From Pseudomonas fluorescens (GTDB lineage: Bacteria; Pseudomonadota; Gammaproteobacteria; Pseudomonadales; Pseudomonadaceae), in the NCBI RefSeq assembly GCF_019212185.1, contig NZ_CP078138.1, forward strand, positions 1,966,501 through 2,030,500: a DNA stretch of 64,000 nucleotides, given 5' to 3'. Shown one piece after another: positions 1-64,000 of the stretch. The notes under the pieces were generated by a model. That model did not search any database. It was not told the origin of the DNA and was given only the letters and a program-made list of their open reading frames with translations. Position 1 is the first letter of the stretch; each line of letters starts with the position of its first letter. Made by a program: the position numbers and the translations under genes.

Positions 1-603
1 GATGTCCTCCGGGCGCTGCACGAACGACAGAGCAACCCAGTCCACCCCCAGCTCCAGGCCGAAGCTCAGGTCGCGGCGATCCTTGGCGGTCAGTGGGCTG
101 AGGTCGAGCACCGCTTGTGGGACGTTAACGCCTTTGCGGTCCGACAATTCGCCTCCATTGAGCACGGTGGTGTCGATGGCGTCGCTGTATTTGCTGACGA
201 CTCGCAGGCGCAGCTTGCCGTCATCGAGCAGCAGGTCCATGCCCGGTTCCAGCGCGGCGATGATTTCCGGGTGCGGCAGGTTGACCCGGCGTTCATCGCC
301 CGGGGTGGTGTCGAGGTCCAGGCGCAGGGCCTGACCACGGACCAGTTGCACCTTGCCTTCGGCAAACTTGCCGACCCGCAGTTTCGGGCCTTGCAGGTCC
401 ATGAGGATCCCCAGCGGATAATTGAGCTGGCGCTCGACTTCGCGAATCCACTGGTAGCGCTGGGCGTGGTCGGCGTGATCGCCATGGCTGAAGTTCAGGC
501 GAAAGATGTTGACCCCGGCCAGCACCAATTCACGAATGTCTTCGATGCCGTCGGTGGCAGGGCCGAGGGTGGCGAGGATTTTGACTTTTTTGTCAGGCGT
601 CAT
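1..603 (-). CDS. pyk: Pyruvate kinase, N-terminal part (cut by window start)
   Basis: Pyruvate kinase transfers phosphate from phosphoenolpyruvate to ADP in the last step of glycolysis. The visible 201 residues start MTPDKKVKILATLGPATDG and contain the barrel signatures FRLNFSHG (substrate and cation-binding Arg/Asn/Ser) and LMDLQGPKLRVG, followed by the B-domain segment LLDDGKLRL. The C-terminal two thirds lie outside the window. The ATG at 601-603 overlaps the end of the upstream glycerate kinase gene by 11 nt, which implies translational coupling. Its place at the end of the gcl-hyi-glxR-ttuD cluster makes sense, because 2-phosphoglycerate from glyoxylate reaches pyruvate through enolase and this enzyme. 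Confidence 0.93.
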   Translation of the reverse strand, partial: MTPDKKVKILATLGPATDGIEDIRELVLAGVNIFRLNFSHGDHADHAQRYQWIREVERQLNYPLGILMDLQGPKLRVGKFAEGKVQLVRGQALRLDLDTTPGDERRVNLPHPEIIAALEPGMDLLLDDGKLRLRVVSKYSDAIDTTVLNGGELSDRKGVNVPQAVLDLSPLTAKDRRDLSFGLELGVDWVALSFVQRPEDI

Positions 604-1873
604 GTTTAGGAGTCTCGAGGATCAGGATGGCGCGGAAGTCGTTGACGTTGGTGCGGGTTGGCTCGGTGACGATCAGCGCGTCGAGCGCCTCGAAGTAACC
701 GTAGCCGTTGTTGTTATCCAGTTCGTCGCTGGCGCTCAGGCCCAGGGCGGCGGCGCGGGCGTAGCTATCCGGGGTCATGATGGCGCCGGCGTTGTCTTCG
801 GAGCCGTCGATACCGTCGGTGTCACCGGCCAGGGCGTAGACACCCGGCAGGCCCTTGAGGCTGTCGGTCAGGCTCAGCAGGAACTCGGCATTGCGTCCGC
901 CACGGCCATTGCCACGCACGGTCACGGTGGTTTCGCCACCGGAGAGGATCACGCAAGGTGCGGCCAGCGGCTGGCCGTGGAGAATCACCTGGCGGGCGAT
1001 GCCGGCGTGGACTTTCGCCACTTCCCGGGATTCGCCTTCGAGGTCACCGAGGATCAACGGGCTGAAACCGGCCTGGCGGCATTTCACCGCTGCAGCTTCG
1101 AGGGATTGCTGCGGGCGGGCGATCAGCTGGAAATGGCTGCGGGCCAGAGCCAGGTCGCCGGGTTTGACGGTTTCCGATTCCGGGCTGTTCAGCCAGGTGC
1201 GTACCGAGGCCGGAATCTCGATGTTGTAGCGCTTGAGGATCGCCAGGGCTTCGGCGCTGGTGCTCGGATCGGCCACTGTCGGGCCAGAGGCGATGACCGT
1301 GGCGAGGTCGCCCGGTACATCGGAAATCGCGTAGGTATAAACAGTGGCAGGCCAGCAGGCCTTGCCCAGGCGTCCGCCCTTGATCGCCGAGAGGTGCTTG
1401 CGCACGCAGTTCATCTCGCCAATGCTGGCGCCGGACTTGAGCAGGGCTTTGTTGATCGACTGTTTGTCGGCCAGGGTGATGCCTTCGGCAGGCAGTGCCA
1501 GCAGGGCAGAGCCACCGCCGGAGAGCAGGAAAATCACCCGGTCGTCTACGCTGAGGTTGCTGACCAGTTCGAAGACGCGTTTGGCCACGGCCTGGCCGGC
1601 GGCATCCGGCACTGGGTGAGCGGCTTCGACCACTTCGATTTTTTCGCACGGCGCGCCGTGGCCGTAGCGGGTCACCACCAGGCCAGAGACGTCGCCCTGC
1701 CAGCAGCGCTCGACCACTTGGGCCATGGCGGCGGCGGCCTTGCCGGCGCCGATGACAATGACGCGGCCCGTGCGATCGGCGGGCAGATGGGCTTCGAGCA
1801 CCTGTTGCGGATGGGCCGCGTCGATGGCGGTGGCGAACAGGTCGCGCAGAAATTGTTGCGGATCGACCGACAT
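593..1873 (-). CDS. ttuD: Glycerate 2-kinase / hydroxypyruvate reductase (TtuD, MOFRL family)
   Basis: This is a 426-residue protein of the DUF4147/MOFRL glycerate kinase family, called TtuD or hydroxypyruvate reductase in Pseudomonas. It uses or produces D-glycerate and links tartronate semialdehyde or hydroxypyruvate to 2-phosphoglycerate. The nucleotide-binding Gly-rich stretch FLLSGGGSALL lies near residue 125, and the C-terminal MOFRL signature GRGGRNAEFLLSL near residue 340. I chose the ATG at 1871-1873 (MSVDPQQFLRDLF) over an in-frame upstream start at 1918, because the conserved family sequence begins there. It overlaps pyk by 11 nt. Whether kinase or reductase activity dominates cannot be read from sequence alone. 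Confidence 0.9.
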   Translation of the reverse strand: MSVDPQQFLRDLFATAIDAAHPQQVLEAHLPADRTGRVIVIGAGKAAAAMAQVVERCWQGDVSGLVVTRYGHGAPCEKIEVVEAAHPVPDAAGQAVAKRVFELVSNLSVDDRVIFLLSGGGSALLALPAEGITLADKQSINKALLKSGASIGEMNCVRKHLSAIKGGRLGKACWPATVYTYAISDVPGDLATVIASGPTVADPSTSAEALAILKRYNIEIPASVRTWLNSPESETVKPGDLALARSHFQLIARPQQSLEAAAVKCRQAGFSPLILGDLEGESREVAKVHAGIARQVILHGQPLAAPCVILSGGETTVTVRGNGRGGRNAEFLLSLTDSLKGLPGVYALAGDTDGIDGSEDNAGAIMTPDSYARAAALGLSASDELDNNNGYGYFEALDALIVTEPTRTNVNDFRAILILETPKHDA

Positions 1874-1951
1874 GGCGGGCTCCCGGGAATTCTTGTTATT
1901 GGGGTGAAGCGAAAGCAATGGAGTAACTCGGTCCCTCTGGGAGCTGGCATT

Positions 1952-2081
1952 CTGTGGGGGCCAGCCTGCTGGCGATTCAGGCGCTGAGGTCTATCAGACA
2001 CACCGCGTTGACTGCATCGCTAGCAGCGGAGCGCCGCCCGGGCTGGCTCCCACAGGTCCGGCAGGAACTGGCTCCCACAGG
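1952..2081. repeat. Composite REP cluster of two REP families
   Basis: The ttuD-glxR gap carries a REP core GGGGGCCAGCCTGCTGGCGA at about 1956-1975. An inverted core of a different family (AGCGGAGCGCCGCCCGGGCT) follows at about 2033-2053, then a partial tail GGCTCCCACAGG near 2070. The two arms come from different REP families, so this is a composite rather than a symmetric REPIN. It is non-coding. Confidence 0.7.
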
Positions 2082-2093
2082 TTTAGGCGGGCT

Positions 2094-2987
2094 TTATTGT
2101 TTATCGCGAATCGAGAAATTCGCCATGTGCTCCAGGCCTTTGATCAGCGCCGAGTGGTCCCAGTTGCTGCCACCGATCGCCGCGCAAGTGCTGAACACCT
2201 GCTGGGTGTTGGCGGTGTTTGGCAGGTTGATGTTCAGTTCCTTGGCGCCTTGCAGGGCAAGGTTCAGGTCTTTCTGGTGCAGGCTGATGCGGAAGCCTGG
2301 ATCGAAGGTGCCTTTGATCATGCGGTCGCCGTGCACTTCGAGGATTTTCGAGGAAGCGAAACCGCCCATCAGCGCTTCACGCACCTTGGCTGGATCGGCA
2401 CCGTTTTTCGAGGCGAACAGCAAGGCTTCGGCCACGGCCTGGATGTTCAGCGCCACGATGATCTGGTTCGCCACTTTCGCGGTCTGGCCGTCGCCATTGC
2501 CACCGACCAGGGTGATGTTCTTGCCCATGGCCTGGAACAACGGCAGGGCGCGTTCGAACGCGTCGGCGTCACCACCGACCATGATGCTCAGGGTCGCGGC
2601 CTTGGCACCGACTTCACCGCCGGACACTGGGGCGTCGAGGTACTGAGCGCCTTTTTCGGCGATTTTGGCGGCGAAAGCCTTGGTGGCAGTCGGCGAGATC
2701 GAGCTCATGTCGATCACGACTTTGCCTTTGCCAACGCCAGCGGCAACGCCATCGGCACGGAACAGCACGTCGTCAACCTGCGGGGTATCCGGGACCATGA
2801 CGATGATGAATTCGGCTTCCTGGGCGACTTCTTTCGGGTTCGCCAGGGCGACGGCGCCAGCGGCAACCAGGTCGGCAGGGGCGGCGTCGTGGTGCGCCGA
2901 CAGGAACAGGCTGTGACCGGCTTTCTGCAGGTTCGCCGCCATTGGGTGGCCCATGATGCCGGTGCCGATAAATCCGATTTTAGCCAT
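2094..2987 (-). CDS. glxR: Tartronate semialdehyde reductase (2-hydroxy-3-oxopropionate reductase)
   Basis: This 297-residue beta-hydroxyacid dehydrogenase reduces tartronate semialdehyde to D-glycerate with NAD(P)H. The N-terminal Rossmann motif GFIGTGIMGHPMAANL begins at residue 5. The substrate-binding segment DAPVSGGEVGA is near residue 118. The catalytic lysine lies in GQTAKVANQIIV near residue 170. Length and motifs fit the GlxR/GarR family throughout. The start has a good ribosome-binding site (AGAGGA, 7 nt spacing). It lies between hyi and ttuD in the gcl cluster, separated from hyi by a REPIN, and an A-rich Hfq/Crc-type motif sits just before the ribosome-binding site. Confidence 0.95.
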   Translation of the reverse strand: MAKIGFIGTGIMGHPMAANLQKAGHSLFLSAHHDAAPADLVAAGAVALANPKEVAQEAEFIIVMVPDTPQVDDVLFRADGVAAGVGKGKVVIDMSSISPTATKAFAAKIAEKGAQYLDAPVSGGEVGAKAATLSIMVGGDADAFERALPLFQAMGKNITLVGGNGDGQTAKVANQIIVALNIQAVAEALLFASKNGADPAKVREALMGGFASSKILEVHGDRMIKGTFDPGFRISLHQKDLNLALQGAKELNINLPNTANTQQVFSTCAAIGGSNWDHSALIKGLEHMANFSIRDKQ

Positions 2988-2999
2988 GAGAAAATCCTC

Positions 3000-3007
3000 T
3001 TGTTTTT
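3000..3007 (-). promoter_or_regulatory. Possible Hfq/Crc CA-type motif before glxR
   Basis: On the minus strand AAAAACAA directly precedes the AGAGGA ribosome-binding site of glxR. It fits the AAnAAnAA pattern through which Hfq with Crc represses translation of secondary carbon-source genes in Pseudomonas. The motif is short, so this is an inference from position. Confidence 0.4.
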
Positions 3008-3028
3008 GTACTGCTCAAGCAAATTGGG

Positions 3029-3120
3029 GGTGGGAGCGAGCCTGCTCGCGAATGCGGTGGAACATTCAACATCCGTGTTGTCTGAATCACCGCATTCGCG
3101 AGCAGGCTCGCTCCTACAGG
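3029..3120. repeat. REPIN (two inverted REP sequences), glxR-hyi gap
   Basis: Two copies of the common fluorescent-Pseudomonas REP core (GCGAGCAGGCTCGCTCC and its complement) face each other about 35 nt apart. Outer ends read GTGGGAGCG and CGCTCCTACAGG. The pair would fold into a long hairpin in the transcript between hyi and glxR and may stabilise upstream mRNA. Confidence 0.85.
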
Positions 3121-3127
3121 TAATGGG

Positions 3128-3907
3128 TCAGATGTTATGGGTTTTCAACCAGCCCAGGCCGGCTTCGGTGGTGGTCAGCGGCTTGTATTCGCAACCCACC
3201 CAGCCCTGGTAACCGATGCGGTCCAGGTGTTCGAACAGGAAGCGGTAGTTGATTTCACCGGTGCCTGGCTCGTTACGGCCCGGGTTGTCCGCCAGTTGAA
3301 TGTGGTTGATCTCGCCCAGGTGCGACTGCATCGTGCGCGCCAGGTCACCTTCCATGATTTGCATGTGGTAGATGTCGTATTGCAGGAACAAGTTGGTGCT
3401 GCCGACTTGTTCGCGGATCGACAGGGCCTGGGCGGTGTTGTTCAGGTAGAAGCCCGGGATATCGCGGGTGTTGATCGCTTCCATCACCAGTTTCAGGCCC
3501 GCCGCCTGCAGCTTCTCGGCAGCAAACTTGAGGTTGGCGACGAAGGTTTTTTCCACCGTGGCATCGTCCACGCCTTGTGGGCGGATCCCGGCCAGGCAGT
3601 TAATTTGGGTATTGCCCAGCACTTGTGCGTAGGCGATAGCCAGGTCAACACCGGCGCGGAACTCTTCCACGCGATCCGGGTGGCAGGCGATCCCGCGTTC
3701 ACCCTTGGCCCAGTCACCGGCCGGCAGGTTGAACAGCACCTGGGTCAGGCCGTGGGCATCGAGCTGGGCCTTGATTTCGGCGGAACTGAAGTCGTACGGG
3801 AACAGGTATTCGACACCGCTGAAGCCGGCTTTGGCGGCTGCTTCGAAGCGGGCGAGGAAATCCTGTTCGGTGAACAGCATGGACAGGTTGGCTGCGAAAC
3901 GCGGCAT
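3128..3907 (-). CDS. hyi: Hydroxypyruvate isomerase
   Basis: This 259-residue TIM-barrel enzyme interconverts tartronate semialdehyde and hydroxypyruvate. It starts MPRFAANLSMLF. The features GVEYLFPYDF, VMEAINTRDIPGF (metal-ligand Glu region), LQYDIYHMQIMEGD and HIQLADNPGRNEPGTGEI match the xylose isomerase-like Hyi family, and the length is typical (about 258). The frame stays open well upstream, but the conserved start is the ATG at 3905-3907, which has GGGAG upstream. It sits directly after gcl, separated by a REPIN. Confidence 0.95.
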   Translation of the reverse strand: MPRFAANLSMLFTEQDFLARFEAAAKAGFSGVEYLFPYDFSSAEIKAQLDAHGLTQVLFNLPAGDWAKGERGIACHPDRVEEFRAGVDLAIAYAQVLGNTQINCLAGIRPQGVDDATVEKTFVANLKFAAEKLQAAGLKLVMEAINTRDIPGFYLNNTAQALSIREQVGSTNLFLQYDIYHMQIMEGDLARTMQSHLGEINHIQLADNPGRNEPGTGEINYRFLFEHLDRIGYQGWVGCEYKPLTTTEAGLGWLKTHNI

Positions 3908-3941
3908 GGTGGTCTCCCGTGAATCTTGTGAGGTCTCTCCC

Positions 3942-4036
3942 CTTGTAGGAGCGAGCCTGCTCGCGATGGCGTAGTGTCGGCCAACATTAATGTTGAATGT
4001 GCCGACGCTATCGCGAGCAGGCTCGCTCCTACAGGG
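3942..4036. repeat. REPIN, hyi-gcl gap
   Basis: Two inverted REP cores (TGTAGGAGCGAGCCTGCTCG and its complement) are separated by a spacer that is itself partly palindromic (AACATTAATGTT in the centre). This is the second REPIN inside the gcl operon. Confidence 0.85.
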
Positions 4037-4050
4037 AGAGCCGTTAGCTG

Positions 4051-5826
4051 TTAATCGAGCATCGAGATCGCAGTTGGTGCGTCGTTGCCGACCAGCGCCA
4101 AGTCTTCGAATTCGTTGACCGCGTTGATTTCGGTGCCCATGGAAATGTTGGTCACGCGCTCCAGGATAATCTCGACGATCACCGGAACCTTGAACTCCTC
4201 GATCAACTCCTGAGCCTTGCGCAGGGCAGGCTGGATTTCCGCCGGCTCGAACACGCGCAGAGCCTTGCAACCGAGGCCTTCTGCAACCGCGACGTGGTCA
4301 ACCCCGTAGCCGTTGAGCTCCGGTGCGTTGAGGTTGTCGAAGGACAGCTGTACGCAGTAGTCCATGTCGAAACCGCGCTGCGCCTGACGAATCAGACCCA
4401 GGTACGAGTTGTTCACCACGACGTGGATGTACGGCAGTTTGAACTGCGCGCCCACCGCCAGCTCTTCGATCATGAACTGGAAGTCGTAGTCGCCGGAGAG
4501 TGCCACAACCTTGCGGTTCGGGTCAGCCTTGACCACGCCCAGGGCGGCCGGGATGGTCCAGCCCAATGGGCCGGCCTGACCGCAGTTGATCCAGTGACGA
4601 GGCTTGTAGACGTGCAGGAATTGTGCGCCGGCAATCTGCGACAGACCGATGGTGCTGACGTAGCAGGTGTCTTTGCCGAACACCTGGTTCATCTCTTCGT
4701 ACACGCGCTGTGGCTTGACCGGCACGTTGTCGAAGTGAGTCTTGCGTTGCAGGCTGGCCTTGCGCTGCTGGCAGTCTTGCAGCCAGGCGCTGCGGTTCTT
4801 CAATTTACCGGCGGCTTGCCATTCGCGAGCGACTTCGATGAACACGGTCAGCGCGGCAGCGGCGTCGGACACGATGCCCAGGTCCGGGGTGAATACGCGG
4901 CCAATCTGCGTGCCTTCGATGTCGACGTGAATGAACTTGCGGCCTTCGGTATAGACGTCGACCGAACCGGTGTGGCGGTTGGCCCAACGGTTACCGATGC
5001 CCAATACCACGTCGGATTTCAGCATGGTCGCGTTGCCGTAGCGGTGCGATGTCTGCAGGCCAACCATGCCGACCATCAACGGGTGATCGTCAGGGATAGT
5101 GCCCCAACCCATCAGGGTCGGGACGACTGGAATACCGGTCAGCTCGGCGAATTCCACCAGCAGGTCGCTGGCGTCGGCATTGATGATGCCACCACCGGCT
5201 ACCAACAATGGACGCTCGGCCTGGTCCAGCAGGGCCAAGGCTTTTTCCACTTGCACGCGGCTCGCGGTCGGCTTGGCCAGCGGCAGTGGCTGGTAGGCGT
5301 CGATGTCGAATTCGATTTCCGCCATCTGCACGTCGAACGGCAGGTCGATCAGCACCGGGCCGGGACGGCCGGAGCGCATTTCAAAGAAGGCTTTCTGGAA
5401 CGCGTAAGGCACCTGGCCCGGTTCGAGAACGGTGGTCGCCCACTTGGTCACTGGCTTGACGATGCTGGTGATGTCGACAGCCTGGAAGTCTTCCTTGTGC
5501 ATACGGGCGCGGGGTGCCTGGCCGGTGATGCAGAGGATAGGGATCGAGTCGGCCGAGGCGCTATAGAGGCCGGTGACCATGTCGGTGCCCGCTGGCCCGG
5601 AAGTACCGATGCACACGCCGATGTTGCCGGCCTTGGTGCGGGTGTAGCCCTCGGCCATGTGCGAGGCGCCTTCAACGTGGCGAGCGAGGACGTGATCGAT
5701 GCCGCCGACCTTTTGCAAGGCGGAGTACAGCGGGTTGATGGCGGCACCGGGGATGCCAAAAGCGGTATCAACCCCTTCACGGCGCATCACCAGAACGGCG
5801 GCTTCGATTGCTCTCATTTTGCTCAT
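4051..5826 (-). CDS. gcl: Glyoxylate carboligase
   Basis: This 591-residue thiamine diphosphate- and FAD-dependent enzyme condenses two glyoxylates to tartronate semialdehyde and CO2. The Pyr domain shows [12 protein letters not shown] and [16 protein letters not shown]. Valine 51 stands where most ThDP enzymes have the catalytic glutamate, a recognised hallmark of glyoxylate carboligase. The PP domain carries the ThDP motif from [10 protein letters not shown] to [13 protein letters not shown]. The ATG at 5824-5826 ([11 protein letters not shown]) is preceded by AAAGAGG. It is the first gene of the gcl-hyi-glxR-ttuD-pyk series and is divergent from a GlcG-like gene. Confidence 0.97.
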
Positions 5827-5853
5827 GGTTTTGTGCCTCTTTACGTTTTGTAA

Positions 5854-5863
5854 TTGTATACAA
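5854..5863. promoter_or_regulatory. Palindromic operator candidate TTGTATACAA (gcl-proximal)
   Basis: A perfect 10-bp palindrome lies 28 nt upstream of the gcl start codon. An identical copy lies 139 bp away in the same divergent intergenic region. The T-G-T..A-C-A half-sites resemble operators of FCD-type GntR regulators. Pseudomonas is reported to control gcl with a dedicated regulator (GclR), which is not encoded in this window, so linking the site to it is an inference. Confidence 0.6.
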
Positions 5864-5992
5864 GTGGCTTTGCGCAGAGTGTATTCACGGCGGACGGCGC
5901 AGGTCAATCCATTTTCTCAAGCGCCCGTTTCATTCGGCGAAGGCCTATAAATACTGTGGCGTTTCGTCGCACAGGGCGCATTTCGAAAATTA

Positions 5993-6002
5993 TTGTATAC
6001 AA
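5993..6002. promoter_or_regulatory. Palindromic operator candidate TTGTATACAA (glcG-like proximal)
   Basis: This is the second identical copy of the perfect palindrome, about 93 nt upstream of the GlcG-like start and in an AT-rich stretch where a promoter would be expected. The pairing suggests joint control of both divergent units by one dimeric repressor, possibly with looping. Confidence 0.6.
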
Positions 6003-6095
6003 AAAAATAACTCATTGTGTTCTATTTGTTGCATCGGGCTGCGGCAAAAGGCAGCAGCCCCACGGCTTTCCGAAAAACAAAATGAGGACGGCACC

Positions 6096-6542
6096 ATGAG
6101 CGCTTTAACCTTGAAAGTCGCAGTCAACCTGGCCAACGAGGCCATCACCGCAGGGCGTGCAATCGCTGCAGCACCTTTGACCATTGCCGTGCTTGACGCC
6201 GGCGGCCACCTGATCACTTTGCAACGCGAAGACGGCGCCAGCCTGCTGCGCCCGCAAATCGCTATCGGCAAGGCCTGGGGCGCCATCGCCCTGGGCAAGG
6301 GCTCACGCCTGCTGGCGCTGGACGCCCAACAACGCCCGGCCTTCATCGCCGCGCTCAACAGCCTGGGGCAGGGCAGCGTGGTGCCGGCACCGGGTGGTGT
6401 GTTGATTCGGGATCAGGCGGGTAACGTGCTGGGGGCGGTGGGCATCAGCGGCGATCTGTCGGATGTCGACGAGCAGTGTGCGATCACTGCGATCGAGGGA
6501 TTGGGATTGGGGTTGCAGGCGGATGCGGGGGTGGCGGCTTGA
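6096..6542 (+). CDS. GlcG/HbpS-like heme-degrading domain protein (DUF336)
   Basis: This 148-residue cytoplasmic protein belongs to the GlcG/HbpS family. Features include TIAVLDAGGHLITLQREDGA, a central region with KAWGAIALGKGS, and the C-terminal GVLIRDQAGNVLGAVGISGD followed by DEQCA. Relatives are small alpha/beta proteins often encoded with glycolate or glyoxylate genes, and their biochemical role is unsettled (heme binding or small-molecule sensing have been proposed). The ATG at 6096 follows GAGGAC. The frame extends upstream, but the conserved sequence starts here. It is divergent from gcl and probably co-regulated with it. Confidence 0.85.
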   Translation: MSALTLKVAVNLANEAITAGRAIAAAPLTIAVLDAGGHLITLQREDGASLLRPQIAIGKAWGAIALGKGSRLLALDAQQRPAFIAALNSLGQGSVVPAPGGVLIRDQAGNVLGAVGISGDLSDVDEQCAITAIEGLGLGLQADAGVAA

Positions 6543-6559
6543 TTTGCGTCGCTTGATCT

Positions 6560-6637
6560 GACGCCATCGCGAGCAGGCTCGCTCCTACACTGGGAATGCA
6601 TTTCCCTGTAGGAGCGAGCCTGCTCGCGATCGCCATT
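6560..6637. repeat. REP pair upstream of the RAYT gene
   Basis: Two REP cores, GCGAGCAGGCTCGCTCCTAC and its inverse, are separated by about 19 nt. They are arranged with the TCCTAC ends inward, the opposite orientation to the REPINs in the gcl operon. They lie about 90 nt upstream of the REP-associated transposase. Confidence 0.85.
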
Positions 6638-6724
6638 TACCAGACACATCCAGCCAACAGTTGGTATACCTTCACGAATTCACAGAGCTAGGCTTCTCAT
6701 GACCTGAACATGGGAGGCTAAGGA

Positions 6725-7183
6725 ATGCCTGATCTACCTGCCGCCAATCGCTTGCGGATCGGTCGCTATGCCGAAGCCGGCCGAATCTATCTGCTCACCA
6801 CCACTACACATCACAGGGTCCCGGTATTCAGGGATTTCATCCTGGGTAGGATGGTGGTCAATCAATTTCGCTGCGCTCAGAACCTGGGTTATGCGAGCTC
6901 GCTGGCCTGGGTAGTCATGCCGGATCACTTTCATTGGTTGATCGAACTGCAGAAAGGATCTTTGAGTGAATTGATGCAGCGAACCAAGTCTTTGAGCGCC
7001 AAAGCTGTGAAGCAGGCTACTGGTCGAACTGCTGATCTCTGGCACAGAGGGTTCTATGATCGGGCGCTGCGGCGGGAGGAGGATTTGCTGAAGGTAGCCC
7101 GCTATGTTGTTGCCAATCCTTTGCGGGCGGGGTTGGTGGAAAAGCTTGGCGACTATCCGCTGTGGGATGCGGTATGGGTTTGA
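6725..7183 (+). CDS. REP-associated tyrosine transposase (RAYT)
   Basis: This 152-residue Y1/IS200-like HUH transposase domain protein carries the metal-binding HUH motif in VVMPDHFHWLIEL. LWHRGFYDRALR and YVVANPLRAGLVEKLGDYPLW are typical of RAYTs. The candidate nucleophilic tyrosine is in the YVVANP helix. RAYTs are single-copy domesticated transposases thought to mobilise REP/REPIN sequences. The ATG follows GGAGGCTAAGGA. REP sequences flank it on both sides, but the upstream pair and the downstream copy belong to different REP families, so its cognate family cannot be decided from this locus. Confidence 0.92.
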   Translation: MPDLPAANRLRIGRYAEAGRIYLLTTTTHHRVPVFRDFILGRMVVNQFRCAQNLGYASSLAWVVMPDHFHWLIELQKGSLSELMQRTKSLSAKAVKQATGRTADLWHRGFYDRALRREEDLLKVARYVVANPLRAGLVEKLGDYPLWDAVWV

Positions 7184-7200
7184 GTTGAGACCGAGTCGCC

Positions 7201-7244
7201 TGCATCGCGAGCGGCGGAACGCCGCCCGGGCTGCTCCTACAAGG
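7201..7244. repeat. Single REP (GCCGCCCGGGCTG family) downstream of the RAYT
   Basis: The sequence has a GAGCGGCGGAACGCCGCCC hairpin followed by GGGCTGCTCCTACAAGG. It belongs to the same family as the copies near 2035 and 8932 and differs from the GAGCAGGCTCGCTC family upstream of the RAYT. Confidence 0.75.
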
Positions 7245-7265
7245 GAGTGGATTCCTGCTTCGCCA

Positions 7266-7871
7266 TCAATCCAACTCAATCCCCTTGAGCACCAACCGAA
7301 TGATCGTCTGCGCCGCCGCTTCATAATCCTCTTCATCCAGCTTGGCCTTGCCGGTGATGGCGGAGATTTGCCAGTCGAAGTCGGCGTAGGTCTGGGTCGC
7401 GGCCCAAATGCTGAACATCAGGTGATTGGGGTCGATCGGGGCGATCTGGCCGCGGTCGATCCAGGTCTGGATGCAATCGATGTTGTGCTTGGCCTGGCCA
7501 TTGAGCTGCTCCACCAGGTCGGTACTCAGGTGCGGTGCGCCGTGCATGATTTCGCTGGCAAATACCTTGGAGGCGAAGGGCAGGTCGCGGGAGATGCGGA
7601 TCTTCGAACGGATGTAGCCGCTGAGCACTTCATGGGGGACGCCGTCGGCATTGAACGGCGTAGAAGCCTGCAGGATGGGCTCGATAATGCTCTCGAGGAC
7701 CTCGCGGTAGAGGTTCTCCTTGGACTTGAAGTAGTAGTAGACGTTGGGCTTGGGCAAGCCCGCCTTGGCCGCGATGTCACTGGTTTTGGTCGCGGCGAAG
7801 CCCTTATCGGCAAATTCTTCGCTGGCGGCACGCAGGATCAGTTGTTTGTTGCGCTCGCGGATAGTGCTCAT
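7266..7871 (-). CDS. TetR family transcriptional regulator, RutR-like
   Basis: This 201-residue repressor has an N-terminal helix-turn-helix (residues about 10-55; [20 protein letters not shown]). The C-terminal ligand domain resembles RutR/YcdC ([13 protein letters not shown], then [17 protein letters not shown]). RutR proteins respond to pyrimidines such as uracil. The Pseudomonas homologue next to the glyoxylate/purine genes could control nitrogen-base catabolism, but the ligand is unknown. The ATG at 7869-7871 was chosen over a start 13 codons upstream, because TetR proteins normally begin a few residues before the first helix. It is divergent from the DUF808 gene. Confidence 0.85.
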
Positions 7872-8004
7872 AAACCAAGGTGTTCCTTGCCGGTGCTGGC
7901 GGTTGGGCATGGTAGCACCGGGCTTGCGCGGCGCTCAAGAATGCCCATTGGCGCCGGGGCAGGCTATGCTGCGAAACATTCACTTACTCAGGAACATTCA
8001 AGCC

Positions 8005-8919
8005 ATGGCAGGAAGCAGTTTGCTGGTGCTGATCGACGACATCGCGGCGGTGCTGGATGACGTCGCGCTGATGACTAAGATGGCGGCAAAAAAGACCGCC
8101 GGGGTGCTTGGCGACGATCTGGCACTCAATGCCCAGCAAGTCTCCGGGGTGCGTGCCGAGCGGGAAATTCCGGTGGTCTGGGCGGTGGCCAAGGGCTCGT
8201 TTCTGAACAAGCTGATCCTGGTTCCGTCTGCCTTGGCCATCAGTGCCTTCGTGCCCTGGCTGGTGACGCCGCTGCTGATGGTCGGCGGCGCCTACCTGTG
8301 TTTCGAAGGCTTCGAAAAGCTCGCGCACAAATTCCTCCACAGTCCCGCCGAGGATCAGGCCGTGCATGCCCAATTGGCCGAAGCAGTGGCCGATCCGGCA
8401 GTCGACTTGGTGGCTTTCGAAAAGGACAAGATCAAGGGCGCGGTGCGCACCGACTTCATTCTCTCGGCAGAAATCATCGCCATCACCCTCGGCACCGTGG
8501 CTGATGCACCGTTGACCCAGCAGGTGATCGTGCTGTCTGGGATTGCCATTGTCATGACCGTCGGCGTTTACGGCCTGGTGGCCGGCATCGTCAAGCTCGA
8601 TGATCTCGGCTTATGGCTCACACAAAAAACCTCGGCACTCGCCAAAAGCATTGGCGGCGCGATCCTGCGGGCGGCGCCGTACATGATGAAAAGCCTGTCC
8701 GTGATTGGCACTGCGGCGATGTTTCTGGTGGGTGGCGGGATCCTCACCCATGGCGTGCCGGTGGTGCATCACTGGATTGAAGGTGTCGGCGCAGCGGCGG
8801 GCGGGGCAGGGTTTATCGTGCCGCTGTTGCTCAACGGTGTGGCGGGGATTGTGGCGGGGGCGGTAGTGCTGGGTGTGGTGATGGTCGTCGGCAAGATCTG
8901 GAAAGCGCTGAAGGGCTGA
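8005..8919 (+). CDS. DUF808 family membrane protein (YedI-like)
   Basis: This 304-residue inner-membrane protein of the DUF808/YedI family starts [20 protein letters not shown]. The N-terminus is amphipathic. The hydrophobic segments include [20 protein letters not shown], an [10 protein letters not shown] region near residue 155, and glycine-rich helices at the C-terminus ([20 protein letters not shown]). The function of the family is not established. It is divergent from the TetR regulator, and a perfect REP inverted repeat lies just after its stop and probably ends transcription from both sides. Confidence 0.85.
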
Positions 8920-8931
8920 TGGTTCTCCCAT

Positions 8932-8980
8932 CTGTAGGAGCAGCCCGGGCGGCGGAGCGCCGCCCGGGCTGCTCCTACAG
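8932..8980. repeat. Perfect 23-bp inverted repeat made of two REP arms (3-nt loop)
   Basis: The arms CTGTAGGAGCAGCCCGGGCG and complement extend to 23 paired bases around a GAG loop. It is a REP doublet without a spacer. It lies between the convergent DUF808 and mlaA-like genes, 3 nt from the latter's stop codon, so it can act as a bidirectional transcription terminator or mRNA 3' stabiliser. Confidence 0.85.
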
Positions 8981-8983
8981 GGA

Positions 8984-9772
8984 TTACTCGGCAATCTGCA
9001 ACTTACGCGCCTCGGAATACACGTACCGAACCTTCTCGTACTCGAACGGCGAGTTCATCTGGCCGTAGCGGAAGTTGGTCTGATAACGCTTGTCGACGCC
9101 GCGCAGAATCCAGATCTCCGGGTGGTTCTTGCTGACTTCCGCCACGTTGAGGAAGTTGATCGCATTCTCCGCGGTGTAGTCCACCACCAGCCCCGAGGTG
9201 TCGCGCAGGTTCGATGGGCCGAGGATCGGCAGGACCAGGTAGGCGCCACCCGGGACGCCATAGAAGCCCAGGGTCTGACCAAAGTCTTCGCTCTGGCGCG
9301 GCAGACCCATGGCCGTCGCCGGATCCCACAGTCCGGCGATGCCGATGGTGGTGTTGAGTAGCAGGCGGCCGGTGGTTTCCAGCGAGCGCTGGCCCTTGAG
9401 CTGCAGCAGGCTGTTCACCAGGTTCGGCACATCACCGAGGTTGTTGAAAAAGTTGCTGACGCCGGTGCGCAGGAAGCTCGGGGTGACATAGCGGTAACCG
9501 TCGACCACCGGCAGGAACACCCACTGATCGAAGCGGTAGTTGAAGTGGTAGACCCGGCGGTTCCACGACTCCAGCGGGTCGTAGACATTCAGTGCGCTCA
9601 GGGTCGAACGCTCGAATTCGCGCTGATCCAGCCCCGGGTTGAATGTGAGTTGTTTCAGCGGCTCGGTAAAGCCGTCCGGATCGACCACGGGCGGGTTGTT
9701 GGCCTTACTGTTGTCGGCATTGGCAGCGCCTGCACAGAGCATCGCCGCGAGAATCAGTAGATGTTTAGCCAC
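8984..9772 (-). CDS. MlaA (VacJ)-like protein
   Basis: This 262-residue envelope protein is related to MlaA/VacJ, the outer-membrane component of the Mla retrograde phospholipid transport system. Diagnostic stretches are YDPLESWNRRVYHFNYRFDQ, FFNNLGDVPNLVNSLLQ, TTIGIAGLWDPAT, and GFYGVPGGAYLVLPILGPSNLRD in overlapping form. It begins with a GTG at 9770-9772 and has a signal peptide. The expected lipobox is poor (AMLC at residue 13) and an ANA/D signal-peptidase I site looks better, so it may be soluble rather than a lipoprotein. Its start overlaps the upstream hydrolase by 8 nt, which implies a two-gene operon away from any mla ABC genes. Confidence 0.88.
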   Translation of the reverse strand: MAKHLLILAAMLCAGAANADNSKANNPPVVDPDGFTEPLKQLTFNPGLDQREFERSTLSALNVYDPLESWNRRVYHFNYRFDQWVFLPVVDGYRYVTPSFLRTGVSNFFNNLGDVPNLVNSLLQLKGQRSLETTGRLLLNTTIGIAGLWDPATAMGLPRQSEDFGQTLGFYGVPGGAYLVLPILGPSNLRDTSGLVVDYTAENAINFLNVAEVSKNHPEIWILRGVDKRYQTNFRYGQMNSPFEYEKVRYVYSEARKLQIAE

Positions 9773-11063
9773 GGAAAAACTCCAGCATGGCGTCGGCGTT
9801 GACGCGGTAGTTGAGGTTGCCGCAATGGCCGCCGTGAGGGTAGACCGTCAGGCGGTCGCCAAAAGTCTTGCGCAGGAAACCGAGGTCGCCCGGGCCGAGA
9901 ATCACATCGTCAGCGTTGTGCATGACGGCGATTTTCGAGCTGCCTTGCAGATAATCCTGCAGCGCGTACAGGCTGACCTGGTCGATCAGTTGCAGCAGGC
10001 TGCCGCCGTCGGTGCGTGCGCGCCACATCGGGATCACTTGCTCGGTCAGGTAGCAGTCGAAGTCGCATTGCAGCGCGCGCTTGAGGAAGGGCGTGAGGCT
10101 GGTGCCTTCGGTGATCGGGTATTTGGGCGGGGTGATCAGGCCGCGGCGATTGATCAGGTCCGAGGTGTAGGCGATATCGGCGGCGGAAAAGCGGAATGAG
10201 GTGCCGATCAGCATCGCCATCTGTTCATTGGTCAGGTGTTGCTTGGACTGCTGGAAGTCGTAGAGCAGGGCGTCGTTGAGGTCGATGTAGCCCTTTTGCT
10301 GGAAGTAACGGGTCAGCTTGTTCAGCACCAACTCGTAAAAGGTGGTGGTGTTGTTGATGCCCTTGACCTCGGTCTGCACCAGCTTGTCGAGGTTGGTCAC
10401 CGAGGTGTACAGGTTGACCGGCGGATTCAGCAACAGGACTTTCTTGAAGTTGAAACTGCGCCGGGTTTCGTCCAGGTGGGCCACAAATGCCGCATCCAGG
10501 GCGCCCAGGCTGTAGCCGGTGAGGTAGAAATCGGTCACCGGCAGTTTCGGGTTCTGCGCGCGCACCGCTTGCATCACCCGATACATATCTTCGGCGTCTT
10601 CCTTGGATACACCGGGAGTGGCGAAGCGCGAGGCTGAACTGATGAAGTCGAAGCTGGTCGGCGATGACAGTTGGACTACGTGATAGCCGGCCTTGTAGTA
10701 CAGGCGCTTGAGGTATTCGTTGAGGCTGCTGTCATAGCGCGCGCCGGTGCCGGCGATCAGGAAGATCAGCGGGGCTGCATGGTCCTGGGTGGCCATGCGG
10801 TAGGTCAGCTTCTTCACCGCCCAGAAATTGTCGGGCAGGTCGAACTGCCGTTCAGGGCGCAGGGTCAGGCTATGGTCGCTCTGGTTGATGTCGTCATCCG
10901 ATGGGAGCTCGGGTCGCAGATCCGGAGGCGTCGTGGCGATGGTCGCTTCGAACGGGTTGGTCAGCGGATAGCCATAACTGGCGGCGTCGATATCCGCCGC
11001 CAGCGCGGACGCACTCAGGAGAAGGCCGCCGAAAATGGCAGCAAAGCGCAAGGAACGGAGCAT
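9765..11063 (-). CDS. Secreted alpha/beta hydrolase-like protein
   Basis: This 432-residue protein has a clear signal peptide (MLRSLRFAAIFGG..SALA/AD) and an alpha/beta-hydrolase core. An oxyanion-type segment is PLIFLIAGTGARYDS. The nucleophile elbow is FYLTGYSLGALDA (serine near residue 186). The late acid and histidine regions are VMHNADDVI and YPHGGHCGNL. Similar proteins are sometimes labelled serine/threonine kinases in databases, but no kinase motif is present. The substrate is unknown. Coupling to an MlaA-like gene suggests lipid handling in the periplasm, which is an inference. Confidence 0.75.
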   Translation of the reverse strand: MLRSLRFAAIFGGLLLSASALAADIDAASYGYPLTNPFEATIATTPPDLRPELPSDDDINQSDHSLTLRPERQFDLPDNFWAVKKLTYRMATQDHAAPLIFLIAGTGARYDSSLNEYLKRLYYKAGYHVVQLSSPTSFDFISSASRFATPGVSKEDAEDMYRVMQAVRAQNPKLPVTDFYLTGYSLGALDAAFVAHLDETRRSFNFKKVLLLNPPVNLYTSVTNLDKLVQTEVKGINNTTTFYELVLNKLTRYFQQKGYIDLNDALLYDFQQSKQHLTNEQMAMLIGTSFRFSAADIAYTSDLINRRGLITPPKYPITEGTSLTPFLKRALQCDFDCYLTEQVIPMWRARTDGGSLLQLIDQVSLYALQDYLQGSSKIAVMHNADDVILGPGDLGFLRKTFGDRLTVYPHGGHCGNLNYRVNADAMLEFFRG

Positions 11064-11286
11064 GACTAAATCCCTTAGAGGAAGGTGCCGAATAAAGTTC
11101 GCAGGCTATGACCACAGGTATCGCGCCAAAGTGCCATGCATCGGCACCAAAGAGGCTGGGTTCGAGGTAATAGTAGCTGGACGATACACTTTGCCGCCAT
11201 TTGATGAACAGATATCTGTTGATGTCGGTTGCGTCCGCCAGCCACGGGTTTAAGCTGGGCGCCGTTTTTGCCCTTTGGAGTGTTCC

Positions 11287-11658
11287 ATGTCCCGCCGCTT
11301 GCCCTTGATTGCGCTGCTCATCGTCCTGCCTCTGTGGCTGGCCGCCAGTTATGGTGCGCGTTATGGCTTTATGGAGGATGCACAGTGGGTGGGCATTTGT
11401 GCGGAGGAGGCGAGCCGCTGGGAGTGTCAGTTGCGGGCGAACCTGGGGTGGCTGATCCACTTCCAGGTCATGGGCTGGGCGGCGCTGGCGGCAGCGGTGC
11501 TCGGCTTTCTGTTGCCGGGCCGCACTGGCTGGTGGCTGGCGGCGCTGGCGCTGGTGTGCGGTTTGCCGGCGCTGGCGTTATATAACGCCAGCCTCGCGGT
11601 GTTTGCGGTGGTGATTGCCGGGTTGCGGTTGGTTCGGGCTTCGCGAGGTGTCAGGTAG
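11287..11658 (+). CDS. Small membrane protein of unknown function
   Basis: This 123-residue protein has an N-terminal transmembrane segment (LPLIALLIVLPLWLAASYG), a short periplasmic loop with two cysteines (GICAEEASRWECQLR) and further hydrophobic helices to the C-terminus. The ATG at 11287 has GGAG six bases upstream; an in-frame TTG at 11275 is less likely. I do not recognise a family. The conserved-looking Cys pair in the loop could form a disulfide. Confidence 0.7.
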   Translation: MSRRLPLIALLIVLPLWLAASYGARYGFMEDAQWVGICAEEASRWECQLRANLGWLIHFQVMGWAALAAAVLGFLLPGRTGWWLAALALVCGLPALALYNASLAVFAVVIAGLRLVRASRGVR

Positions 11659-11780
11659 TCCGCCATCGCGGCCCAACCGCGCTCCCGCCTGGTTGTTCTA
11701 GTAGTTCTGATAGTAGACAGCCGCTTCGTTAGCTCCGAACCTAGGGCGACAGATTTTTTCCTGGGAAATGGAGCAACGCC

Positions 11781-12260
11781 ATGACCGATCAGCAAGCAAC
11801 GTTGTTGTGCGGCTACGGCTACGACCCCTTGGATCGGCTGGTGAGTTGCGCCCCCCCAGAATCATCAGACTATCCAGCGCTTTTATCGTGTGTCTGCATC
11901 GTTCCCTGCTTTTCGCCGAGTTGGCAAAGGGCTTGTTGCAATGAAGAAGAATGTGATGAGGTGAGGTTGCGACAAATTGGGGAGCAGTACACCGTGATAA
12001 AAAACGCCGATGCTCCCCCGCCCATTGCCAGATACGCACAATCACAGGGTTTTAGTGAGAGTCAGATGATGGCAGAAGAGGGGTATAAAAATTTCCCGGA
12101 GGTGCAGAGACAATACCTGCATTCGCAGCAACCAGAGGTCGCGGAGCGTCTTCGTCAGGCAGATGTAGACTTTTTGGTTGCGACGGGGGAACACGTCAAA
12201 CGGTATCCTCACAACGAGCATCGGACGCGGCAGATCGTGAGTCTCATCCGCTCACAATAG
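11781..12260 (+). CDS. Orphan protein with Rhs-like N-terminus
   Basis: This 159-residue protein begins MTDQQATLLCGYGYDPLDRL, which resembles the start of short Rhs-repeat-associated core proteins common in Pseudomonas. The rest matches nothing I recognise: a cysteine-rich stretch (CVCIVPCF, ACCNEEECDEV) then a charged helical tail. The conserved Rhs core is absent. The gene is more AT-rich than its neighbours, pointing to transfer. A run of seven C at about 11850 precedes the point where Rhs similarity stops. Reading one base fewer there gives NHQTIQRFYR, reminiscent of the Rhs continuation QRFY, so this may be a decayed Rhs remnant. The alternative is an intact orphan. Confidence 0.5.
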   Translation: MTDQQATLLCGYGYDPLDRLVSCAPPESSDYPALLSCVCIVPCFSPSWQRACCNEEECDEVRLRQIGEQYTVIKNADAPPPIARYAQSQGFSESQMMAEEGYKNFPEVQRQYLHSQQPEVAERLRQADVDFLVATGEHVKRYPHNEHRTRQIVSLIRSQ

Positions 12261-12312
12261 AGCGAAGCCAGCCCGGTGTGGAATGATCTTGGGGTTGCTT
12301 CGTTCTATTGTG
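12253..12312. repeat. Inverted repeat spanning the stop codons of two convergent genes
   Basis: CACAATAGAGCGAAGC (12253-12268) and GCTTCGTTCTATTGTG (12297-12312) match as an inverted repeat at 15 of 16 positions with a 28-nt spacer. Each arm contains the TAG stop of one of the two convergent genes. It may form a terminator-like stem. Confidence 0.65.
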
Positions 12313-13867
12313 CTGACTTCGATTTAGCTCTCAAACTGCGCCACAACGCCGCCACCATCAACCCGCTCACCAGCGCCCAGCCCCAGGCCTGCTGGTTCAG
12401 CAGTCCTTCCTGATACAGCTGCGGCGCAATTCCCGCGCCGGTGATCAACGTCAACAGGGCGATTTCCCGTCGTGGTGCGCTCACCGGGCGCGCCAGGTAG
12501 ACCAGCGCCGGCAGCAGCAGGGCGGCGCTGGGGAAGCTGCGGTAGCGCGGCTCGAACACCAGCCCGAGCATCATCACCGCAGCGGCAAAACCGGCCGCGC
12601 CCAGCAGCCAGCCGGCGCGCCGCTCAAGTACATTGAAGACGCGCTGGCGCCAGCCGCTGGCAGCGCTCAGGCTCAGCGCGGCGTGGGCGAGGATCGCCAG
12701 GTTGAGGGCGATCAGCAGGCCGGCCCATGTCCATTCCCAGGTAGAGCGGCTGGTGACCCGCGCCAGCTCGCCCCAGGTGCCAATGGCGCAGGCCGCTAAG
12801 GCACCGAGCAAGGGCAGGACCAGCGCCGCCCGGGTGCTGCGCACGCGACCGCCGAGCAGCAGGGTGCCGAGGAAAATCAAGCCACCGACTGCCAGCCATT
12901 GTGGCCAGTACGGCAGGTTGCTGACCGGTCCGGCGAGGATGCCCTTGTCCTGGCGGTCGGCATCGAACAGCCCCCAATATCCGCCGACCGCGCCTTCACT
13001 GCCGCGTTTCCAGGGTTGGTCGAAGGCTTCGATCAGGTTGTAGCGCCAGCCCTGTTGCTCGGCGAGGGTGACGAAGCCGCGAATAAAGCGGGCTTCGTTG
13101 ACTCGGCTGGGCAACGCGGTTTCACGTTGGCGGCCTTCGCTAGGCCAGCCAGTTTCACCGATCATCACGTCCTTGGGGGCAAAGCGATTCCCGAACACCT
13201 GGCGCACTTCGGCGACGTGCTGCAGGGCCGCATCGATGTTGGACGGATCGTCTTCCCAGTACGGCAGCAGGTGAATGGTCAGGAAGTCCACGTTCGGGGC
13301 GATTTCCGGGTGTTTGAGCCAGAACTCCCAGACGTCGGCGTAGGTCACCGGTTGCTTGACGCTGCGTTTGACCTGCTTGATCAGGGCCGCCAGTTGCGGG
13401 CCGGTGACTTCTTTACGCAGCAGTGCTTCGTTGCCGACGATGACCGCCGAAACCACGTCCGGGTTGGCGTTGGCTTCGGCGATCAGCAGGTCGATCTCCT
13501 TGGCAGTGTCCACGGGATTGCTGTTGACCCAGGCGCCAATCATCAATTTCAGCCCATGCTTGCGCGCCAGTCCCGGCAGCGCTTCGAGGCCGGTCACCGA
13601 GTAGGTGCGGATGCACTCGAAGCGGGTGGCGAGCAGAGCCAGGTCGGCGTCCATGCGCTCGGGGCGCAGGTTGAACGGCTGGTCAAACGGCGATTGGTCC
13701 TTGTCGAAAGGGGTATAGGAGGCGCACTGCAGTTTGTGCGTCGGGGTCGCGGCGTCCGGCAGCAGAACCGGTTGACCGAGGCCATACCAGTAGCCGCCCA
13801 GGGCGAACAGGCCGAGCAGGCAGGCAAAGACATAGGCGGCGAAAGGGAAGCGCGATCTGGCGGGCAT
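12305..13867 (-). CDS. Membrane-anchored GH17-type beta-1,3-glucanase/transglycosidase
   Basis: This 520-residue protein has an N-terminal transmembrane or signal helix (FAAYVFACLLGLFALGGYW) and a family 17 glycoside hydrolase-like barrel (about residues 40-310). Several C-terminal transmembrane helices follow (about residues 325-510). The acid/base glutamate lies in VIVGNEALLR and the nucleophile glutamate in MIGETGWPSEG. Related proteins act in cyclic or branched beta-glucan (osmoregulated periplasmic glucan) metabolism, so a transglycosidase role is plausible; the substrate is inferred. The ATG at 13865-13867 (MPARSRFPF) is preferred to an upstream start. Confidence 0.8.
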   Translation of the reverse strand: MPARSRFPFAAYVFACLLGLFALGGYWYGLGQPVLLPDAATPTHKLQCASYTPFDKDQSPFDQPFNLRPERMDADLALLATRFECIRTYSVTGLEALPGLARKHGLKLMIGAWVNSNPVDTAKEIDLLIAEANANPDVVSAVIVGNEALLRKEVTGPQLAALIKQVKRSVKQPVTYADVWEFWLKHPEIAPNVDFLTIHLLPYWEDDPSNIDAALQHVAEVRQVFGNRFAPKDVMIGETGWPSEGRQRETALPSRVNEARFIRGFVTLAEQQGWRYNLIEAFDQPWKRGSEGAVGGYWGLFDADRQDKGILAGPVSNLPYWPQWLAVGGLIFLGTLLLGGRVRSTRAALVLPLLGALAACAIGTWGELARVTSRSTWEWTWAGLLIALNLAILAHAALSLSAASGWRQRVFNVLERRAGWLLGAAGFAAAVMMLGLVFEPRYRSFPSAALLLPALVYLARPVSAPRREIALLTLITGAGIAPQLYQEGLLNQQAWGWALVSGLMVAALWRSLRAKSKSAQ

Positions 13868-14200
13868 GGTCAGGCCATCGGGGAGCAAAGCCGCGCATCT
13901 TACCTGCATTTATCCACAGCTTGGTGGGTAGCAATGTTTTTACATGCAAAGACCGGGCGGAGCGGGTGGCGGCTTTTTGCCAAGTTGTCGTTAATGGCTT
14001 TCTGATGTCGTTTCTCGCTGCCTTGAGGTCGCTGACAGAGCAGGTCGTCGCGGGCGTGAGGTTGATGATCAATCCATCAGTACTCCGCTGATGTTCCAAC
14101 GAGTTCGCGGTGAGGCGTGATGGGGGCGCGGTGCACCAAAACAATAGGTTGACGACGCTGCTCGGCACCCGTCGGGCGCAGCACTTTCGGGGAAGTAACG
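13868..14200. other. Intergenic region upstream of the betX-like gene
   Basis: These 333 bases separate divergent genes. No open frame here looks coding. A small palindrome TTGATGATCAA lies at 14062-14072. The ribosome-binding site GGGGAAG precedes the downstream ATG at 14201. I see no clear sigma70 or sigma54 promoter. Confidence 0.5.
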
Positions 14201-15049
14201 ATGAAGATGCGACGACTCTTAGGCGCAAGTGCCGCTCTGGTACTTGCGATGGGCTCCACCTTGGCCAGCGCCGAAAACAAAACCCTGAGCATCGGCTACG
14301 TCGACGGTTGGTCCGACAGCGTGGCCACCACCCACGTGGCCGCCGAGGTGATCAAGCAGAAGCTTGGCTATGACGTGAAACTGCAGGCCGTGGCCACCGG
14401 TATCATGTGGCAGGGCGTTGCCACCGGAAAACTCGACGCCATGCTTTCGGCCTGGTTGCCGGTGACTCATGGTGAATACTGGGCGAAGAACAAGGACAAG
14501 GTGGTCGACTACGGTCCCAACTTCAAAGACGCCAAGATCGGCTTGATCGTGCCGGAGTATGTCAAGGCCGTGTCGATTGCCGATCTCAAGACTGACACGA
14601 CCTTCAAGAACAAGATCGTCGGCATTGACGCCGGGTCAGGCGTGATGCTCAAGACCGACCAGGCGATCAAGGACTACGGCCTCGATTACAAACTTCAAGC
14701 CAGTTCCGGCGCTGCAATGATTGCCGAACTGACCCGCGCCGAAGACAAGAAGGAATCCATTGCCGTGACCGGTTGGGTGCCGCATTGGATGTTCGCCAAG
14801 TGGAAACTGCGTTTCCTGGAAGATCCAAAAGGCGTTTACGGTGCAGCAGAAACCGTTAACAGCATCGGCAGTAAAGAACTGGCGACAAAAGCGCCAGAAG
14901 TGGCGAAATTCCTGAAGAACTTCCAATGGGCTTCGAAAGACGAAATCGGCGAAGTGATGTTGGCGATTCAGGACGGCGCCAAGCCTGACGCTGCGGCCAA
15001 GGATTGGGTGGCCAAGCACCCGGAGCGTGTTGCCGAGTGGACCAAGTAA
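14201..15049 (+). CDS. betX: Glycine betaine-binding periplasmic protein (OpuAC/BetX-like)
   Basis: This 282-residue substrate-binding protein has a signal peptide ending at ALASA/E. It carries the OpuAC-type pattern: IGYVDGWSDSVATTHVAAEV near the start, IMWQGVATGKLDAMLSAWLP, and TGWVPHWMFAKWKLRFLED with the aromatic residues that cage quaternary amines. No ABC permease or ATPase gene is adjacent. In P. aeruginosa a stand-alone betaine-specific protein, BetX, sits beside a DUF485/symporter pair and delivers betaine to a core transporter encoded elsewhere. The same arrangement is seen here, which supports the name. Confidence 0.82.
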   Translation: MKMRRLLGASAALVLAMGSTLASAENKTLSIGYVDGWSDSVATTHVAAEVIKQKLGYDVKLQAVATGIMWQGVATGKLDAMLSAWLPVTHGEYWAKNKDKVVDYGPNFKDAKIGLIVPEYVKAVSIADLKTDTTFKNKIVGIDAGSGVMLKTDQAIKDYGLDYKLQASSGAAMIAELTRAEDKKESIAVTGWVPHWMFAKWKLRFLEDPKGVYGAAETVNSIGSKELATKAPEVAKFLKNFQWASKDEIGEVMLAIQDGAKPDAAAKDWVAKHPERVAEWTK

Positions 15050-15079
15050 GTTGAGCTAAGCCTCTAGTCAGCACTTTCC

Positions 15080-15119
15080 AGGCCCCTTTGGCGCCCACGC
15101 CCAAGGGGCCTTGTTGTTT
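15080..15119 (+). terminator. Rho-independent terminator after betX
   Basis: AGGCCCCTTTGG and CCAAGGGGCCT form a stem, followed by TTGTTGTTT. It lies 30 nt after the betX stop. Confidence 0.75.
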
Positions 15120-15269
15120 CTGGGTGATTATCGCTGAGTGGCGGCCTTTACATCAGTCGTTTATGAATTGGAGAAAACGACATGGCGTTCTAAGACTAAG
15201 GTCGTCTGGAACCTCTCCTCCAGCCGCATACAGTGGATATGTTCCAACTAAAATCTGTGCTGCGAGGAT

Positions 15270-15277
15270 AAAAACAA
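15270..15277 (+). promoter_or_regulatory. Possible Hfq/Crc CA-type motif at the DUF485 start
   Basis: AAAAACAA fits AAnAAnAA and touches the start codon, between the TGCGAGGA ribosome-binding region and ATG. Binding here would block initiation. Acetate-type symporters are plausible targets of Crc-dependent catabolite repression; the link is inferred. Confidence 0.4.
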
Positions 15278-15588
15278 TGAACGACAGCATTTACCTCTCG
15301 ATTCAGAACAGCCCGCGCTTCAAGGAGCTGGTTCGCAAAAGAGAAAAGTTCGCCTGGATTCTTTCGGCGATCATGCTTGGCTTGTACTCCGGTTTCATTC
15401 TTCTGATTGCATATGGACCGCAGGTATTGGGGGCGAAGATCAGCCCTGACTCCTCAATCACCTGGGGTATTCCGATTGGCGTGGGGCTGATTGTTTCGGC
15501 CTTCATCCTGACCGGTATCTATGTGCGTCGCGCCAATGGCGAGTTCGACGATCTGAACAATGCAATTCTCAAGGAGGCCAAGCAATGA
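15277..15588 (+). CDS. DUF485 domain inner-membrane protein (YjcH-like)
   Basis: This 103-residue protein has two transmembrane helices ([20 protein letters not shown] and [20 protein letters not shown]) and a short charged tail ([14 protein letters not shown]). It belongs to the DUF485/YjcH family, which almost always precedes an ActP-type monocarboxylate symporter and is thought to assist it. Its stop overlaps the symporter start (ATGA), implying coupled translation. Confidence 0.9.
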
Positions 15589-17243
15589 TCCCGCGTCTGA
15601 TTGCAGCCCTGGGCATTGCCGCCTTCGCACCGGCCGTTTGGGCCGCGGATGCGCTGACCGGCGAAGTCCACAAACAACCGCTGAATATTGCAGCGATCCT
15701 GATGTTCGTGGCCTTTGTCGGCGCGACTTTGTGCATTACCTACTGGGCGTCCAAGCGTAATAACTCGGCCTCTGACTACTACGCGGCGGGTGGCAAGATC
15801 ACCGGCTTCCAGAACGGCCTGGCGATTGCCGGCGACTACATGTCGGCCGCTTCTTTTCTGGGTATTTCCGCGCTGGTATTCACCTCCGGCTATGACGGCC
15901 TGATCTATTCGATCGGCTTCCTGGTGGGCTGGCCGATCATTCTGTTTCTGATCGCCGAGCGCCTGCGTAACCTGGGTAAATACACCTTTGCCGACGTGGC
16001 GTCCTACCGCCTTGGGCAAACCCAGATTCGCACCCTGTCTGCCTGCGGTTCGCTGGTGGTGGTAGCGTTCTACCTGATCGCGCAGATGGTGGGTGCCGGC
16101 AAGTTGATCCAGCTGCTGTTCGGCCTCGATTACCACGTTGCGGTGATCCTGGTGGGGATCCTGATGTGCATGTACGTGCTGTTCGGCGGCATGCTGGCGA
16201 CCACCTGGGTGCAGATCATCAAGGCAGTATTGCTGCTGTCCGGTGCCTCGTTCATGGCGCTGATGGTGATGAAACACGTTAACTTCGATTTCAACATGCT
16301 GTTCTCCGAGGCGATCAAGGTTCACCCCAAAGGTGAAGCGATCATGAGCCCGGGCGGCCTGGTGAAGGATCCGATCTCCGCATTCTCCCTGGGTCTGGCG
16401 CTGATGTTCGGTACCGCTGGCCTGCCACACATCCTGATGCGCTTCTTCACCGTGAGTGACGCAAAAGAAGCACGCAAGAGCGTGCTGTACGCAACCGGCT
16501 TCATTGGCTACTTCTACATCCTGACCTTCATCATCGGCTTTGGCGCGATCCTGCTGGTGAGCACCAATCCGGCGTTCAAGGATGCGGCTGGCGCGCTGCT
16601 GGGTGGTAACAACATGGCGGCGGTGCACTTGGCCAACGCGGTGGGCGGCAGTATCTTCCTGGGCTTCATCTCGGCAGTGGCGTTCGCGACCATCCTGGCG
16701 GTGGTCGCCGGTCTGACCCTGGCCGGTGCCTCGGCGGTGTCCCATGACCTGTACGCCAGCGTGATCAAGAAAGGCAAGGCCAACGAGAAGGATGAGATTC
16801 GCGTCTCGAAAATCACCACCATCGCTCTGGCGGTGCTGGCAATCGGCCTTGGTATTCTGTTCGAAAGCCAGAACATTGCGTTCATGGTTGGCTTGGCGTT
16901 CTCCATTGCTGCCAGCTGTAACTTCCCGGTGCTGCTGCTTTCCATGTACTGGAAGAAGCTGACTACCCGTGGCGCGATGATTGGTGGCTGGCTGGGGCTG
17001 GTCAGCGCGGTGGGCTTGATGGTCCTGGGTCCGACCATCTGGGTGCAGATCCTTCATCATGAGAAGGCGATCTTCCCGTACGAGTACCCGGCGCTGTTCT
17101 CGATGATCATTGCGTTTATCGGGATCTGGTTCTTCTCGATCACTGACAAGTCGGCGGCTGCGGATAAAGAGCGGGAATTGTTTGCTCCGCAGTTCGTTCG
17201 TTCGCAGACCGGCTTGGGGGCGAGCGGGGCGGTTTCGCACTGA
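15585..17243 (+). CDS. Cation/acetate-type sodium:solute symporter (ActP-like)
   Basis: This 552-residue member of the sodium:solute symporter family has an N-terminal signal-like segment (AFAPAVWA) and about 13 transmembrane helices. The features [22 protein letters not shown] (within residues about 60-85), [13 protein letters not shown] and [21 protein letters not shown] are typical of ActP acetate/monocarboxylate permeases. It is the second gene of a DUF485/symporter pair beside betX. The substrate is probably acetate or another short monocarboxylate. Pseudomonas carries several paralogues, so I give no gene name. Confidence 0.88.
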
Positions 17244-17271
17244 TGCTTCTTATATAAGCTGAGCGGTTTGG

Positions 17272-17306
17272 AAATGCCCTGGTTGAGAGACTGGGGCATT
17301 TTTTTT
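17272..17306 (+). terminator. Rho-independent terminator after the symporter gene
   Basis: AAATGCCC pairs with GGGCATTT across a 14-nt loop, followed by a run of T. It lies 29 nt after the symporter stop. Confidence 0.8.
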
Positions 17307-17326
17307 GGTGGGGTGGCGTACCTCAC

Positions 17327-17430
17327 TGTGGGAGCGAGCCTGCTCGCGAATAACCTGAGACCGCCGCCTACAGCCAGGACAGCTGCGTCATCGTTAACGA
17401 CCGTCACGAGCAGGCTCGCTCCTGCGGTAG
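17327..17430. repeat. Diverged REPIN
   Basis: Inverted REP cores GGAGCGAGCCTGCTCGCGA and CACGAGCAGGCTCGCTCC are about 60 nt apart. The second arm carries a CA mismatch in the usual CGCGAGC. It fills much of the 458-nt gap between the symporter and gltA. The remaining part (17431-17620) holds no recognisable gene. Confidence 0.75.
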
Positions 17431-17624
17431 AGCTGCGCGCAACCTACTCAATCAGGCCGGCCGGTGGGCCGCTTCGGTTGCTTGGGGTTTTGATCCGCCG
17501 GCCCCGTTACAGGAGACTGAGTGGAGGTGTTCATCCGAGGGGGGGAGCCAGCTCCGACAGTTGAGAGAGCGTTACTGCAGGAATGGATGTGCGGGCTGAC
17601 AAATAGCAGTAACTCGCAGCACAA

Positions 17625-17668
17625 ACAAAAACGGCCTCCTGCTTTATATAAGAAGCAGAGGCCGTTTT
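17625..17668 (-). terminator. Rho-independent terminator of gltA
   Basis: On the minus strand, AAAACGGCCTC plus TGCTT pair with AAGCA plus GAGGCCGTTTT (one bulged G), followed by TTGTTTGT. It starts about 33 nt after the gltA stop codon. Confidence 0.85.
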
Positions 17669-17701
17669 CGCTGCAATCAAGACGCTATCGTGAGAGGGCG
17701 C

Positions 17702-18991
17702 TTATTTGCGGTCTTCCAGTTTGCTGATGTCGCGCGACTCGTAGCCGGTGTACAGCTGGCGTGGGCGGCCAATCTTGTAAGGGCTGGAGAGCATTTCTTT
17801 CCAGTGGGAGATCCAGCCGACGGTCCGCGCCAGGGCGAAGATCACGGTGAACATGCTGGTTGGAATGCCGATCGCCTTGAGGATGATCCCCGAGTAGAAG
17901 TCGACGTTCGGGTACAGCGAGCGCTCGATGAAGTAAGGGTCGGTCAGGGCGATCTCTTCCAGGCGCATGGCCAGTTCGAGTTGCGGATCGTTCTGGATAC
18001 CCAGTTCCTTCAACACTTCGTCGCAGGTCTGCTTCATCACGGTGGCGCGCGGGTCGCGGTTTTTATACACGCGGTGACCGAAGCCCATCAGTTTGAACGG
18101 ATCGTTCTTGTCCTTGGCCTTGGCGATGAACTTGTCGATGTTCGAGACATCGCCAATTTCGTCGAGCATGGTCAGTACCGCTTCGTTGGCGCCGCCGTGA
18201 GCCGGGCCCCAGAGTGCGGCGATACCGGCTGCGATACAGGCGAACGGGTTGGCACCCGAGGAGCCTGCCAGACGCACGGTGGAAGTCGATGCGTTCTGCT
18301 CGTGGTCGGCATGGAGGATGAAGATCCGGTCCATGGCCTTGGCGAGTACCGGGCTGATCGGTTTGATCTCGCACGGGGTGTTGAACATCATGTGCAGGAA
18401 GTTTTCCGCGTACGACAGGTCGTTGCGCGGGTACATCATGGGTTGGCCCATGGAGTACTTGTAAACCATCGCTGCCAGGGTCGGCATCTTGGCAACCAGG
18501 CGGATCGCGGAAATTTCGCGATGCTGCGGGTTATTGATGTCCAGGGAGTCGTGGTAGAAGGCCGAAAGCGCACCGACTACGCCGCACATGACGGCCATTG
18601 GGTGGGCGTCGCGACGGAAGCCGTTGAAGAAGGTCTTCAGTTGCTCGTGAACCATGGTGTGGTTCTTCACGGTGCCGACGAACTGGGCTTTCTGCTCGGC
18701 TGTCGGCAGTTCGCCGTTCAGCAACAGGTAGCAGGTTTCCAGATAGTCCGATTTCTCGGCCAGTTGTTCGATCGGGTAGCCGCGGTGCAGCAGGATGCCG
18801 TTGTCGCCATCAATATAGGTAATCTTCGACTCGCAGGAGGCGGTCGACATGAAACCCGGGTCGAAGGTGAAGCGGCCCGTGGCAGTCAGGCCTCGAACAT
18901 CGATAACATCGGGACCAACGGTGCCGGTTAAAATGGGCAGCTCGACGGGGGCTGCGCCCTCGATGATCAACTGCGCTTTTTTGTCAGCCAT
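17702..18991 (-). CDS. gltA: Citrate synthase
   Basis: This 429-residue type II citrate synthase condenses acetyl-CoA and oxaloacetate at the entry of the TCA cycle. Catalytic-region motifs are present: [20 protein letters not shown] (first active-site His), [12 protein letters not shown], and [14 protein letters not shown] (second His), with an Asp-containing late segment VDFYSG. The N-terminus [12 protein letters not shown] and the length match Gram-negative hexameric NADH-sensitive enzymes. It is transcribed away from sdhCDAB, with its own near-consensus promoter in the shared intergenic region. Confidence 0.98.
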
Positions 18992-19049
18992 GTGGCCTCC
19001 TATTTATGCTTGAAATCATCAGACAGACCCCCCACGCAGGGCCCGCACC

Positions 19050-19077
19050 ACTATAGTGAGATAAATTCGAATGTCAA
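19050..19077 (-). promoter_or_regulatory. Sigma70-type promoter of gltA
   Basis: On the minus strand TTGACA (19072-19077) and TATAGT (19050-19055) are spaced by 16 nt, a near-consensus promoter. It gives a leader of about 50 nt before the gltA start codon. Confidence 0.8.
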
Positions 19078-19191
19078 TTTGCCTAAAGTCTTGCCCCAGA
19101 AGGCTTTAACCACACTTTTTCCTCGAAATTGCCTGCCATTTACGCCTTTTATCCCGCTTGTGCAATCAGCTATTTGGGGTAGGTGTTTGCG

Positions 19192-19220
19192 TTGTCATTA
19201 GTAACCTAACTGTCTATACT
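19192..19220 (+). promoter_or_regulatory. Sigma70-type promoter of sdhC
   Basis: TTGTCA (19192-19197) and TATACT (19215-19220) are separated by 17 nt. Transcription would begin near 19227 and leave a leader of about 130 nt before sdhC, long enough for post-transcriptional control. Confidence 0.8.
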
Positions 19221-19355
19221 CGGCCTCCGACCGCCAGGGGCTTTTGGGCCTGTATTTGATGGGGGTCGCATCCCTGGGTGGTGGTTACCTGACCAGTGCA
19301 CTCCCCAACAACTTTGCCCTGATTGTTAGGGGCTCTTCAGTGTGAAAAAAAAGCC

Positions 19356-19730
19356 GTGAAAAGCCAACGACCTGTAAACCTAGACCTAAGGACCATCAAA
19401 CTCCCCATCACCGGCGTTACGTCGTTCCTTCACCGTGTATCCGGCATCATTCTCTTCCTGGGCCTCGGCTTCATGCTTTATGCATTGGGCAAATCCCTGG
19501 GTTCCGAGGAAGGCTACGCCGAAGTGAAGGCATGCTTGACCAGCCCGCTGGCCAAGTTCGTAGCATGGGGCCTCCTGTCCGCTCTGCTGTATCACCTGGT
19601 AGCCGGTGTGCGCCACTTGATCATGGATATGGGCATCGGTGAGACGCTGGAAGGCGGCCGCCTGGGCTCGAAAATCATCATCGCCATTTCCGTGGTGCTG
19701 ATCGTTCTGGCAGGAGTTTGGATATGGTAA
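19356..19730 (+). CDS. sdhC: Succinate dehydrogenase cytochrome b556 subunit
   Basis: This 124-residue membrane anchor of succinate dehydrogenase begins with GTG at 19356 (KSQRPVNLDLRTIKLPIT). It has three transmembrane helices. The heme b and quinone region includes SFLHRVSGIILF and LLYHLVAGVRHLIMDMG, where the histidine of VRH corresponds to the heme ligand. Just upstream there is GTG followed by eight A. In this genome that GTG is out of frame, so the protein cannot start there; an in-frame TTG at 19323 is the only other option. The stop overlaps the sdhD start by 7 nt. Confidence 0.93.
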   Translation: MKSQRPVNLDLRTIKLPITGVTSFLHRVSGIILFLGLGFMLYALGKSLGSEEGYAEVKACLTSPLAKFVAWGLLSALLYHLVAGVRHLIMDMGIGETLEGGRLGSKIIIAISVVLIVLAGVWIW

Positions 19731-20092
19731 CCAGCGTTACGAATCTTTCGCGTTCGGGCCTCTATGACTGGATGGCACAGCGCGTGTCTGCGGTCGTTCT
19801 CGCGGCTTATTTCATTTTCCTGATCGGATACCTCGCGGTGAATCCGGGTATCGGCTATGAGCAATGGCACGGCCTGTTCAGCCACAACGGAATGCGTATT
19901 TTCAGTCTGCTGGCACTGGTTGCCCTGGGCGCTCACGCCTGGGTCGGCATGTGGACCATCGCGACCGACTACCTGACGCCGATGGCGCTGGGCAAGTCCG
20001 CGACTGCGGTACGTTTCCTCTTCCAGGCAGTATGCGGCGTTGCGATGTTCGCTTACTTCGTCTGGGGTGTGCAGATTCTCTGGGGTATCTGA
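19724..20092 (+). CDS. sdhD: Succinate dehydrogenase membrane anchor subunit
   Basis: This 122-residue second membrane anchor of the complex has three transmembrane helices. Typical features are SGLYDWMAQRVSAVVLAAYF near the N-terminus and ALGAHAWVGMWTIATDYL, with a histidine for heme/quinone coordination. The ATG at 19724 overlaps the end of sdhC, and the gene ends 3 nt before sdhA. Confidence 0.95.
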   Translation: MVTSVTNLSRSGLYDWMAQRVSAVVLAAYFIFLIGYLAVNPGIGYEQWHGLFSHNGMRIFSLLALVALGAHAWVGMWTIATDYLTPMALGKSATAVRFLFQAVCGVAMFAYFVWGVQILWGI

Positions 20093-20095
20093 TTC

Positions 20096-21868
20096 ATGGC
20101 TAACATTCCAACGATTTCTTTCGACGCCATCATCATTGGCGGCGGCGGTGCTGGCATGCGCGCAGCGCTGCAACTGGCACAAGGTGGTCACAAGACCGCC
20201 GTGATCACCAAGGTTTTCCCGACTCGTTCGCACACTGTGTCGGCACAGGGCGGCATCACCTGCGCTATCGCTTCGGCAGATCCGAACGATGACTGGCGCT
20301 GGCACATGTACGATACCGTCAAGGGTTCCGACTACATCGGTGACCAGGACGCTATCGAATATATGTGTCAGGAAGGCCCGGCTGCGGTATTCGAGCTGGA
20401 CCACATGGGTCTGCCGTTCTCCCGTACCGAGCAAGGCCGTATCTACCAGCGTCCATTCGGCGGCCAGTCGAAGGATTACGGTAAAGGCGGTCAGGCTGCA
20501 CGTACGTGCGCCGCTTCCGACCGTACCGGTCACGCACTGCTGCACACCCTTTATCAGGGCAACCTGAAAGCGGGCACCACGTTCCTCAACGAATACTACG
20601 CTGTGGACTTGGTGAAGAACTCGCAGGGCGAGTTCGTCGGCGTTATCGCCATCTGCATCGAAACCGGCGAAACCACCTACATCCGCGCCAAGGCCACCGT
20701 ATTGGCTACCGGCGGTGCAGGTCGTATCTATGCGTCCACCACCAATGCCCTGATCAACACCGGTGACGGCGTTGGCATGGCCCTGCGTGCTGGCGTACCG
20801 GTACAAGACATCGAAATGTGGCAGTTCCACCCGACCGGCATCGCCGGCGCCGGTGTACTGGTCACCGAAGGTTGCCGTGGTGAAGGCGGTTACCTGATCA
20901 ACAAGCATGGCGAGCGTTTCATGGAGCGTTATGCTCCGAACGCCAAAGACCTTGCTGGTCGTGACGTTGTGGCCCGTTCCATGGTTAAAGAGATCATCGC
21001 CGGTAACGGCTGTGGCCCTAATGGCGACCACGTGATGCTCAAGCTGGATCACCTGGGTGAGGAAGTGCTGCACAGCCGTCTGCCAGGTATCTGCGAACTG
21101 TCGAAGACCTTCGCTCACGTTGACCCGGTAGTTGCTCCGGTTCCGGTTGTTCCGACTTGCCACTATATGATGGGCGGCGTTGCCACCAACATTCACGGCC
21201 AGGCGATCACCCAGGACGCCGACGGCGTAGACACCATCATCCCTGGTCTGTTCGCAGTGGGTGAAGTGGCTTGCGTATCGGTACACGGCGCCAACCGTCT
21301 GGGCGGCAACTCGTTGCTCGACCTGGTGGTATTCGGTCGTGCAGCGGGTCTGCACCTGGAAAAAGCCCTGACTGACGGCATCGAATACGACGACGCGACC
21401 GAAGCTGACATCGAAGCCGCTCTGGCTCGTCTGTCCGCGCTGAACGCACGTACCGATGGCGAAGACGTGGCTACCCTGCGTCGCGAGCTGCAAAGCTGCA
21501 TGCAGAACTACTTCGGTGTATTCCGTACTGGCGAATACATGCAGAAGGGTATTGCCCAACTGGCCGAGCTGCGCAAGCGCATTGCCAACGTGAAGATCAA
21601 CGATAAGTCGCAGGCGTTCAACACTGCACGTATCGAAGCGCTGGAACTGCAAAACCTGCTGGAAGTGGCCGAAGCTACCGCCATCGCAGCTGAAGTGCGT
21701 AAAGAGTCCCGCGGTGCTCACGCCCGTGAAGACTTCGAAGACCGTGACGACGAAAATTGGCTGTGCCACACCCTCTACTTCCCGGGTGACAAGCGCGTGA
21801 GCAAGCGTGCTGTGAACTTCTCGCCGAAGACTGTTCCGACTTTTGAACCCAAGATTCGGACTTATTAA
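20096..21868 (+). CDS. sdhA: Succinate dehydrogenase flavoprotein subunit
   Basis: This 590-residue catalytic subunit oxidises succinate to fumarate. The FAD-binding dinucleotide fold [17 protein letters not shown] is at residue 16. The covalent FAD histidine lies in [12 protein letters not shown]. Substrate-site stretches are [24 protein letters not shown] and [10 protein letters not shown]. Length is standard (about 590). It is the third gene of sdhCDAB. Confidence 0.98.
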
Positions 21869-21879
21869 GGGTGGCCGCC

Positions 21880-22584
21880 ATGTTGAAAGTCAGCGTTTAT
21901 CGTTACAACCCTGATCAGGACGCCGCGCCGTTCATGCAGGAATTCCAGGTTGATACCGGTGGTAAAGACCTGATGGTGCTGGACGTGCTGGCCCTGATCA
22001 AAGAGCAGGACGAGGGTTTTTCCTATCGTCGCTCTTGCCGTGAAGGTGTTTGCGGTTCCGACGGCATGAACATCAACGGCAAAAACGGCCTGGCGTGCGT
22101 CACGCCGCTGTCCGCTGTTGTAAAAGGTAACAAGTTGGTTGTTCGTCCGCTGCCAGGTTTGCCGGTAATCCGTGACCTGGTCGTCGATATGAGCATCTTC
22201 TACAAGCAATACGAGAAGGTGAAGCCATTCCTGCAGAACGACACGCCGGCTCCGGCCATCGAGCGTCTGCAGTCCCCTGAAGAGCGTGAAAAGCTTGACG
22301 GTCTGTACGAGTGCATCCTGTGCGCTTGCTGCTCGACCTCTTGCCCGTCCTTCTGGTGGAACCCGGACAAGTTCCTGGGTCCAGCTGCACTGCTGCAAGC
22401 GTACCGCTTCCTGGCAGACAGCCGCGACACCAAGACTACCGAGCGTCTGGCTTCGCTGGATGACCCGTTCAGCGTATTCCGCTGCCGCGGGATCATGAAC
22501 TGCGTCAACGTTTGTCCGAAAGGCCTGAACCCGACTAAGGCCATCGGTCACATTCGTAACATGCTTCTGCAAAGCGGCGTGTGA
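21880..22584 (+). CDS. sdhB: Succinate dehydrogenase iron-sulfur subunit
   Basis: This 234-residue electron-transfer subunit carries a [2Fe-2S] ligand set in SCREGVCGSDGMNINGKN plus a later Cys. The [4Fe-4S] and [3Fe-4S] motifs are CILCACCSTSCPSFWW and CRGIMNCVNVCPKGLNP. The ATG at 21880 was chosen over a GTG three codons upstream because the family sequence begins MLKVSVYRYNPD. A terminator-like hairpin follows before sucA. Confidence 0.97.
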   Translation: MLKVSVYRYNPDQDAAPFMQEFQVDTGGKDLMVLDVLALIKEQDEGFSYRRSCREGVCGSDGMNINGKNGLACVTPLSAVVKGNKLVVRPLPGLPVIRDLVVDMSIFYKQYEKVKPFLQNDTPAPAIERLQSPEEREKLDGLYECILCACCSTSCPSFWWNPDKFLGPAALLQAYRFLADSRDTKTTERLASLDDPFSVFRCRGIMNCVNVCPKGLNPTKAIGHIRNMLLQSGV

Positions 22585-22630
22585 TTCAGCTGTAGTACCC
22601 GTAGCACCGTTGTAACCGAAGGAGCTAAGG

Positions 22631-22697
22631 CGCGGGCTTCAACCCGCGTCGTAGCTATAACCAGAGCAGCAGCTTACAAGGCTGCGGCTCTTATTTT
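22631..22697 (+). terminator. Hairpin pair between sdhB and sucA (possible partial terminator)
   Basis: A small hairpin CGCGGG-CTTCAA-CCCGCG (22631-22648) is followed by AGAGC-A-GCAGC paired with GCTGC-G-GCTCT (22663-22691) and TATTTT. The shape fits an imperfect intrinsic terminator or attenuator inside the sdh-suc block. Confidence 0.55.
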
Positions 22698-22846
22698 GAA
22701 GAAATGAGACAAGCAGGGGCATCCGGGCTGGTACCCGGACTATCAGCGTGATCCTAAGTGGCTTGTTTTGGTCGCTGCACTCGGACTTCTGCAAGTTTGC
22801 TCGGTGTCTTCGCCGATGGTGTTCCCCTAACCGAGGGTGACCAAGC

Positions 22847-25678
22847 ATGCAAGAAAGCGTGATGCAGCGCATGTGGAACAGCGCCTACCTGTCCGGTAGT
22901 AACGCTGCCTATGTGGAAGAGCTCTACGAGCTCTACCTGCACGACCCTAACGCTGTGCCAGAAGAGTGGCGCACCTACTTTCAGAAGTTGCCTACAGATG
23001 GCGACTCTGCCATCGATGTTTCGCACTCCACAATTCGCGATCATTTCGTGCTGCTGGCAAAGAACCAGCGCCGCGCCCAACCGGTTTCCGCCGGCAGCGT
23101 GAGCAGTGAGCACGAGAAGAAGCAAGTTGAAGTGCTGCGATTGATCCAGGCCTACCGTATGCGTGGCCACCAGGCAGCCCAGCTTGACCCGCTGGGACTG
23201 TGGCAGCGTCCTGCACCTGCAGACCTGTCGATCAATCATTACGGCTTGACCAATGCCGATCTTGATACGACCTTCCGTGCCGGCGACCTGTTCATCGGCA
23301 AAGAGGAAGCGAGCCTACGCGAAATTCACGAAGCGTTGCAGCAGACATATTGCCGCACCATCGGCGCTGAATTCACGCACATCACCGATTCCGAGCAGCG
23401 CCAGTGGTTCCAGCAGCGTCTGGAAAGCGTGCGCGGTCGTCCGACCTATTCCGCAGACATCAAGGGCCACCTGCTCGAGCGTGTGACTGCCGGTGAAGGT
23501 CTGGAAAAATACCTGGGTACCAAATACCCGGGCACCAAGCGTTTCGGTCTGGAAGGCGGCGAGAGCCTGATTCCGATGCTCGACGAGCTGATCCAGCGTT
23601 CCGGTTCCTACGGCACCAAGGAAATCGTCATCGGCATGGCCCACCGTGGCCGTCTGAACGTACTGGTCAACACCTTCGGCAAGAACCCGCGCGAGCTGTT
23701 CGACGAGTTCGAAGGCAAGAAGAAGGTCGAGCTGGGTTCCGGTGACGTTAAATACCACCAGGGCTTCTCGTCCAACGTAATGACCAGTGGTGGCGAAGTT
23801 CACTTGGCCATGGCGTTCAACCCGTCCCACCTGGAAATCGTTTCCCCGGTGGTCGAGGGTTCGGTTCGCGCCCGTCAGGATCGTCGCAACGACCCGACCG
23901 GTGAAAAGGTTCTGCCAATCTCCATCCACGGCGACGCAGCATTCGCCGGCCAGGGTGTGGTGATGGAAACCTTCCAGATGTCGCAGACCCGCGGTTTCAA
24001 AACCGGCGGTACTGTGCACATCGTGATCAACAACCAGGTTGGCTTCACCATCAGCAACCCGTTGGACTCGCGCTCCACCGAGTACGCCACCGACGTCGCG
24101 AAAATGATCCAGGCGCCGATCCTCCATGTGAATGGTGATGATCCGGAAGCCGTTTTGTTCGTGACCCAGTTGGCTATTGACTACCGCATGCAGTTCAAGC
24201 GTGACGTGGTGATCGACCTCGTCTGCTACCGTCGTCGCGGCCACAACGAGGCCGACGAGCCAAGCGGTACCCAGCCTCTGATGTATCAGCAGATCACCAA
24301 ACAGCGCACTACCCGTGAGCTGTATGCCGATCGCCTGACCCAGAGCGGCGTGCTCGACGCAGAGCGTGTTCAGGCGAAAGTCGACGAATACCGCAATGCG
24401 CTGGACAACGGTCTGCATGTTGTAAAAAGCCTGGTCAAGGAACCGAACAAAGAGCTGTTCGTCGACTGGCGTCCGTACCTGGGTCACGCCTGGACTGCGC
24501 GTCACGACACTCGCTTTGATCTGAAAACCTTGCAGGAACTGTCGGCCAAACTGCTGGAAGTTCCGGAAGGTCTGGTTGTTCAGCGTCAAGTTGCCAAGAT
24601 CTACGAAGACCGTCAGAAGATGCAAGCCGGTGGCCTGCCGATCAACTGGGGTTTCGCCGAGACCATGGCCTACGCGACGTTGCTGTTCGAAGGTCACCCG
24701 ATCCGCATGACGGGTCAGGATATTGGCCGCGGTACGTTCTCGCACCGCCACGCTGTTCTGCACAACCAGAAAGACGCCGGCACCTACGTTCCGCTGAAGA
24801 ACCTGTACGACGGTCAGCCGCGTTTCGAAATGTACGACTCGTACCTGTCGGAAGAAGCCGTACTGGCGTTCGAATACGGTTACTCGACCACCACGCCGAA
24901 CGCGCTGGTGATCTGGGAAGCCCAGTTCGGCGACTTCGCCAACGGTGCCCAGGTAGTTATCGACCAGTTCATCACCAGTGGCGAGCACAAGTGGGGCCGT
25001 CTGTGCGGTCTGACCATGCTGCTGCCGCACGGTTATGAAGGCCAGGGTCCGGAGCACTCTTCCGCACGCCTGGAGCGTTACCTGCAGCTGTGCGCCGAGC
25101 ACAACATCCAGGTAGCGGTGCCGACCACTCCGGCGCAGATCTACCACTTGCTGCGTCGTCAGGTGATTCGCCCGCTGCGCAAGCCATTGATCGTTCTGAC
25201 TCCGAAGTCGCTGTTGCGTCACAAGTTGGCCATCTCGACCCTGGAAGATCTGGCCGAAGGTTCGTTCCAGACCGTTATCCCGGAAATCGACACCCTGGAC
25301 CCGAAAAAGGTCGAGCGCGTCGTGCTGTGTAGCGGCAAGGTCTACTACGACCTGCTGGAAAAACGCCGTGCCGAAGGCCGTGACGATATTGCCATCGTGC
25401 GTATCGAGCAGCTGTACCCATTCCCTGAGGACGACTTGAAAGAAGTCCTGGCTCCTTACACCAACGTCAAGCATGCCGTGTGGTGTCAGGAAGAGCCGAT
25501 GAACCAGGGTGCGTGGTACTGCAGCCAACACCACCTGCGTCGTAGCATCGCAAACCTCAACAAGTCTCTCGTACTCGAGTACGCGGGCCGTGAGGCTTCT
25601 GCTGCACCGGCATGTGGTTACGCATCGATGCACGCTGAGCAGCAGGAAAAACTGCTGCAAGACGCCTTTACTGTTTAA
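22847..25678 (+). CDS. sucA: 2-oxoglutarate dehydrogenase E1 component
   Basis: This 943-residue thiamine diphosphate-dependent decarboxylase starts the 2-oxoglutarate dehydrogenase reaction. The N-terminal segment MWNSAYLSGSNAAYVEELYE is the E2-binding extension. The ThDP-binding core includes GMAHRGRLNVLVN, HGDAAFAGQGVV (catalytic His) and INNQVGFTISNP. The C-terminal half carries GQDIGRGTFSHRHAVLH and LLPHGYEGQGPEHSSARLER. Length is normal for the family. It is followed by sucB 42 nt downstream. Confidence 0.98.
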   Translation: MQESVMQRMWNSAYLSGSNAAYVEELYELYLHDPNAVPEEWRTYFQKLPTDGDSAIDVSHSTIRDHFVLLAKNQRRAQPVSAGSVSSEHEKKQVEVLRLIQAYRMRGHQAAQLDPLGLWQRPAPADLSINHYGLTNADLDTTFRAGDLFIGKEEASLREIHEALQQTYCRTIGAEFTHITDSEQRQWFQQRLESVRGRPTYSADIKGHLLERVTAGEGLEKYLGTKYPGTKRFGLEGGESLIPMLDELIQRSGSYGTKEIVIGMAHRGRLNVLVNTFGKNPRELFDEFEGKKKVELGSGDVKYHQGFSSNVMTSGGEVHLAMAFNPSHLEIVSPVVEGSVRARQDRRNDPTGEKVLPISIHGDAAFAGQGVVMETFQMSQTRGFKTGGTVHIVINNQVGFTISNPLDSRSTEYATDVAKMIQAPILHVNGDDPEAVLFVTQLAIDYRMQFKRDVVIDLVCYRRRGHNEADEPSGTQPLMYQQITKQRTTRELYADRLTQSGVLDAERVQAKVDEYRNALDNGLHVVKSLVKEPNKELFVDWRPYLGHAWTARHDTRFDLKTLQELSAKLLEVPEGLVVQRQVAKIYEDRQKMQAGGLPINWGFAETMAYATLLFEGHPIRMTGQDIGRGTFSHRHAVLHNQKDAGTYVPLKNLYDGQPRFEMYDSYLSEEAVLAFEYGYSTTTPNALVIWEAQFGDFANGAQVVIDQFITSGEHKWGRLCGLTMLLPHGYEGQGPEHSSARLERYLQLCAEHNIQVAVPTTPAQIYHLLRRQVIRPLRKPLIVLTPKSLLRHKLAISTLEDLAEGSFQTVIPEIDTLDPKKVERVVLCSGKVYYDLLEKRRAEGRDDIAIVRIEQLYPFPEDDLKEVLAPYTNVKHAVWCQEEPMNQGAWYCSQHHLRRSIANLNKSLVLEYAGREASAAPACGYASMHAEQQEKLLQDAFTV

Positions 25679-25720
25679 CGCCTTCGCGCACCTGAAACCG
25701 AATTTAAGGAACCACAGACA

Positions 25721-26941
25721 ATGGCTATCGAGATCAAAGCCCCCACTTTCCCGGAATCGGTTGCCGATGGCACCGTTGCCACCTGGCACAAACAACCGGG
25801 CGACGCGGTCAAGCGCGACGAACTGATCGTCGACATCGAAACCGACAAGGTCGTGCTGGAAGTGTTGGCTACTGCTGACGGCGTGCTGGGCGCTATCGTC
25901 AAGAACGAAGGCGAAACCGTTCTGTCCGACGAAGTCCTGGGCTCGATCGTTGAAGGCGGTGCTGCTGCCGCTCCAGCTGCTGCCGCTCCGGCTGCCGCTG
26001 CACAAGCTGCTGCTCCGGCCGCTGCTGGCGAAGACGATCCTGTTGCTGCCCCGGCTGCACGCAAGCTGGCTGAAGAGAGCGGTATCAACATCGCTTCCGT
26101 TGCCGGCACTGGCAAAGGCGGTCGTGTGACCAAGGAAGACGTAGTTGCTGCTGTTGCCGCCAAGGCTTCGGCTCCAGCTGCTGCTCCGGCCAAGGCTGCT
26201 GCACCTGCCGCTGCTGCTCCGGTATTCGCTGCTGGCGACCGCGTCGAGAAGCGCGTTCCGATGACCCGTGTTCGTGCAACCGTGGCCAAGCGCCTGGTAG
26301 AAGCACAATCGAACATGGCGATGCTGACCACTTTCAACGAAGTCGACATGACCGAAGTCATGGCCCTGCGTTCGAAGTACAAGGACCTGTTCGAGAAGTC
26401 CCACAATGGCGTGCGCCTGGGCTTCATGTCGTTCTTCGTCAAGGCCGCTACCGAAGCGCTGAAACGCTTCCCGGCAGTCAACGCGTCGATCGACGGCAAC
26501 GACATCGTTTACCACGGTTATGCCGACGTTGGTGTGGCGGTTTCCAGCGACCGTGGCCTGGTGGTCCCGGTTCTGCGTAACGCCGAACACATGAGCCTGG
26601 CTGAAATCGAAGGCGGCATCGCCACCTTCGGCAAGAAAGCCCGCGACGGCAAACTGTCGATGGACGAAATGACCGGCGGTACTTTCACCATCACCAACGG
26701 TGGTACTTTCGGTTCGATGATGTCGACGCCGATCGTCAACCCGCCTCAGGCTGCAATTCTGGGCATGCACAACATCATCCAGCGTCCTATGGCCATCAAC
26801 GGTCAGGTCGTGATCCGTCCGATGATGTACCTGGCGCTGTCCTACGATCACCGTCTGATCGATGGCAAAGAAGCTGTAACCTTCCTGGTGACCATCAAGA
26901 ACCTGCTGGAAGATCCGGCTCGTCTGTTGCTGGATATCTGA
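25721..26941 (+). CDS. sucB: Dihydrolipoyl succinyltransferase (E2 of 2-oxoglutarate dehydrogenase)
   Basis: This 406-residue E2 core transfers the succinyl group to CoA. An N-terminal lipoyl domain (residues 1-77) has the lipoylated lysine 43 in [11 protein letters not shown]. An Ala/Pro-rich linker and a peripheral subunit-binding domain ([20 protein letters not shown]) follow. A second Ala/Pro linker leads to the catalytic domain, which ends with [16 protein letters not shown] (catalytic His and Asp). The linker repeats give high-GC alanine tracts. Confidence 0.98.
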
Positions 26942-28476
<1,535 letters not shown>

Positions 28477-28558
28477 GACATAATAAGAAACCACGGCGGT
28501 TTGGCCCGTCGTGAGCCTTGCTTGCAAGACTCACCGCGGAATATCCGCTGGACGCAGT

Positions 28559-28581
28559 CTTGCATAGCTCCGCTATGCAAG
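28559..28581. repeat. Perfect hairpin in the lpdG-sucC gap
   Basis: CTTGCATAGC pairs perfectly with GCTATGCAAG around a TCC loop. A weaker stem (GGTGC..AGCACC, about 28594-28625) follows. No T-run follows either, so they look like mRNA structures rather than terminators. Confidence 0.6.
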
Positions 28582-28657
28582 CAGCAGTCACAGGTGGTGC
28601 GGCACTTTTACAAGTGCAGCACCGAATGCGCAGTACCTAACGAAGACGGTAATAAGC

Positions 28658-29824
28658 ATGAATCTTCACGAGTATCAGGGTAAGCAGCTGTTCGCTGAGT
28701 ACGGCCTGCCAGTATCCACCGGTTACGCGGTAGACACCCCGGAAGCAGCAGCAGAAGCTTGCGACAAAATCGGCGGCAGTGAGTGGGTTGTCAAAGCCCA
28801 GGTCCACGCCGGTGGTCGCGGTAAAGCGGGCGGCGTAAAGCTGGTTCGCAGCAAAGAAGACGCCAAAGCCTTCGCACAGCAGTGGCTGGGCAAGCGTCTG
28901 GTGACTTACCAGACTGACGCCAATGGTCAGCCAGTCACCAAGATCCTGGTTGAATCGTGCACTGATATCGCTAAAGAGCTGTACCTGGGCGCTGTCGTTG
29001 ACCGTTCGAGCCGTCGTATCGTGTTCATGGCTTCCACCGAAGGTGGCGTGGACATCGAGAAAATCGCTCACGACACTCCAGAAAAAATTCTGAAAGCCAC
29101 TATCGATCCACTGGTTGGCGCTCAGCCATTCCAGGGTCGCGAGCTGGCGTTCCAACTGGGTCTGGAAGGCAAGCAAGTTGCCCAGTTCGCCAAGATCTTC
29201 GTAGGTCTGGCCAAACTGTTCAAGGATCACGATCTGGCCCTGCTGGAAGTGAACCCGCTGGTGATCAAGGCTGACGGCGATCTGCACTGCCTGGACGCGA
29301 AGATCAACATCGACGCCAACGCCATGTACCGTCAGCCTAAGCTGAAGACTTTCCACGATCCGTCGCAGGACGATCCGCGCGAAGCGCACGCTGCCAAGTT
29401 CGAACTGAACTACGTAGCGCTGGAAGGCAACATCGGTTGCATGGTCAACGGTGCTGGCCTGGCCATGGGTACCATGGACATCGTCAACCTGCATGGCGGC
29501 AAGCCAGCCAACTTCCTCGACGTGGGCGGCGGTGCTACCAAAGAACGCGTTACCGAAGCGTTCAAGATCATCCTGTCCGACACTAACGTCGCTGCAGTAC
29601 TGGTCAACATCTTCGGCGGCATCGTTCGTTGCGACATGATTGCCGAAGGCATCATCGGTGCAGTGAAAGAAGTCGGCGTGAAAATCCCGGTTGTTGTTCG
29701 CCTTGAAGGTAACAACGCTGAACTGGGCGCTAAAGTACTGGCAGAAAGCGGTTTGAACATCATCGCTGCAACCAGCCTGACCGACGCTGCTCAACAAGTT
29801 GTCAAAGCTGCGGAGGGCAAATAA
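28658..29824 (+). CDS. sucC: Succinyl-CoA synthetase beta subunit
   Basis: This 388-residue ATP-grasp subunit begins [19 protein letters not shown]. The nucleotide-binding region includes [20 protein letters not shown]. The C-terminal part carries [17 protein letters not shown]. With SucD it converts succinyl-CoA to succinate with nucleotide triphosphate synthesis. The stop overlaps the sucD start by one base (TAATG). Confidence 0.98.
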
Positions 29825-30705
29825 TGAGCGTCCTGATCAATAAAGACACCAAAGTTATCTGCCAGGGCATTACCGGTTCGCAAGGTAGTTTCCACACCCA
29901 GCAAGCCATTGAGTACGGCACCAAGATGGTGGGTGGTGTAACTCCGGGCAAAGGCGGCACCGAGCACCTGGGTCTGCCAGTGTTCAACACCGTTAAAGAC
30001 GCAGTAGCGGCCACTGGCGCTACCGCCAGCGTGATCTACGTTCCGGCTCCTTTCTGCAAAGACTCGATCCTGGAAGCGGCTTTCGGCGGCATCAAGCTGA
30101 TCGTCTGCATCACCGAAGGCATTCCTACTCTGGACATGCTGGACGCTAAAGTTAAGTGCGACGAACTGGGTGTTACCCTGATCGGCCCTAACTGCCCAGG
30201 CGTGATCACCCCAGGCGAATGCAAGATCGGCATCATGCCAGGTCACATTCACTTGCCAGGCAAGGTCGGTATCGTTTCCCGTTCCGGCACCCTGACCTAC
30301 GAAGCTGTTAAGCAGACGACTGACGCCGGTTTCGGTCAGTCGACTTGCGTCGGCATCGGTGGTGACCCGATCCCGGGTTCGAACTTCATCGACATCCTGA
30401 AGCTGTTCCAGGAAGACCCGAAGACCGAAGCGATCGTAATGATCGGTGAGATCGGCGGTTCGGCTGAAGAAGAAGCGGCTGCCTACATCAAGGCACACGT
30501 GACCAAGCCAGTTGTTTCCTACATCGCTGGTGTGACTGCTCCTCCGGGCAAGCGCATGGGCCATGCTGGCGCAATCATCTCTGGCGGCAAAGGCACTGCA
30601 GACGAGAAATTCGCTGCGCTGCAAGACGCAGGCGTGAAAACCGTGCGTTCGCTGGCAGACATCGGCAAAGCCCTGGCTGAGCTGACCGGTTGGGCTGTCA
30701 AGTAA
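29824..30705 (+). CDS. sucD: Succinyl-CoA synthetase alpha subunit
   Basis: This 293-residue subunit has an N-terminal CoA-binding Rossmann domain ([20 protein letters not shown]) and the phosphohistidine loop in [17 protein letters not shown] near residue 245. [20 protein letters not shown] is also characteristic. It is the last gene of the sdh-suc block, followed by a strong terminator. Confidence 0.98.
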
Positions 30706-30734
30706 GCCTCGCGCTTAGCTTGCAGCTCTGCTGA

Positions 30735-30766
30735 CAAAGGCCACCTTCGGGTGGCCTTTGTCGTTT
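30735..30766 (+). terminator. Rho-independent terminator after sucD
   Basis: CAAAGGCCAC and GTGGCCTTTG form a perfect 10-bp stem around CTTCGG, followed by TCGTTT. It lies about 30 nt after the sucD stop. Confidence 0.85.
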
Positions 30767-30789
30767 CTGATAGTTGTATTGGCTGTGCT

Positions 30790-30885
30790 GGCCTCTTCGC
30801 GAGCAGGCTCGCTCCCACATGGAAACTCGGTCAACTGTGGTTCTAGCCCGGGCGACGTTTCGCTGCTCGCGATGACGGACATGTA
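30790..30885. repeat. REP and degenerate partner
   Basis: A full REP core CGCGAGCAGGCTCGCTCCCA is at about 30798-30817. A degenerate inverted remnant GCTGCTCGCGATGACGG follows at about 30862-30878. It looks like a decaying REPIN. Confidence 0.65.
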
Positions 30886-31120
30886 GGCGAAAACCATTTA
30901 CATGCATAAACGCGACACGGAAGTGTCGCGCATCGGATAGTCCGCCCTCAAACAGTGCGTTTGACCCACAAATTCGGTACCCTAGCCGCCATCTTGCGTT
31001 TGCGTCCCACAAGGTTGCTGCGCGCTAAACGGGTCAGTCCCATACGGACCGACAGCATTTCCCTCACCCATCAGGGAAATCCCTCTCTAAATTCCGATTC
31101 AGTAGTGTGGTATTTCCTTA
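30886..31120. other. Intergenic region before brnQ
   Basis: No gene is supported here. A perfect hairpin CGCGACAC-GGAA-GTGTCGCG stands at 30911-30930, with no T-run. The rest is AT-richer towards brnQ and probably holds its promoter, but I could not assign clear -35/-10 elements. Confidence 0.5.
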
Positions 31121-32434
31121 ATGAAAGTGTTGAAAGGCCAGGACATTCTGGCACTTGGTTTTATGACGTTTGCCCTGTTCGTCGGGGCTGGCAACATCAT
31201 CTTCCCGCCTATCGTCGGTTTACAGTCCGGACCTCATGTCTGGATGGCTGCGCTGGGCTTTTTGATCACCGCGGTCGGTTTGCCGGTGATCACCGTTGTC
31301 GCATTGGCCAAGGTCGGCGGCGCCATGGACGCCCTGAGTAGCCCGATTGGCAAGATCGCTGGCGGCATTCTGGCGGCAGCCTGCTACCTAGCTGTGGGGC
31401 CGCTGTTCGCCACCCCGCGTACTGCCACCGTATCTTTCGAAGTGGGTCTGGCGCCGCTGACGGGTGAAAGCCCGCTGGCGCTGTTCCTCTACAGCTCCGT
31501 GTACTTCCTGCTGGTGTTCTTCATCTCACTGTACCCAGGCCGCTTGCTGGACACCGTAGGGCGTTTCCTTGCGCCGCTGAAGATTATCGCCCTGGCGGTA
31601 CTCGGTATCGCTGCATTCGCGCTGCCGGCGGGCGACATTGGTGTTGCCACTGCGGAGTATGTTGCGGCGCCGTTCTCCCAGGGCTTCATCAATGGTTACC
31701 TGACCATGGATACCCTTGGCGCACTGGTGTTCGGCATCGTGATCGTCAATGCCATTCGTTCCCGTGGCGTTGAGTCACCGGCGCTGATTACCCGTTACGC
31801 CATCATTGCCGGGCTGATCGCCGGCGTTGGCCTGGCGCTGGTGTACGTCAGTCTGTTCCGACTGGGTTCGGGCAGCCATGAGGTGGCCATGGGCGCGACC
31901 AACGGCGCTGCGGTCCTGCATGCTTACGTGCAGCACACCTTCGGCTCCTTGGGCAGCGGTTTCCTCGCGGTACTGATTTCCCTGGCGTGCCTGGTAACTG
32001 CCGTCGGCCTGACCTGCGCCTGCGCCGAATACTTCAGCCGTGTGCTGCCTCTGTCCTACAAGACTCTGGTGGTCATCCTGGCGGCGTTCTCGCTGCTGGT
32101 GTCCAACCTCGGCCTGACCAACCTGATCGCGTTCTCGATCCCGGTGCTGACCGCTATCTACCCGCCGTGCATCGTTCTGGTAGCCCTGAGCTTCTGCAAG
32201 GACTTCTGGCTGGAGCAGGGCCGCATCGTTGGTCCGGTCATGCTGGTGTCGTTCCTGTTTGGCCTGATCGATGCGCTCAAGGGTGCTGGCCTGGCCGACT
32301 GGATGCCGACGCAACTGACGCACCTGCCGCTCGCCGAGCAAGGCTTGGCGTGGCTGGTGCCGTGCTTCTTCACCCTGGTGATTGCCGTAGCCTGCGATCG
32401 CCTGCTGGGCAAGCGCAGCGAAGCCTTGGCGTAA
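31121..32434 (+). CDS. brnQ: Branched-chain amino acid transport protein (LIVCS family)
   Basis: This 437-residue inner-membrane permease has about 12 transmembrane helices. It carries the LIVCS family start [20 protein letters not shown] followed by [37 protein letters not shown] is a family hallmark. These proteins import leucine, isoleucine and valine with sodium or protons. It is a single-gene unit ended by a strong terminator. Confidence 0.95.
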
Positions 32435-32473
32435 ACCTCGACGTCTGCCACAAGCGGACGCTGATGTAACAGG

Positions 32474-32509
32474 AAATGCCCCGTATCAATCGATACGGGG
32501 CATTTTTTA
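32474..32509 (+). terminator. Rho-independent terminator after brnQ
   Basis: AAATGCCCCGTATC pairs with GATACGGGGCATTT over a 4-nt loop, followed by TTTTAT. It starts 40 nt after the brnQ stop. Confidence 0.9.
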
Positions 32510-32592
32510 TGGGCCGCTGGTCGTGTCTTTTTTTGTCGGCTAACGTCGAAGCACTGTTTTCCATTTGAACCTCGCACCACACAAGGAACTGC

Positions 32593-33330
32593 ATGTCGTT
32601 CGTCCACGCCAATCTGCTGCACATCATCGCCGCGCTCTGGTTTGTCACCTGCTGGGGCGGTTACACCCGCTACGCCACCTGGAAAGGCCGCGACACGGCC
32701 TGCCTGGCCAGTGTTCTGCACCTATACCGAGAAGACTGGATGCGCCGCATGCTGCTGCGTGATAACCGCATCGCCGATGCCAGCGTGATTGGCAATCTGG
32801 AGCGCAACGCGTCCTTCTTTGCGTCCAGCACCCTGATCATCCTCGCCGGCATCCTCACCGTGCTGGGTGCCTCCGAGCGCGCGGTGTCGCTGCTGGCGGA
32901 CATTCCCATGGTGCAGCAAGCGTCCCAGGGTATGTCGGAGATAAAGCTGCTGTGCCTGGCGCTGGTGTTCGTCTACGCCTTCTTCACTTTCAGTTGGTGC
33001 ATGCGCCAGTACAACTTCGCGGCGGTTCTGGTGGGCTCGGCGCCGATGGTAGGTGAGCGGCATGTTTCCGAGCAGGAGCGCAAGGCATTTGCCCAACGTG
33101 CTGCGCGGGTGATTTCAATGGCGGCCAACCAGTTCAACTTTGGCCTGCGTTCCTATTACTTCGGCATGACCATGCTGGCCTGGTTCGTTAGTCCCTGGTT
33201 GTTCATGTTGCTGAGTGCCGGCGTGGTGCTGGTGTTGTATCGCCGGGAGTTTCATTCCGACGTACTTGAAGTCATGGTCTATACCCCTACAGAGGCGCCA
33301 TTGCCCGAAGCCAGTAAAGAGGTGAGTTGA
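32593..33330 (+). CDS. DUF599 family membrane protein
   Basis: This 245-residue protein begins MSFVHANLLHIIAALWFVTC, contains the conserved stretch GNLERNASFFASSTLIILAG and has four predicted transmembrane helices with cytoplasmic charged tails. It fits the DUF599 family, whose function is unknown. Its stop overlaps the next gene's start (TGATG), indicating an operon with the MAPEG-like gene. Confidence 0.85.
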   Translation: MSFVHANLLHIIAALWFVTCWGGYTRYATWKGRDTACLASVLHLYREDWMRRMLLRDNRIADASVIGNLERNASFFASSTLIILAGILTVLGASERAVSLLADIPMVQQASQGMSEIKLLCLALVFVYAFFTFSWCMRQYNFAAVLVGSAPMVGERHVSEQERKAFAQRAARVISMAANQFNFGLRSYYFGMTMLAWFVSPWLFMLLSAGVVLVLYRREFHSDVLEVMVYTPTEAPLPEASKEVS

Positions 33331-33731
33331 TGAGTATCCCGTTCTGGTGTGTGTTTATCAGTGCGTTGCTGATTTTTGTCGCGCGCATGCCGGTGGGCAA
33401 GGCGATGAAAGAGCAGGGGTGCTACAACAATCATCTGCCACGTCAGCAACAGGCACAACTTACCGGTTTTGGTGCACGCGCACTGGCGGCCCACCAGAAC
33501 AGTTTCGAGGCGTTTATTGTGTTTGCAGTGGGCGTGTTAATGGCACACACCACGCAAACAGCGGGTTGGCTGATCGATGGGCTGGCCATTGTGTTTGTTG
33601 TTGCGCGGATTGTTTACTTGTTGTGTTACTGGGCTGATCTGGCCTGGCAGCGCAGTCTGGTGTGGGTGATCGGCCTGGTCTGTTCGCTGCTGTTAATGCT
33701 CAGTCCGACATTTCGGACCGTGTTGCTCTAA
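33330..33731 (+). CDS. MAPEG family membrane protein
   Basis: This 133-residue protein has four transmembrane helices and the MAPEG signature around ARALAAHQNSFEAFIVFAVG and ARIVYLLCYWADLAWQRS. The family includes eicosanoid and glutathione-metabolising membrane enzymes, and bacterial members are mostly uncharacterised. I use the ATG at 33330; a TTG one codon earlier is possible. Translation is coupled to the DUF599 gene. Confidence 0.85.
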   Translation: MSIPFWCVFISALLIFVARMPVGKAMKEQGCYNNHLPRQQQAQLTGFGARALAAHQNSFEAFIVFAVGVLMAHTTQTAGWLIDGLAIVFVVARIVYLLCYWADLAWQRSLVWVIGLVCSLLLMLSPTFRTVLL

Positions 33732-33753
33732 CCGTCATTTTCCTGCAAACACA

Positions 33754-33782
33754 ATAAAGCCCGCACTTGGCGGGCTTTATAT
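33754..33782. terminator. Bidirectional terminator between the MAPEG-like and small lipoprotein genes
   Basis: ATAAAGCCCGC pairs with GCGGGCTTTAT over a 5-nt loop. Both sides have T-rich flanks in the respective directions, and the flanking genes converge. Confidence 0.85.
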
Positions 33783-33800
33783 TGAAGCGCTAAAACCGGA

Positions 33801-34040
33801 TCAGTTGGTTTTAGGAGCGGCTTCTTCTGCGGCAGCTTTGTTCGATTCAGCCTGATCTTTGGCGGCTTCGGCGTTTTCTTTCGCTGCCTCGTTCACCTTA
33901 TCCTGAGCTTCGTTCATCTTTTGCTGTGCTTGCTCAGCATGTTGGTTGGCATCTTGAGCTTTGTCCTCGGATTTTTTATCGCAGGCAGCGAGACCGAGGG
34001 AAGCGGTCAACATCAAGGCAATAGCTAAAGTCTTACGCAT
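33801..34040 (-). CDS. Small Ala/Glu/Lys-rich lipoprotein
   Basis: This 79-residue predicted lipoprotein has signal peptide MRKTLAIALMLTASLGLAAC with the lipobox LAAC, lipidated at Cys 20. The mature part is almost wholly A/E/K/Q/N/D (DKKSEDKAQDANQHAEQAQQ and on), with heptad-like spacing expected for a single long helix or coiled coil. It resembles small abundant envelope lipoproteins in composition. No function can be assigned. Confidence 0.82.
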   Translation of the reverse strand: MRKTLAIALMLTASLGLAACDKKSEDKAQDANQHAEQAQQKMNEAQDKVNEAAKENAEAAKDQAESNKAAAEEAAPKTN

Positions 34041-34200
34041 GGGGTGTTTCTCCTTATGGAAAATATCTACTTGTCCTTTCGAGCACGGCGCTCGTGGTTA
34101 AGTTCAATGAATCCCTCAGATATATAAGTTTCTTCTTACGGGAACTTTTTCTTAGTCCCATAACTGCTATGCATCATCCCTTGCCCAGAGCCTATAGCGC

Positions 34201-34677
34201 ATGACGGATAACCCCATTTTTGAACGTGCGACGCGCTTTTTATCGGCGCTGCGCCATTGTCAGGTATTGGATCTGCGGGTCCATAGCGCCACTGAACAGG
34301 GCATCACCATTACCTTGCCCTACAGCGCGCACATCGTCGGTAACCCGCAAACCGGAGTTATCCATGGCGGCGCGATTACCACATTGATGGATTCCGCCTG
34401 TGGAATGGCCACGCTCTGTGTCCTGCCGCAGTTCGAGGTGTGTCCGACCCTCGACCTGCGGATCGACTACATGCATCCGGCCGAGCCGTACAAGGATGTC
34501 TACGGCTTCGCCCAGTGTTATCGGGTGACCACTGATGTGATCTTCATGCGTGGCTTTGCCTATCAGGACGATCCCGAGCAACCGATCGCCCATGTCGTCG
34601 GCACTTTCATGCGCATGGGCAAGGGTATCAGGGGCACCAAAGGCTTCGGTGGCGGGATCAGTGGTGAGGCGAGATGA
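34201..34677 (+). CDS. PaaI-type hotdog thioesterase
   Basis: This 158-residue hotdog-fold protein has the acyl-CoA thioesterase signature GNPQTGVIHGGAITTLMDSACG (His-Gly-Gly plus Asp on the central helix) and PTLDLRIDYMHPA on the following strand. It probably hydrolyses an acyl-CoA; the substrate is unknown. It overlaps the next gene, also a hotdog protein, by 4 nt (ATGA), which suggests that the two form a hetero-oligomer or arose by tandem duplication. Confidence 0.87.
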   Translation: MTDNPIFERATRFLSALRHCQVLDLRVHSATEQGITITLPYSAHIVGNPQTGVIHGGAITTLMDSACGMATLCVLPQFEVCPTLDLRIDYMHPAEPYKDVYGFAQCYRVTTDVIFMRGFAYQDDPEQPIAHVVGTFMRMGKGIRGTKGFGGGISGEAR

Positions 34678-35126
34678 ACGATAACTTCAAGGAACAACTG
34701 CAACAGGCTCACGCGCAGGGCGACTATGCGTCGCTGCTGCATCTGATTCCCTACGCCAAGCTGATAGGTGTGGAGTGTTCGCGATTGGGCGACGAGTTGC
34801 TGTTCAAGCTGCCGGCCAGCAAGGACAACATTGGCAACCCGTTGCTGCCGGCGATTCATGGCGGGGTGATTGCCGGTTTCATGGAGCTGGCGGCGGCCCT
34901 GCACCTGTTGGTGTTCACCGGCTCGCCCGGGGTGCCGAAGATCATCGACTTCTCCCTCGATTACCTGCGCGCCGGACAGTTTCGCGATACTTACGCCAAA
35001 TGCCAGGTTTGCCGCCAGGGCCGGCGGGTGGCCAACGTCGCGATAACCGCGTGGCAGAGCACTGAAGCCGAGGCGATTGCCACGGCGCGTGCACATTTCA
35101 AGATTGAGGAAGCAGTCGGCTCTTGA
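34674..35126 (+). CDS. PaaI-type hotdog thioesterase (second)
   Basis: This 150-residue hotdog protein is coupled to the preceding one. It keeps LLPAIHGGVIAGFMELAAALH, with Glu rather than Asp in the helix, and PKIIDFSLDYLRAGQFRDTYA. Sequence differs strongly from its neighbour outside the core, so any duplication is old. htpG follows in the same direction about 90 nt later. Confidence 0.85.
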   Translation: MNDNFKEQLQQAHAQGDYASLLHLIPYAKLIGVECSRLGDELLFKLPASKDNIGNPLLPAIHGGVIAGFMELAAALHLLVFTGSPGVPKIIDFSLDYLRAGQFRDTYAKCQVCRQGRRVANVAITAWQSTEAEAIATARAHFKIEEAVGS

Positions 35127-35215
35127 AATCCTCGACACAGCCCCCAACTTTGATGACATCCCGCCGCTGACCTTTCAGGACGCGGCCACTGCCATCCAAT
35201 TGGAGTTTGATGACC

Positions 35216-37120
35216 ATGAGCGTGGAAACTCAAAAGGAAACCCTGGGCTTCCAGACCGAGGTTAAGCAACTGCTGCACCTGATGATTCATTCGCTGTATT
35301 CCAACAAGGAAATCTTCCTTCGCGAACTGATCTCCAACGCATCTGACGCGGTCGACAAATTGCGTTTCGAAGCCCTGTCCAAGCCTGAGTTGCTGGAAGG
35401 TGGCGCGGAACTGAAAATTCGCGTGAGCTTCGACAAGGACGCCAAGACCGTCACTCTCGAAGACAACGGCATCGGCATGAGCCGCAGCGATGTGATTACC
35501 CACCTGGGGACCATCGCCAAATCCGGCACCGCGGATTTCATGAAAAACCTGTCGGGCGACCAGAAGAAGGATTCGCACCTGATCGGTCAGTTCGGCGTCG
35601 GTTTCTACTCGGCGTTCATCGTTGCTGACAAGGTTGAAGTGTTCAGCCGTCGTGCCGGCCTCGCCACTAGCGAAGGCGTGCACTGGTCGTCCAAGGGCGA
35701 AGGCGAGTTCGAAGTTGCCACTGTCGAAAAAGCCGATCGTGGTACCCGCATCGTCCTGCATCTGAAACCTACTGAAGACGAATTCGCCGATGGCTGGCGT
35801 CTGCGCAACATCATCAAGAAGTACTCCGATCACATCGCCCTGCCAATTGAATTGCCGAAGGAAGCGGCGGCTGCCGAAGGCGAAGAGGCCCCGGCCGTCG
35901 AGTGGGAAACCGTCAACCGCGCCAGCGCGCTGTGGACCCGTCCGCGTACCGAGGTCAAGGACGAGGAATACCAGGAGTTCTACAAGCACATCGCCCACGA
36001 TTTCGAGAACCCGCTGAGCTGGAGCCACAACAAGGTCGAAGGCAAGCTGGAATACAGCTCGTTGCTCTACGTGCCGGCCCGTGCGCCATTCGACCTGTAC
36101 CAGCGTGAAGCGCCAAAAGGCCTGAAGCTGTACGTGCAGCGCGTGTTCGTGATGGACCAGGCAGAGTCGTTCCTGCCGCTGTACCTGCGTTTCATCAAGG
36201 GCGTAGTCGACTCCAACGACCTGTCGCTGAACGTGTCGCGGGAAATCCTGCAGAAAGACCCGATCATCGATTCGATGAAGTCGGCGCTGACCAAGCGTGT
36301 CCTCGACATGCTGGAGAAATTGGCGAAGAACGAGCCTGAGCAATACAAGGGGTTCTGGAAAAACTTCGGTCAGGTCATGAAAGAAGGCCCGGCGGAAGAC
36401 TTTGCCAACAAGGAAAAAATCGCCGGCCTGCTGCGCTTCGCTTCGACTCAGGGCGAAGAGGGTGAGCAAGTGGTGTCGCTGGCTGAGTACCTGGCGCGTG
36501 CCAAGGAAGGTCAGGACAAGATCTACTACCTGACCGGCGAAACCTACGCCCAGGTCAAGAACAGCCCGCACCTGGAAGTCTTCCGCAAGAAAGGCATTGA
36601 AGTGCTGCTGCTGACCGATCGTATCGACGAGTGGCTGATGAGCTACCTCAGCGATTTCGACGGCAAAAGCTTTGTCGACGTGGCGCGTGGTGACCTGGAC
36701 CTGGGCAACCTGGACTCGGAAGAGGACAAGAAGGCCGCAGAAGAGGTCGCCAAGTCCAAAGAGGGTCTGGTCGAGCGTCTGAAAACCGCACTGGCCGACT
36801 CGGTTGCCGAAGTACGGGTTTCCCACCGTCTGACCGACTCGCCAGCGATTCTGGCAATCGGTGAGCAGGACTTGGGTCTGCAGATGCGTCAGATCCTTGA
36901 AGCGAGCGGGCAGAAGGTGCCGGACTCCAAGCCGATCTTCGAATTCAACCCGGCTCACCCGCTGATCGAGAAGCTCGACGCCGAGCAGAACGAAGAGCGT
37001 TTTGGCGACCTGTCGCACATCCTCTTCGATCAGGCAGCACTGGCAGCGGGCGATAGTCTGAAAGACCCGGCGGCCTATGTGCGCCGGCTGAACAAGCTGT
37101 TGGTTGAACTGTCGGTTTAA
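35216..37120 (+). CDS. htpG: Chaperone protein HtpG (Hsp90)
   Basis: This 634-residue ATP-dependent chaperone matches the usual Pseudomonas length. The N-terminal GHKL ATPase domain has [37 protein letters not shown] and [14 protein letters not shown]. The middle domain includes [19 protein letters not shown] chose the ATG at 35216 ([15 protein letters not shown]) by family comparison; an ATG two codons earlier is too close to the TGGAG ribosome-binding site. A strong terminator follows. Confidence 0.98.
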
Positions 37121-37128
37121 CCGCGTAG

Positions 37129-37158
37129 GAAAAAACCCGCTTCGGCGGGTTTTTTTTC
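37129..37158 (+). terminator. Rho-independent terminator after htpG
   Basis: AAAAACCCGC-TTCG-GCGGGTTTTTTTT is a compact stem with a TTCG tetraloop and a T-run. It lies 9 nt after the stop. Confidence 0.92.
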
Positions 37159-37187
37159 ATTCTGGCGTTTCTTGACGGGAGTGAGTC

Positions 37188-37913
37188 ATGAGTCAAATCA
37201 CTGTGCGTTCAGTGGCTTATCAGATTGATGGCCAACCTTACGAAAGTCGCGTGGCGTTCGATGCCGGTCATACCGGTCCACGCCCGGGGCTATTGATGGC
37301 GCCGAACTGGATGGGCGTGAGTGCTGGCGCCGAGGAGATTGCCAAGTCGGTCGCTGCCAAGGGCTACGTGGTGTTGATTGCCGACCTCTATGGGCAATCG
37401 GTGCGGCCGAGTAACAATGATGAGGCAGGGGCGGCGATGATGCCGTTGAAGAATAACCGGCCGCTGTTGCGCAAGCGCATGCAGGCGGCATTCGAGCAGT
37501 TGCAGAGCCAGGGCGAAGCGCAGGTTGATACGTCGAGGCTGGCGACATTCGGTTTCTGCTTTGGCGGTTGCTGCGCCCTGGAATTCGCCCGCACCGGAGC
37601 GCCGGTGAAAGCGGCAGTGTCATTCCATGGCACCCTCGACACCCCGAATGCCAGCGACGCTAACAACATCAAGGGCTCGGTTCTGGTGCTGCACGGCGCC
37701 TCCGATCCATTGGTGCCCAAGGAGCAACTTCCGGCGTTCGAGGCCGAGATGAATGCGGCGGGCGTCGATTGGCAATTGCTCAGCTACGGCGGGGCGGTGC
37801 ACTCCTTTACCGATCCCCATGCCAAGGTGCCCGGCATGATGATGTACGACGCCAAAACCGCCGGGCGGGCGTTCCTGGCGATGCACAATTTGCTGGATGA
37901 GGTGTTGGTCTAA
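37188..37913 (+). CDS. Dienelactone hydrolase family protein
   Basis: This 241-residue alpha/beta-hydrolase has the cysteine nucleophile typical of dienelactone hydrolases in LATFGFCFGGCCALEFA. The Asp region is HGASDPLVP and the His is in YGGAVHSFTDPHA. Members hydrolyse lactones or esters, and the natural substrate here is unknown. The gene converges on the pirin gene with a 4-nt overlap of their 3' ends. Confidence 0.88.
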   Translation: MSQITVRSVAYQIDGQPYESRVAFDAGHTGPRPGLLMAPNWMGVSAGAEEIAKSVAAKGYVVLIADLYGQSVRPSNNDEAGAAMMPLKNNRPLLRKRMQAAFEQLQSQGEAQVDTSRLATFGFCFGGCCALEFARTGAPVKAAVSFHGTLDTPNASDANNIKGSVLVLHGASDPLVPKEQLPAFEAEMNAAGVDWQLLSYGGAVHSFTDPHAKVPGMMMYDAKTAGRAFLAMHNLLDEVLV

Positions 37914-38776
37914 CGCTGCGGTAATTCGATTCGCTCGTTTTCCCCCGGCACCGTTGGCCAGTCGCCGCTCGCCCAGCGGCGGCGGGCCTCGTCGATGGCA
38001 GCCGGATCGCTGGCGACAAAGTTCCAGTTGATCCGCCGTGGTCCGTCGAGCGGGGCGCCACCGAACAGTACGGCGTGGCAGTCGCTGGCGGCGCTCAGGA
38101 TCATTTCCGCGCCGGGCGGCAAGACCACCAGCGCATGAGGTTCCAGGGCGGTGTCGTCGAGTCGGGCGTCGCCGCTGAGGACGTAGATCGCCCGCTCCTG
38201 ATGCTCGTTGGGAATCAGCAGGGTGGTCGCGGTTTGCAGTTGCAACTCGGCGTACAGGGTGGGGGAGAGCACCGGGACCGGCGATTCGAGGCAGAAGCCG
38301 CTACCGGCAATCATGCGGATCTTCACACCCAGGTTGTCGCTGACTGGCAAGCTGCTGGCTGGATGATAGCTGTAGTGTCCCGGGCCTCGCTCGTGCTCCT
38401 TGGGCGAGGCCAGCCAGATCTGCAGGCCATGCATCTTGAATTCGCTGTCCCACAGCGCCTGCGGAGTGCGCTCGACGTGGGCAATCGCGCTGCCGGCGGT
38501 CATCCAGCTGACGTCGCCGGCCTTGACGATCTGGTCGGAGCCGAGGCTGTCCTTGTGCTGCAGTTGACCTTCGAACAGGTAGGTCAGGGTCGACAGGCCG
38601 ATGTGTGGGTGTTGGCGGATGTTCATGCCCTTGCCTGCCAGATAGGTGGTTTCGAGCATGTGATCAAAAAACACAAAGGGGCCGACGTTGCGGCATTTGG
38701 CCGACGGCAATGGACGCAGGATCGGCTGACCTTCGACATCTTCAGGGCGTGGGCGGATGACGAGCGGAGTGTTCAT
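37910..38776 (-). CDS. Pirin family protein
   Basis: This 288-residue bicupin protein has the pirin metal site within IRQHPHIGLSTLTYLFEGQL and a following HKDSLGS. VSWMTAGSAIAHVERTP is also typical. Bacterial pirins are iron-binding proteins; some have quercetinase activity and others regulate enzymes. Function here is undetermined. Its 3' end overlaps the convergent hydrolase gene by 4 nt. Confidence 0.88.
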   Translation of the reverse strand: MNTPLVIRPRPEDVEGQPILRPLPSAKCRNVGPFVFFDHMLETTYLAGKGMNIRQHPHIGLSTLTYLFEGQLQHKDSLGSDQIVKAGDVSWMTAGSAIAHVERTPQALWDSEFKMHGLQIWLASPKEHERGPGHYSYHPASSLPVSDNLGVKIRMIAGSGFCLESPVPVLSPTLYAELQLQTATTLLIPNEHQERAIYVLSGDARLDDTALEPHALVVLPPGAEMILSAASDCHAVLFGGAPLDGPRRINWNFVASDPAAIDEARRRWASGDWPTVPGENERIELPQR

Positions 38777-38838
38777 GAGGCCTTCCAGGCAATAGCGGTG
38801 ATGCCGTCGAGCATAACCGCTAGCGCCTGCGAATGCTG

Positions 38839-39255
38839 TTACTGGCTGAGCGCGCCTTCGGACAGGTGGGTTTCGATGCTCACTTCACTGGTGGTCATCA
38901 GCTTGTGGATCGGGCAACGGTCGGCGACACGGTGCAGTTCGTCACGTTGAGCGTCGGTGAGGACGCCCTTGAGGGTCAACTTGACGTGCAAGGCGTATTT
39001 GCCTTTTTGCTCTTCACTGTTGTCATGCTTGACCTCGACCGTGACCCCGGTCAGCGGGATGCCTTTCTTCTTCGCATACAACTTGAGGGTCAAGGCCTTG
39101 CAGGCACCCAGTGCTGCGTCGAAATAGTCGTGCGGCTCGGGAGCAGAGGCTTCGCCGCCGGCGGCTACCGGGACATCGGCGAAGAGCTGATGGTCGTCGA
39201 TCTGCACGCTGTGGCGAAACCCTTCGCTGGATTCGGTATTGATGGTGACAGTCAT
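38839..39255 (-). CDS. OsmC family protein
   Basis: This 138-residue OsmC/Ohr-fold protein has two conserved cysteines, in DYFDAALGACKALTLKLYA and HRVADRCPIHKLM, the pair that reduces peroxides in the family. It resembles the YhfA-like subgroup more than Ohr. It probably detoxifies organic hydroperoxides using a thiol reductant. It is likely co-transcribed with the downstream pirin gene, about 60 nt away. Confidence 0.87.
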   Translation of the reverse strand: MTVTINTESSEGFRHSVQIDDHQLFADVPVAAGGEASAPEPHDYFDAALGACKALTLKLYAKKKGIPLTGVTVEVKHDNSEEQKGKYALHVKLTLKGVLTDAQRDELHRVADRCPIHKLMTTSEVSIETHLSEGALSQ

Positions 39256-39400
39256 GGCATACCTCGTGGGCAGTGGATAGAACGGGCTGAGACCTTGCAG
39301 TTATAGAGCATCCGGTCGGCATGGCGTTCCACTTTCTTTACAGCTGAACCCTGGATGGACAGTCGCGGTCTACCTTGCTCTGGTCAGTGGGAGCGTGGGA

Positions 39401-40399
39401 ATGCCTTGGAAAACCTGGAAGATTGCCGGGTGGTTGCTGTTAATGAGCGGTCTGGTCGAGGCCCGCGAATACACCTACAGCGATGCGCACCTGCACTACG
39501 TGGATTTTTTCCAGGAAACCGCAGGCATGCCGAAGCTTCTGGCGTCGATGCAGGAAAATCGTATCGAGCACGTGATGATTTCCGGTGTGCCAGTGGCAAA
39601 GAAATGGCATGAAGACGAGCCCAAGCGCCCGCGCTACTACGCCGGAGATGACGCCGATGCCTATTGGTACAGCGCCACTGACGTGATTGTTGCCGACGCC
39701 GTAAACAAGCTCACGCCCGAGCAGCGCAAACATTTCCATCCATTCCTTGCCGGCTTCAATCCCAATGACAAGAACTCCGCAGCCCATATCCAGCGCATGC
39801 TCGATCTCAATCTCGGGCTATGGCAGGGCATCGGTGAGGTGTTTACCCGTCACGACGATCTGACCGCCTTGACCGCGGGCGACACGCCGCGGGCGAACAA
39901 TGAAGCCATGACGCGGATTTATCATTTGGCCGCCGAGAATGATCTGCCGGTGTTGCTGCATTCCAACATCACCTCCAAGCGTGAGAAGAATCCGCTCTAC
40001 CTGGCGGAAATTGAAGAACCGCTGCGTAATCACCCCCATACGCGTTTTATCTGGGCGCACGCTGGCACCAGCCTGGAAATTCATCGGCATCAGACCCGGA
40101 TGGATTTCCTGTTACCCACCTTGACCCGTCTGCTGGATACCTATCCGAACCTGTTCGTCGACCTGTCCTGGAGCGTGCTGAACCCTTATCTGCTGGATGA
40201 GGCGGGGCAGCCGCAACAAGAGTGGCTGGCGTTGGTGGAGCGCTTTCCCGAGCGTTTCATGCTGGGATCCGATGTGGTCGGGCGCTTTAACAAGCAGGGA
40301 GCGCAGATGCGCAGCTTCGAGCCGTTTCTCGATGCCTTGCCCGAGGACGTGGCGCGCAAGGTGGCGCGGGACAACTTTCTTGCGGTGTTGCCTCGCTGA
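39401..40399 (+). CDS. Secreted amidohydrolase (TIM-barrel metal-dependent hydrolase)
   Basis: This 332-residue protein has a signal peptide (IAGWLLLMSGLVEA/R) and an amidohydrolase-type barrel. The first-strand metal motif is SDAHLHYVDF. Later metal or catalytic positions lie in LPVLLHSNIT, RFIWAHAGTSLEI and RFMLGSDVVG. This matches the amidohydrolase-2 (PF04909-like) pattern, here exported to the periplasm, which is less common for the family. The ATG at 39401 with GGGAG upstream is preferred to a GTG two codons earlier. Substrate unknown. Confidence 0.8.
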   Translation: MPWKTWKIAGWLLLMSGLVEAREYTYSDAHLHYVDFFQETAGMPKLLASMQENRIEHVMISGVPVAKKWHEDEPKRPRYYAGDDADAYWYSATDVIVADAVNKLTPEQRKHFHPFLAGFNPNDKNSAAHIQRMLDLNLGLWQGIGEVFTRHDDLTALTAGDTPRANNEAMTRIYHLAAENDLPVLLHSNITSKREKNPLYLAEIEEPLRNHPHTRFIWAHAGTSLEIHRHQTRMDFLLPTLTRLLDTYPNLFVDLSWSVLNPYLLDEAGQPQQEWLALVERFPERFMLGSDVVGRFNKQGAQMRSFEPFLDALPEDVARKVARDNFLAVLPR

Positions 40400-40477
40400 A
40401 CCTGCCGGAGCAGGACTGTCATCAGCCTGTCACGCCGGCGTCATACCCTCGCGCTCATCTCAATCAAGGAGCGTGAT

Positions 40478-40942
40478 ATGTCCCTCGTTCGTTTAAGCGT
40501 ACTGGCCCCGCTGATGCTGGTCAGCGGCCTGTCCGGTGCCGACGTCAGTGTTCAAGGCCCGGTGGAGTTTGGTGTATTCGAAGGCACCAAGGCTGAGCTG
40601 CAATCGGGGGAGCGGGTGATACGCCGCAGCAACGAGTCGATCGAGCCAACACATACCGTGCCGGCCAAACTGGGCACCAAGTTCGGCATCCGTTACCAGT
40701 TGGCAGGCAAAACCGCCGAGGGCCAGCCGCTGACATTGCTGTATTTCACGCCGGGTATTCGTACCCCAGATGGCGTGCGCCACGATAAGCTGGAAGTCAT
40801 GCAGAAGTTGCTGCCAGGTGCCCCCCAGGATGTGATGGCTTACGAGTTCACCGAGAGTCACGAGGTGGTGCCGGGGGAGTGGTGTTTCATGGTGTTCCAG
40901 GGCGATCGCTTGCTGACACAACAGAGTTTTACCGTTCAGTGA
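40478..40942 (+). CDS. DUF3859-like secreted protein
   Basis: This 154-residue protein has a signal peptide (LSVLAPLMLVSGLSGA) and a beta-rich body with FGIRYQLAGKTAEGQPLTL and GEWCFMVFQGDRLLTQQSF. It fits DUF3859, a small family of unknown function with an Ig-like appearance. It follows the amidohydrolase by 78 nt with GGAG before the ATG. Confidence 0.75.
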   Translation: MSLVRLSVLAPLMLVSGLSGADVSVQGPVEFGVFEGTKAELQSGERVIRRSNESIEPTHTVPAKLGTKFGIRYQLAGKTAEGQPLTLLYFTPGIRTPDGVRHDKLEVMQKLLPGAPQDVMAYEFTESHEVVPGEWCFMVFQGDRLLTQQSFTVQ

Positions 40943-40968
40943 TGCCAGGCGGCAAAAACGCCGACAAT

Positions 40969-41000
40969 AAAAAACGCCCCGAACCAGTCGGGGCGTTTTC
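40969..41000. terminator. Bidirectional terminator between the DUF3859 gene and fabB
   Basis: AAAACGCCCCGA pairs with TCGGGGCGTTTT over 5 nt. T-runs occur on both strands and the genes converge. Confidence 0.9.
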
Positions 41001-41023
41001 ATGTGGGGTTCAGCAGTGACGAA

Positions 41024-42244
41024 TCACTTGCCTTCCCAGCGCTTCAGCACGAGGGTGGCGTTGGTGCCACCGAAGCCGAAGCTGTTACTCATCACGGTGT
41101 TGATGGTGGCGTTCTCGCGGGTCTTGGTCAGCACCGGCAGATCGGCCACTTCAGGGTCCAGTTCGTCGATGTTGGCCGAACCGGCGATGAAGTTACCTTC
41201 CATCATCAGCATGCAGTAGATCGCTTCGTGAACGCCTGCGGCGCCCAGGGAGTGGCCTGACAGGCTCTTGGTGGAGCTGATGGCTGGAGCCTTGTCGCCG
41301 AAGACTTCGCGCACACCTTTCATTTCCGCGACGTCGCCGACCGGAGTCGAGGTGCCGTGGGTGTTCAGGTAGTCGATCGGAGTGTCGACGGTGGACAGCG
41401 CCTGCTGCATGCAGCGGATTGCGCCTTCGCCACTTGGGGCGACCATGTCGTAGCCATCGGAAGTCGCGCCGTAGCCAACGATTTCCGCGTAGATCTTCGC
41501 GCCACGGGCCAGAGCGTGCTCCAGCTCCTCGACCACGACCATGCCACCACCGCCGGCGATGACGAAGCCGTCACGGTCGGCATCGTAGGCACGGGAGGCT
41601 TTTTCCGGGGTGTCGTTACGCTTGCTGGACAGTGCACCCATGGCGTCGAACAGGAACGATTGGCTCCAATGCTCTTCTTCACCGCCGCCGGCGAACACGA
41701 TGTCCTGTTTGCCCATCTGGATCTGTTCCATGGCGGTACCGATGCAGTGAGCACTGGTGGCGCAGGCAGAAGCGATGGAGTAGTTCAGGCCCTTGATCTT
41801 GAACGGGGTGGCCAGGCAAGCGGAAACGGTGCTGCTCATGGTCCGCGTCACGCGGTATGGGCCAACGCGCTTCACGCCTTTCTCGCGCAGGATGTCCAGC
41901 GCTTCCATCTGGTTCAGGGTCGATGCGCCACCGGAGCCGGCGATCAGGCCGGTACGCGGGTTGGAAACCTGCTCTTCGGTCAGGCCGGAGTCAGCGATAG
42001 CGTCTTTCATGGCCAGGTAGGCGTAAGCCGCCGCGTGGCCGACGAAGCGATAGATCTTGCGATCGATCAGTTCTTCAAGGTTGAGGTCAATGGAGCCGGA
42101 AACCTGGCTACGCAGACCCATTTCGGCATATTCCGGGTTGAACCGGATGCCCGGGCGGCTTGCACGCAGGTTAGCGGAGACGGTCTCTTTGTCATTGCCC
42201 AGGCACGAAACGATGCCCAGACCAGTGATAACGACGCGGCGCAT
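41024..42244 (-). CDS. fabB: 3-oxoacyl-ACP synthase I
   Basis: This 406-residue beta-ketoacyl-ACP synthase elongates unsaturated intermediates in fatty acid synthesis. The Cys-His-His triad is visible: nucleophile in [13 protein letters not shown], His in [12 protein letters not shown], and His in [16 protein letters not shown]. It lies 11 nt after fabA, the usual Pseudomonas fabAB operon. Confidence 0.98.
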
Positions 42245-42255
42245 GCGAATAACCC

Positions 42256-42771
42256 TTAGAAGTTGTCAGTGGAGGTGAATACGCCGACCCGTAGGCCTTC
42301 GGCGGTGTAGATCTCGCGGCCGTCAACGCTGACCGAACCATCGGCGATGGCCAGGTTCAGTTTGCCTTTGAGTACGCGCTTGATCTGGATGTTGTAGGTA
42401 ACTTTGCTGGCGGTCGGCAGGACCTGACCAAAGAACTTCACTTCGCCCGAACCCAGGGCGCGACCGCGGCCTGGCAGGCCTTGCCAGCCGAGGAAGAAGC
42501 CAACCAGTTGCCACATGGCATCGAGGCCCAGGCAGCCTGGCATCACCGGGTCACCTTCAAAGTGGCAGGCAAAGAACCACAGGTCCGGGGTGATATCCAG
42601 CTCGGCGACCAATTCACCTTTGCCGTACTTGCCACCCTCTTCGCTGATGTGGGTGATGCGATCCACCATCAACATGTTCGGGGCGGGCAGTTGCGCGTTA
42701 CCTGGGCCGAACAGCTCACCGCGACTGCAGCGCAGCAGATCTTCCCGGGTAAAGGCGTTTTGTTTGGTCAT
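42256..42771 (-). CDS. fabA: 3-hydroxydecanoyl-ACP dehydratase/isomerase
   Basis: This 171-residue hotdog enzyme makes trans-2- and cis-3-decenoyl-ACP, the branch point for unsaturated fatty acids. The catalytic His is in [20 protein letters not shown] (about residue 70), with the Asp on the following helix. Length is the family norm. A palindromic DesT-like site lies about 130 nt upstream. Confidence 0.98.
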
Positions 42772-42903
42772 GCGAGCTCCTCAATAATCCCATGCGGCAG
42801 GTGGGGCGAATCTTCCCGGCCGCTACAAGGCATTCATGCCTGGTAACGGCAGCCTACTCATAGACTATTGCGTTGTAGTGAAAGTCACAGGACAAGGGAC
42901 ATG

Positions 42904-42921
42904 AATGTACACTTGTGCACT
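42904..42921. promoter_or_regulatory. DesT-like operator candidate upstream of fabA
   Basis: AATGTACACTTGTGCACT is imperfectly palindromic. It matches about 13 of 18 positions of the DesT site as I remember it from P. aeruginosa (AGTGAACGCTTGTTGACT). DesT is a TetR-family sensor of acyl-CoA saturation that controls fabAB and desCB. Confidence 0.5.
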
Positions 42922-43019
42922 GAAATTATTATTCAAGCCCAAAAACGAGCCTGTCGAGGTGTCTAAGACTGCCGCACTTTCGCCTTTCACGCCAGTCACA
43001 GATGCTCGATAACCGCGTA

Positions 43020-44901
43020 CTACTGCAGCCAACGCTGGAGAATTTGCTGCAGATCAGTGCGTTTGAAAGGCTTCGCCAGGTAATCGTTCATGCCCGCCGA
43101 CAAACACGCTTCCCGGTCACCCTGCAGGGCGTTGGCAGTCAGGGCGATGATCGGCACGTCGGCGCAGCCGGGCAATTGGCGGATTTGCCGCGTCGCTTCG
43201 TAGCCGTCGATGATTGGCAGCCGGCAATCCATCAGAATCGCCTCGTACCGCAGGCCTTCGGCGCTCTGCACGGCCTGTGCACCGTCGTCGGCAAGGCTAA
43301 CGGTAAAGCCCAGGCTGCGCAGCATTGCTTCAATCACGGTCTGGTTAACCGGGTTGTCCTCCACCAGCAGGACATGACGCCCGGCACCGTTGACGGTCGT
43401 GGCTCGCGGCGCCGGAGTGGGCGGTGGCAAGGCCTGGCGGGACAGGGCCAAGGGAATTTCGAGAGTAAAGACCGAGCCCCGGCCTTCTTCGCTTTGCGCG
43501 CGCAGCGTACCGCCCATGCGTTCGGCCAGGGCTCGGGCAATGGGCAGACCCAGGCCTGTGCCGCCGTAGCGGCGGGAGATTGAACTGTCGGCTTGCTGGA
43601 AGGCATTGAACATCGGTTCCAGGTTGTCGGCGGCGATGCCAATGCCGCTGTCGCGCACGGTGCAGGTAAACCAGAGCAATTCATGATCGAGGGATTGCCA
43701 CTGCGGTTCGATGGTCACCTGGCCGCGTTCAGTAAACTTCAAGGCGTTGCCGATCAGGTTGACCAGAACCTGCCGGATCCGCGTAGGGTCGCCTTGGACT
43801 TGCAGTGCCTGCATACCTTCGGGTAGCTGCAGTTGCAGCTTCAGGCCGCGCTGCACGGCGCTGTGGGCGAAGGCCTGGGCGCAACTGCTGATCAAGTCGG
43901 CGAGATTGAATGCGATGTGCTCCAACTCGAAGGGCGCGCGTTCGATACGGGAGAAATCGAGAATATCGTTGATCACCTTGAGCAGGTGTTCGGTGGACTG
44001 GGAGGCCAGCGCCGCGTATTCCACCTGCTCATCGGTCATCTGCGTGGTTTCGAGCAGTTGCAGCATGCCCAGTACGCCATTCATGGCTCATCATTGCCAG
44101 GAAATCGGATTTTGCGCTGTTGGCCTTTTCTGCTTCCTCGCGGGTCTGGATCAACTGGGCCATGGCTTGCTGCTGGTCGTGGCTGGCGTGTTTCAGGCCG
44201 TCGGCGAGGTTGTTAATGTGCCGCGCCAGGCTGCCCAGTTCGGCATCATCGACAATCGGCAGCGGGGTACTGTAGTCGCCTTGCTGGATCGCTTTCACCG
44301 CATTGCCCATGGCGCTGATCGGCTCGGACAGGCTGGCGGCGAGGCGACGCGCCAGGACGAAAGTGAAGAGCAGGGCGAACAGCGCGAGAATCCCGGCCTT
44401 GAGCACGATTTCCTGTTGGCGCTGGTTGAAGGCGTCGTTGGACATGCCGACCACCACCCGTCCCAAATAATCCTCGGCGACTCCGCCATTCGGCGGCGCG
44501 CCCTGCAGAAAGTCATTGTTCAGCGAGATGCGCTGCAGGCGCACCGGGGCCTGGAACACTTCGACCAGTTGCGATGTTTCCCTGGAGAGCGACGGCTGCT
44601 CGACATGCACCAGGATGTTGTTGGCGCTGTCGCGGACCTGCAGGAAGCGCACATGGGGCGTGGCCAGGGTCGCCTTCATTAGGCTTTCGAGGACTTCCTT
44701 GTTGCCGGAAATCACCCCGTACTCGGTGGCGGGGGCCAGTTGGTTGGCGATCAATTGCCCGGTGTGGTTGAGCTCCTGGCGCAGATCCTGGATGCGCACG
44801 AAGGTAAAGAAGCTGATCAGCAGCAGGGTCAGCAGCAAGGCCGGACCGAGACTGATCACCTGGGTGCGGGTGCTGATACCCCAGTGGCGGCGCAAGGTCA
44901 T
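43020..44901 (-). pseudogene. Hybrid sensor histidine kinase, frameshifted at the H-box
   Basis: The N-terminal frame (44029-44901, 290 codons) has a transmembrane helix, a periplasmic sensor, a second transmembrane helix, a HAMP domain and the start of the HisKA domain. It ends at MMSHE then WRTGHAATARNHADDR and stop. The C-terminal frame (43020-44084) resumes at MNGVLGMLQLLETTQ, with the rest of HisKA, a HATPase domain (FTCTVRDSGIGIAADNLEP, GGTGLGLPIARALAE) and a receiver (LLVEDNPVNQ, ILMDCRLPIIDGYEAT). The expected SHELRTPMNG joint is missing LRTPM, consistent with a 17-bp deletion between ATGAA repeats. Adding 17 nt restores a 633-codon gene. Its place beside fabA matches that of the RetS-interacting kinase PA1611. 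Confidence 0.85.
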
Positions 44902-45827
44902 GGAGTCGATTCTCCTTCGGCCAACTGAAGAGAGACCGTCGCCGGGTCAATTTGCTCGATTCCCAGCGATCGCGCCACTTGCGGGTTACTCGCCACCTTG
45001 AACCGCTTGGGATACAGGCTGCGAGGCCAGATGGAGGGCGGACGGTCGAGCAGGTCGTCAAGGATCGCCAGCCAGTCGTCCTGATCGCTGTAGCTACTGG
45101 CCAGGCTGCCGGCCTTGACGAAACCCGCATTGGGGCCGATCAGCGCTTGTTGCTGGCTGTAGCTGCTCAGTAGCAGGTTTTTCGCGGTGCTTGCATTAAA
45201 CAACTCGGCGTCATCAAGCCCCAGTAGCACATCGCTGTTCTTCAGCAGCGCTTGCAGAGGCCGGCTGTCGCGGGTGTCGTCCCAACGTTCGGCGACGATT
45301 TCCAGGCCCATGTGCTGAGCGCTGCCATGCAGTTCCTTGAGCAGGAATTCGCTGTTTTTGCCGTACACCACGCCGACTCGCCTGGCTTGCGGCAGCAGGA
45401 TCCGGGTCAGACGCAATTGACGGCTCAGGGGCGGATCGCTCCAGAGTAGGCACAGGTGCATGGGCCGGGTTTCGCCGACGCGCTGATTGGCTTGCACGCG
45501 GCTGACCCGCAGCACCAGGGTGGGCGGCCCCTGATTGTCCTGCAGGCGCCAGTCAAGGCTGGCCAGGTCCAGCAGAATCAGGCGGGTAGTGGTGGGGATC
45601 CGCGACGGTGCCGGCAACTGATCAAGGACGATAAAGCGCACAGTGTCTTTGGGTCGCCGTTCAGCGAGGGCCTGGGTGAACGCTTGCATGCCAGGGCTGT
45701 TCTCGGCACCGGTCAGCAGCACATCGGCTGCCCGCGCTGGCACTGCGCACAGGCTGGCGAGCAGCAGCATGCACGACCAACACCATAGTCTGCTCACTGC
45801 GCGAGTCACTCTGCGGGCCTGGTTCAT
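44898..45827 (-). CDS. Periplasmic ABC-type substrate-binding-like protein (stand-alone)
   Basis: This 309-residue exported protein (signal peptide CMLLLASLCAVPARA/A) resembles the ABC_sub_bind (PF04392-like) periplasmic binding proteins. Its pattern includes LILPQ-type and RRVGVVYGKNSEFLLKEL, LLGLDDAELFNASTAKNLLL and GPNAGFVKAGSLASSYSDQ. No ABC permease or ATPase is nearby. It overlaps the kinase start by 4 nt and follows the TonB receptor by 1 nt. It therefore more likely senses or presents a ligand to the kinase than feeds a transporter. Ligand unknown. Confidence 0.78.
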   Translation of the reverse strand: MNQARRVTRAVSRLWCWSCMLLLASLCAVPARAADVLLTGAENSPGMQAFTQALAERRPKDTVRFIVLDQLPAPSRIPTTTRLILLDLASLDWRLQDNQGPPTLVLRVSRVQANQRVGETRPMHLCLLWSDPPLSRQLRLTRILLPQARRVGVVYGKNSEFLLKELHGSAQHMGLEIVAERWDDTRDSRPLQALLKNSDVLLGLDDAELFNASTAKNLLLSSYSQQQALIGPNAGFVKAGSLASSYSDQDDWLAILDDLLDRPPSIWPRSLYPKRFKVASNPQVARSLGIEQIDPATVSLQLAEGESTP

Positions 45828-45828
45828 A

Positions 45829-47952
45829 TCAGAACGTCAACTCGGCGCTGAAATACACCACGTGACGCGAGTCGTAGTTATTGTCGGCGTAGGTGGTGGG
45901 TTGCGGATCGAGCCGCTGCTGCAGCATGCCGGCCAGCTCCAGGCTGGTCTTGCCCAGCAGCAGCCGTTTGGCGATGCGCGTATCGACACGTTCGAAGCGG
46001 TAACCATTGAGCGCATCAGCGCCATAGTAGAAGAGGGCGCTGCTCCAGCCTTGCCCCCAATCCCGCAGCCAGCCGGCGGAACCGCTGTGGCGCGCGGTCA
46101 ATGGCTCATCCAGAGGGCTGCTGGCCTGCGCATCGACATAGGCGTAGGTCAGGCGCAGCCGATCGGCGGCGGTCACGCGCCAGTCGAGCTGGGCTTCGCC
46201 ACCCTGGAAGCGCGCGGTGTTGGCGTTGCTGGCAATGTACTGATTGTTGCGCAGGGGCTCACTGATCATGCCGGTGATTTCGTCATGGAACAGTTTCGCG
46301 TCGAGGTTCAGCCCAAAGTCCGGGAAGAAACCGTTGTAGCCCACTTCACGCGAGCGCATGTGCTCTTGCTCCAGATCGCCCGGACCGCGGGTCCTGACGA
46401 AATAGCGGGCACTGCTCCGGCCGTAGGCGGCGGGCTGCAGTCCGTTGACCTGGTAACTCCAGTTGACGTTGTCCTCGAACATGTCCGGGGAGCGCACGGC
46501 TTCCGAATAGACCGCCCGCAGGCCGTGGCGCGGATTGATCAGGTAGTTGATCGCGAAGCGCGGTGTCAGCGAGTCGCCGATCAGGTAGTTGGTTTCGTAC
46601 ATGGCGCCGCCCTGCAGCAGCCAATGCTCAGTGGCACGCCACTCCAGTTGACCGAACAGACGCCAGGTCGTTTCAGCCAGGGTGCCATTGAAGTAGGTCT
46701 CGGAGTCGGCCCGGTCGTAACGGTAGTTCAGGCCGCTGACCAGTCGCAGGCTGTCGGAGAGGCCCAGGGTGTCCTGCACTTCCACTTCGTAGCGCGATTC
46801 GCGACTGCTTTGGTCGATGTCGCCGCACAGGGTTCGATTGGCGCCGCCTTTCCATTGCGCCAGCACCTGATTGGCCAGCGCTTGTTCCGCTGGTGCGGCG
46901 TAGGGTGCGCCGCTGCCGGTAAAGCTGTCCATGTGCCGCGCCAGTTGTTCGGCGTAGTTCGGGTTCAACTGCCAAAGCTCAGTCAACTGCGGGCTGAACG
47001 AGATCTCGGCATCGCAAGCGCGCCAGGTCTGTTGGCGATCCCAATGCTGGGCGGTGCCCTCGACATACAGGCTGTGATCAGGATCGAAGTCGAGATTCCA
47101 GCGCAGCGCGGTGGCATAGGTTTTGGCAATCACATCGGAACCGTTGCCTGAAGCGGTTATCCCGGAAAACACCGGACGATAGGTATAAGGCCGTTGGTTG
47201 CTGCCATCTTTGGCATTGAGTTGCCAATCGATGCTCTGCCGCTCATCGAGCGCCTGGCTGACAGCGAGGCTGAAGCGGTCCAGGCGCCGACTGTCGCGAT
47301 AGTCCGTGCCCATTTGATGGGTGTCGAACCCATCGTCCTGCTGGCCGGACAGTGACAGGCGCATGTCGCCGGACGCCCAGCCGTTGCCGTGGCTGGCATA
47401 CCAGTCGTTGATGCCGCGTTGACCGCGGGTAACCTTGACCCTCGAACCATGGCTGTGGGCGGGCGAGCGGGTAATGATATTGACCACCGCCATCAGGGCA
47501 TTGGCGCCGTAGCTGACCGTATTGGGGCCACGAAAAACCTCGATCCGTTCGATGTCCTCCATCGCTACGGTGATGTCACTCCATTCCACGGTCGCCAGGC
47601 CGGCCCGGTAGAGTGAGCGGCCATCGAGCAGCACTTGCATGCGTCGCGCCTGGCTGGCGTTGGTGCCGTGATAATTGACGGTCGGCTGGTTGCCCGTGAG
47701 ATTGCCGACCATCATCCCTGGCACCAGTCGCAGCACTTCGCTGATGTCCCGCGCGCCGCTGGCCTTGATCAGTTGGCTATCAATCACAGTCATGCTGCCC
47801 GGTACGGCGGCAGGCGATTGTTTGAGTCGGGTGGCCGTCAGCACTTGCGGCAACTGCGTGTTGTCGAGGAACAGGTCATCGGCCAGCAACGTGTCGCTGA
47901 AGATCAGCGCCAGGGCCAGCGACGAACGTAGAGGGCAGGGACCAGCAAACAC
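45829..47952 (-). CDS. TonB-dependent outer-membrane receptor
   Basis: This 707-residue outer-membrane receptor starts with GTG at 47950-47952. It has a signal peptide and a plug domain (VLTATRLKQSPAAVPGSMTV, then RRMQVLLDGRSLYRAG, IERIEVFRGPNTVSYGANAL and VVNIITRSP). A 22-strand-type barrel ends in VVYFSAELTF with the terminal aromatic residue. The plug resembles vitamin B12/heme/peptide-type receptors more than siderophore receptors with a signalling domain. It is the first gene of an operon with the binding-like protein and the hybrid kinase. Confidence 0.9.
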   Translation of the reverse strand: MFAGPCPLRSSLALALIFSDTLLADDLFLDNTQLPQVLTATRLKQSPAAVPGSMTVIDSQLIKASGARDISEVLRLVPGMMVGNLTGNQPTVNYHGTNASQARRMQVLLDGRSLYRAGLATVEWSDITVAMEDIERIEVFRGPNTVSYGANALMAVVNIITRSPAHSHGSRVKVTRGQRGINDWYASHGNGWASGDMRLSLSGQQDDGFDTHQMGTDYRDSRRLDRFSLAVSQALDERQSIDWQLNAKDGSNQRPYTYRPVFSGITASGNGSDVIAKTYATALRWNLDFDPDHSLYVEGTAQHWDRQQTWRACDAEISFSPQLTELWQLNPNYAEQLARHMDSFTGSGAPYAAPAEQALANQVLAQWKGGANRTLCGDIDQSSRESRYEVEVQDTLGLSDSLRLVSGLNYRYDRADSETYFNGTLAETTWRLFGQLEWRATEHWLLQGGAMYETNYLIGDSLTPRFAINYLINPRHGLRAVYSEAVRSPDMFEDNVNWSYQVNGLQPAAYGRSSARYFVRTRGPGDLEQEHMRSREVGYNGFFPDFGLNLDAKLFHDEITGMISEPLRNNQYIASNANTARFQGGEAQLDWRVTAADRLRLTYAYVDAQASSPLDEPLTARHSGSAGWLRDWGQGWSSALFYYGADALNGYRFERVDTRIAKRLLLGKTSLELAGMLQQRLDPQPTTYADNNYDSRHVVYFSAELTF

Positions 47953-48105
47953 GGAACAGCCTTGATACCGTTTGGAGGGGGCGCATGTTAACCGAGCCAG
48001 TTTATTTTTCCATTTACGTTATCAGCGTTTTCCTCGGATTTGTTGTCTAGCTTCCTACAAGTGTCGGTAATTTTCTCTGGGGCTGGCCGATGGTCGACCG
48101 CCCCG

Positions 48106-48111
48106 TATAAT
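48106..48111 (+). promoter_or_regulatory. Probable -10 element of gpsA
   Basis: A perfect TATAAT lies 38 nt before the gpsA start codon. A convincing -35 at the right distance is not seen, so this is a single-element call. Confidence 0.45.
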
Positions 48112-48148
48112 GCCGCCATCGCCACTGGTATGGATTAATGGATTGGAT

Positions 48149-49174
48149 ATGACAGAACAGCGCCCTATTGCGGTCCTGGGAGGCGGGAGTTTTGGTACCG
48201 CTGTGGCTAATTTGCTGGCGGAAAACGGTCATCCGGTTCGACAGTGGATGCGTGATCCCGATCAGGCCGAAGCCATTCGCGTCAATCGTGAGAATCCGCG
48301 CTACCTCAAAGGTATCAAAGTGCACTCGGCCGTGGAGCCGGTCACGGATTTACTGACGACCCTCAACGACTGCGACCTGTGTTTCGTTGCCTTGCCATCC
48401 AGCGCCCTGCGCTCGGTATTGGCCCCGCACGCTGAGCGTCTGAGCGGCAAGATGCTGGTTAGCCTGACCAAAGGCATTGAGGCGCAAACCTTCAAGTTGA
48501 TGAGCGAAATTCTTCAAGAGATCGCACCGCAGGCGCGCATCGGCGTGCTGTCCGGGCCGAACCTCGCCCGTGAAGTGGCTGAGCACGCGCTGACGGCAAC
48601 CGTGGTGGCCAGTGAGGACGAAGCGCTGTGCCAAGCGGTGCAGGCGGCATTGCATGGCCGGACGTTCCGCGTGTACGCCAGTGGCGACCGTTTTGGCGTT
48701 GAGTTGGGCGGTGCGCTGAAAAACGTCTACGCGATCATCGCCGGCATGGCGGTGGCGCTCGGAATGGGCGAGAACACCAAGAGCATGCTGATTACCCGGG
48801 CGCTGGCAGAAATGACCCGCTTTGCGGTGAATCAGGGCGCCAACCCGATGACGTTTCTCGGCCTGGCCGGCGTCGGCGACCTGATCGTCACCTGCTCCTC
48901 GCCCAAGAGCCGCAATTATCAAGTGGGCTTCGCCCTTGGCCAGGGCCTGAGCCTGGAAGAGGCCGTGACGCGCCTGGGCGAAGTGGCTGAAGGCGTTAAC
49001 ACTCTCAAAGTGCTCAAGGCCAAGGCTCAGGAAGTCGGGGTCTACATGCCACTGGTCGCCGGCCTGCACGCGATTCTGTTTGAAGGGCGCACGCTTGAAC
49101 AGGTAATTGAACTGCTGATGCGCGGCGAACCGAAAACTGATGTCGATTTCATCTCTACCAGCGGTTTTAACTGA
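48149..49174 (+). CDS. gpsA: Glycerol-3-phosphate dehydrogenase [NAD(P)+]
   Basis: This 341-residue enzyme reduces dihydroxyacetone phosphate to sn-glycerol-3-phosphate for phospholipid synthesis. The N-terminal nucleotide motif is [42 protein letters not shown] and the catalytic lysine in [17 protein letters not shown] are typical of the family. The ATG at 48149 ([12 protein letters not shown]) was chosen by family comparison, although the frame opens 13 codons upstream. Confidence 0.97.
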
Positions 49175-49197
49175 ACACTCGAGCCAGGGAGCAACCC

Positions 49198-49545
49198 ATG
49201 AACGAACCCAAAGTAGACGCCAAGTACGAATCCATTGCCCTGCGCGTGTTGTGGATGCTGGTGTTTGTGCTGGTCTGGCAGGTGGCGCAATTCCTGCTCG
49301 GCGCGCTGGTGGTGGTGCAGTTGATCTATCGACTGATTTACGGCGCCCCGAATGCCGGTCTGATGAACTTCGGCGATAGCCTGAGCCAGTTCCTTGCGCA
49401 GATCGGCCGTTTCGGCAGCTTTCACAGTGACCAGAAACCCTGGCCATTTGCCGACTGGCCAACCCCGCGCACCCCGGAAGGCGAGGCGCCCCATAGCGTC
49501 CCGCCAGCTCCGCACCCGGTTCGTGATGAGGAACCGAAGCTATGA
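49198..49545 (+). CDS. DUF4389 membrane protein
   Basis: This 115-residue protein has two transmembrane segments (VLWMLVFVLVWQVAQFLLGA and ALVVVQLIYRLIYG) followed by FGDSLSQFLAQIGRF. That is the signature of DUF4389, a family of unknown function. The C-terminal tail is Pro-rich (PTPRTPEGEAPHSVPPAPHP). It overlaps sixA by 4 nt. Confidence 0.85.
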   Translation: MNEPKVDAKYESIALRVLWMLVFVLVWQVAQFLLGALVVVQLIYRLIYGAPNAGLMNFGDSLSQFLAQIGRFGSFHSDQKPWPFADWPTPRTPEGEAPHSVPPAPHPVRDEEPKL

Positions 49546-50000
49546 AAATCTGGGTCCTGCGTCACGGCGAAGCTGAGCCGTACGGCTCGCGTCCTGATTC
49601 GGAACGAGCCCTGACCGAGCGGGGTCGCAAAGAGGTCCTGCGCAGTGCTGCGAAGTTGATGGGCAAACCCTTGACGGCGATTTACGCCAGCCCTTACCTG
49701 CGTGCGCAGCAGACGGCGCAGATCGTGCGTGAGGTTCTCGGTTTCACACCGGATCTGCGCACCGTTGAATGGTTGACGCCGGACAACCGTCCGCAAGCCG
49801 TGGCGGAGCAACTGGCCACCGCGGACAACGTGCTGCTGGTCAGTCACAACCCGCTGGTGAGCAACCTGCTGGGCTACCTGCAGCATGGTCATGTGCAGGC
49901 GCCGGAAACCGTCCACACCGCGACCCTGGCGGAGTTGGAGGGCGAGTGGCCAATGGCCGGGCTGATGAAGCTCAACAGCCTCAAGCACCCCAAGCACTGA
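49542..50000 (+). CDS. sixA: Phosphohistidine phosphatase SixA
   Basis: This 152-residue histidine phosphatase removes phosphate from phosphohistidine in phosphotransfer domains. The catalytic RHG motif is in WVLRHGEAEPYG and the second histidine in VLLVSHNPLVSNLLGYL. Length fits SixA. It is translationally coupled to the DUF4389 gene. Confidence 0.92.
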   Translation: MKIWVLRHGEAEPYGSRPDSERALTERGRKEVLRSAAKLMGKPLTAIYASPYLRAQQTAQIVREVLGFTPDLRTVEWLTPDNRPQAVAEQLATADNVLLVSHNPLVSNLLGYLQHGHVQAPETVHTATLAELEGEWPMAGLMKLNSLKHPKH

Positions 50001-50077
50001 TCGGCGCGGCTCTTGGGCCGCTCAACGCAGCTGGCGACATGGGCTGGGGCCGCGTTGAATATCTTTGTTTACAATTG

Positions 50078-50101
50078 CCAACCAAGCAATCGCTTGGTTG
50101 G
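50078..50101. promoter_or_regulatory. Perfect inverted repeat, TetR-type operator candidate
   Basis: CCAACCAAGC-AATC-GCTTGGTTGG is a perfect 10-bp inverted repeat 41 nt upstream of the acyl-CoA ligase start. The ACCAAGC..GCTTGGT form is typical of TetR/AcrR-type operators. No TetR gene lies immediately adjacent, so the regulator is unidentified. Confidence 0.65.
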
Positions 50102-50142
50102 TCTACGCTTGCCGCCACATCGAACAAAAAGGAGCGCCCGCC

Positions 50143-51810
50143 ATGTCCGCCGCTTTTCGTTTGCCGCTGCAAGTGTTCTACGAGCGAGAAGGTCGGCATC
50201 CCGCCCAGCGTTTTCTGGTGCAGCCGTCGGCCGGCGGCCAGGTGGAAACCCTGACCTGGGCCGACGTCGGTCATCAGGCCCGTTGTGCCGCACACTGGCT
50301 TCGGGCGCGCGAGTTGCCCCAGGGCAGCCACATTGCGCTGATCTCGAAAAACTGCGCGCACTGGATCATCGCCGACCTGGCGATCTGGATGGCCGGGCAC
50401 GTTTCCGTTCCCCTTTACCCCAACCTGACGGCCGAATCAGTGGCCCAGGTGCTTGATCATTCCGAAGCGGCGCTTGCCTTCATTGGCAAGCTGGACGACT
50501 GGTCGGGCATGTCCCGAGGGGTCAGCGCCGACCTGCCAACTGTCAGCCTGCCGCTGTGTCCGGAAGGGATGTTCGACTTCAGTTGGGCCGACCTGCAGCG
50601 CTGCTCGCCAATCCAGGACAGCCCGACCCCGGCGGCCGACGCACTGGCGACCATCATCTATACCTCGGGGACCACGGGGTTGCCCAAGGGTGTGATGCAC
50701 AACTTCGGCAACCTCGGATTTGCCGCGACCCGTGGCACTCAGCTGTTTAACCTCAACGAGTCGGATCGACTGCTGTCGTACCTGCCACTGTGTCATGTGG
50801 CCGAGCGCATGTTTGTCGAGTTGGCGTCGATCTACACGGGCCAGACGGTGTTCTTCGCCGAAAGTCTGGACACCTTCCTGGTGGATCTACGGCGTGCGCG
50901 CCCCACGGCGCTGTTCGGTGTTCCGCGTATCTGGACCAAATTTCAAATGGGCGTGTACAACAAGATCCCGGCCAAGCGCCTCGATCTGCTGTTGGGCTTG
51001 CCGATCATCGGCAAGCGCGTCGGGCACAAGGTGCTCGCCGGCCTGGGGCTGGATGCGCTGCGCGTTGCCCTGTCCGGTGCCGCCCCGGTGCCGCTGGCAT
51101 TACTCAATTGGTACAAACGCCTCGGGCTGGATGTGCTTGAGGTCTACGGCATGACCGAAAGCTGCGGTTACTCGCATATTTCCCTGGCAGGACAGCAGCG
51201 GTCGGGCTGGATCGGCAAGCCGTGCCCGGAAGTAGAGGTTCGCATCGACGAGGCGGGCGAGGTCCAGGTGCGCAGCGGTGCGAACATGCAGGGTTACTTC
51301 AAAGAGCCGCGCAAGACCGCCGAAACCCTGACTGAGGACGGCTTTTTGCGCACGGGCGACAAGGGTGAGCAGGACGCCGAAGGCTATTTGCGCCTGACCG
51401 GGCGGCTCAAGGAAATCTTCAAGACCAGCAAAGGCAAGTACGTTGCGCCGGCGCCAATTGAAAATCGTCTGGCGGTGCATAACCGCATCGAACAGGTGTG
51501 CGTGGTGGGCGATGGGCTGAGCGCGCCGCTGGGGCTTTGCGTGTTGTCCGCCGTCGGCCTGCAGGACGCCACCAGTTCTGCGCGTAACGCCTTGCAGACG
51601 AGCCTGGAGCGCCTGCTCGAAGAGGTCAATGGGGCCCTCGACAAGCATGAGCGCTTGCGCCGTCTGGTGGTGGTCAAGGACAGTTGGGCGGTCGAGAACG
51701 GTTTCCTGACCCCGACGCTGAAGATCAAGCGCAATGTGATCGAGGCGACTTACGGAGCACGCTTCGAAGAATGGAGCGCCCGCAGCGAAGCCGTGCTATG
51801 GCAGGATTGA
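50143..51810 (+). CDS. AMP-dependent acyl-CoA ligase
   Basis: This 555-residue adenylate-forming enzyme activates a carboxylic acid, probably a long-chain fatty acid, to its CoA thioester. The P-loop-like motif is IIYTSGTTGLPKGVMHNF. LSYLPLCHVAERM, VYGMTESCGYSH and FLRTGDKGEQDAEGYLRLTG with GRLKEIFKTSKGKYVAPAP match long-chain acyl-CoA synthetases of the FadD15/bubblegum type. The ATG at 50143 has AAGGAG upstream. It is the first gene of a run that includes a thioesterase and two hydrolases. Confidence 0.92.
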   Translation: MSAAFRLPLQVFYEREGRHPAQRFLVQPSAGGQVETLTWADVGHQARCAAHWLRARELPQGSHIALISKNCAHWIIADLAIWMAGHVSVPLYPNLTAESVAQVLDHSEAALAFIGKLDDWSGMSRGVSADLPTVSLPLCPEGMFDFSWADLQRCSPIQDSPTPAADALATIIYTSGTTGLPKGVMHNFGNLGFAATRGTQLFNLNESDRLLSYLPLCHVAERMFVELASIYTGQTVFFAESLDTFLVDLRRARPTALFGVPRIWTKFQMGVYNKIPAKRLDLLLGLPIIGKRVGHKVLAGLGLDALRVALSGAAPVPLALLNWYKRLGLDVLEVYGMTESCGYSHISLAGQQRSGWIGKPCPEVEVRIDEAGEVQVRSGANMQGYFKEPRKTAETLTEDGFLRTGDKGEQDAEGYLRLTGRLKEIFKTSKGKYVAPAPIENRLAVHNRIEQVCVVGDGLSAPLGLCVLSAVGLQDATSSARNALQTSLERLLEEVNGALDKHERLRRLVVVKDSWAVENGFLTPTLKIKRNVIEATYGARFEEWSARSEAVLWQD

Positions 51811-51840
51811 CGTACAACAACACCAACAAGGGATGAAGTG

Positions 51841-52284
51841 ATGAGTCTGTGGCGTACCACCCCGAACATTGAACAACTGAATGCGATTCAGAAAAACACC
51901 ATCGGTGAAGTACTGGACATCCGTTTCGAGTCCTTCGACGAGCAGTCACTGACCGCGAGCATGGTCATCGACCATCGTACTCATCAGCCCTACGGCTTGT
52001 TGCATGGCGGCGCGTCGGTGGTGCTCGCCGAATCGGTTGGTTCGATGGCCAGCTACCTGTGCATCGATACCAGCAAGTTTTATTGCGTGGGCCTGGAAAT
52101 CAATGCCAACCACCTGCGCGGCCTGCGCAGTGGACGCGTCACGGCGGTGGCCACACCGATTCACATCGGGCGCACCACCCATGTCTGGGACATTCGCCTG
52201 AGCAGCGATGAGGGCAAGGCCAGTTGCGTGTCGCGCCTGACCATGGCGGTGGTGCCGCTGGGTGAAAATCCGCCGGCACGCTGA
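51841..52284 (+). CDS. Hotdog-fold acyl-CoA thioesterase (YdiI/MenI-like)
   Basis: This 147-residue protein has the YdiI/MenI-type active site PYGLLHGGASVVLAESVGSM, with the catalytic Glu on the central helix, and LEINANHLRGLRSGRVTA. It likely hydrolyses aryl- or acyl-CoA. It lies 30 nt after the acyl-CoA ligase, so the pair could set the balance of free acid and CoA ester. I use the ATG at 51841. Confidence 0.9.
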   Translation: MSLWRTTPNIEQLNAIQKNTIGEVLDIRFESFDEQSLTASMVIDHRTHQPYGLLHGGASVVLAESVGSMASYLCIDTSKFYCVGLEINANHLRGLRSGRVTAVATPIHIGRTTHVWDIRLSSDEGKASCVSRLTMAVVPLGENPPAR

Positions 52285-52417
52285 GCTACCAAGGCCGGGC
52301 TGCAGGGAGCAATCGCGGCGATGGCCTGACTGTCATCATTCATGGCAGTTACGGTCATTGCTGTAGGGCGGCGTCTTACGGACAATCAAGGTTGATTTCG
52401 TTTATGGACGCGCCGTT

Positions 52418-53224
52418 ATGCCGCAGCAGATTTTTTTCGCCCATGCCAATGGCTTTCCTTCAGGTACCTACGGCAAGTTGTTCGCCGCACTGGCGCCTGA
52501 ATATCGGGTCGCGCATCTGCAGCAGCACGCCCATGACCCCAGGTTTCCGGCGGACGATAACTGGTACAACCTGGTGGATGAGCTGATCCACCACCTGGAA
52601 CAGCAACCCGAGCCGGTATGGGGCGTCGGGCATTCCTTTGGCGGTGTCCTGCACCTGCACGCGGCCCTGCGTTGTCCACAGCTTTATCGCGGCGTGGTGA
52701 TGCTTGATTCGCCGGTACTGACCCGTTCCGATCAATGGATCATCCGCGCCGCCAAGCGCTTCGGCTTTATCGATCGCCTGACCCCGGCAGGGCGTACGCT
52801 GGGGCGACGGGAAGAATTCGACGACCTGGAAGCGGCCCGTAGCTATTTCGCCGGCAAGAGCCTGTTTCGCGGTTTTGACCCCGAGTGTTTCGACGCCTAC
52901 CTGCAGCACGGTCTGCATCAGGTGGGTGATCGCCTGCGCCTGCGTTTCGATCCGGCTACTGAAATCAATATCTACCGCGGTGTACCCCATACCAGCCCGG
53001 GGCGCACACGCCAGTTGCAAGTGCCTCTGGCCGTGGTGCGTGGTCGCCAGAGCCGGGTGGTGATGCGTCATCACGCCAACGCTGTCGATCGCATGCCACA
53101 GGGTGAGGCGCTGAGCGTGCCGGGAGGGCACATGTTTCCCCTTGAACAGCCACACAACACCGCTGCGCTGATCAAGGACCTGTTCCAGCGCTGGCAAGGT
53201 CGCTGCGACCGGAGTTGCGCATGA
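52418..53224 (+). CDS. Alpha/beta hydrolase
   Basis: This 268-residue hydrolase has the oxyanion motif FFAHANGFPSGTY, the nucleophile elbow GVGHSFGGVLHLH (Ser near 78) and the catalytic histidine in VPGGHMFPLEQP. Substrate unknown. It overlaps the following hydrolase gene by 4 nt. Confidence 0.88.
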   Translation: MPQQIFFAHANGFPSGTYGKLFAALAPEYRVAHLQQHAHDPRFPADDNWYNLVDELIHHLEQQPEPVWGVGHSFGGVLHLHAALRCPQLYRGVVMLDSPVLTRSDQWIIRAAKRFGFIDRLTPAGRTLGRREEFDDLEAARSYFAGKSLFRGFDPECFDAYLQHGLHQVGDRLRLRFDPATEINIYRGVPHTSPGRTRQLQVPLAVVRGRQSRVVMRHHANAVDRMPQGEALSVPGGHMFPLEQPHNTAALIKDLFQRWQGRCDRSCA

Positions 53225-54072
53225 GCGGCGTCGAGGAAGTGCGCCTGAACCTGCCTCACATCGAGCTGGCCGCCCATCTGTTCGGGCCTGAAGATGGCCT
53301 GCCGGTGATCGCCTTGCACGGCTGGCTGGACAATGCCAACAGCTTTGCGCGTCTGGCGCCGAAACTTCAGGGGCTGCGCATCGTCGCCCTGGACATGGCC
53401 GGGCACGGTCATTCCGGGCATCGCCCCCCAGGTGCCGGATACGCGCTGTGGGACTACGCCTACGACGTGCTGCAAGTTGCCGAGCAGCTTGGCTGGGAGA
53501 GGTTTGCCCTGCTGGGGCACTCCCTGGGAGCAATTGTTGCGCTGGTGCTCGCCGGGGCCATGCCCGAGCGCGTTACTCACCTGGCGCTGATCGATGGGGT
53601 CATTCCACCGACCGCCGAGCACGACAACGCAGCTGAACGCATGGGCATGGCCTTGCAGGCCCAGCTCGATCTGCTGGGCAAAACCAAGCCGGTGTATCCG
53701 ACCCTGGAACGCGCCGTGGAAGTGCGCATGAAGGGCTTGGTCGCGGTTAGTCGCGAGGCCGCCGAGTTGCTCGCCCAGCGCGGCCTGATGCCGGTTCCGG
53801 GTGGCTACACCTGGCGCACTGACAGCCGCCTGACACTGCCTTCAGCCTTGCGCCTGTCCAGCGAACAGGCGATGTCGTTCGCCCTGCGCCGAACCTGCCC
53901 GGCGCACCTGGTGGTCGCCGAGGACGGCATGCTCGGCAAACATCCCGAATTGCTGGAGCGTCTACCCTTCAGTCGCGAACAGCTGCCGGGCGGCCATCAT
54001 CTGCACTTGAACGACGAGCACGGTGCAACCCTTGTTGCAGACTGTTTCAATCGGTTCTTCGCCATTCCTTGA
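53221..54072 (+). CDS. Alpha/beta hydrolase (second)
   Basis: This 283-residue hydrolase has [17 protein letters not shown], the nucleophile elbow [14 protein letters not shown] (Ser near 102) and the histidine in [12 protein letters not shown]. The fold and order of motifs match epoxide hydrolase/esterase-like serine hydrolases. It is coupled to the preceding hydrolase by ATGA overlap and precedes the GST gene by about 50 nt. Confidence 0.9.
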
Positions 54073-54122
54073 CTTGCCGCGGGCAACTGTCGAGGCTGGG
54101 CGGGTTGAAATGGGAGACAACC

Positions 54123-54782
54123 ATGATAGATCTCTACACCGCTGCGACCCCGAATGGCTACAAGGTCTCTATCGTGCTCGAAGAGCTCGGCATGCCCTAC
54201 ACGGTGCATGCCCTGAGTTTCGACAAGAAGGAACAAAAGACCCCCGAGTTTCTCAAGATCAATCCCAATGGCCGGATCCCGGCGATTGTCGATCGTGCCA
54301 ACGGCGATTTCGCCGTGTTCGAGTCCGGCGCGATTCTTCTGTACCTGGCAGAACTGAGCGGGCAACTGCTGCCCAAAGATCCCAAGGGACGTTCCCTGGT
54401 CATCCAGTGGTTGATGTTCCAGATGGGGGGAGTCGGGCCGATGCAGGGCCAGGCGAATGTGTTTTTCCGCTACTTCCCGGAAAAGCTCCAGGGCGCCATC
54501 GACCGCTACCAGCATGAAACCCGCCGTCTCTATGAAGTGCTCGACAGCCGCCTGCAAAGCGTCGAATTCCTCGCCGACACCTACAGCATTGCCGACATCG
54601 CCACCTACCCCTGGGTCCGTGGTCATGAGTGGTCCGGTATCTCGGTCGACGGCTTGCCGGCCCTGCAGCGCTGGATGGCAACCATGGCCGGGCGTGACGC
54701 GGTGCAGCGTGGTTTGCGGGTCCCGCAGCGGATCGACGATGCCAGTGTCATCAAGGGCGCCCAGTCCATGTTGATCCGATGA
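54123..54782 (+). CDS. Glutathione S-transferase family protein (YfcG/Nu-like)
   Basis: This 219-residue GST has an N-terminal thioredoxin-like domain ([33 protein letters not shown] and [12 protein letters not shown]) and an all-helical C-terminal domain. The TAATPNGYK start, with Thr/Asn in place of a catalytic Tyr/Ser, resembles the Nu-class YfcG/YghU proteins that act as disulfide-bond reductases. The ATG at 54123 follows GGGAGA. Confidence 0.9.
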
Positions 54783-54805
54783 GAGTCTCTTCAAGGTTGA
54801 AGCCC

Positions 54806-55612
54806 ATGCGTTTTATCAGTTTGCTGGTGGTTGGTTGTTTCAGTTCGCTGGCAGTGGCTGCCGATGTACCGGGCAGCCAGGATTTACCTTTGTTGCCCCG
54901 TCCGGACGACGCGCAAATCGTCGATTATCGTCAGGCCGCGCAACTGGAGCGGCTATACCCGATGGGTTCGATCCGCAAGATCAGTAACCGGATCCGCTCC
55001 GAGAGCCAGCTCAATCCCCGTGGGCAGTTGACCGCAGTGACCTATGAGTTGCCAGCGGAGCACACGGCCCAAGCGGCCTTCACCAACGCTCGGGAAACCT
55101 TGCAGAAGCAGGGCGCCGAACTGTTGTTCTGGTGTCAGGCGCGTGATTGCGGTGAAAACAGCCTGTGGGCCAATGAGGTCTTCGGCAACGCCAAGCTCTC
55201 CGGGGCCGATACCGAGCAGTCCTACCTGTTGCTGCGCCTGGCCGCACCACAGGACAACTCGCTGGTAGCGTTGTACAGCGTCACCCGAGGTAATCGCCGG
55301 GCCTACCTGCATGTCGAGCAGTTCGACGCCAGTGCGCCATTGGGCGAGGTGTTGCCCACTTCCGCGACCTTGCTGCGCCAGCTCAAGGACACCGGCAAGC
55401 TTGACCTGGCACGCCTGACCGGCGACCCGCAGGCGCTCTGGGTCACGCTGTTGTCCCGTGGACTGAACCTCGACACCACCTCTCGCGTCAGTATTTCCGG
55501 TACTCAGGCCGAGGCCTGGCGCCAGGCCCTGATCGCCGCAGGCGTGCGCAACGCTCGACTGGAACTGGGCGAGATGCAAGCGCCAGGCCTGCATTTCGAA
55601 CTCTTGCGTTAA
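54806..55612 (+). CDS. DUF4892 exported protein
   Basis: This 268-residue protein has a signal peptide (FISLLVVGCFSSLAVA/A) and the DUF4892 pattern: PDDAQIVDYRQAAQLERLYP, GAELLFWCQARDCGENSLWA and VALYSVTRGNRRAYLHVEQ. Function is unknown and location is periplasm or outer membrane. I start it at the ATG 54806, directly before the signal peptide; an earlier in-frame ATG at 54779 overlaps the GST stop and is a real alternative. Confidence 0.78.
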   Translation: MRFISLLVVGCFSSLAVAADVPGSQDLPLLPRPDDAQIVDYRQAAQLERLYPMGSIRKISNRIRSESQLNPRGQLTAVTYELPAEHTAQAAFTNARETLQKQGAELLFWCQARDCGENSLWANEVFGNAKLSGADTEQSYLLLRLAAPQDNSLVALYSVTRGNRRAYLHVEQFDASAPLGEVLPTSATLLRQLKDTGKLDLARLTGDPQALWVTLLSRGLNLDTTSRVSISGTQAEAWRQALIAAGVRNARLELGEMQAPGLHFELLR

Positions 55613-55684
55613 GCTCTGTGCAGGCGGACGCGCCATCGGCTGTCCGCCCGTGCACCTTTTGACTAACCCTGTTCGAGATTGTCC

Positions 55685-56737
55685 ATGCTCAATAACGATC
55701 GCCTGTTGGTGCAAATCCTCCTTCTGGTGTTATTTGGTGCCAGCTTCTGGGTGATGGCGCCCTTCTGGTCGGCGCTGTTCTGGGGCGCGGTGCTGGCGTT
55801 TGCCAGTTGGCCGCTGATGCGTCTGTTGACCGGTTGGCTCAAGGGGCGCGAATCCCTGGCAGCGGCATTGCTGACCCTGTGCTGGATGCTGCTGGTGGCG
55901 GCGCCACTGGTTTGGCTGGGCTTGAATTTGGCGGATCACGTGCGCGATGCCACGGCCTTTATCAAGGACGTGCAGGTCGACGGCCTGCCCGAGGCACCAC
56001 TGTGGTTGGCCGGCGTGCCGCTGGTGGGCGGGCGGTTGGTGGGTATCTGGAACAGCATCGACCAGCAAGGTGCCGCATTGATGGTGGCGATCAAGCCGCA
56101 CCTCGGGCAGGTCGGTAACTGGTTGCTGGCGCGCAGTGCGCAGATCGGCGGCGGTATCCTTGAACTGACCCTGAGTATCGTTTTCGTGTTCTTCTTCTAT
56201 CGGGATGGTCCACGCCTGGCGATGTTCGTTCATCGCCTGCTGGAGCGCCTGATTGGTGATCGTGCCGGTTATTACATCGAACTCGTAGCCGGGACGGTCC
56301 AGCGCGTGGTCAACGGGGTCATTGGTACGGCGGCGGCGCAGGCGCTGCTGGCGCTGATCGGCTTCCTGATCGCCGGTGTGCCGGGGGCGCTGGTGCTGGG
56401 CATCGTGACCTTCCTGCTCAGCCTGATTCCCATGGGCCCGCCGTTGGTATGGATTCCGGCCACTGCCTGGCTGGTGTGGAAGGGCGAGTATGGTTATGCG
56501 GTATTCCTGGGGATCTGGGGTACGTTCATCATCAGCGGTGTGGATAATGTCCTGAAACCTTACCTGATCAGCCGTGGTGGCAATCTGCCGCTGGTAATCG
56601 TGCTGCTCGGGGTGTTCGGCGGTTTGATCGCCTTTGGCTTCATTGGCCTGTTCATTGGTCCAACCCTGCTGGCGGTGGCGTATAGCCTCCTGACTGACTG
56701 GAGCAAGAGCCAGGCGCGGGTAGAAGAGAGGCGCTGA
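55685..56737 (+). CDS. AI-2E family transporter (PerM-like permease)
   Basis: This 350-residue inner-membrane protein has about seven or eight transmembrane helices and the AI-2E/PerM features [40 protein letters not shown] and [18 protein letters not shown]. The family includes exporters of autoinducer-2 and Na+/H+ antiporters. The substrate cannot be decided. It is the last gene of the rightward run beginning with the acyl-CoA ligase. Confidence 0.88.
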
Positions 56738-56844
56738 GCCTGGGGTTTTTAGGGGTAAAGGATGATTTACCGATCATCGGGTCCCGGACGGGCTCGTGTT
56801 CCGCTACAATGCGCGCCGATTTCGACTTGCCTGAGAGCCCACTC

Positions 56845-57543
56845 ATGTCCGCCTGCCAGACTCCTATCATCGTCGCCCTGGATTTCCCTACCCGTGACGC
56901 CGCACTGAAACTGGCGGACCAGTTGGACCCGAAGCTGTGCCGCGTCAAGGTCGGTAAAGAGTTGTTCACCAGCTGCGCTTCGGAAATTGTCGGCACCCTG
57001 CGCGACAAGGGTTTTGAAGTGTTCCTCGACCTGAAATTCCACGACATCCCGAATACCACCGCCATGGCCGTCAAGGCCGCGGCCGAGATGGGCGTGTGGA
57101 TGGTCAATGTGCATTGCTCCGGTGGCCTGCGCATGATGGCGGCCTGCCGCGAAGTGCTGGATCAGCGCAGCGGTCCGAAGCCGTTGCTGATCGGCGTGAC
57201 CGTGCTGACCAGCATGGAGCGTGAGGATCTGGCCGGTATCGGCCTGGACATCGAACCACAGGAGCAAGTGCTGCGCCTGGCGGCCCTGGCGGAAAAAGCC
57301 GGGATGGATGGCCTGGTGTGCTCGGCGCTGGAAGCCCAAGCCCTGAAGGCGGCGCACCCGTCGCTGCAACTGGTGACCCCGGGAATCCGTCCGGCAGGCA
57401 GCGCCCAGGACGACCAGCGCCGGATCCTGACCCCGCGCCAGGCGCTGGACGCCGGCTCCGATTACCTGGTGATCGGTCGTCCGATCAGCCAGGCGGCCGA
57501 TCCGGCCAAGGCATTGGCCGACGTCGTCGCCGAACTGGCCTGA
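56845..57543 (+). CDS. pyrF: Orotidine 5'-phosphate decarboxylase
   Basis: This 232-residue TIM-barrel enzyme makes UMP from OMP. The catalytic Asp-Lys-Asp array is in [26 protein letters not shown] at the N-terminus and [17 protein letters not shown] at the phosphate-binding end are typical. Length matches other Pseudomonas PyrF proteins. The ATG at 56845 was chosen by family comparison. Confidence 0.97.
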
Positions 57544-57547
57544 GGTT

Positions 57548-57576
57548 TTGCGGGAGCCGCCTGGCGGCTCCCGCAA
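57548..57576. terminator. Hairpin between convergent pyrF and CurA-like genes
   Basis: TTGCGGGAGCCGCC and GGCGGCTCCCGCAA form a nearly loopless 14-bp inverted repeat. T-runs are weak on both sides, so it is a likely but not classical bidirectional terminator. Confidence 0.6.
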
Positions 57577-57585
57577 TGCTTTGCG

Positions 57586-58590
57586 TCACACTTTCAGCAC
57601 CAGCTTGCCGAAGTTCTCGCCGTTGAACAGCTTCATCAGGGTTTCGGGGAACGTCTCCAGCCCTTCGACGATATCCTCCTTGCTCTTGAGCTGCCCTTTG
57701 GCCATCCAACCGGCCATCTCCTGGGCGGCACTGGCGTATTGCGCCGCATAATCCATCACCACGAAGCCCTCCATGCGCGCGCGATTGACCAGTAGCGACA
57801 GGTAGTTGGCCGGGCCCTTGACCGCTTCCTTGTTGTTGTACTGACTGATGGCACCGCAGATCACTACCCGGGCCTTGAGGTTCAGGCGGCTGAGCACCGC
57901 ATCGAGGATGTCACCGCCGACGTTGTCGAAGTACACGTCCACGCCTTTCGGACATTCGCGCTTGAGACCGGCCACCACGTCCTCGCTCTTGTAGTCGATG
58001 GCGCCGTCGAAACCCAGTTCATCGACCAGGAATTTGCACTTGTCGGCACCCCCGGCAATCCCCACCACTCGGCAGCCCTTGAGCTTGGCTATCTGCCCGG
58101 CAATGCTGCCTACGGCGCCGGCTGCACCGGACAGCACCACGGTATCACCGGCTTTCGGTGCGCCGACATCTAGCAGGGCGAAGTACGCGGTCATGCCGGT
58201 CATGCCCAAGGCTGACAAATAACGCGGCAGCGGCGCCAGTTTCGGATCGACTTTGTAGAAACCCCGCGGCTCGCCGAGGAAGTAATCCTGCACGCCCAGT
58301 GCACCATTGACGTAGTCGCCCACGGCAAAGCCCGGATTGTTCGAGGCAATGACTTGGCCTACACCCAGCGCGCGCATGACTTCACCAATGGCCACCGGCG
58401 GAATGTAGGACTTGCCTTCATTCATCCAGCCACGCATGGCAGGGTCCAGCGACAAGTACTGGTTCTTGACCAGGATCTGACCCGCCGCTGGCTCACCGAC
58501 CGGGACTTGCTGGTAGGTGAACGTCTCACGGGTCGCAGCGCCTACCGGGCGTTTGGCGAGCAGGAATTGACGATTGGTCTGGGCAGTCAT
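57586..58590 (-). CDS. NADP-dependent oxidoreductase (CurA/MDR family)
   Basis: This 334-residue medium-chain reductase lacks structural zinc. It contains YLSLDPAMRGWMNEGKSYIP, the nucleotide motif SGAAGAVGSIAGQIAKLKGC, and VYFDNVGGDILDAVLSRLN. This pattern fits the curcumin reductase/leukotriene B4 12-hydroxydehydrogenase-like group, which reduces alpha,beta-unsaturated carbonyls. The ATG at 58588-58590 (MTAQTNRQFLL) is preferred to a GTG three codons earlier. Confidence 0.9.
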   Translation of the reverse strand: MTAQTNRQFLLAKRPVGAATRETFTYQQVPVGEPAAGQILVKNQYLSLDPAMRGWMNEGKSYIPPVAIGEVMRALGVGQVIASNNPGFAVGDYVNGALGVQDYFLGEPRGFYKVDPKLAPLPRYLSALGMTGMTAYFALLDVGAPKAGDTVVLSGAAGAVGSIAGQIAKLKGCRVVGIAGGADKCKFLVDELGFDGAIDYKSEDVVAGLKRECPKGVDVYFDNVGGDILDAVLSRLNLKARVVICGAISQYNNKEAVKGPANYLSLLVNRARMEGFVVMDYAAQYASAAQEMAGWMAKGQLKSKEDIVEGLETFPETLMKLFNGENFGKLVLKV

Positions 58591-58822
58591 GGCGGTCACT
58601 CAAGGGTGAAGGAAGACTGATTGATAGACCCTCGAGGTCGATGTCGCAAGGTCTGCCGTGCCAGCGAATACAACCCGATCCAAAGCAGTGATAGTTGGCC
58701 CGAGCTACTTATCACTGGGACTCATGGCTGGCCAACCGGCCCTTCAATAGTGCTGCCGCGCGTGGTGGGCGGGTGGCTAGACTGCCTGCAGTCGATCACT
58801 CCCATCTTTCGAGGGCATAACA

Positions 58823-59584
58823 ATGAGCATGACGTTTTCTGGTCGGGTAGCGTTGGTGACGGGTGGTGCAGCCGGGATTGGTCGCGCAACCGCACAGGCA
58901 TTTGCCGCCGAAGGGTTACAAGTAGTGGTTTCGGATCTTGATGCAGCCGGTGGCGAAGGGACGGTCGAGTTGATCCGCGCAGCAGGCGGTGAAGCGCTGT
59001 TTGTGCGCTGTAACGTTACCGACGAAAACGATGTGCAAAATTTGCTGGCGCAGGCAGTGAGTGCCTATGGACGCGTTGATTACGCCTTCAACAATGCGGG
59101 CATCGAGATCGAGAAGGGCAAGTTGGCCGATGGTTCCATCGATGAATTTGACGCAATCATGGGGGTAAACGTCAAAGGCGTCTGGTTGTGCATGAAGTAC
59201 CAATTGCCGTTGATGCTGGCCCAGGGCGGCGGAGCCATCGTCAACACCGCATCGGTAGCTGGCCTTGGCGCGGCGCCGAAGATGAGCATCTACGCAGCGT
59301 CCAAGCATGCCGTCATTGGCCTGACCAAATCAGCGGCGATTGAATATGCGAAGAAAAAGATCCGCGTGAACGCGGTGTGCCCGGCGGTGATCGATACCGA
59401 TATGTTCCGCAGGGCTTATGAGGCCGATCCGAAGAAAGCCGATTTCGCTGCCGCCATGCACCCGGTGGGGCGGATTGGCAAGGTGGAGGAGATTGCCAGT
59501 GCGGTGCTGTATCTGTGCAGCGATGGCGCGGCATTTACTACCGGACATTCGCTGGCCGTTGATGGCGGTGTGACTGCGTTCTGA
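58823..59584 (+). CDS. Short-chain dehydrogenase/reductase
   Basis: This 253-residue classical SDR has the cofactor motif ALVTGGAAGIGRATAQAFA, NNAGIE, the catalytic Ser in IVNTASVAGLG and the Tyr-Lys in SIYAASKHAVIG. The Asp in VVSDLDAAG after strand 2 suggests NAD preference. Substrate unknown. It is a single gene followed by a terminator. Confidence 0.93.
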   Translation: MSMTFSGRVALVTGGAAGIGRATAQAFAAEGLQVVVSDLDAAGGEGTVELIRAAGGEALFVRCNVTDENDVQNLLAQAVSAYGRVDYAFNNAGIEIEKGKLADGSIDEFDAIMGVNVKGVWLCMKYQLPLMLAQGGGAIVNTASVAGLGAAPKMSIYAASKHAVIGLTKSAAIEYAKKKIRVNAVCPAVIDTDMFRRAYEADPKKADFAAAMHPVGRIGKVEEIASAVLYLCSDGAAFTTGHSLAVDGGVTAF

Positions 59585-59641
59585 TCACTGGCTAGGTGCG
59601 GTAGTTTGTCAGCACGACAGCTGTCATTTGCGTGAGACTCG

Positions 59642-59666
59642 GCCCACATTCATGTGGGCTTTTTTA
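59642..59666 (+). terminator. Rho-independent terminator after the SDR gene
   Basis: GCCCACAT-TC-ATGTGGGC is followed by TTTTTT. It lies about 58 nt after the stop. Confidence 0.88.
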
Positions 59667-59793
59667 ACTTCGGTGGAATGTGTTTCAAAGGGTTAGAGGC
59701 GGCCGTTTTGGTGGTTTTGTCGTACATATGCGACAGGCACGCTGTGCTTAACTGATTGCGGAAACACCCTCAAACAGTTGGAGTTGGACTCTC

Positions 59794-61149
59794 ATGGAAT
59801 TGAGAATCGATCGTCAGGCCCTTGTCCCCGTCGTGCAGCAAATCGTCGATGCCTTGAGCGGCTGGATTCGCCTCAGCGGCATCGAGCCTGGAACCCGTCT
59901 ACCCTCTATTCGTCAACTTGCCCGTGACAACCTGCTCAGCCAGTCCTGTGTGGTAGAGGCCTATGAGCGCATGGTGGCGCAAGGAGTACTCGTGTCACGT
60001 CACGGCACAAGTTTTTTCGTGGCGATGCCCTCAAGCGCTCCCGAATTTTCCGCCAGCCCACGGAACAGTTTGCCCTTGGGGCACGGAGGCATGCCGGAGC
60101 ATTGGCGTGAAAGCGATGACTTGGGCTACGCCATCTGCCAGGTGTCCCGCACCGACATGCAGGGCTTGTTCAGTTATAGCTCCGACTATGGGTTACCCGC
60201 TCTGCGTCAGCAGATTCTCAGGCGTTTGCGCTCGTTCAATATTGCCGCCGATGAAACGCAAGTGATCTCCACTACAGGGGCCACCCATGGCCTCGACCTG
60301 ATCATTCGGGCGCTGCTCAAGCCGGGTGATTGCGTGGTGGTCGAAAATCCTGGCTACCCGAATCTTTTCGAACAATTGCGCCTGCACGGTGTGCGACTGC
60401 TGGAGGTGCCGCGCACGCCGCGCGGCCCGGATATCGAAGCCCTGGAAGCGCTGATGCGGTGCCACTCGCCGCGGGCTCTGTTTATCAACAGTCTGTGTCA
60501 CAACCCTACGGGCACCAGCCTGTCATTGGAGGTGGCGCAACAACTGCTGGCGCTGGCCGAGCAGTACGGGGCAATGATTGTCGAGGACGATGTGTATGCC
60601 GATTTTCAGGGACGTAGCGCGGTTCGGCTGGCAGCATTGGATCGCTCCGGCTGTGTGATCTACGTGGGCAGCTTTTCGAAGACCCTCAGCAGCTCATTGC
60701 GGGTTGGTTTCGTAATGGCCGGTGAAGAAATTGCCGCGCGCCTGGCAACTGTGAAACGTATTACCAGCCTGGGAACCTCGCAATTCTGCGAGTCGGTACT
60801 CGCACAACTGCTGGCCAATGGTGCCTACCGTAAATTGATCCAGCGACAGCGCCTGCGGTTGCGCCATGACATGCGCGCAACGTTGCAGGTGCTGGAAGAC
60901 CGGGAGTGGGAGGTGTTCGGCCAACCTACTGCAGGTTTGTACATCTGGGCGCGTCCGAAAAACCGTGATCGCCAACAGATTTGTGCGAGCGCGTTACTTC
61001 ACGGTGTTTCGCTATCGTGTAGCAGCACCTTCAATGCAACGGGCCAGACCAGCGATTGGCTGCGTATCAATGTGGCGTACGCGGATGATGCGCGAGCGCT
61101 TGCCTTTTTCCAGGACTGTTCATTGTCAGATCGACCTCAAGCATCCTGA
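59794..61149 (+). CDS. MocR-type GntR/aminotransferase transcriptional regulator
   Basis: This 451-residue fusion has an N-terminal GntR winged helix (about 1-75; GTRLPSIRQLARDNLLSQSC) and a type-I aminotransferase-like domain that binds pyridoxal phosphate. The Schiff-base lysine lies in VGSFSKTLSSSLRVGF. VVENPGYPNLFEQLR and HNPTGTSLS are typical of the fold. MocR proteins sense an amine or PLP itself and usually act on a neighbouring divergent gene. Here the neighbours are an SDR upstream and a chemoreceptor downstream, so the target is unclear. Confidence 0.9.
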   Translation: MELRIDRQALVPVVQQIVDALSGWIRLSGIEPGTRLPSIRQLARDNLLSQSCVVEAYERMVAQGVLVSRHGTSFFVAMPSSAPEFSASPRNSLPLGHGGMPEHWRESDDLGYAICQVSRTDMQGLFSYSSDYGLPALRQQILRRLRSFNIAADETQVISTTGATHGLDLIIRALLKPGDCVVVENPGYPNLFEQLRLHGVRLLEVPRTPRGPDIEALEALMRCHSPRALFINSLCHNPTGTSLSLEVAQQLLALAEQYGAMIVEDDVYADFQGRSAVRLAALDRSGCVIYVGSFSKTLSSSLRVGFVMAGEEIAARLATVKRITSLGTSQFCESVLAQLLANGAYRKLIQRQRLRLRHDMRATLQVLEDREWEVFGQPTAGLYIWARPKNRDRQQICASALLHGVSLSCSSTFNATGQTSDWLRINVAYADDARALAFFQDCSLSDRPQAS

Positions 61150-61279
61150 AAGCGACGCTTGTGTAGCTTTTTGCCATTAACGCCGTGCCTGAGGCTTGTG
61201 CTCCGGGGTGGCCCGTTGCGAACCTGCAGCAATCAACAATCATCCTGTTCCGATGGACACTGATAGGAGAGGGCGAGTA

Positions 61280-63247
61280 ATGATCTCAGGCGTGCAAGGG
61301 CCATTTGCCAACCTCGGCATGGCAAAGAAAATGGCACTTGGTTTTGTCCTGGTGTTGCTATTGACGGCCCTTGTGGCTGCCATCGGCATCTGGTCACTGC
61401 AAACCATCAGTCAGCGTTTCGACGGGCTCAAACAGATGTCATCGCTCAACAGTGGCTTGCTTAAAGTACGCCTGCTGGAGCAGGAGTTTGCGTTACGCGG
61501 CGATGGGAAGACCGCCGATGCCTTGCGCCTGGGCATCGATGAGATCAAGGGGTTGGCGACAAGTCTGAAGGCCGAGTCCCAAGCCAGTGCTTCGGTGATG
61601 TCCGAGGTCGACCAGTCGTTGGACGCCTATCGCAAGGCGTTCGATGAGTTTGTGGAATTGACCGCGGCCAAGGATCTGGCGCTGGAAATGGCCAGTTGGT
61701 CAGTGTCCAGTGTGGCCAATAATCTCGACGTCTTGCAGGCCGGGCTGGCGGATGATGGCACTTACACGCTCAAGGAGTCAGCGGGCAAGGAGGGTGCCGA
61801 GTTCATCGAGCAGGCCAACCTGGTCAGCCAGGTGTCGAAATTGATGCTGCAGGCAATGAACGAGGCACGGGTGCGTCTTGATCAAGGCCGCCAGGCCAAT
61901 TCGGATGAGAGCAATGAGGGCAAGATCGAGCAGGCAGATCAGGCGCTGGCCCAGGCGCAGGCCTTGACCGGTATGCTCAAGGACGCGGGTTATCAAACGG
62001 TACTCAACGAGGTGACCGGGCACATCGCCGGGTTCAGTGAAAAACTGGCTGAATACACCGGGCTCCTGGCTCAGGAAAAGCAGGTCTATCAACGCTTGCA
62101 TCAACGTGCCGGCGACGTGGTGCGTCAGGTCGATCAGGCCTACGCGGCACAGGATCAGGCCATGCAGGCGGAACTGCAGAAAAACTCGCTATTGATCATT
62201 GCGTCGTCGATTCTCGCCTTGTTGGTCGGCTTGGTCGCTGCCTGGGTCATTACCCGGTTGATTGTTGCGCCTTTACGCAGCGTGATCCGGCTTGCCGAGC
62301 AAATTGCTGCCGGTGACTTGAGTGCAACGGTGGAGGTGACCCGGCGCGATGAAATCGGCCAACTGATGCAGGCCATGCAGCAGATGGGTTCAGGTTTGAG
62401 CCGGATCGTCAGCGGGTTGCAGGCGGGAATCGAGCGGTTGGCCAGCTCCGCGCAGTCACTGTCGGCAGTGACTGAGCAGACCAATCTGGAAGTCAGTAGC
62501 CAGAAGGAGGAGACCGAACAGGTCGCCACTGCCATGAATCAGATGACAGCCACTGTGCACGACGTCGCCCGCAACGCCGAAGAGGCTGCGCAGGCGGCAC
62601 AGACTGCCGACGATAAAGTCGAAAACGGTCAAGTGGTGGTGCGCCAGAGTATGCAGCGGATTGAACAATTGGCGGACTCGGCGACCTCGGCCAGCTCCAG
62701 CATTGATGGCCTGAGCGCGCAGATCCAGAATATCGGCAGCGTCCTCGACGTAATCAAGAGTGTGGCCGAACAGACCAATCTGCTTGCACTCAACGCTGCT
62801 ATCGAAGCTGCGCGCGCGGGTGAGCAGGGCAGGGGATTCGCGGTGGTGGCCGATGAGGTTCGGGCCCTGGCCCGACGTACCCGGCAATCAACCGAGGAGA
62901 TCGAAGGGTTGGTCAGCGCCCTGCGCGCGGCGGCCGAGGCTTCAGTGCAAACGATCCGCGGCAGCGGCGAACTGGTCAAGCTGGCGGTCAGCGATGCGCT
63001 GCAGACTGAAAGCGCGCTGGGCAGTATTGCTGCAGCGGTTTCGTTGATTCAGCAGATGAATCAGCAAATTGCGGCGGCAGCCGAGCAGCAGAGTTCGGTG
63101 GCTGAAGAAATCAATCGTAGCGTGACCAGCATTCGTGCCAGCGCCGATCAATCGTCACTGGCAATGCAAGGCAATGCTGCATCGAGCATTGAACTGGCGC
63201 AATTGGGGGGTGAGCTCAAGGGAATGGTGGGGCATTTCAGGCTGTAG
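61280..63247 (+). CDS. Methyl-accepting chemotaxis protein with large helical sensor domain
   Basis: This 655-residue chemoreceptor has a first transmembrane helix ([20 protein letters not shown]), a periplasmic sensor of about 255 residues that is almost all-helical, and a second transmembrane helix ([20 protein letters not shown]). A HAMP domain and a signalling hairpin with tip [19 protein letters not shown] follow. The sensor's size and helicity fit the helical bimodular (HBM) type found in McpS-like receptors for TCA intermediates; the ligand is inferred only by type. I chose the ATG at 61280, which has AGGAGAGG upstream, over earlier in-frame starts. Confidence 0.9.
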
Positions 63248-63264
63248 TGCGGTTCCATCATGAG

Positions 63265-63300
63265 GAAAGATCGCGGGCCAGAGACGGCCGGCGATCTTTC
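63265..63300. terminator. Hairpin between convergent chemoreceptor and coiled-coil genes
   Basis: GAAAGATCGC and GCGATCTTTC pair, with an inner GGCC/GGCC. It lies between the two convergent stops. T-runs are short. Confidence 0.6.
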
Positions 63301-63312
63301 AGGGTGTGGCTA

Positions 63313-64000
63313 TCAGTCGTAGATTACTTTCTTTTTCCAGTCCGCTTCGGCCTCGACGTCCTTCAGGCCTTCGGTCAGCTCGTTGACATCACCTTCAACC
63401 GGCGCACTGTTGGTCAGCACCGTGGAGTTGGCGCGGGCAAGGAGCTTTTCAAGAAACTTCAACTGCTCGCTGTATACCTGCGGGTCCGTTTGTTTGCGCA
63501 GATACTGTACGCCACGCTCGAACGCCAGGCGGGCCTGCCCGGGTTGTTCCTGCTGCAAGGCGTGCTGGCCAAGATTGCTGAAGAACTCGATGTGCAGCAA
63601 CACCAGGATATGGCGAATTTCGCGTATCCAGCTTTTGGCTTCGTTGGTCGGTAGAAAACCGTCGTGGGCCGCGCGCGTGACCTGACCATGCAAGGCTTCC
63701 AGCAAGAAACGCACGTCCTTGGCCTTGGCCTCGGTGAGAATCGGTGCCGGTGGATTGTTGACCGGAATCGACTCGCCCTGAGCGATCAGCGCCTTCAACT
63801 CCTCAATACGGCTTTTCAGCGCTGCATTGGACTTCTCAAGGTTGAGCATGCGCTGGCAGACATTCAGTTCAAGGCGCGCCAGCAGCAATTTGAGCGCCGG
63901 GGTCATCAGTTGTCCGGGAAAGGTTTCGGTGATTTCGCCACAGCGGCGCAGACGGTCATTCAGTTCGAGCTTGGTGCGGGCCTTTTGCAGCTTGTTGTTT
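63313..64000 (-). CDS. Coiled-coil protein of unknown function (N-terminus beyond window end)
   Basis: At least 228 residues are visible. The frame stays open to the window edge, reading NNKLQKARTKLELNDRLRRC before MTPALKLLLARLELN, so the ATG at 63906 is probably internal and the gene continues. The visible part is helical and heptad-like (EKSNAALKSRIEELKALIAQ), followed by TPR-like helices (ARLAFERGVQYLRKQTDPQV). It ends EADWKKKVIYD. I do not recognise the family. Confidence 0.7.
   Translation of the reverse strand, partial: NNKLQKARTKLELNDRLRRCGEITETFPGQLMTPALKLLLARLELNVCQRMLNLEKSNAALKSRIEELKALIAQGESIPVNNPPAPILTEAKAKDVRFLLEALHGQVTRAAHDGFLPTNEAKSWIREIRHILVLLHIEFFSNLGQHALQQEQPGQARLAFERGVQYLRKQTDPQVYSEQLKFLEKLLARANSTVLTNSAPVEGDVNELTEGLKDVEAEADWKKKVIYD

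What the first reader, a model, noticed from the sequence alone, without database searches (positions are those of the whole stretch)
44029..44086. Hybrid kinase cut exactly at its phosphoacceptor box by a likely microhomology deletion
The reading frame runs into MMSHE and then shifts. The downstream frame resumes at MNGVLGML. The family sequence SHELRTPMNGVLGML would need CATGAA, then about 12 nt, then ATGAATGGC. The window has CATGAATGGC. Loss of one ATGAA plus the intervening 12 nt (17 bp) explains both the missing residues and the frameshift. The retained ATG lies inside the junction, so re-initiation could yield a soluble ATPase/receiver fragment and a separate membrane sensor fragment ending just after the His. 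If the gene is the PA1611-type kinase that cross-talks with RetS/GacS, its loss could affect biofilm and secondary metabolism.
Basis: partly seen in the sequence, partly recalled or inferred. Interest (0 to 1): 0.7.

Follow-up and report, generated by a model that had tools for sequence, protein, structure and literature searches.

The report
Recently broken hybrid sensor kinase gene
A Pseudomonas genome carries a copy of a known regulatory sensor kinase that has been cut in two by a small, apparently private deletion at its catalytic histidine motif, so the gene is most likely simply inactive; this is an ordinary loss-of-function mutation.

Summary
On the minus strand a sensor half (44901-44029, 290 aa) runs through SHE and shifts frame; the second half (44084-43020, 354 aa) starts at MNGVLGML inside the junction. 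Of 109 relative loci aligned, 108 carry exactly 17 more bases and one carries 16. The gene is the PA1611-type hybrid kinase: sCache_4-HAMP-HisKA/HATPase-receiver, next to fabA as published for PA1611. The closest of the proteins compared (P0155, 97% and 95% identical to the two halves) is intact, and none of 341 retrieved proteins has the window's tail, so the break looks recent and private. Both halves have dN/dS near 0.08 to the nearest relative, like intact genes. The microhomology is only inferred: its spelling occurs in 40 of 108 intact relatives. Re-initiation is poorly supported (Shine-Dalgarno pairing -2.0 against -8.8 kcal/mol at the kinase's own start), and the phosphoacceptor domain is damaged in both halves. 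Phase variation is not supported. Other Pseudomonas genomes carry different breaks, gutted remnants or no detectable copy. Verdict: an ordinary pseudogene, likely null; low interest.

The parts
44029..44901 (-). N-terminal piece of the broken kinase: sCache_4 sensor, HAMP, first part of the phosphoacceptor domain up to SHE (274 native residues), then 16 out-of-frame residues and TGA
44076..44085 (-). deletion junction at the H-box: 17 bases fewer than in 108 of 109 relative loci
43020..44084 (-). C-terminal piece: rest of HisKA (profile positions 17-64 of 66), HATPase_c, receiver domain; 354 aa open frame from an internal ATG
44898..45827 (-). upstream gene, ABC_sub_bind-like protein (weak Pfam match, below the curated cut-off), overlapping the kinase start by 4 bases
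42256..42771 (-). fabA-like gene downstream of the kinase, same strand, 248 bases away (the name is recalled from the protein, not from a family search; the PA1611-fabA neighbourhood is in PMC3462791)

Best explanation
A PA1611-type hybrid histidine kinase was recently inactivated in this lineage by one 17-base deletion, probably replication slippage between short direct repeats, at the phosphoacceptor box. The frame shift ends the first protein 16 residues after the SHE motif. The second half has a poor start signal and lacks the histidine, so neither piece can be a working kinase. Shown: the deletion, the frame shift, intact close relatives, and the absence of the same tail among the retrieved proteins. 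Inferred: slippage as the cause, and loss of function.
For: 108 of 109 relative loci carry 17 more bases at the junction. The nearest protein compared, P0155, is intact, at 97% identity to the N piece and 95% to the C piece. Neither piece has a second break, and dN/dS against the nearest relative (L085) is 0.082 (N) and 0.084 (C), within the 0.05-0.20 of the intact pairs tested. None of the 341 proteins retrieved has the window's out-of-frame tail. Internal ATG: best anti-Shine-Dalgarno pairing -2.0 kcal/mol against -8.8 at the kinase's own ATG. Other Pseudomonas genomes show different frame breaks in the same gene, gutted remnants, or no detectable copy, so it is dispensable.
Against: Both pieces are still fully open and conserved, so selection to keep them cannot be excluded. 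The start of the upstream ABC_sub_bind-like gene (45827) also has weak Shine-Dalgarno pairing (-2.5 kcal/mol), so the start-signal argument is not absolute. Two genomes (G202, G255) keep an open receiver piece of this gene without its kinase core, so pieces may persist. No reads were available; an assembly error is possible. The 341 proteins are the listed tops of three capped searches, not everything in the database.
Confidence: 0.86

Rival explanations
1. Assembly or sequencing error: the strain's gene is intact.
For: No reads were examined. Close relatives are intact. A 1-base H-box break in a metagenome-assembled genome (L074, the same sequence as L148/G318 over the 3062 bases compared) shows that such breaks turn up in draft sequence.
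Against: The genome is one contig, given as 100% complete, and the change is a clean 17-base loss with a repeat-compatible junction, not a homopolymer slip.
Confidence: 0.07
2. Functional split: the two pieces are both made (re-initiation at the internal ATG) and act as a membrane sensor piece and a soluble ATPase/receiver piece, for example as a phosphate sink or a decoy for partner kinases.
For: Both frames are open with conserved sequence. In P. aeruginosa the RetS interaction of PA1611 is reported not to need its phosphorelay residues (passage). Elsewhere the gene persists without its kinase core: G202 and G255 keep a 197-codon open frame with the receiver beside fabA, and protein P0287 is sensor-HAMP-receiver without kinase core.
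Against: Poor Shine-Dalgarno at the ATG; the first frame's stop lies about 50 bases beyond it; the phosphoacceptor domain through which such kinases pair (recalled) is cut in both pieces; none of 341 retrieved proteins shares the tail.
Confidence: 0.05
3. Phase-variable switch by slippage.
For: Short-repeat-compatible junction.
Against: No tandem repeat in 42500-46000. Each of five intact relatives has 54-60 direct repeats of 5 or more bases at offsets 8-30 in this gene, so such a repeat is not special. Deletion between non-tandem repeats is not reversible by slippage (general knowledge).
Confidence: 0.02

Closest known systems
PA1611-type hybrid histidine kinase (Pseudomonas GacS/RetS/HptB network)
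   Same: Domain order sCache_4-HAMP-HisKA-HATPase-receiver without an Hpt domain (hybrid without H2 per passage in PMC11330419); directly upstream of fabA on the same strand.
   Different: Frame cut at the H-box by a 17-base deletion; four H-box residues are in neither piece.
GacS (unorthodox kinase; sCache_4 sensor)
   Same: Same sensor family; the own genome holds a separate open 920-codon match.
   Different: The GacS-like gene is elsewhere (contig 1, 4998071) and has no stop in the matched stretch; the window gene shows no Hpt domain.
Independent breaks of the orthologue in other Pseudomonas genomes
   Same: G238 is frame-shifted a few codons after the H-box and G318 (= L074) within it; G359, G192, G164 and G080 are broken elsewhere.
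   Different: Different positions and sizes; none of these has the 17-base loss.

Membership tests
PA1611-type hybrid kinase | sCache_4, HAMP, HisKA, HATPase, receiver, no Hpt | tested here: met
   (over the two pieces)
PA1611-type hybrid kinase | adjacent to fabA, same strand | tested here: met
   248 bases here, 188 bp reported in P. aeruginosa
PA1611-type hybrid kinase | single open frame with an intact H-box | tested here: not met
   hence filed only as a broken copy, not as a working member
PA1611-type hybrid kinase | binds RetS; phosphorylates HptB | not testable with these tools
   reported for P. aeruginosa (passages)
Recent pseudogene | frame disrupted relative to intact close relatives | tested here: met
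Recent pseudogene | no further decay yet, constraint still visible | tested here: met
   low power, since most of the branch predates the break
Recent pseudogene | no functional product made | not testable with these tools
   no expression data
Phase-variable locus | reversible repeat tract at the junction | tested here: not met

The most novel reading that the evidence does not exclude
The pieces are kept and used: the membrane sensor piece and the ATPase/receiver piece are both made and work as separate regulators in the Gac/HptB network of this strain, as one more route by which Pseudomonas turns this kinase into a kinase-free receiver or decoy (compare G202, G255 and P0287, which keep the receiver without the kinase core).
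Probability: 0.05. Interest if true: 0.45.

Novelty: new member of a known kind. Interest (0 to 1): 0.12.

Why it matters
It adds one clean case to a pattern that this survey suggests: the PA1611-type kinase is nearly universal in the genus (391 of 398 genomes with a strong match, the window's own split copy and other broken copies included) yet is repeatedly broken, gutted or lost in single lineages, as expected of a dispensable side input to the GacS/RetS/HptB network. By itself it changes little.

Tried and rejected
Conserved split: rejected, since relatives are intact and none of the 341 retrieved proteins has the same tail. P0001, a 354-aa protein that starts at MNGVLG, looked like a second split at first; five such proteins exist among the 341, four of them on contigs of 1.1-1.3 kb and P0001 on one of 2.85 kb, so contig-end calls are likely but unproven for P0001. 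Hotspot at the H-box: three breaks (window, G238, G318/L074) lie within about eight codons, but this was noticed after the fact, G318 is an 87% complete genome, and repeats of this size are common along the gene; not claimed. Old pseudogene: disfavoured by the low dN/dS and the absence of further damage. Relatives outside the genus: 15 of 36 genomes of the same order gave only weak, short matches to the junction DNA (E no better than 1e-8), so they add nothing. No structure prediction was run.

Full report
What is there. The minus strand holds a run of genes: a TonB-dependent receptor (47952-45829), an ABC_sub_bind-like protein (45827-44898; its Pfam match is below the curated cut-off), the kinase in two frames, then two genes that I take from recall of their proteins and position to be fabA (42771-42256) and fabB (42244-41024). 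The kinase's upstream frame starts at 44901, overlapping the previous gene by 4 bases, and reads through sCache_4 and HAMP to MMSHE; after 274 native residues come 16 out-of-frame residues and a stop at 44031-44029. The downstream frame starts at 44084 with MNGVLGML and carries the rest of HisKA, HATPase_c and a receiver domain.

The deletion. 109 loci of relatives were aligned across the junction: 80 named ones kept (its best 80 of 556) and 29, some being the same genome twice. 108 have exactly 17 more bases than the window and one, L074, has 16 (recounted). 108 of the 109 show one open frame with MMSHELR; L074 does not. The window therefore lost 17 bases (five codons and two bases): four H-box residues are in neither piece. 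The finding's 5-base repeat requires a particular spelling in the ancestor; 40 of 108 intact relatives have it. Slippage is plausible, not proven. Direct repeats of 5 or more bases at offsets 8-30 number 54-60 in the gene of each of five intact relatives tested, so the site is not special.

Is the split shared? The C piece as query gave no hit above 88% identity among the 120 listed of 7961; the N piece, among the 120 listed of 138, none above 81% over most of its length. These searches admit only proteins up to 1.75 times the query length, so full-length kinases were sought with a relative's intact protein (120 listed of 7991). Of the proteins then in hand, the best match to both pieces was P0155, 633 aa, 97% identical over the N piece and 95% over the C piece, intact at the H-box. 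Of 341 proteins retrieved in all, none has the window's tail; 250 read SHELRT, 1 SHELRP, 1 ends at SHE, and 89 do not contain the stretch searched for. The break is thus recent and, as far as seen, private. Both pieces keep dN/dS of 0.08 against L085, against 0.05-0.20 among the intact pairs tested; against more distant relatives the window gives 0.07-0.19. This test has little power, because most of the branch predates the break.

How often does this gene break? Of 398 genomes of the genus (the window's included), 391 have a match at E at or below 1e-100. I looked again at 12. G359, G238, G192, G164, G080 and G318 have frame breaks at other places, and G177 lacks most of the sensor domain in frame. 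Five gave no ortholog-grade match: their best matches are 33-41% identical kinases. But G202 and G255 also have a 66% match to residues 482-631, and the DNA shows a remnant of this gene beside fabA: two short N-terminal stretches (the first in another frame) and then the receiver, in a 197-codon open frame (the frame listing is for G255 only). So these two are gutted, not absent. For G041, G186 and G270 no remnant was seen among the rows at E up to 1e-40, and their fabA neighbourhoods were not looked at. A further 80 genomes, mostly those with the lowest scores, gave 75 near-full-length matches and 5 partial ones (G286, G316, G230, G321, G218), not examined further; G230's ends at a contig edge. 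The remaining genomes were judged from score alone or from the listed rows, and breaks near either end could be missed. G080, G218, G316 and G318 are under 90% complete, so some breaks may be draft errors.

What it does, and what losing it does. In P. aeruginosa, passages that I read say that PA1611 is a hybrid kinase related to GacS, binds RetS and counteracts its effect on GacS, and that this interaction does not need its phosphorelay residues (PMC4866733); that it passes phosphate to HptB along with two other kinases (PMC5992135; PMC11330419); and that its wild-type level is very low, so that relevance is uncertain (PMC5992135). PA1611 lies 188 bp from fabA, the PA1612-PA1611 operon is co-transcribed with fabAB, and deleting PA1611 did not alter fabA expression (PMC3462791 passages). 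The primary PA1611 papers cited there were not looked up or read. The own genome has open frames for a GacS-like protein (920 codons) and two 7TMR-DISMED2 proteins of the RetS/LadS kind (936 and 815 codons; names inferred from domains). So the core network appears present and one side input is gone. A strong phenotype is not predicted.

Could the halves work? The internal ATG pairs with the anti-Shine-Dalgarno at -2.0 kcal/mol, against -8.8 for the kinase's own start, -8.5 for the fabA-like and -4.9 for the fabB-like gene; the ABC_sub_bind-like gene's start is nearly as weak (-2.5), so this is not conclusive. A stop in the second frame lies just upstream of the ATG and the first frame ends about 50 bases beyond it, which leaves re-initiation possible but inefficient (general knowledge). 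The histidine is split from the rest of the phosphoacceptor domain. In favour of a surviving use: G202, G255 and P0287 show that this gene can persist as a receiver without kinase core. The most likely reading is still a null allele.

Verdict. It is an ordinary, recent loss-of-function mutation in a known gene.

Noticed in passing
L179 about 2280-2934 (G255) and L180 about 2624-1985 (G202): Beside fabA, two Pseudomonas genomes share a gutted form of this kinase: short N-terminal remnants, the kinase core gone, and the receiver domain kept (66% identical; a 197-codon open frame). A shared, still open receiver piece may be in use.
   Followed up: partly
protein P0287 (330 aa): A sensor-HAMP-receiver version of this protein with no HisKA or HATPase domain, apparently an in-frame loss of the kinase core in another genome.
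   Followed up: no
L156 about 2346-2349 (G238) and L148 about 500-510 (= L074, G318): Two other genomes have independent single-base frame breaks within a few codons of the same H-box; G318 is an incomplete assembly (87%).
   Followed up: partly
L146 (G177); also protein P0059, Ectopseudomonas alcaliphila: A version of this kinase that lacks most of its periplasmic sensor domain in frame, apparently still open.
   Followed up: no
genomes G041, G186, G270: High-completeness genomes of the genus in which no copy or remnant of the orthologue was seen at the thresholds used; the fabA neighbourhood was not inspected.
   Followed up: no
window 44898-47952: A TonB-dependent receptor gene and an ABC_sub_bind-like gene lie directly upstream and abut or overlap the kinase, which suggests a shared operon and perhaps a ligand-linked sensor.
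   Followed up: no
G000 contig 1, 4804711-4805841: Another kinase match in the own genome is reported with two TGA codons inside the matched stretch; it may be a broken gene or an over-extended alignment.
   Followed up: no
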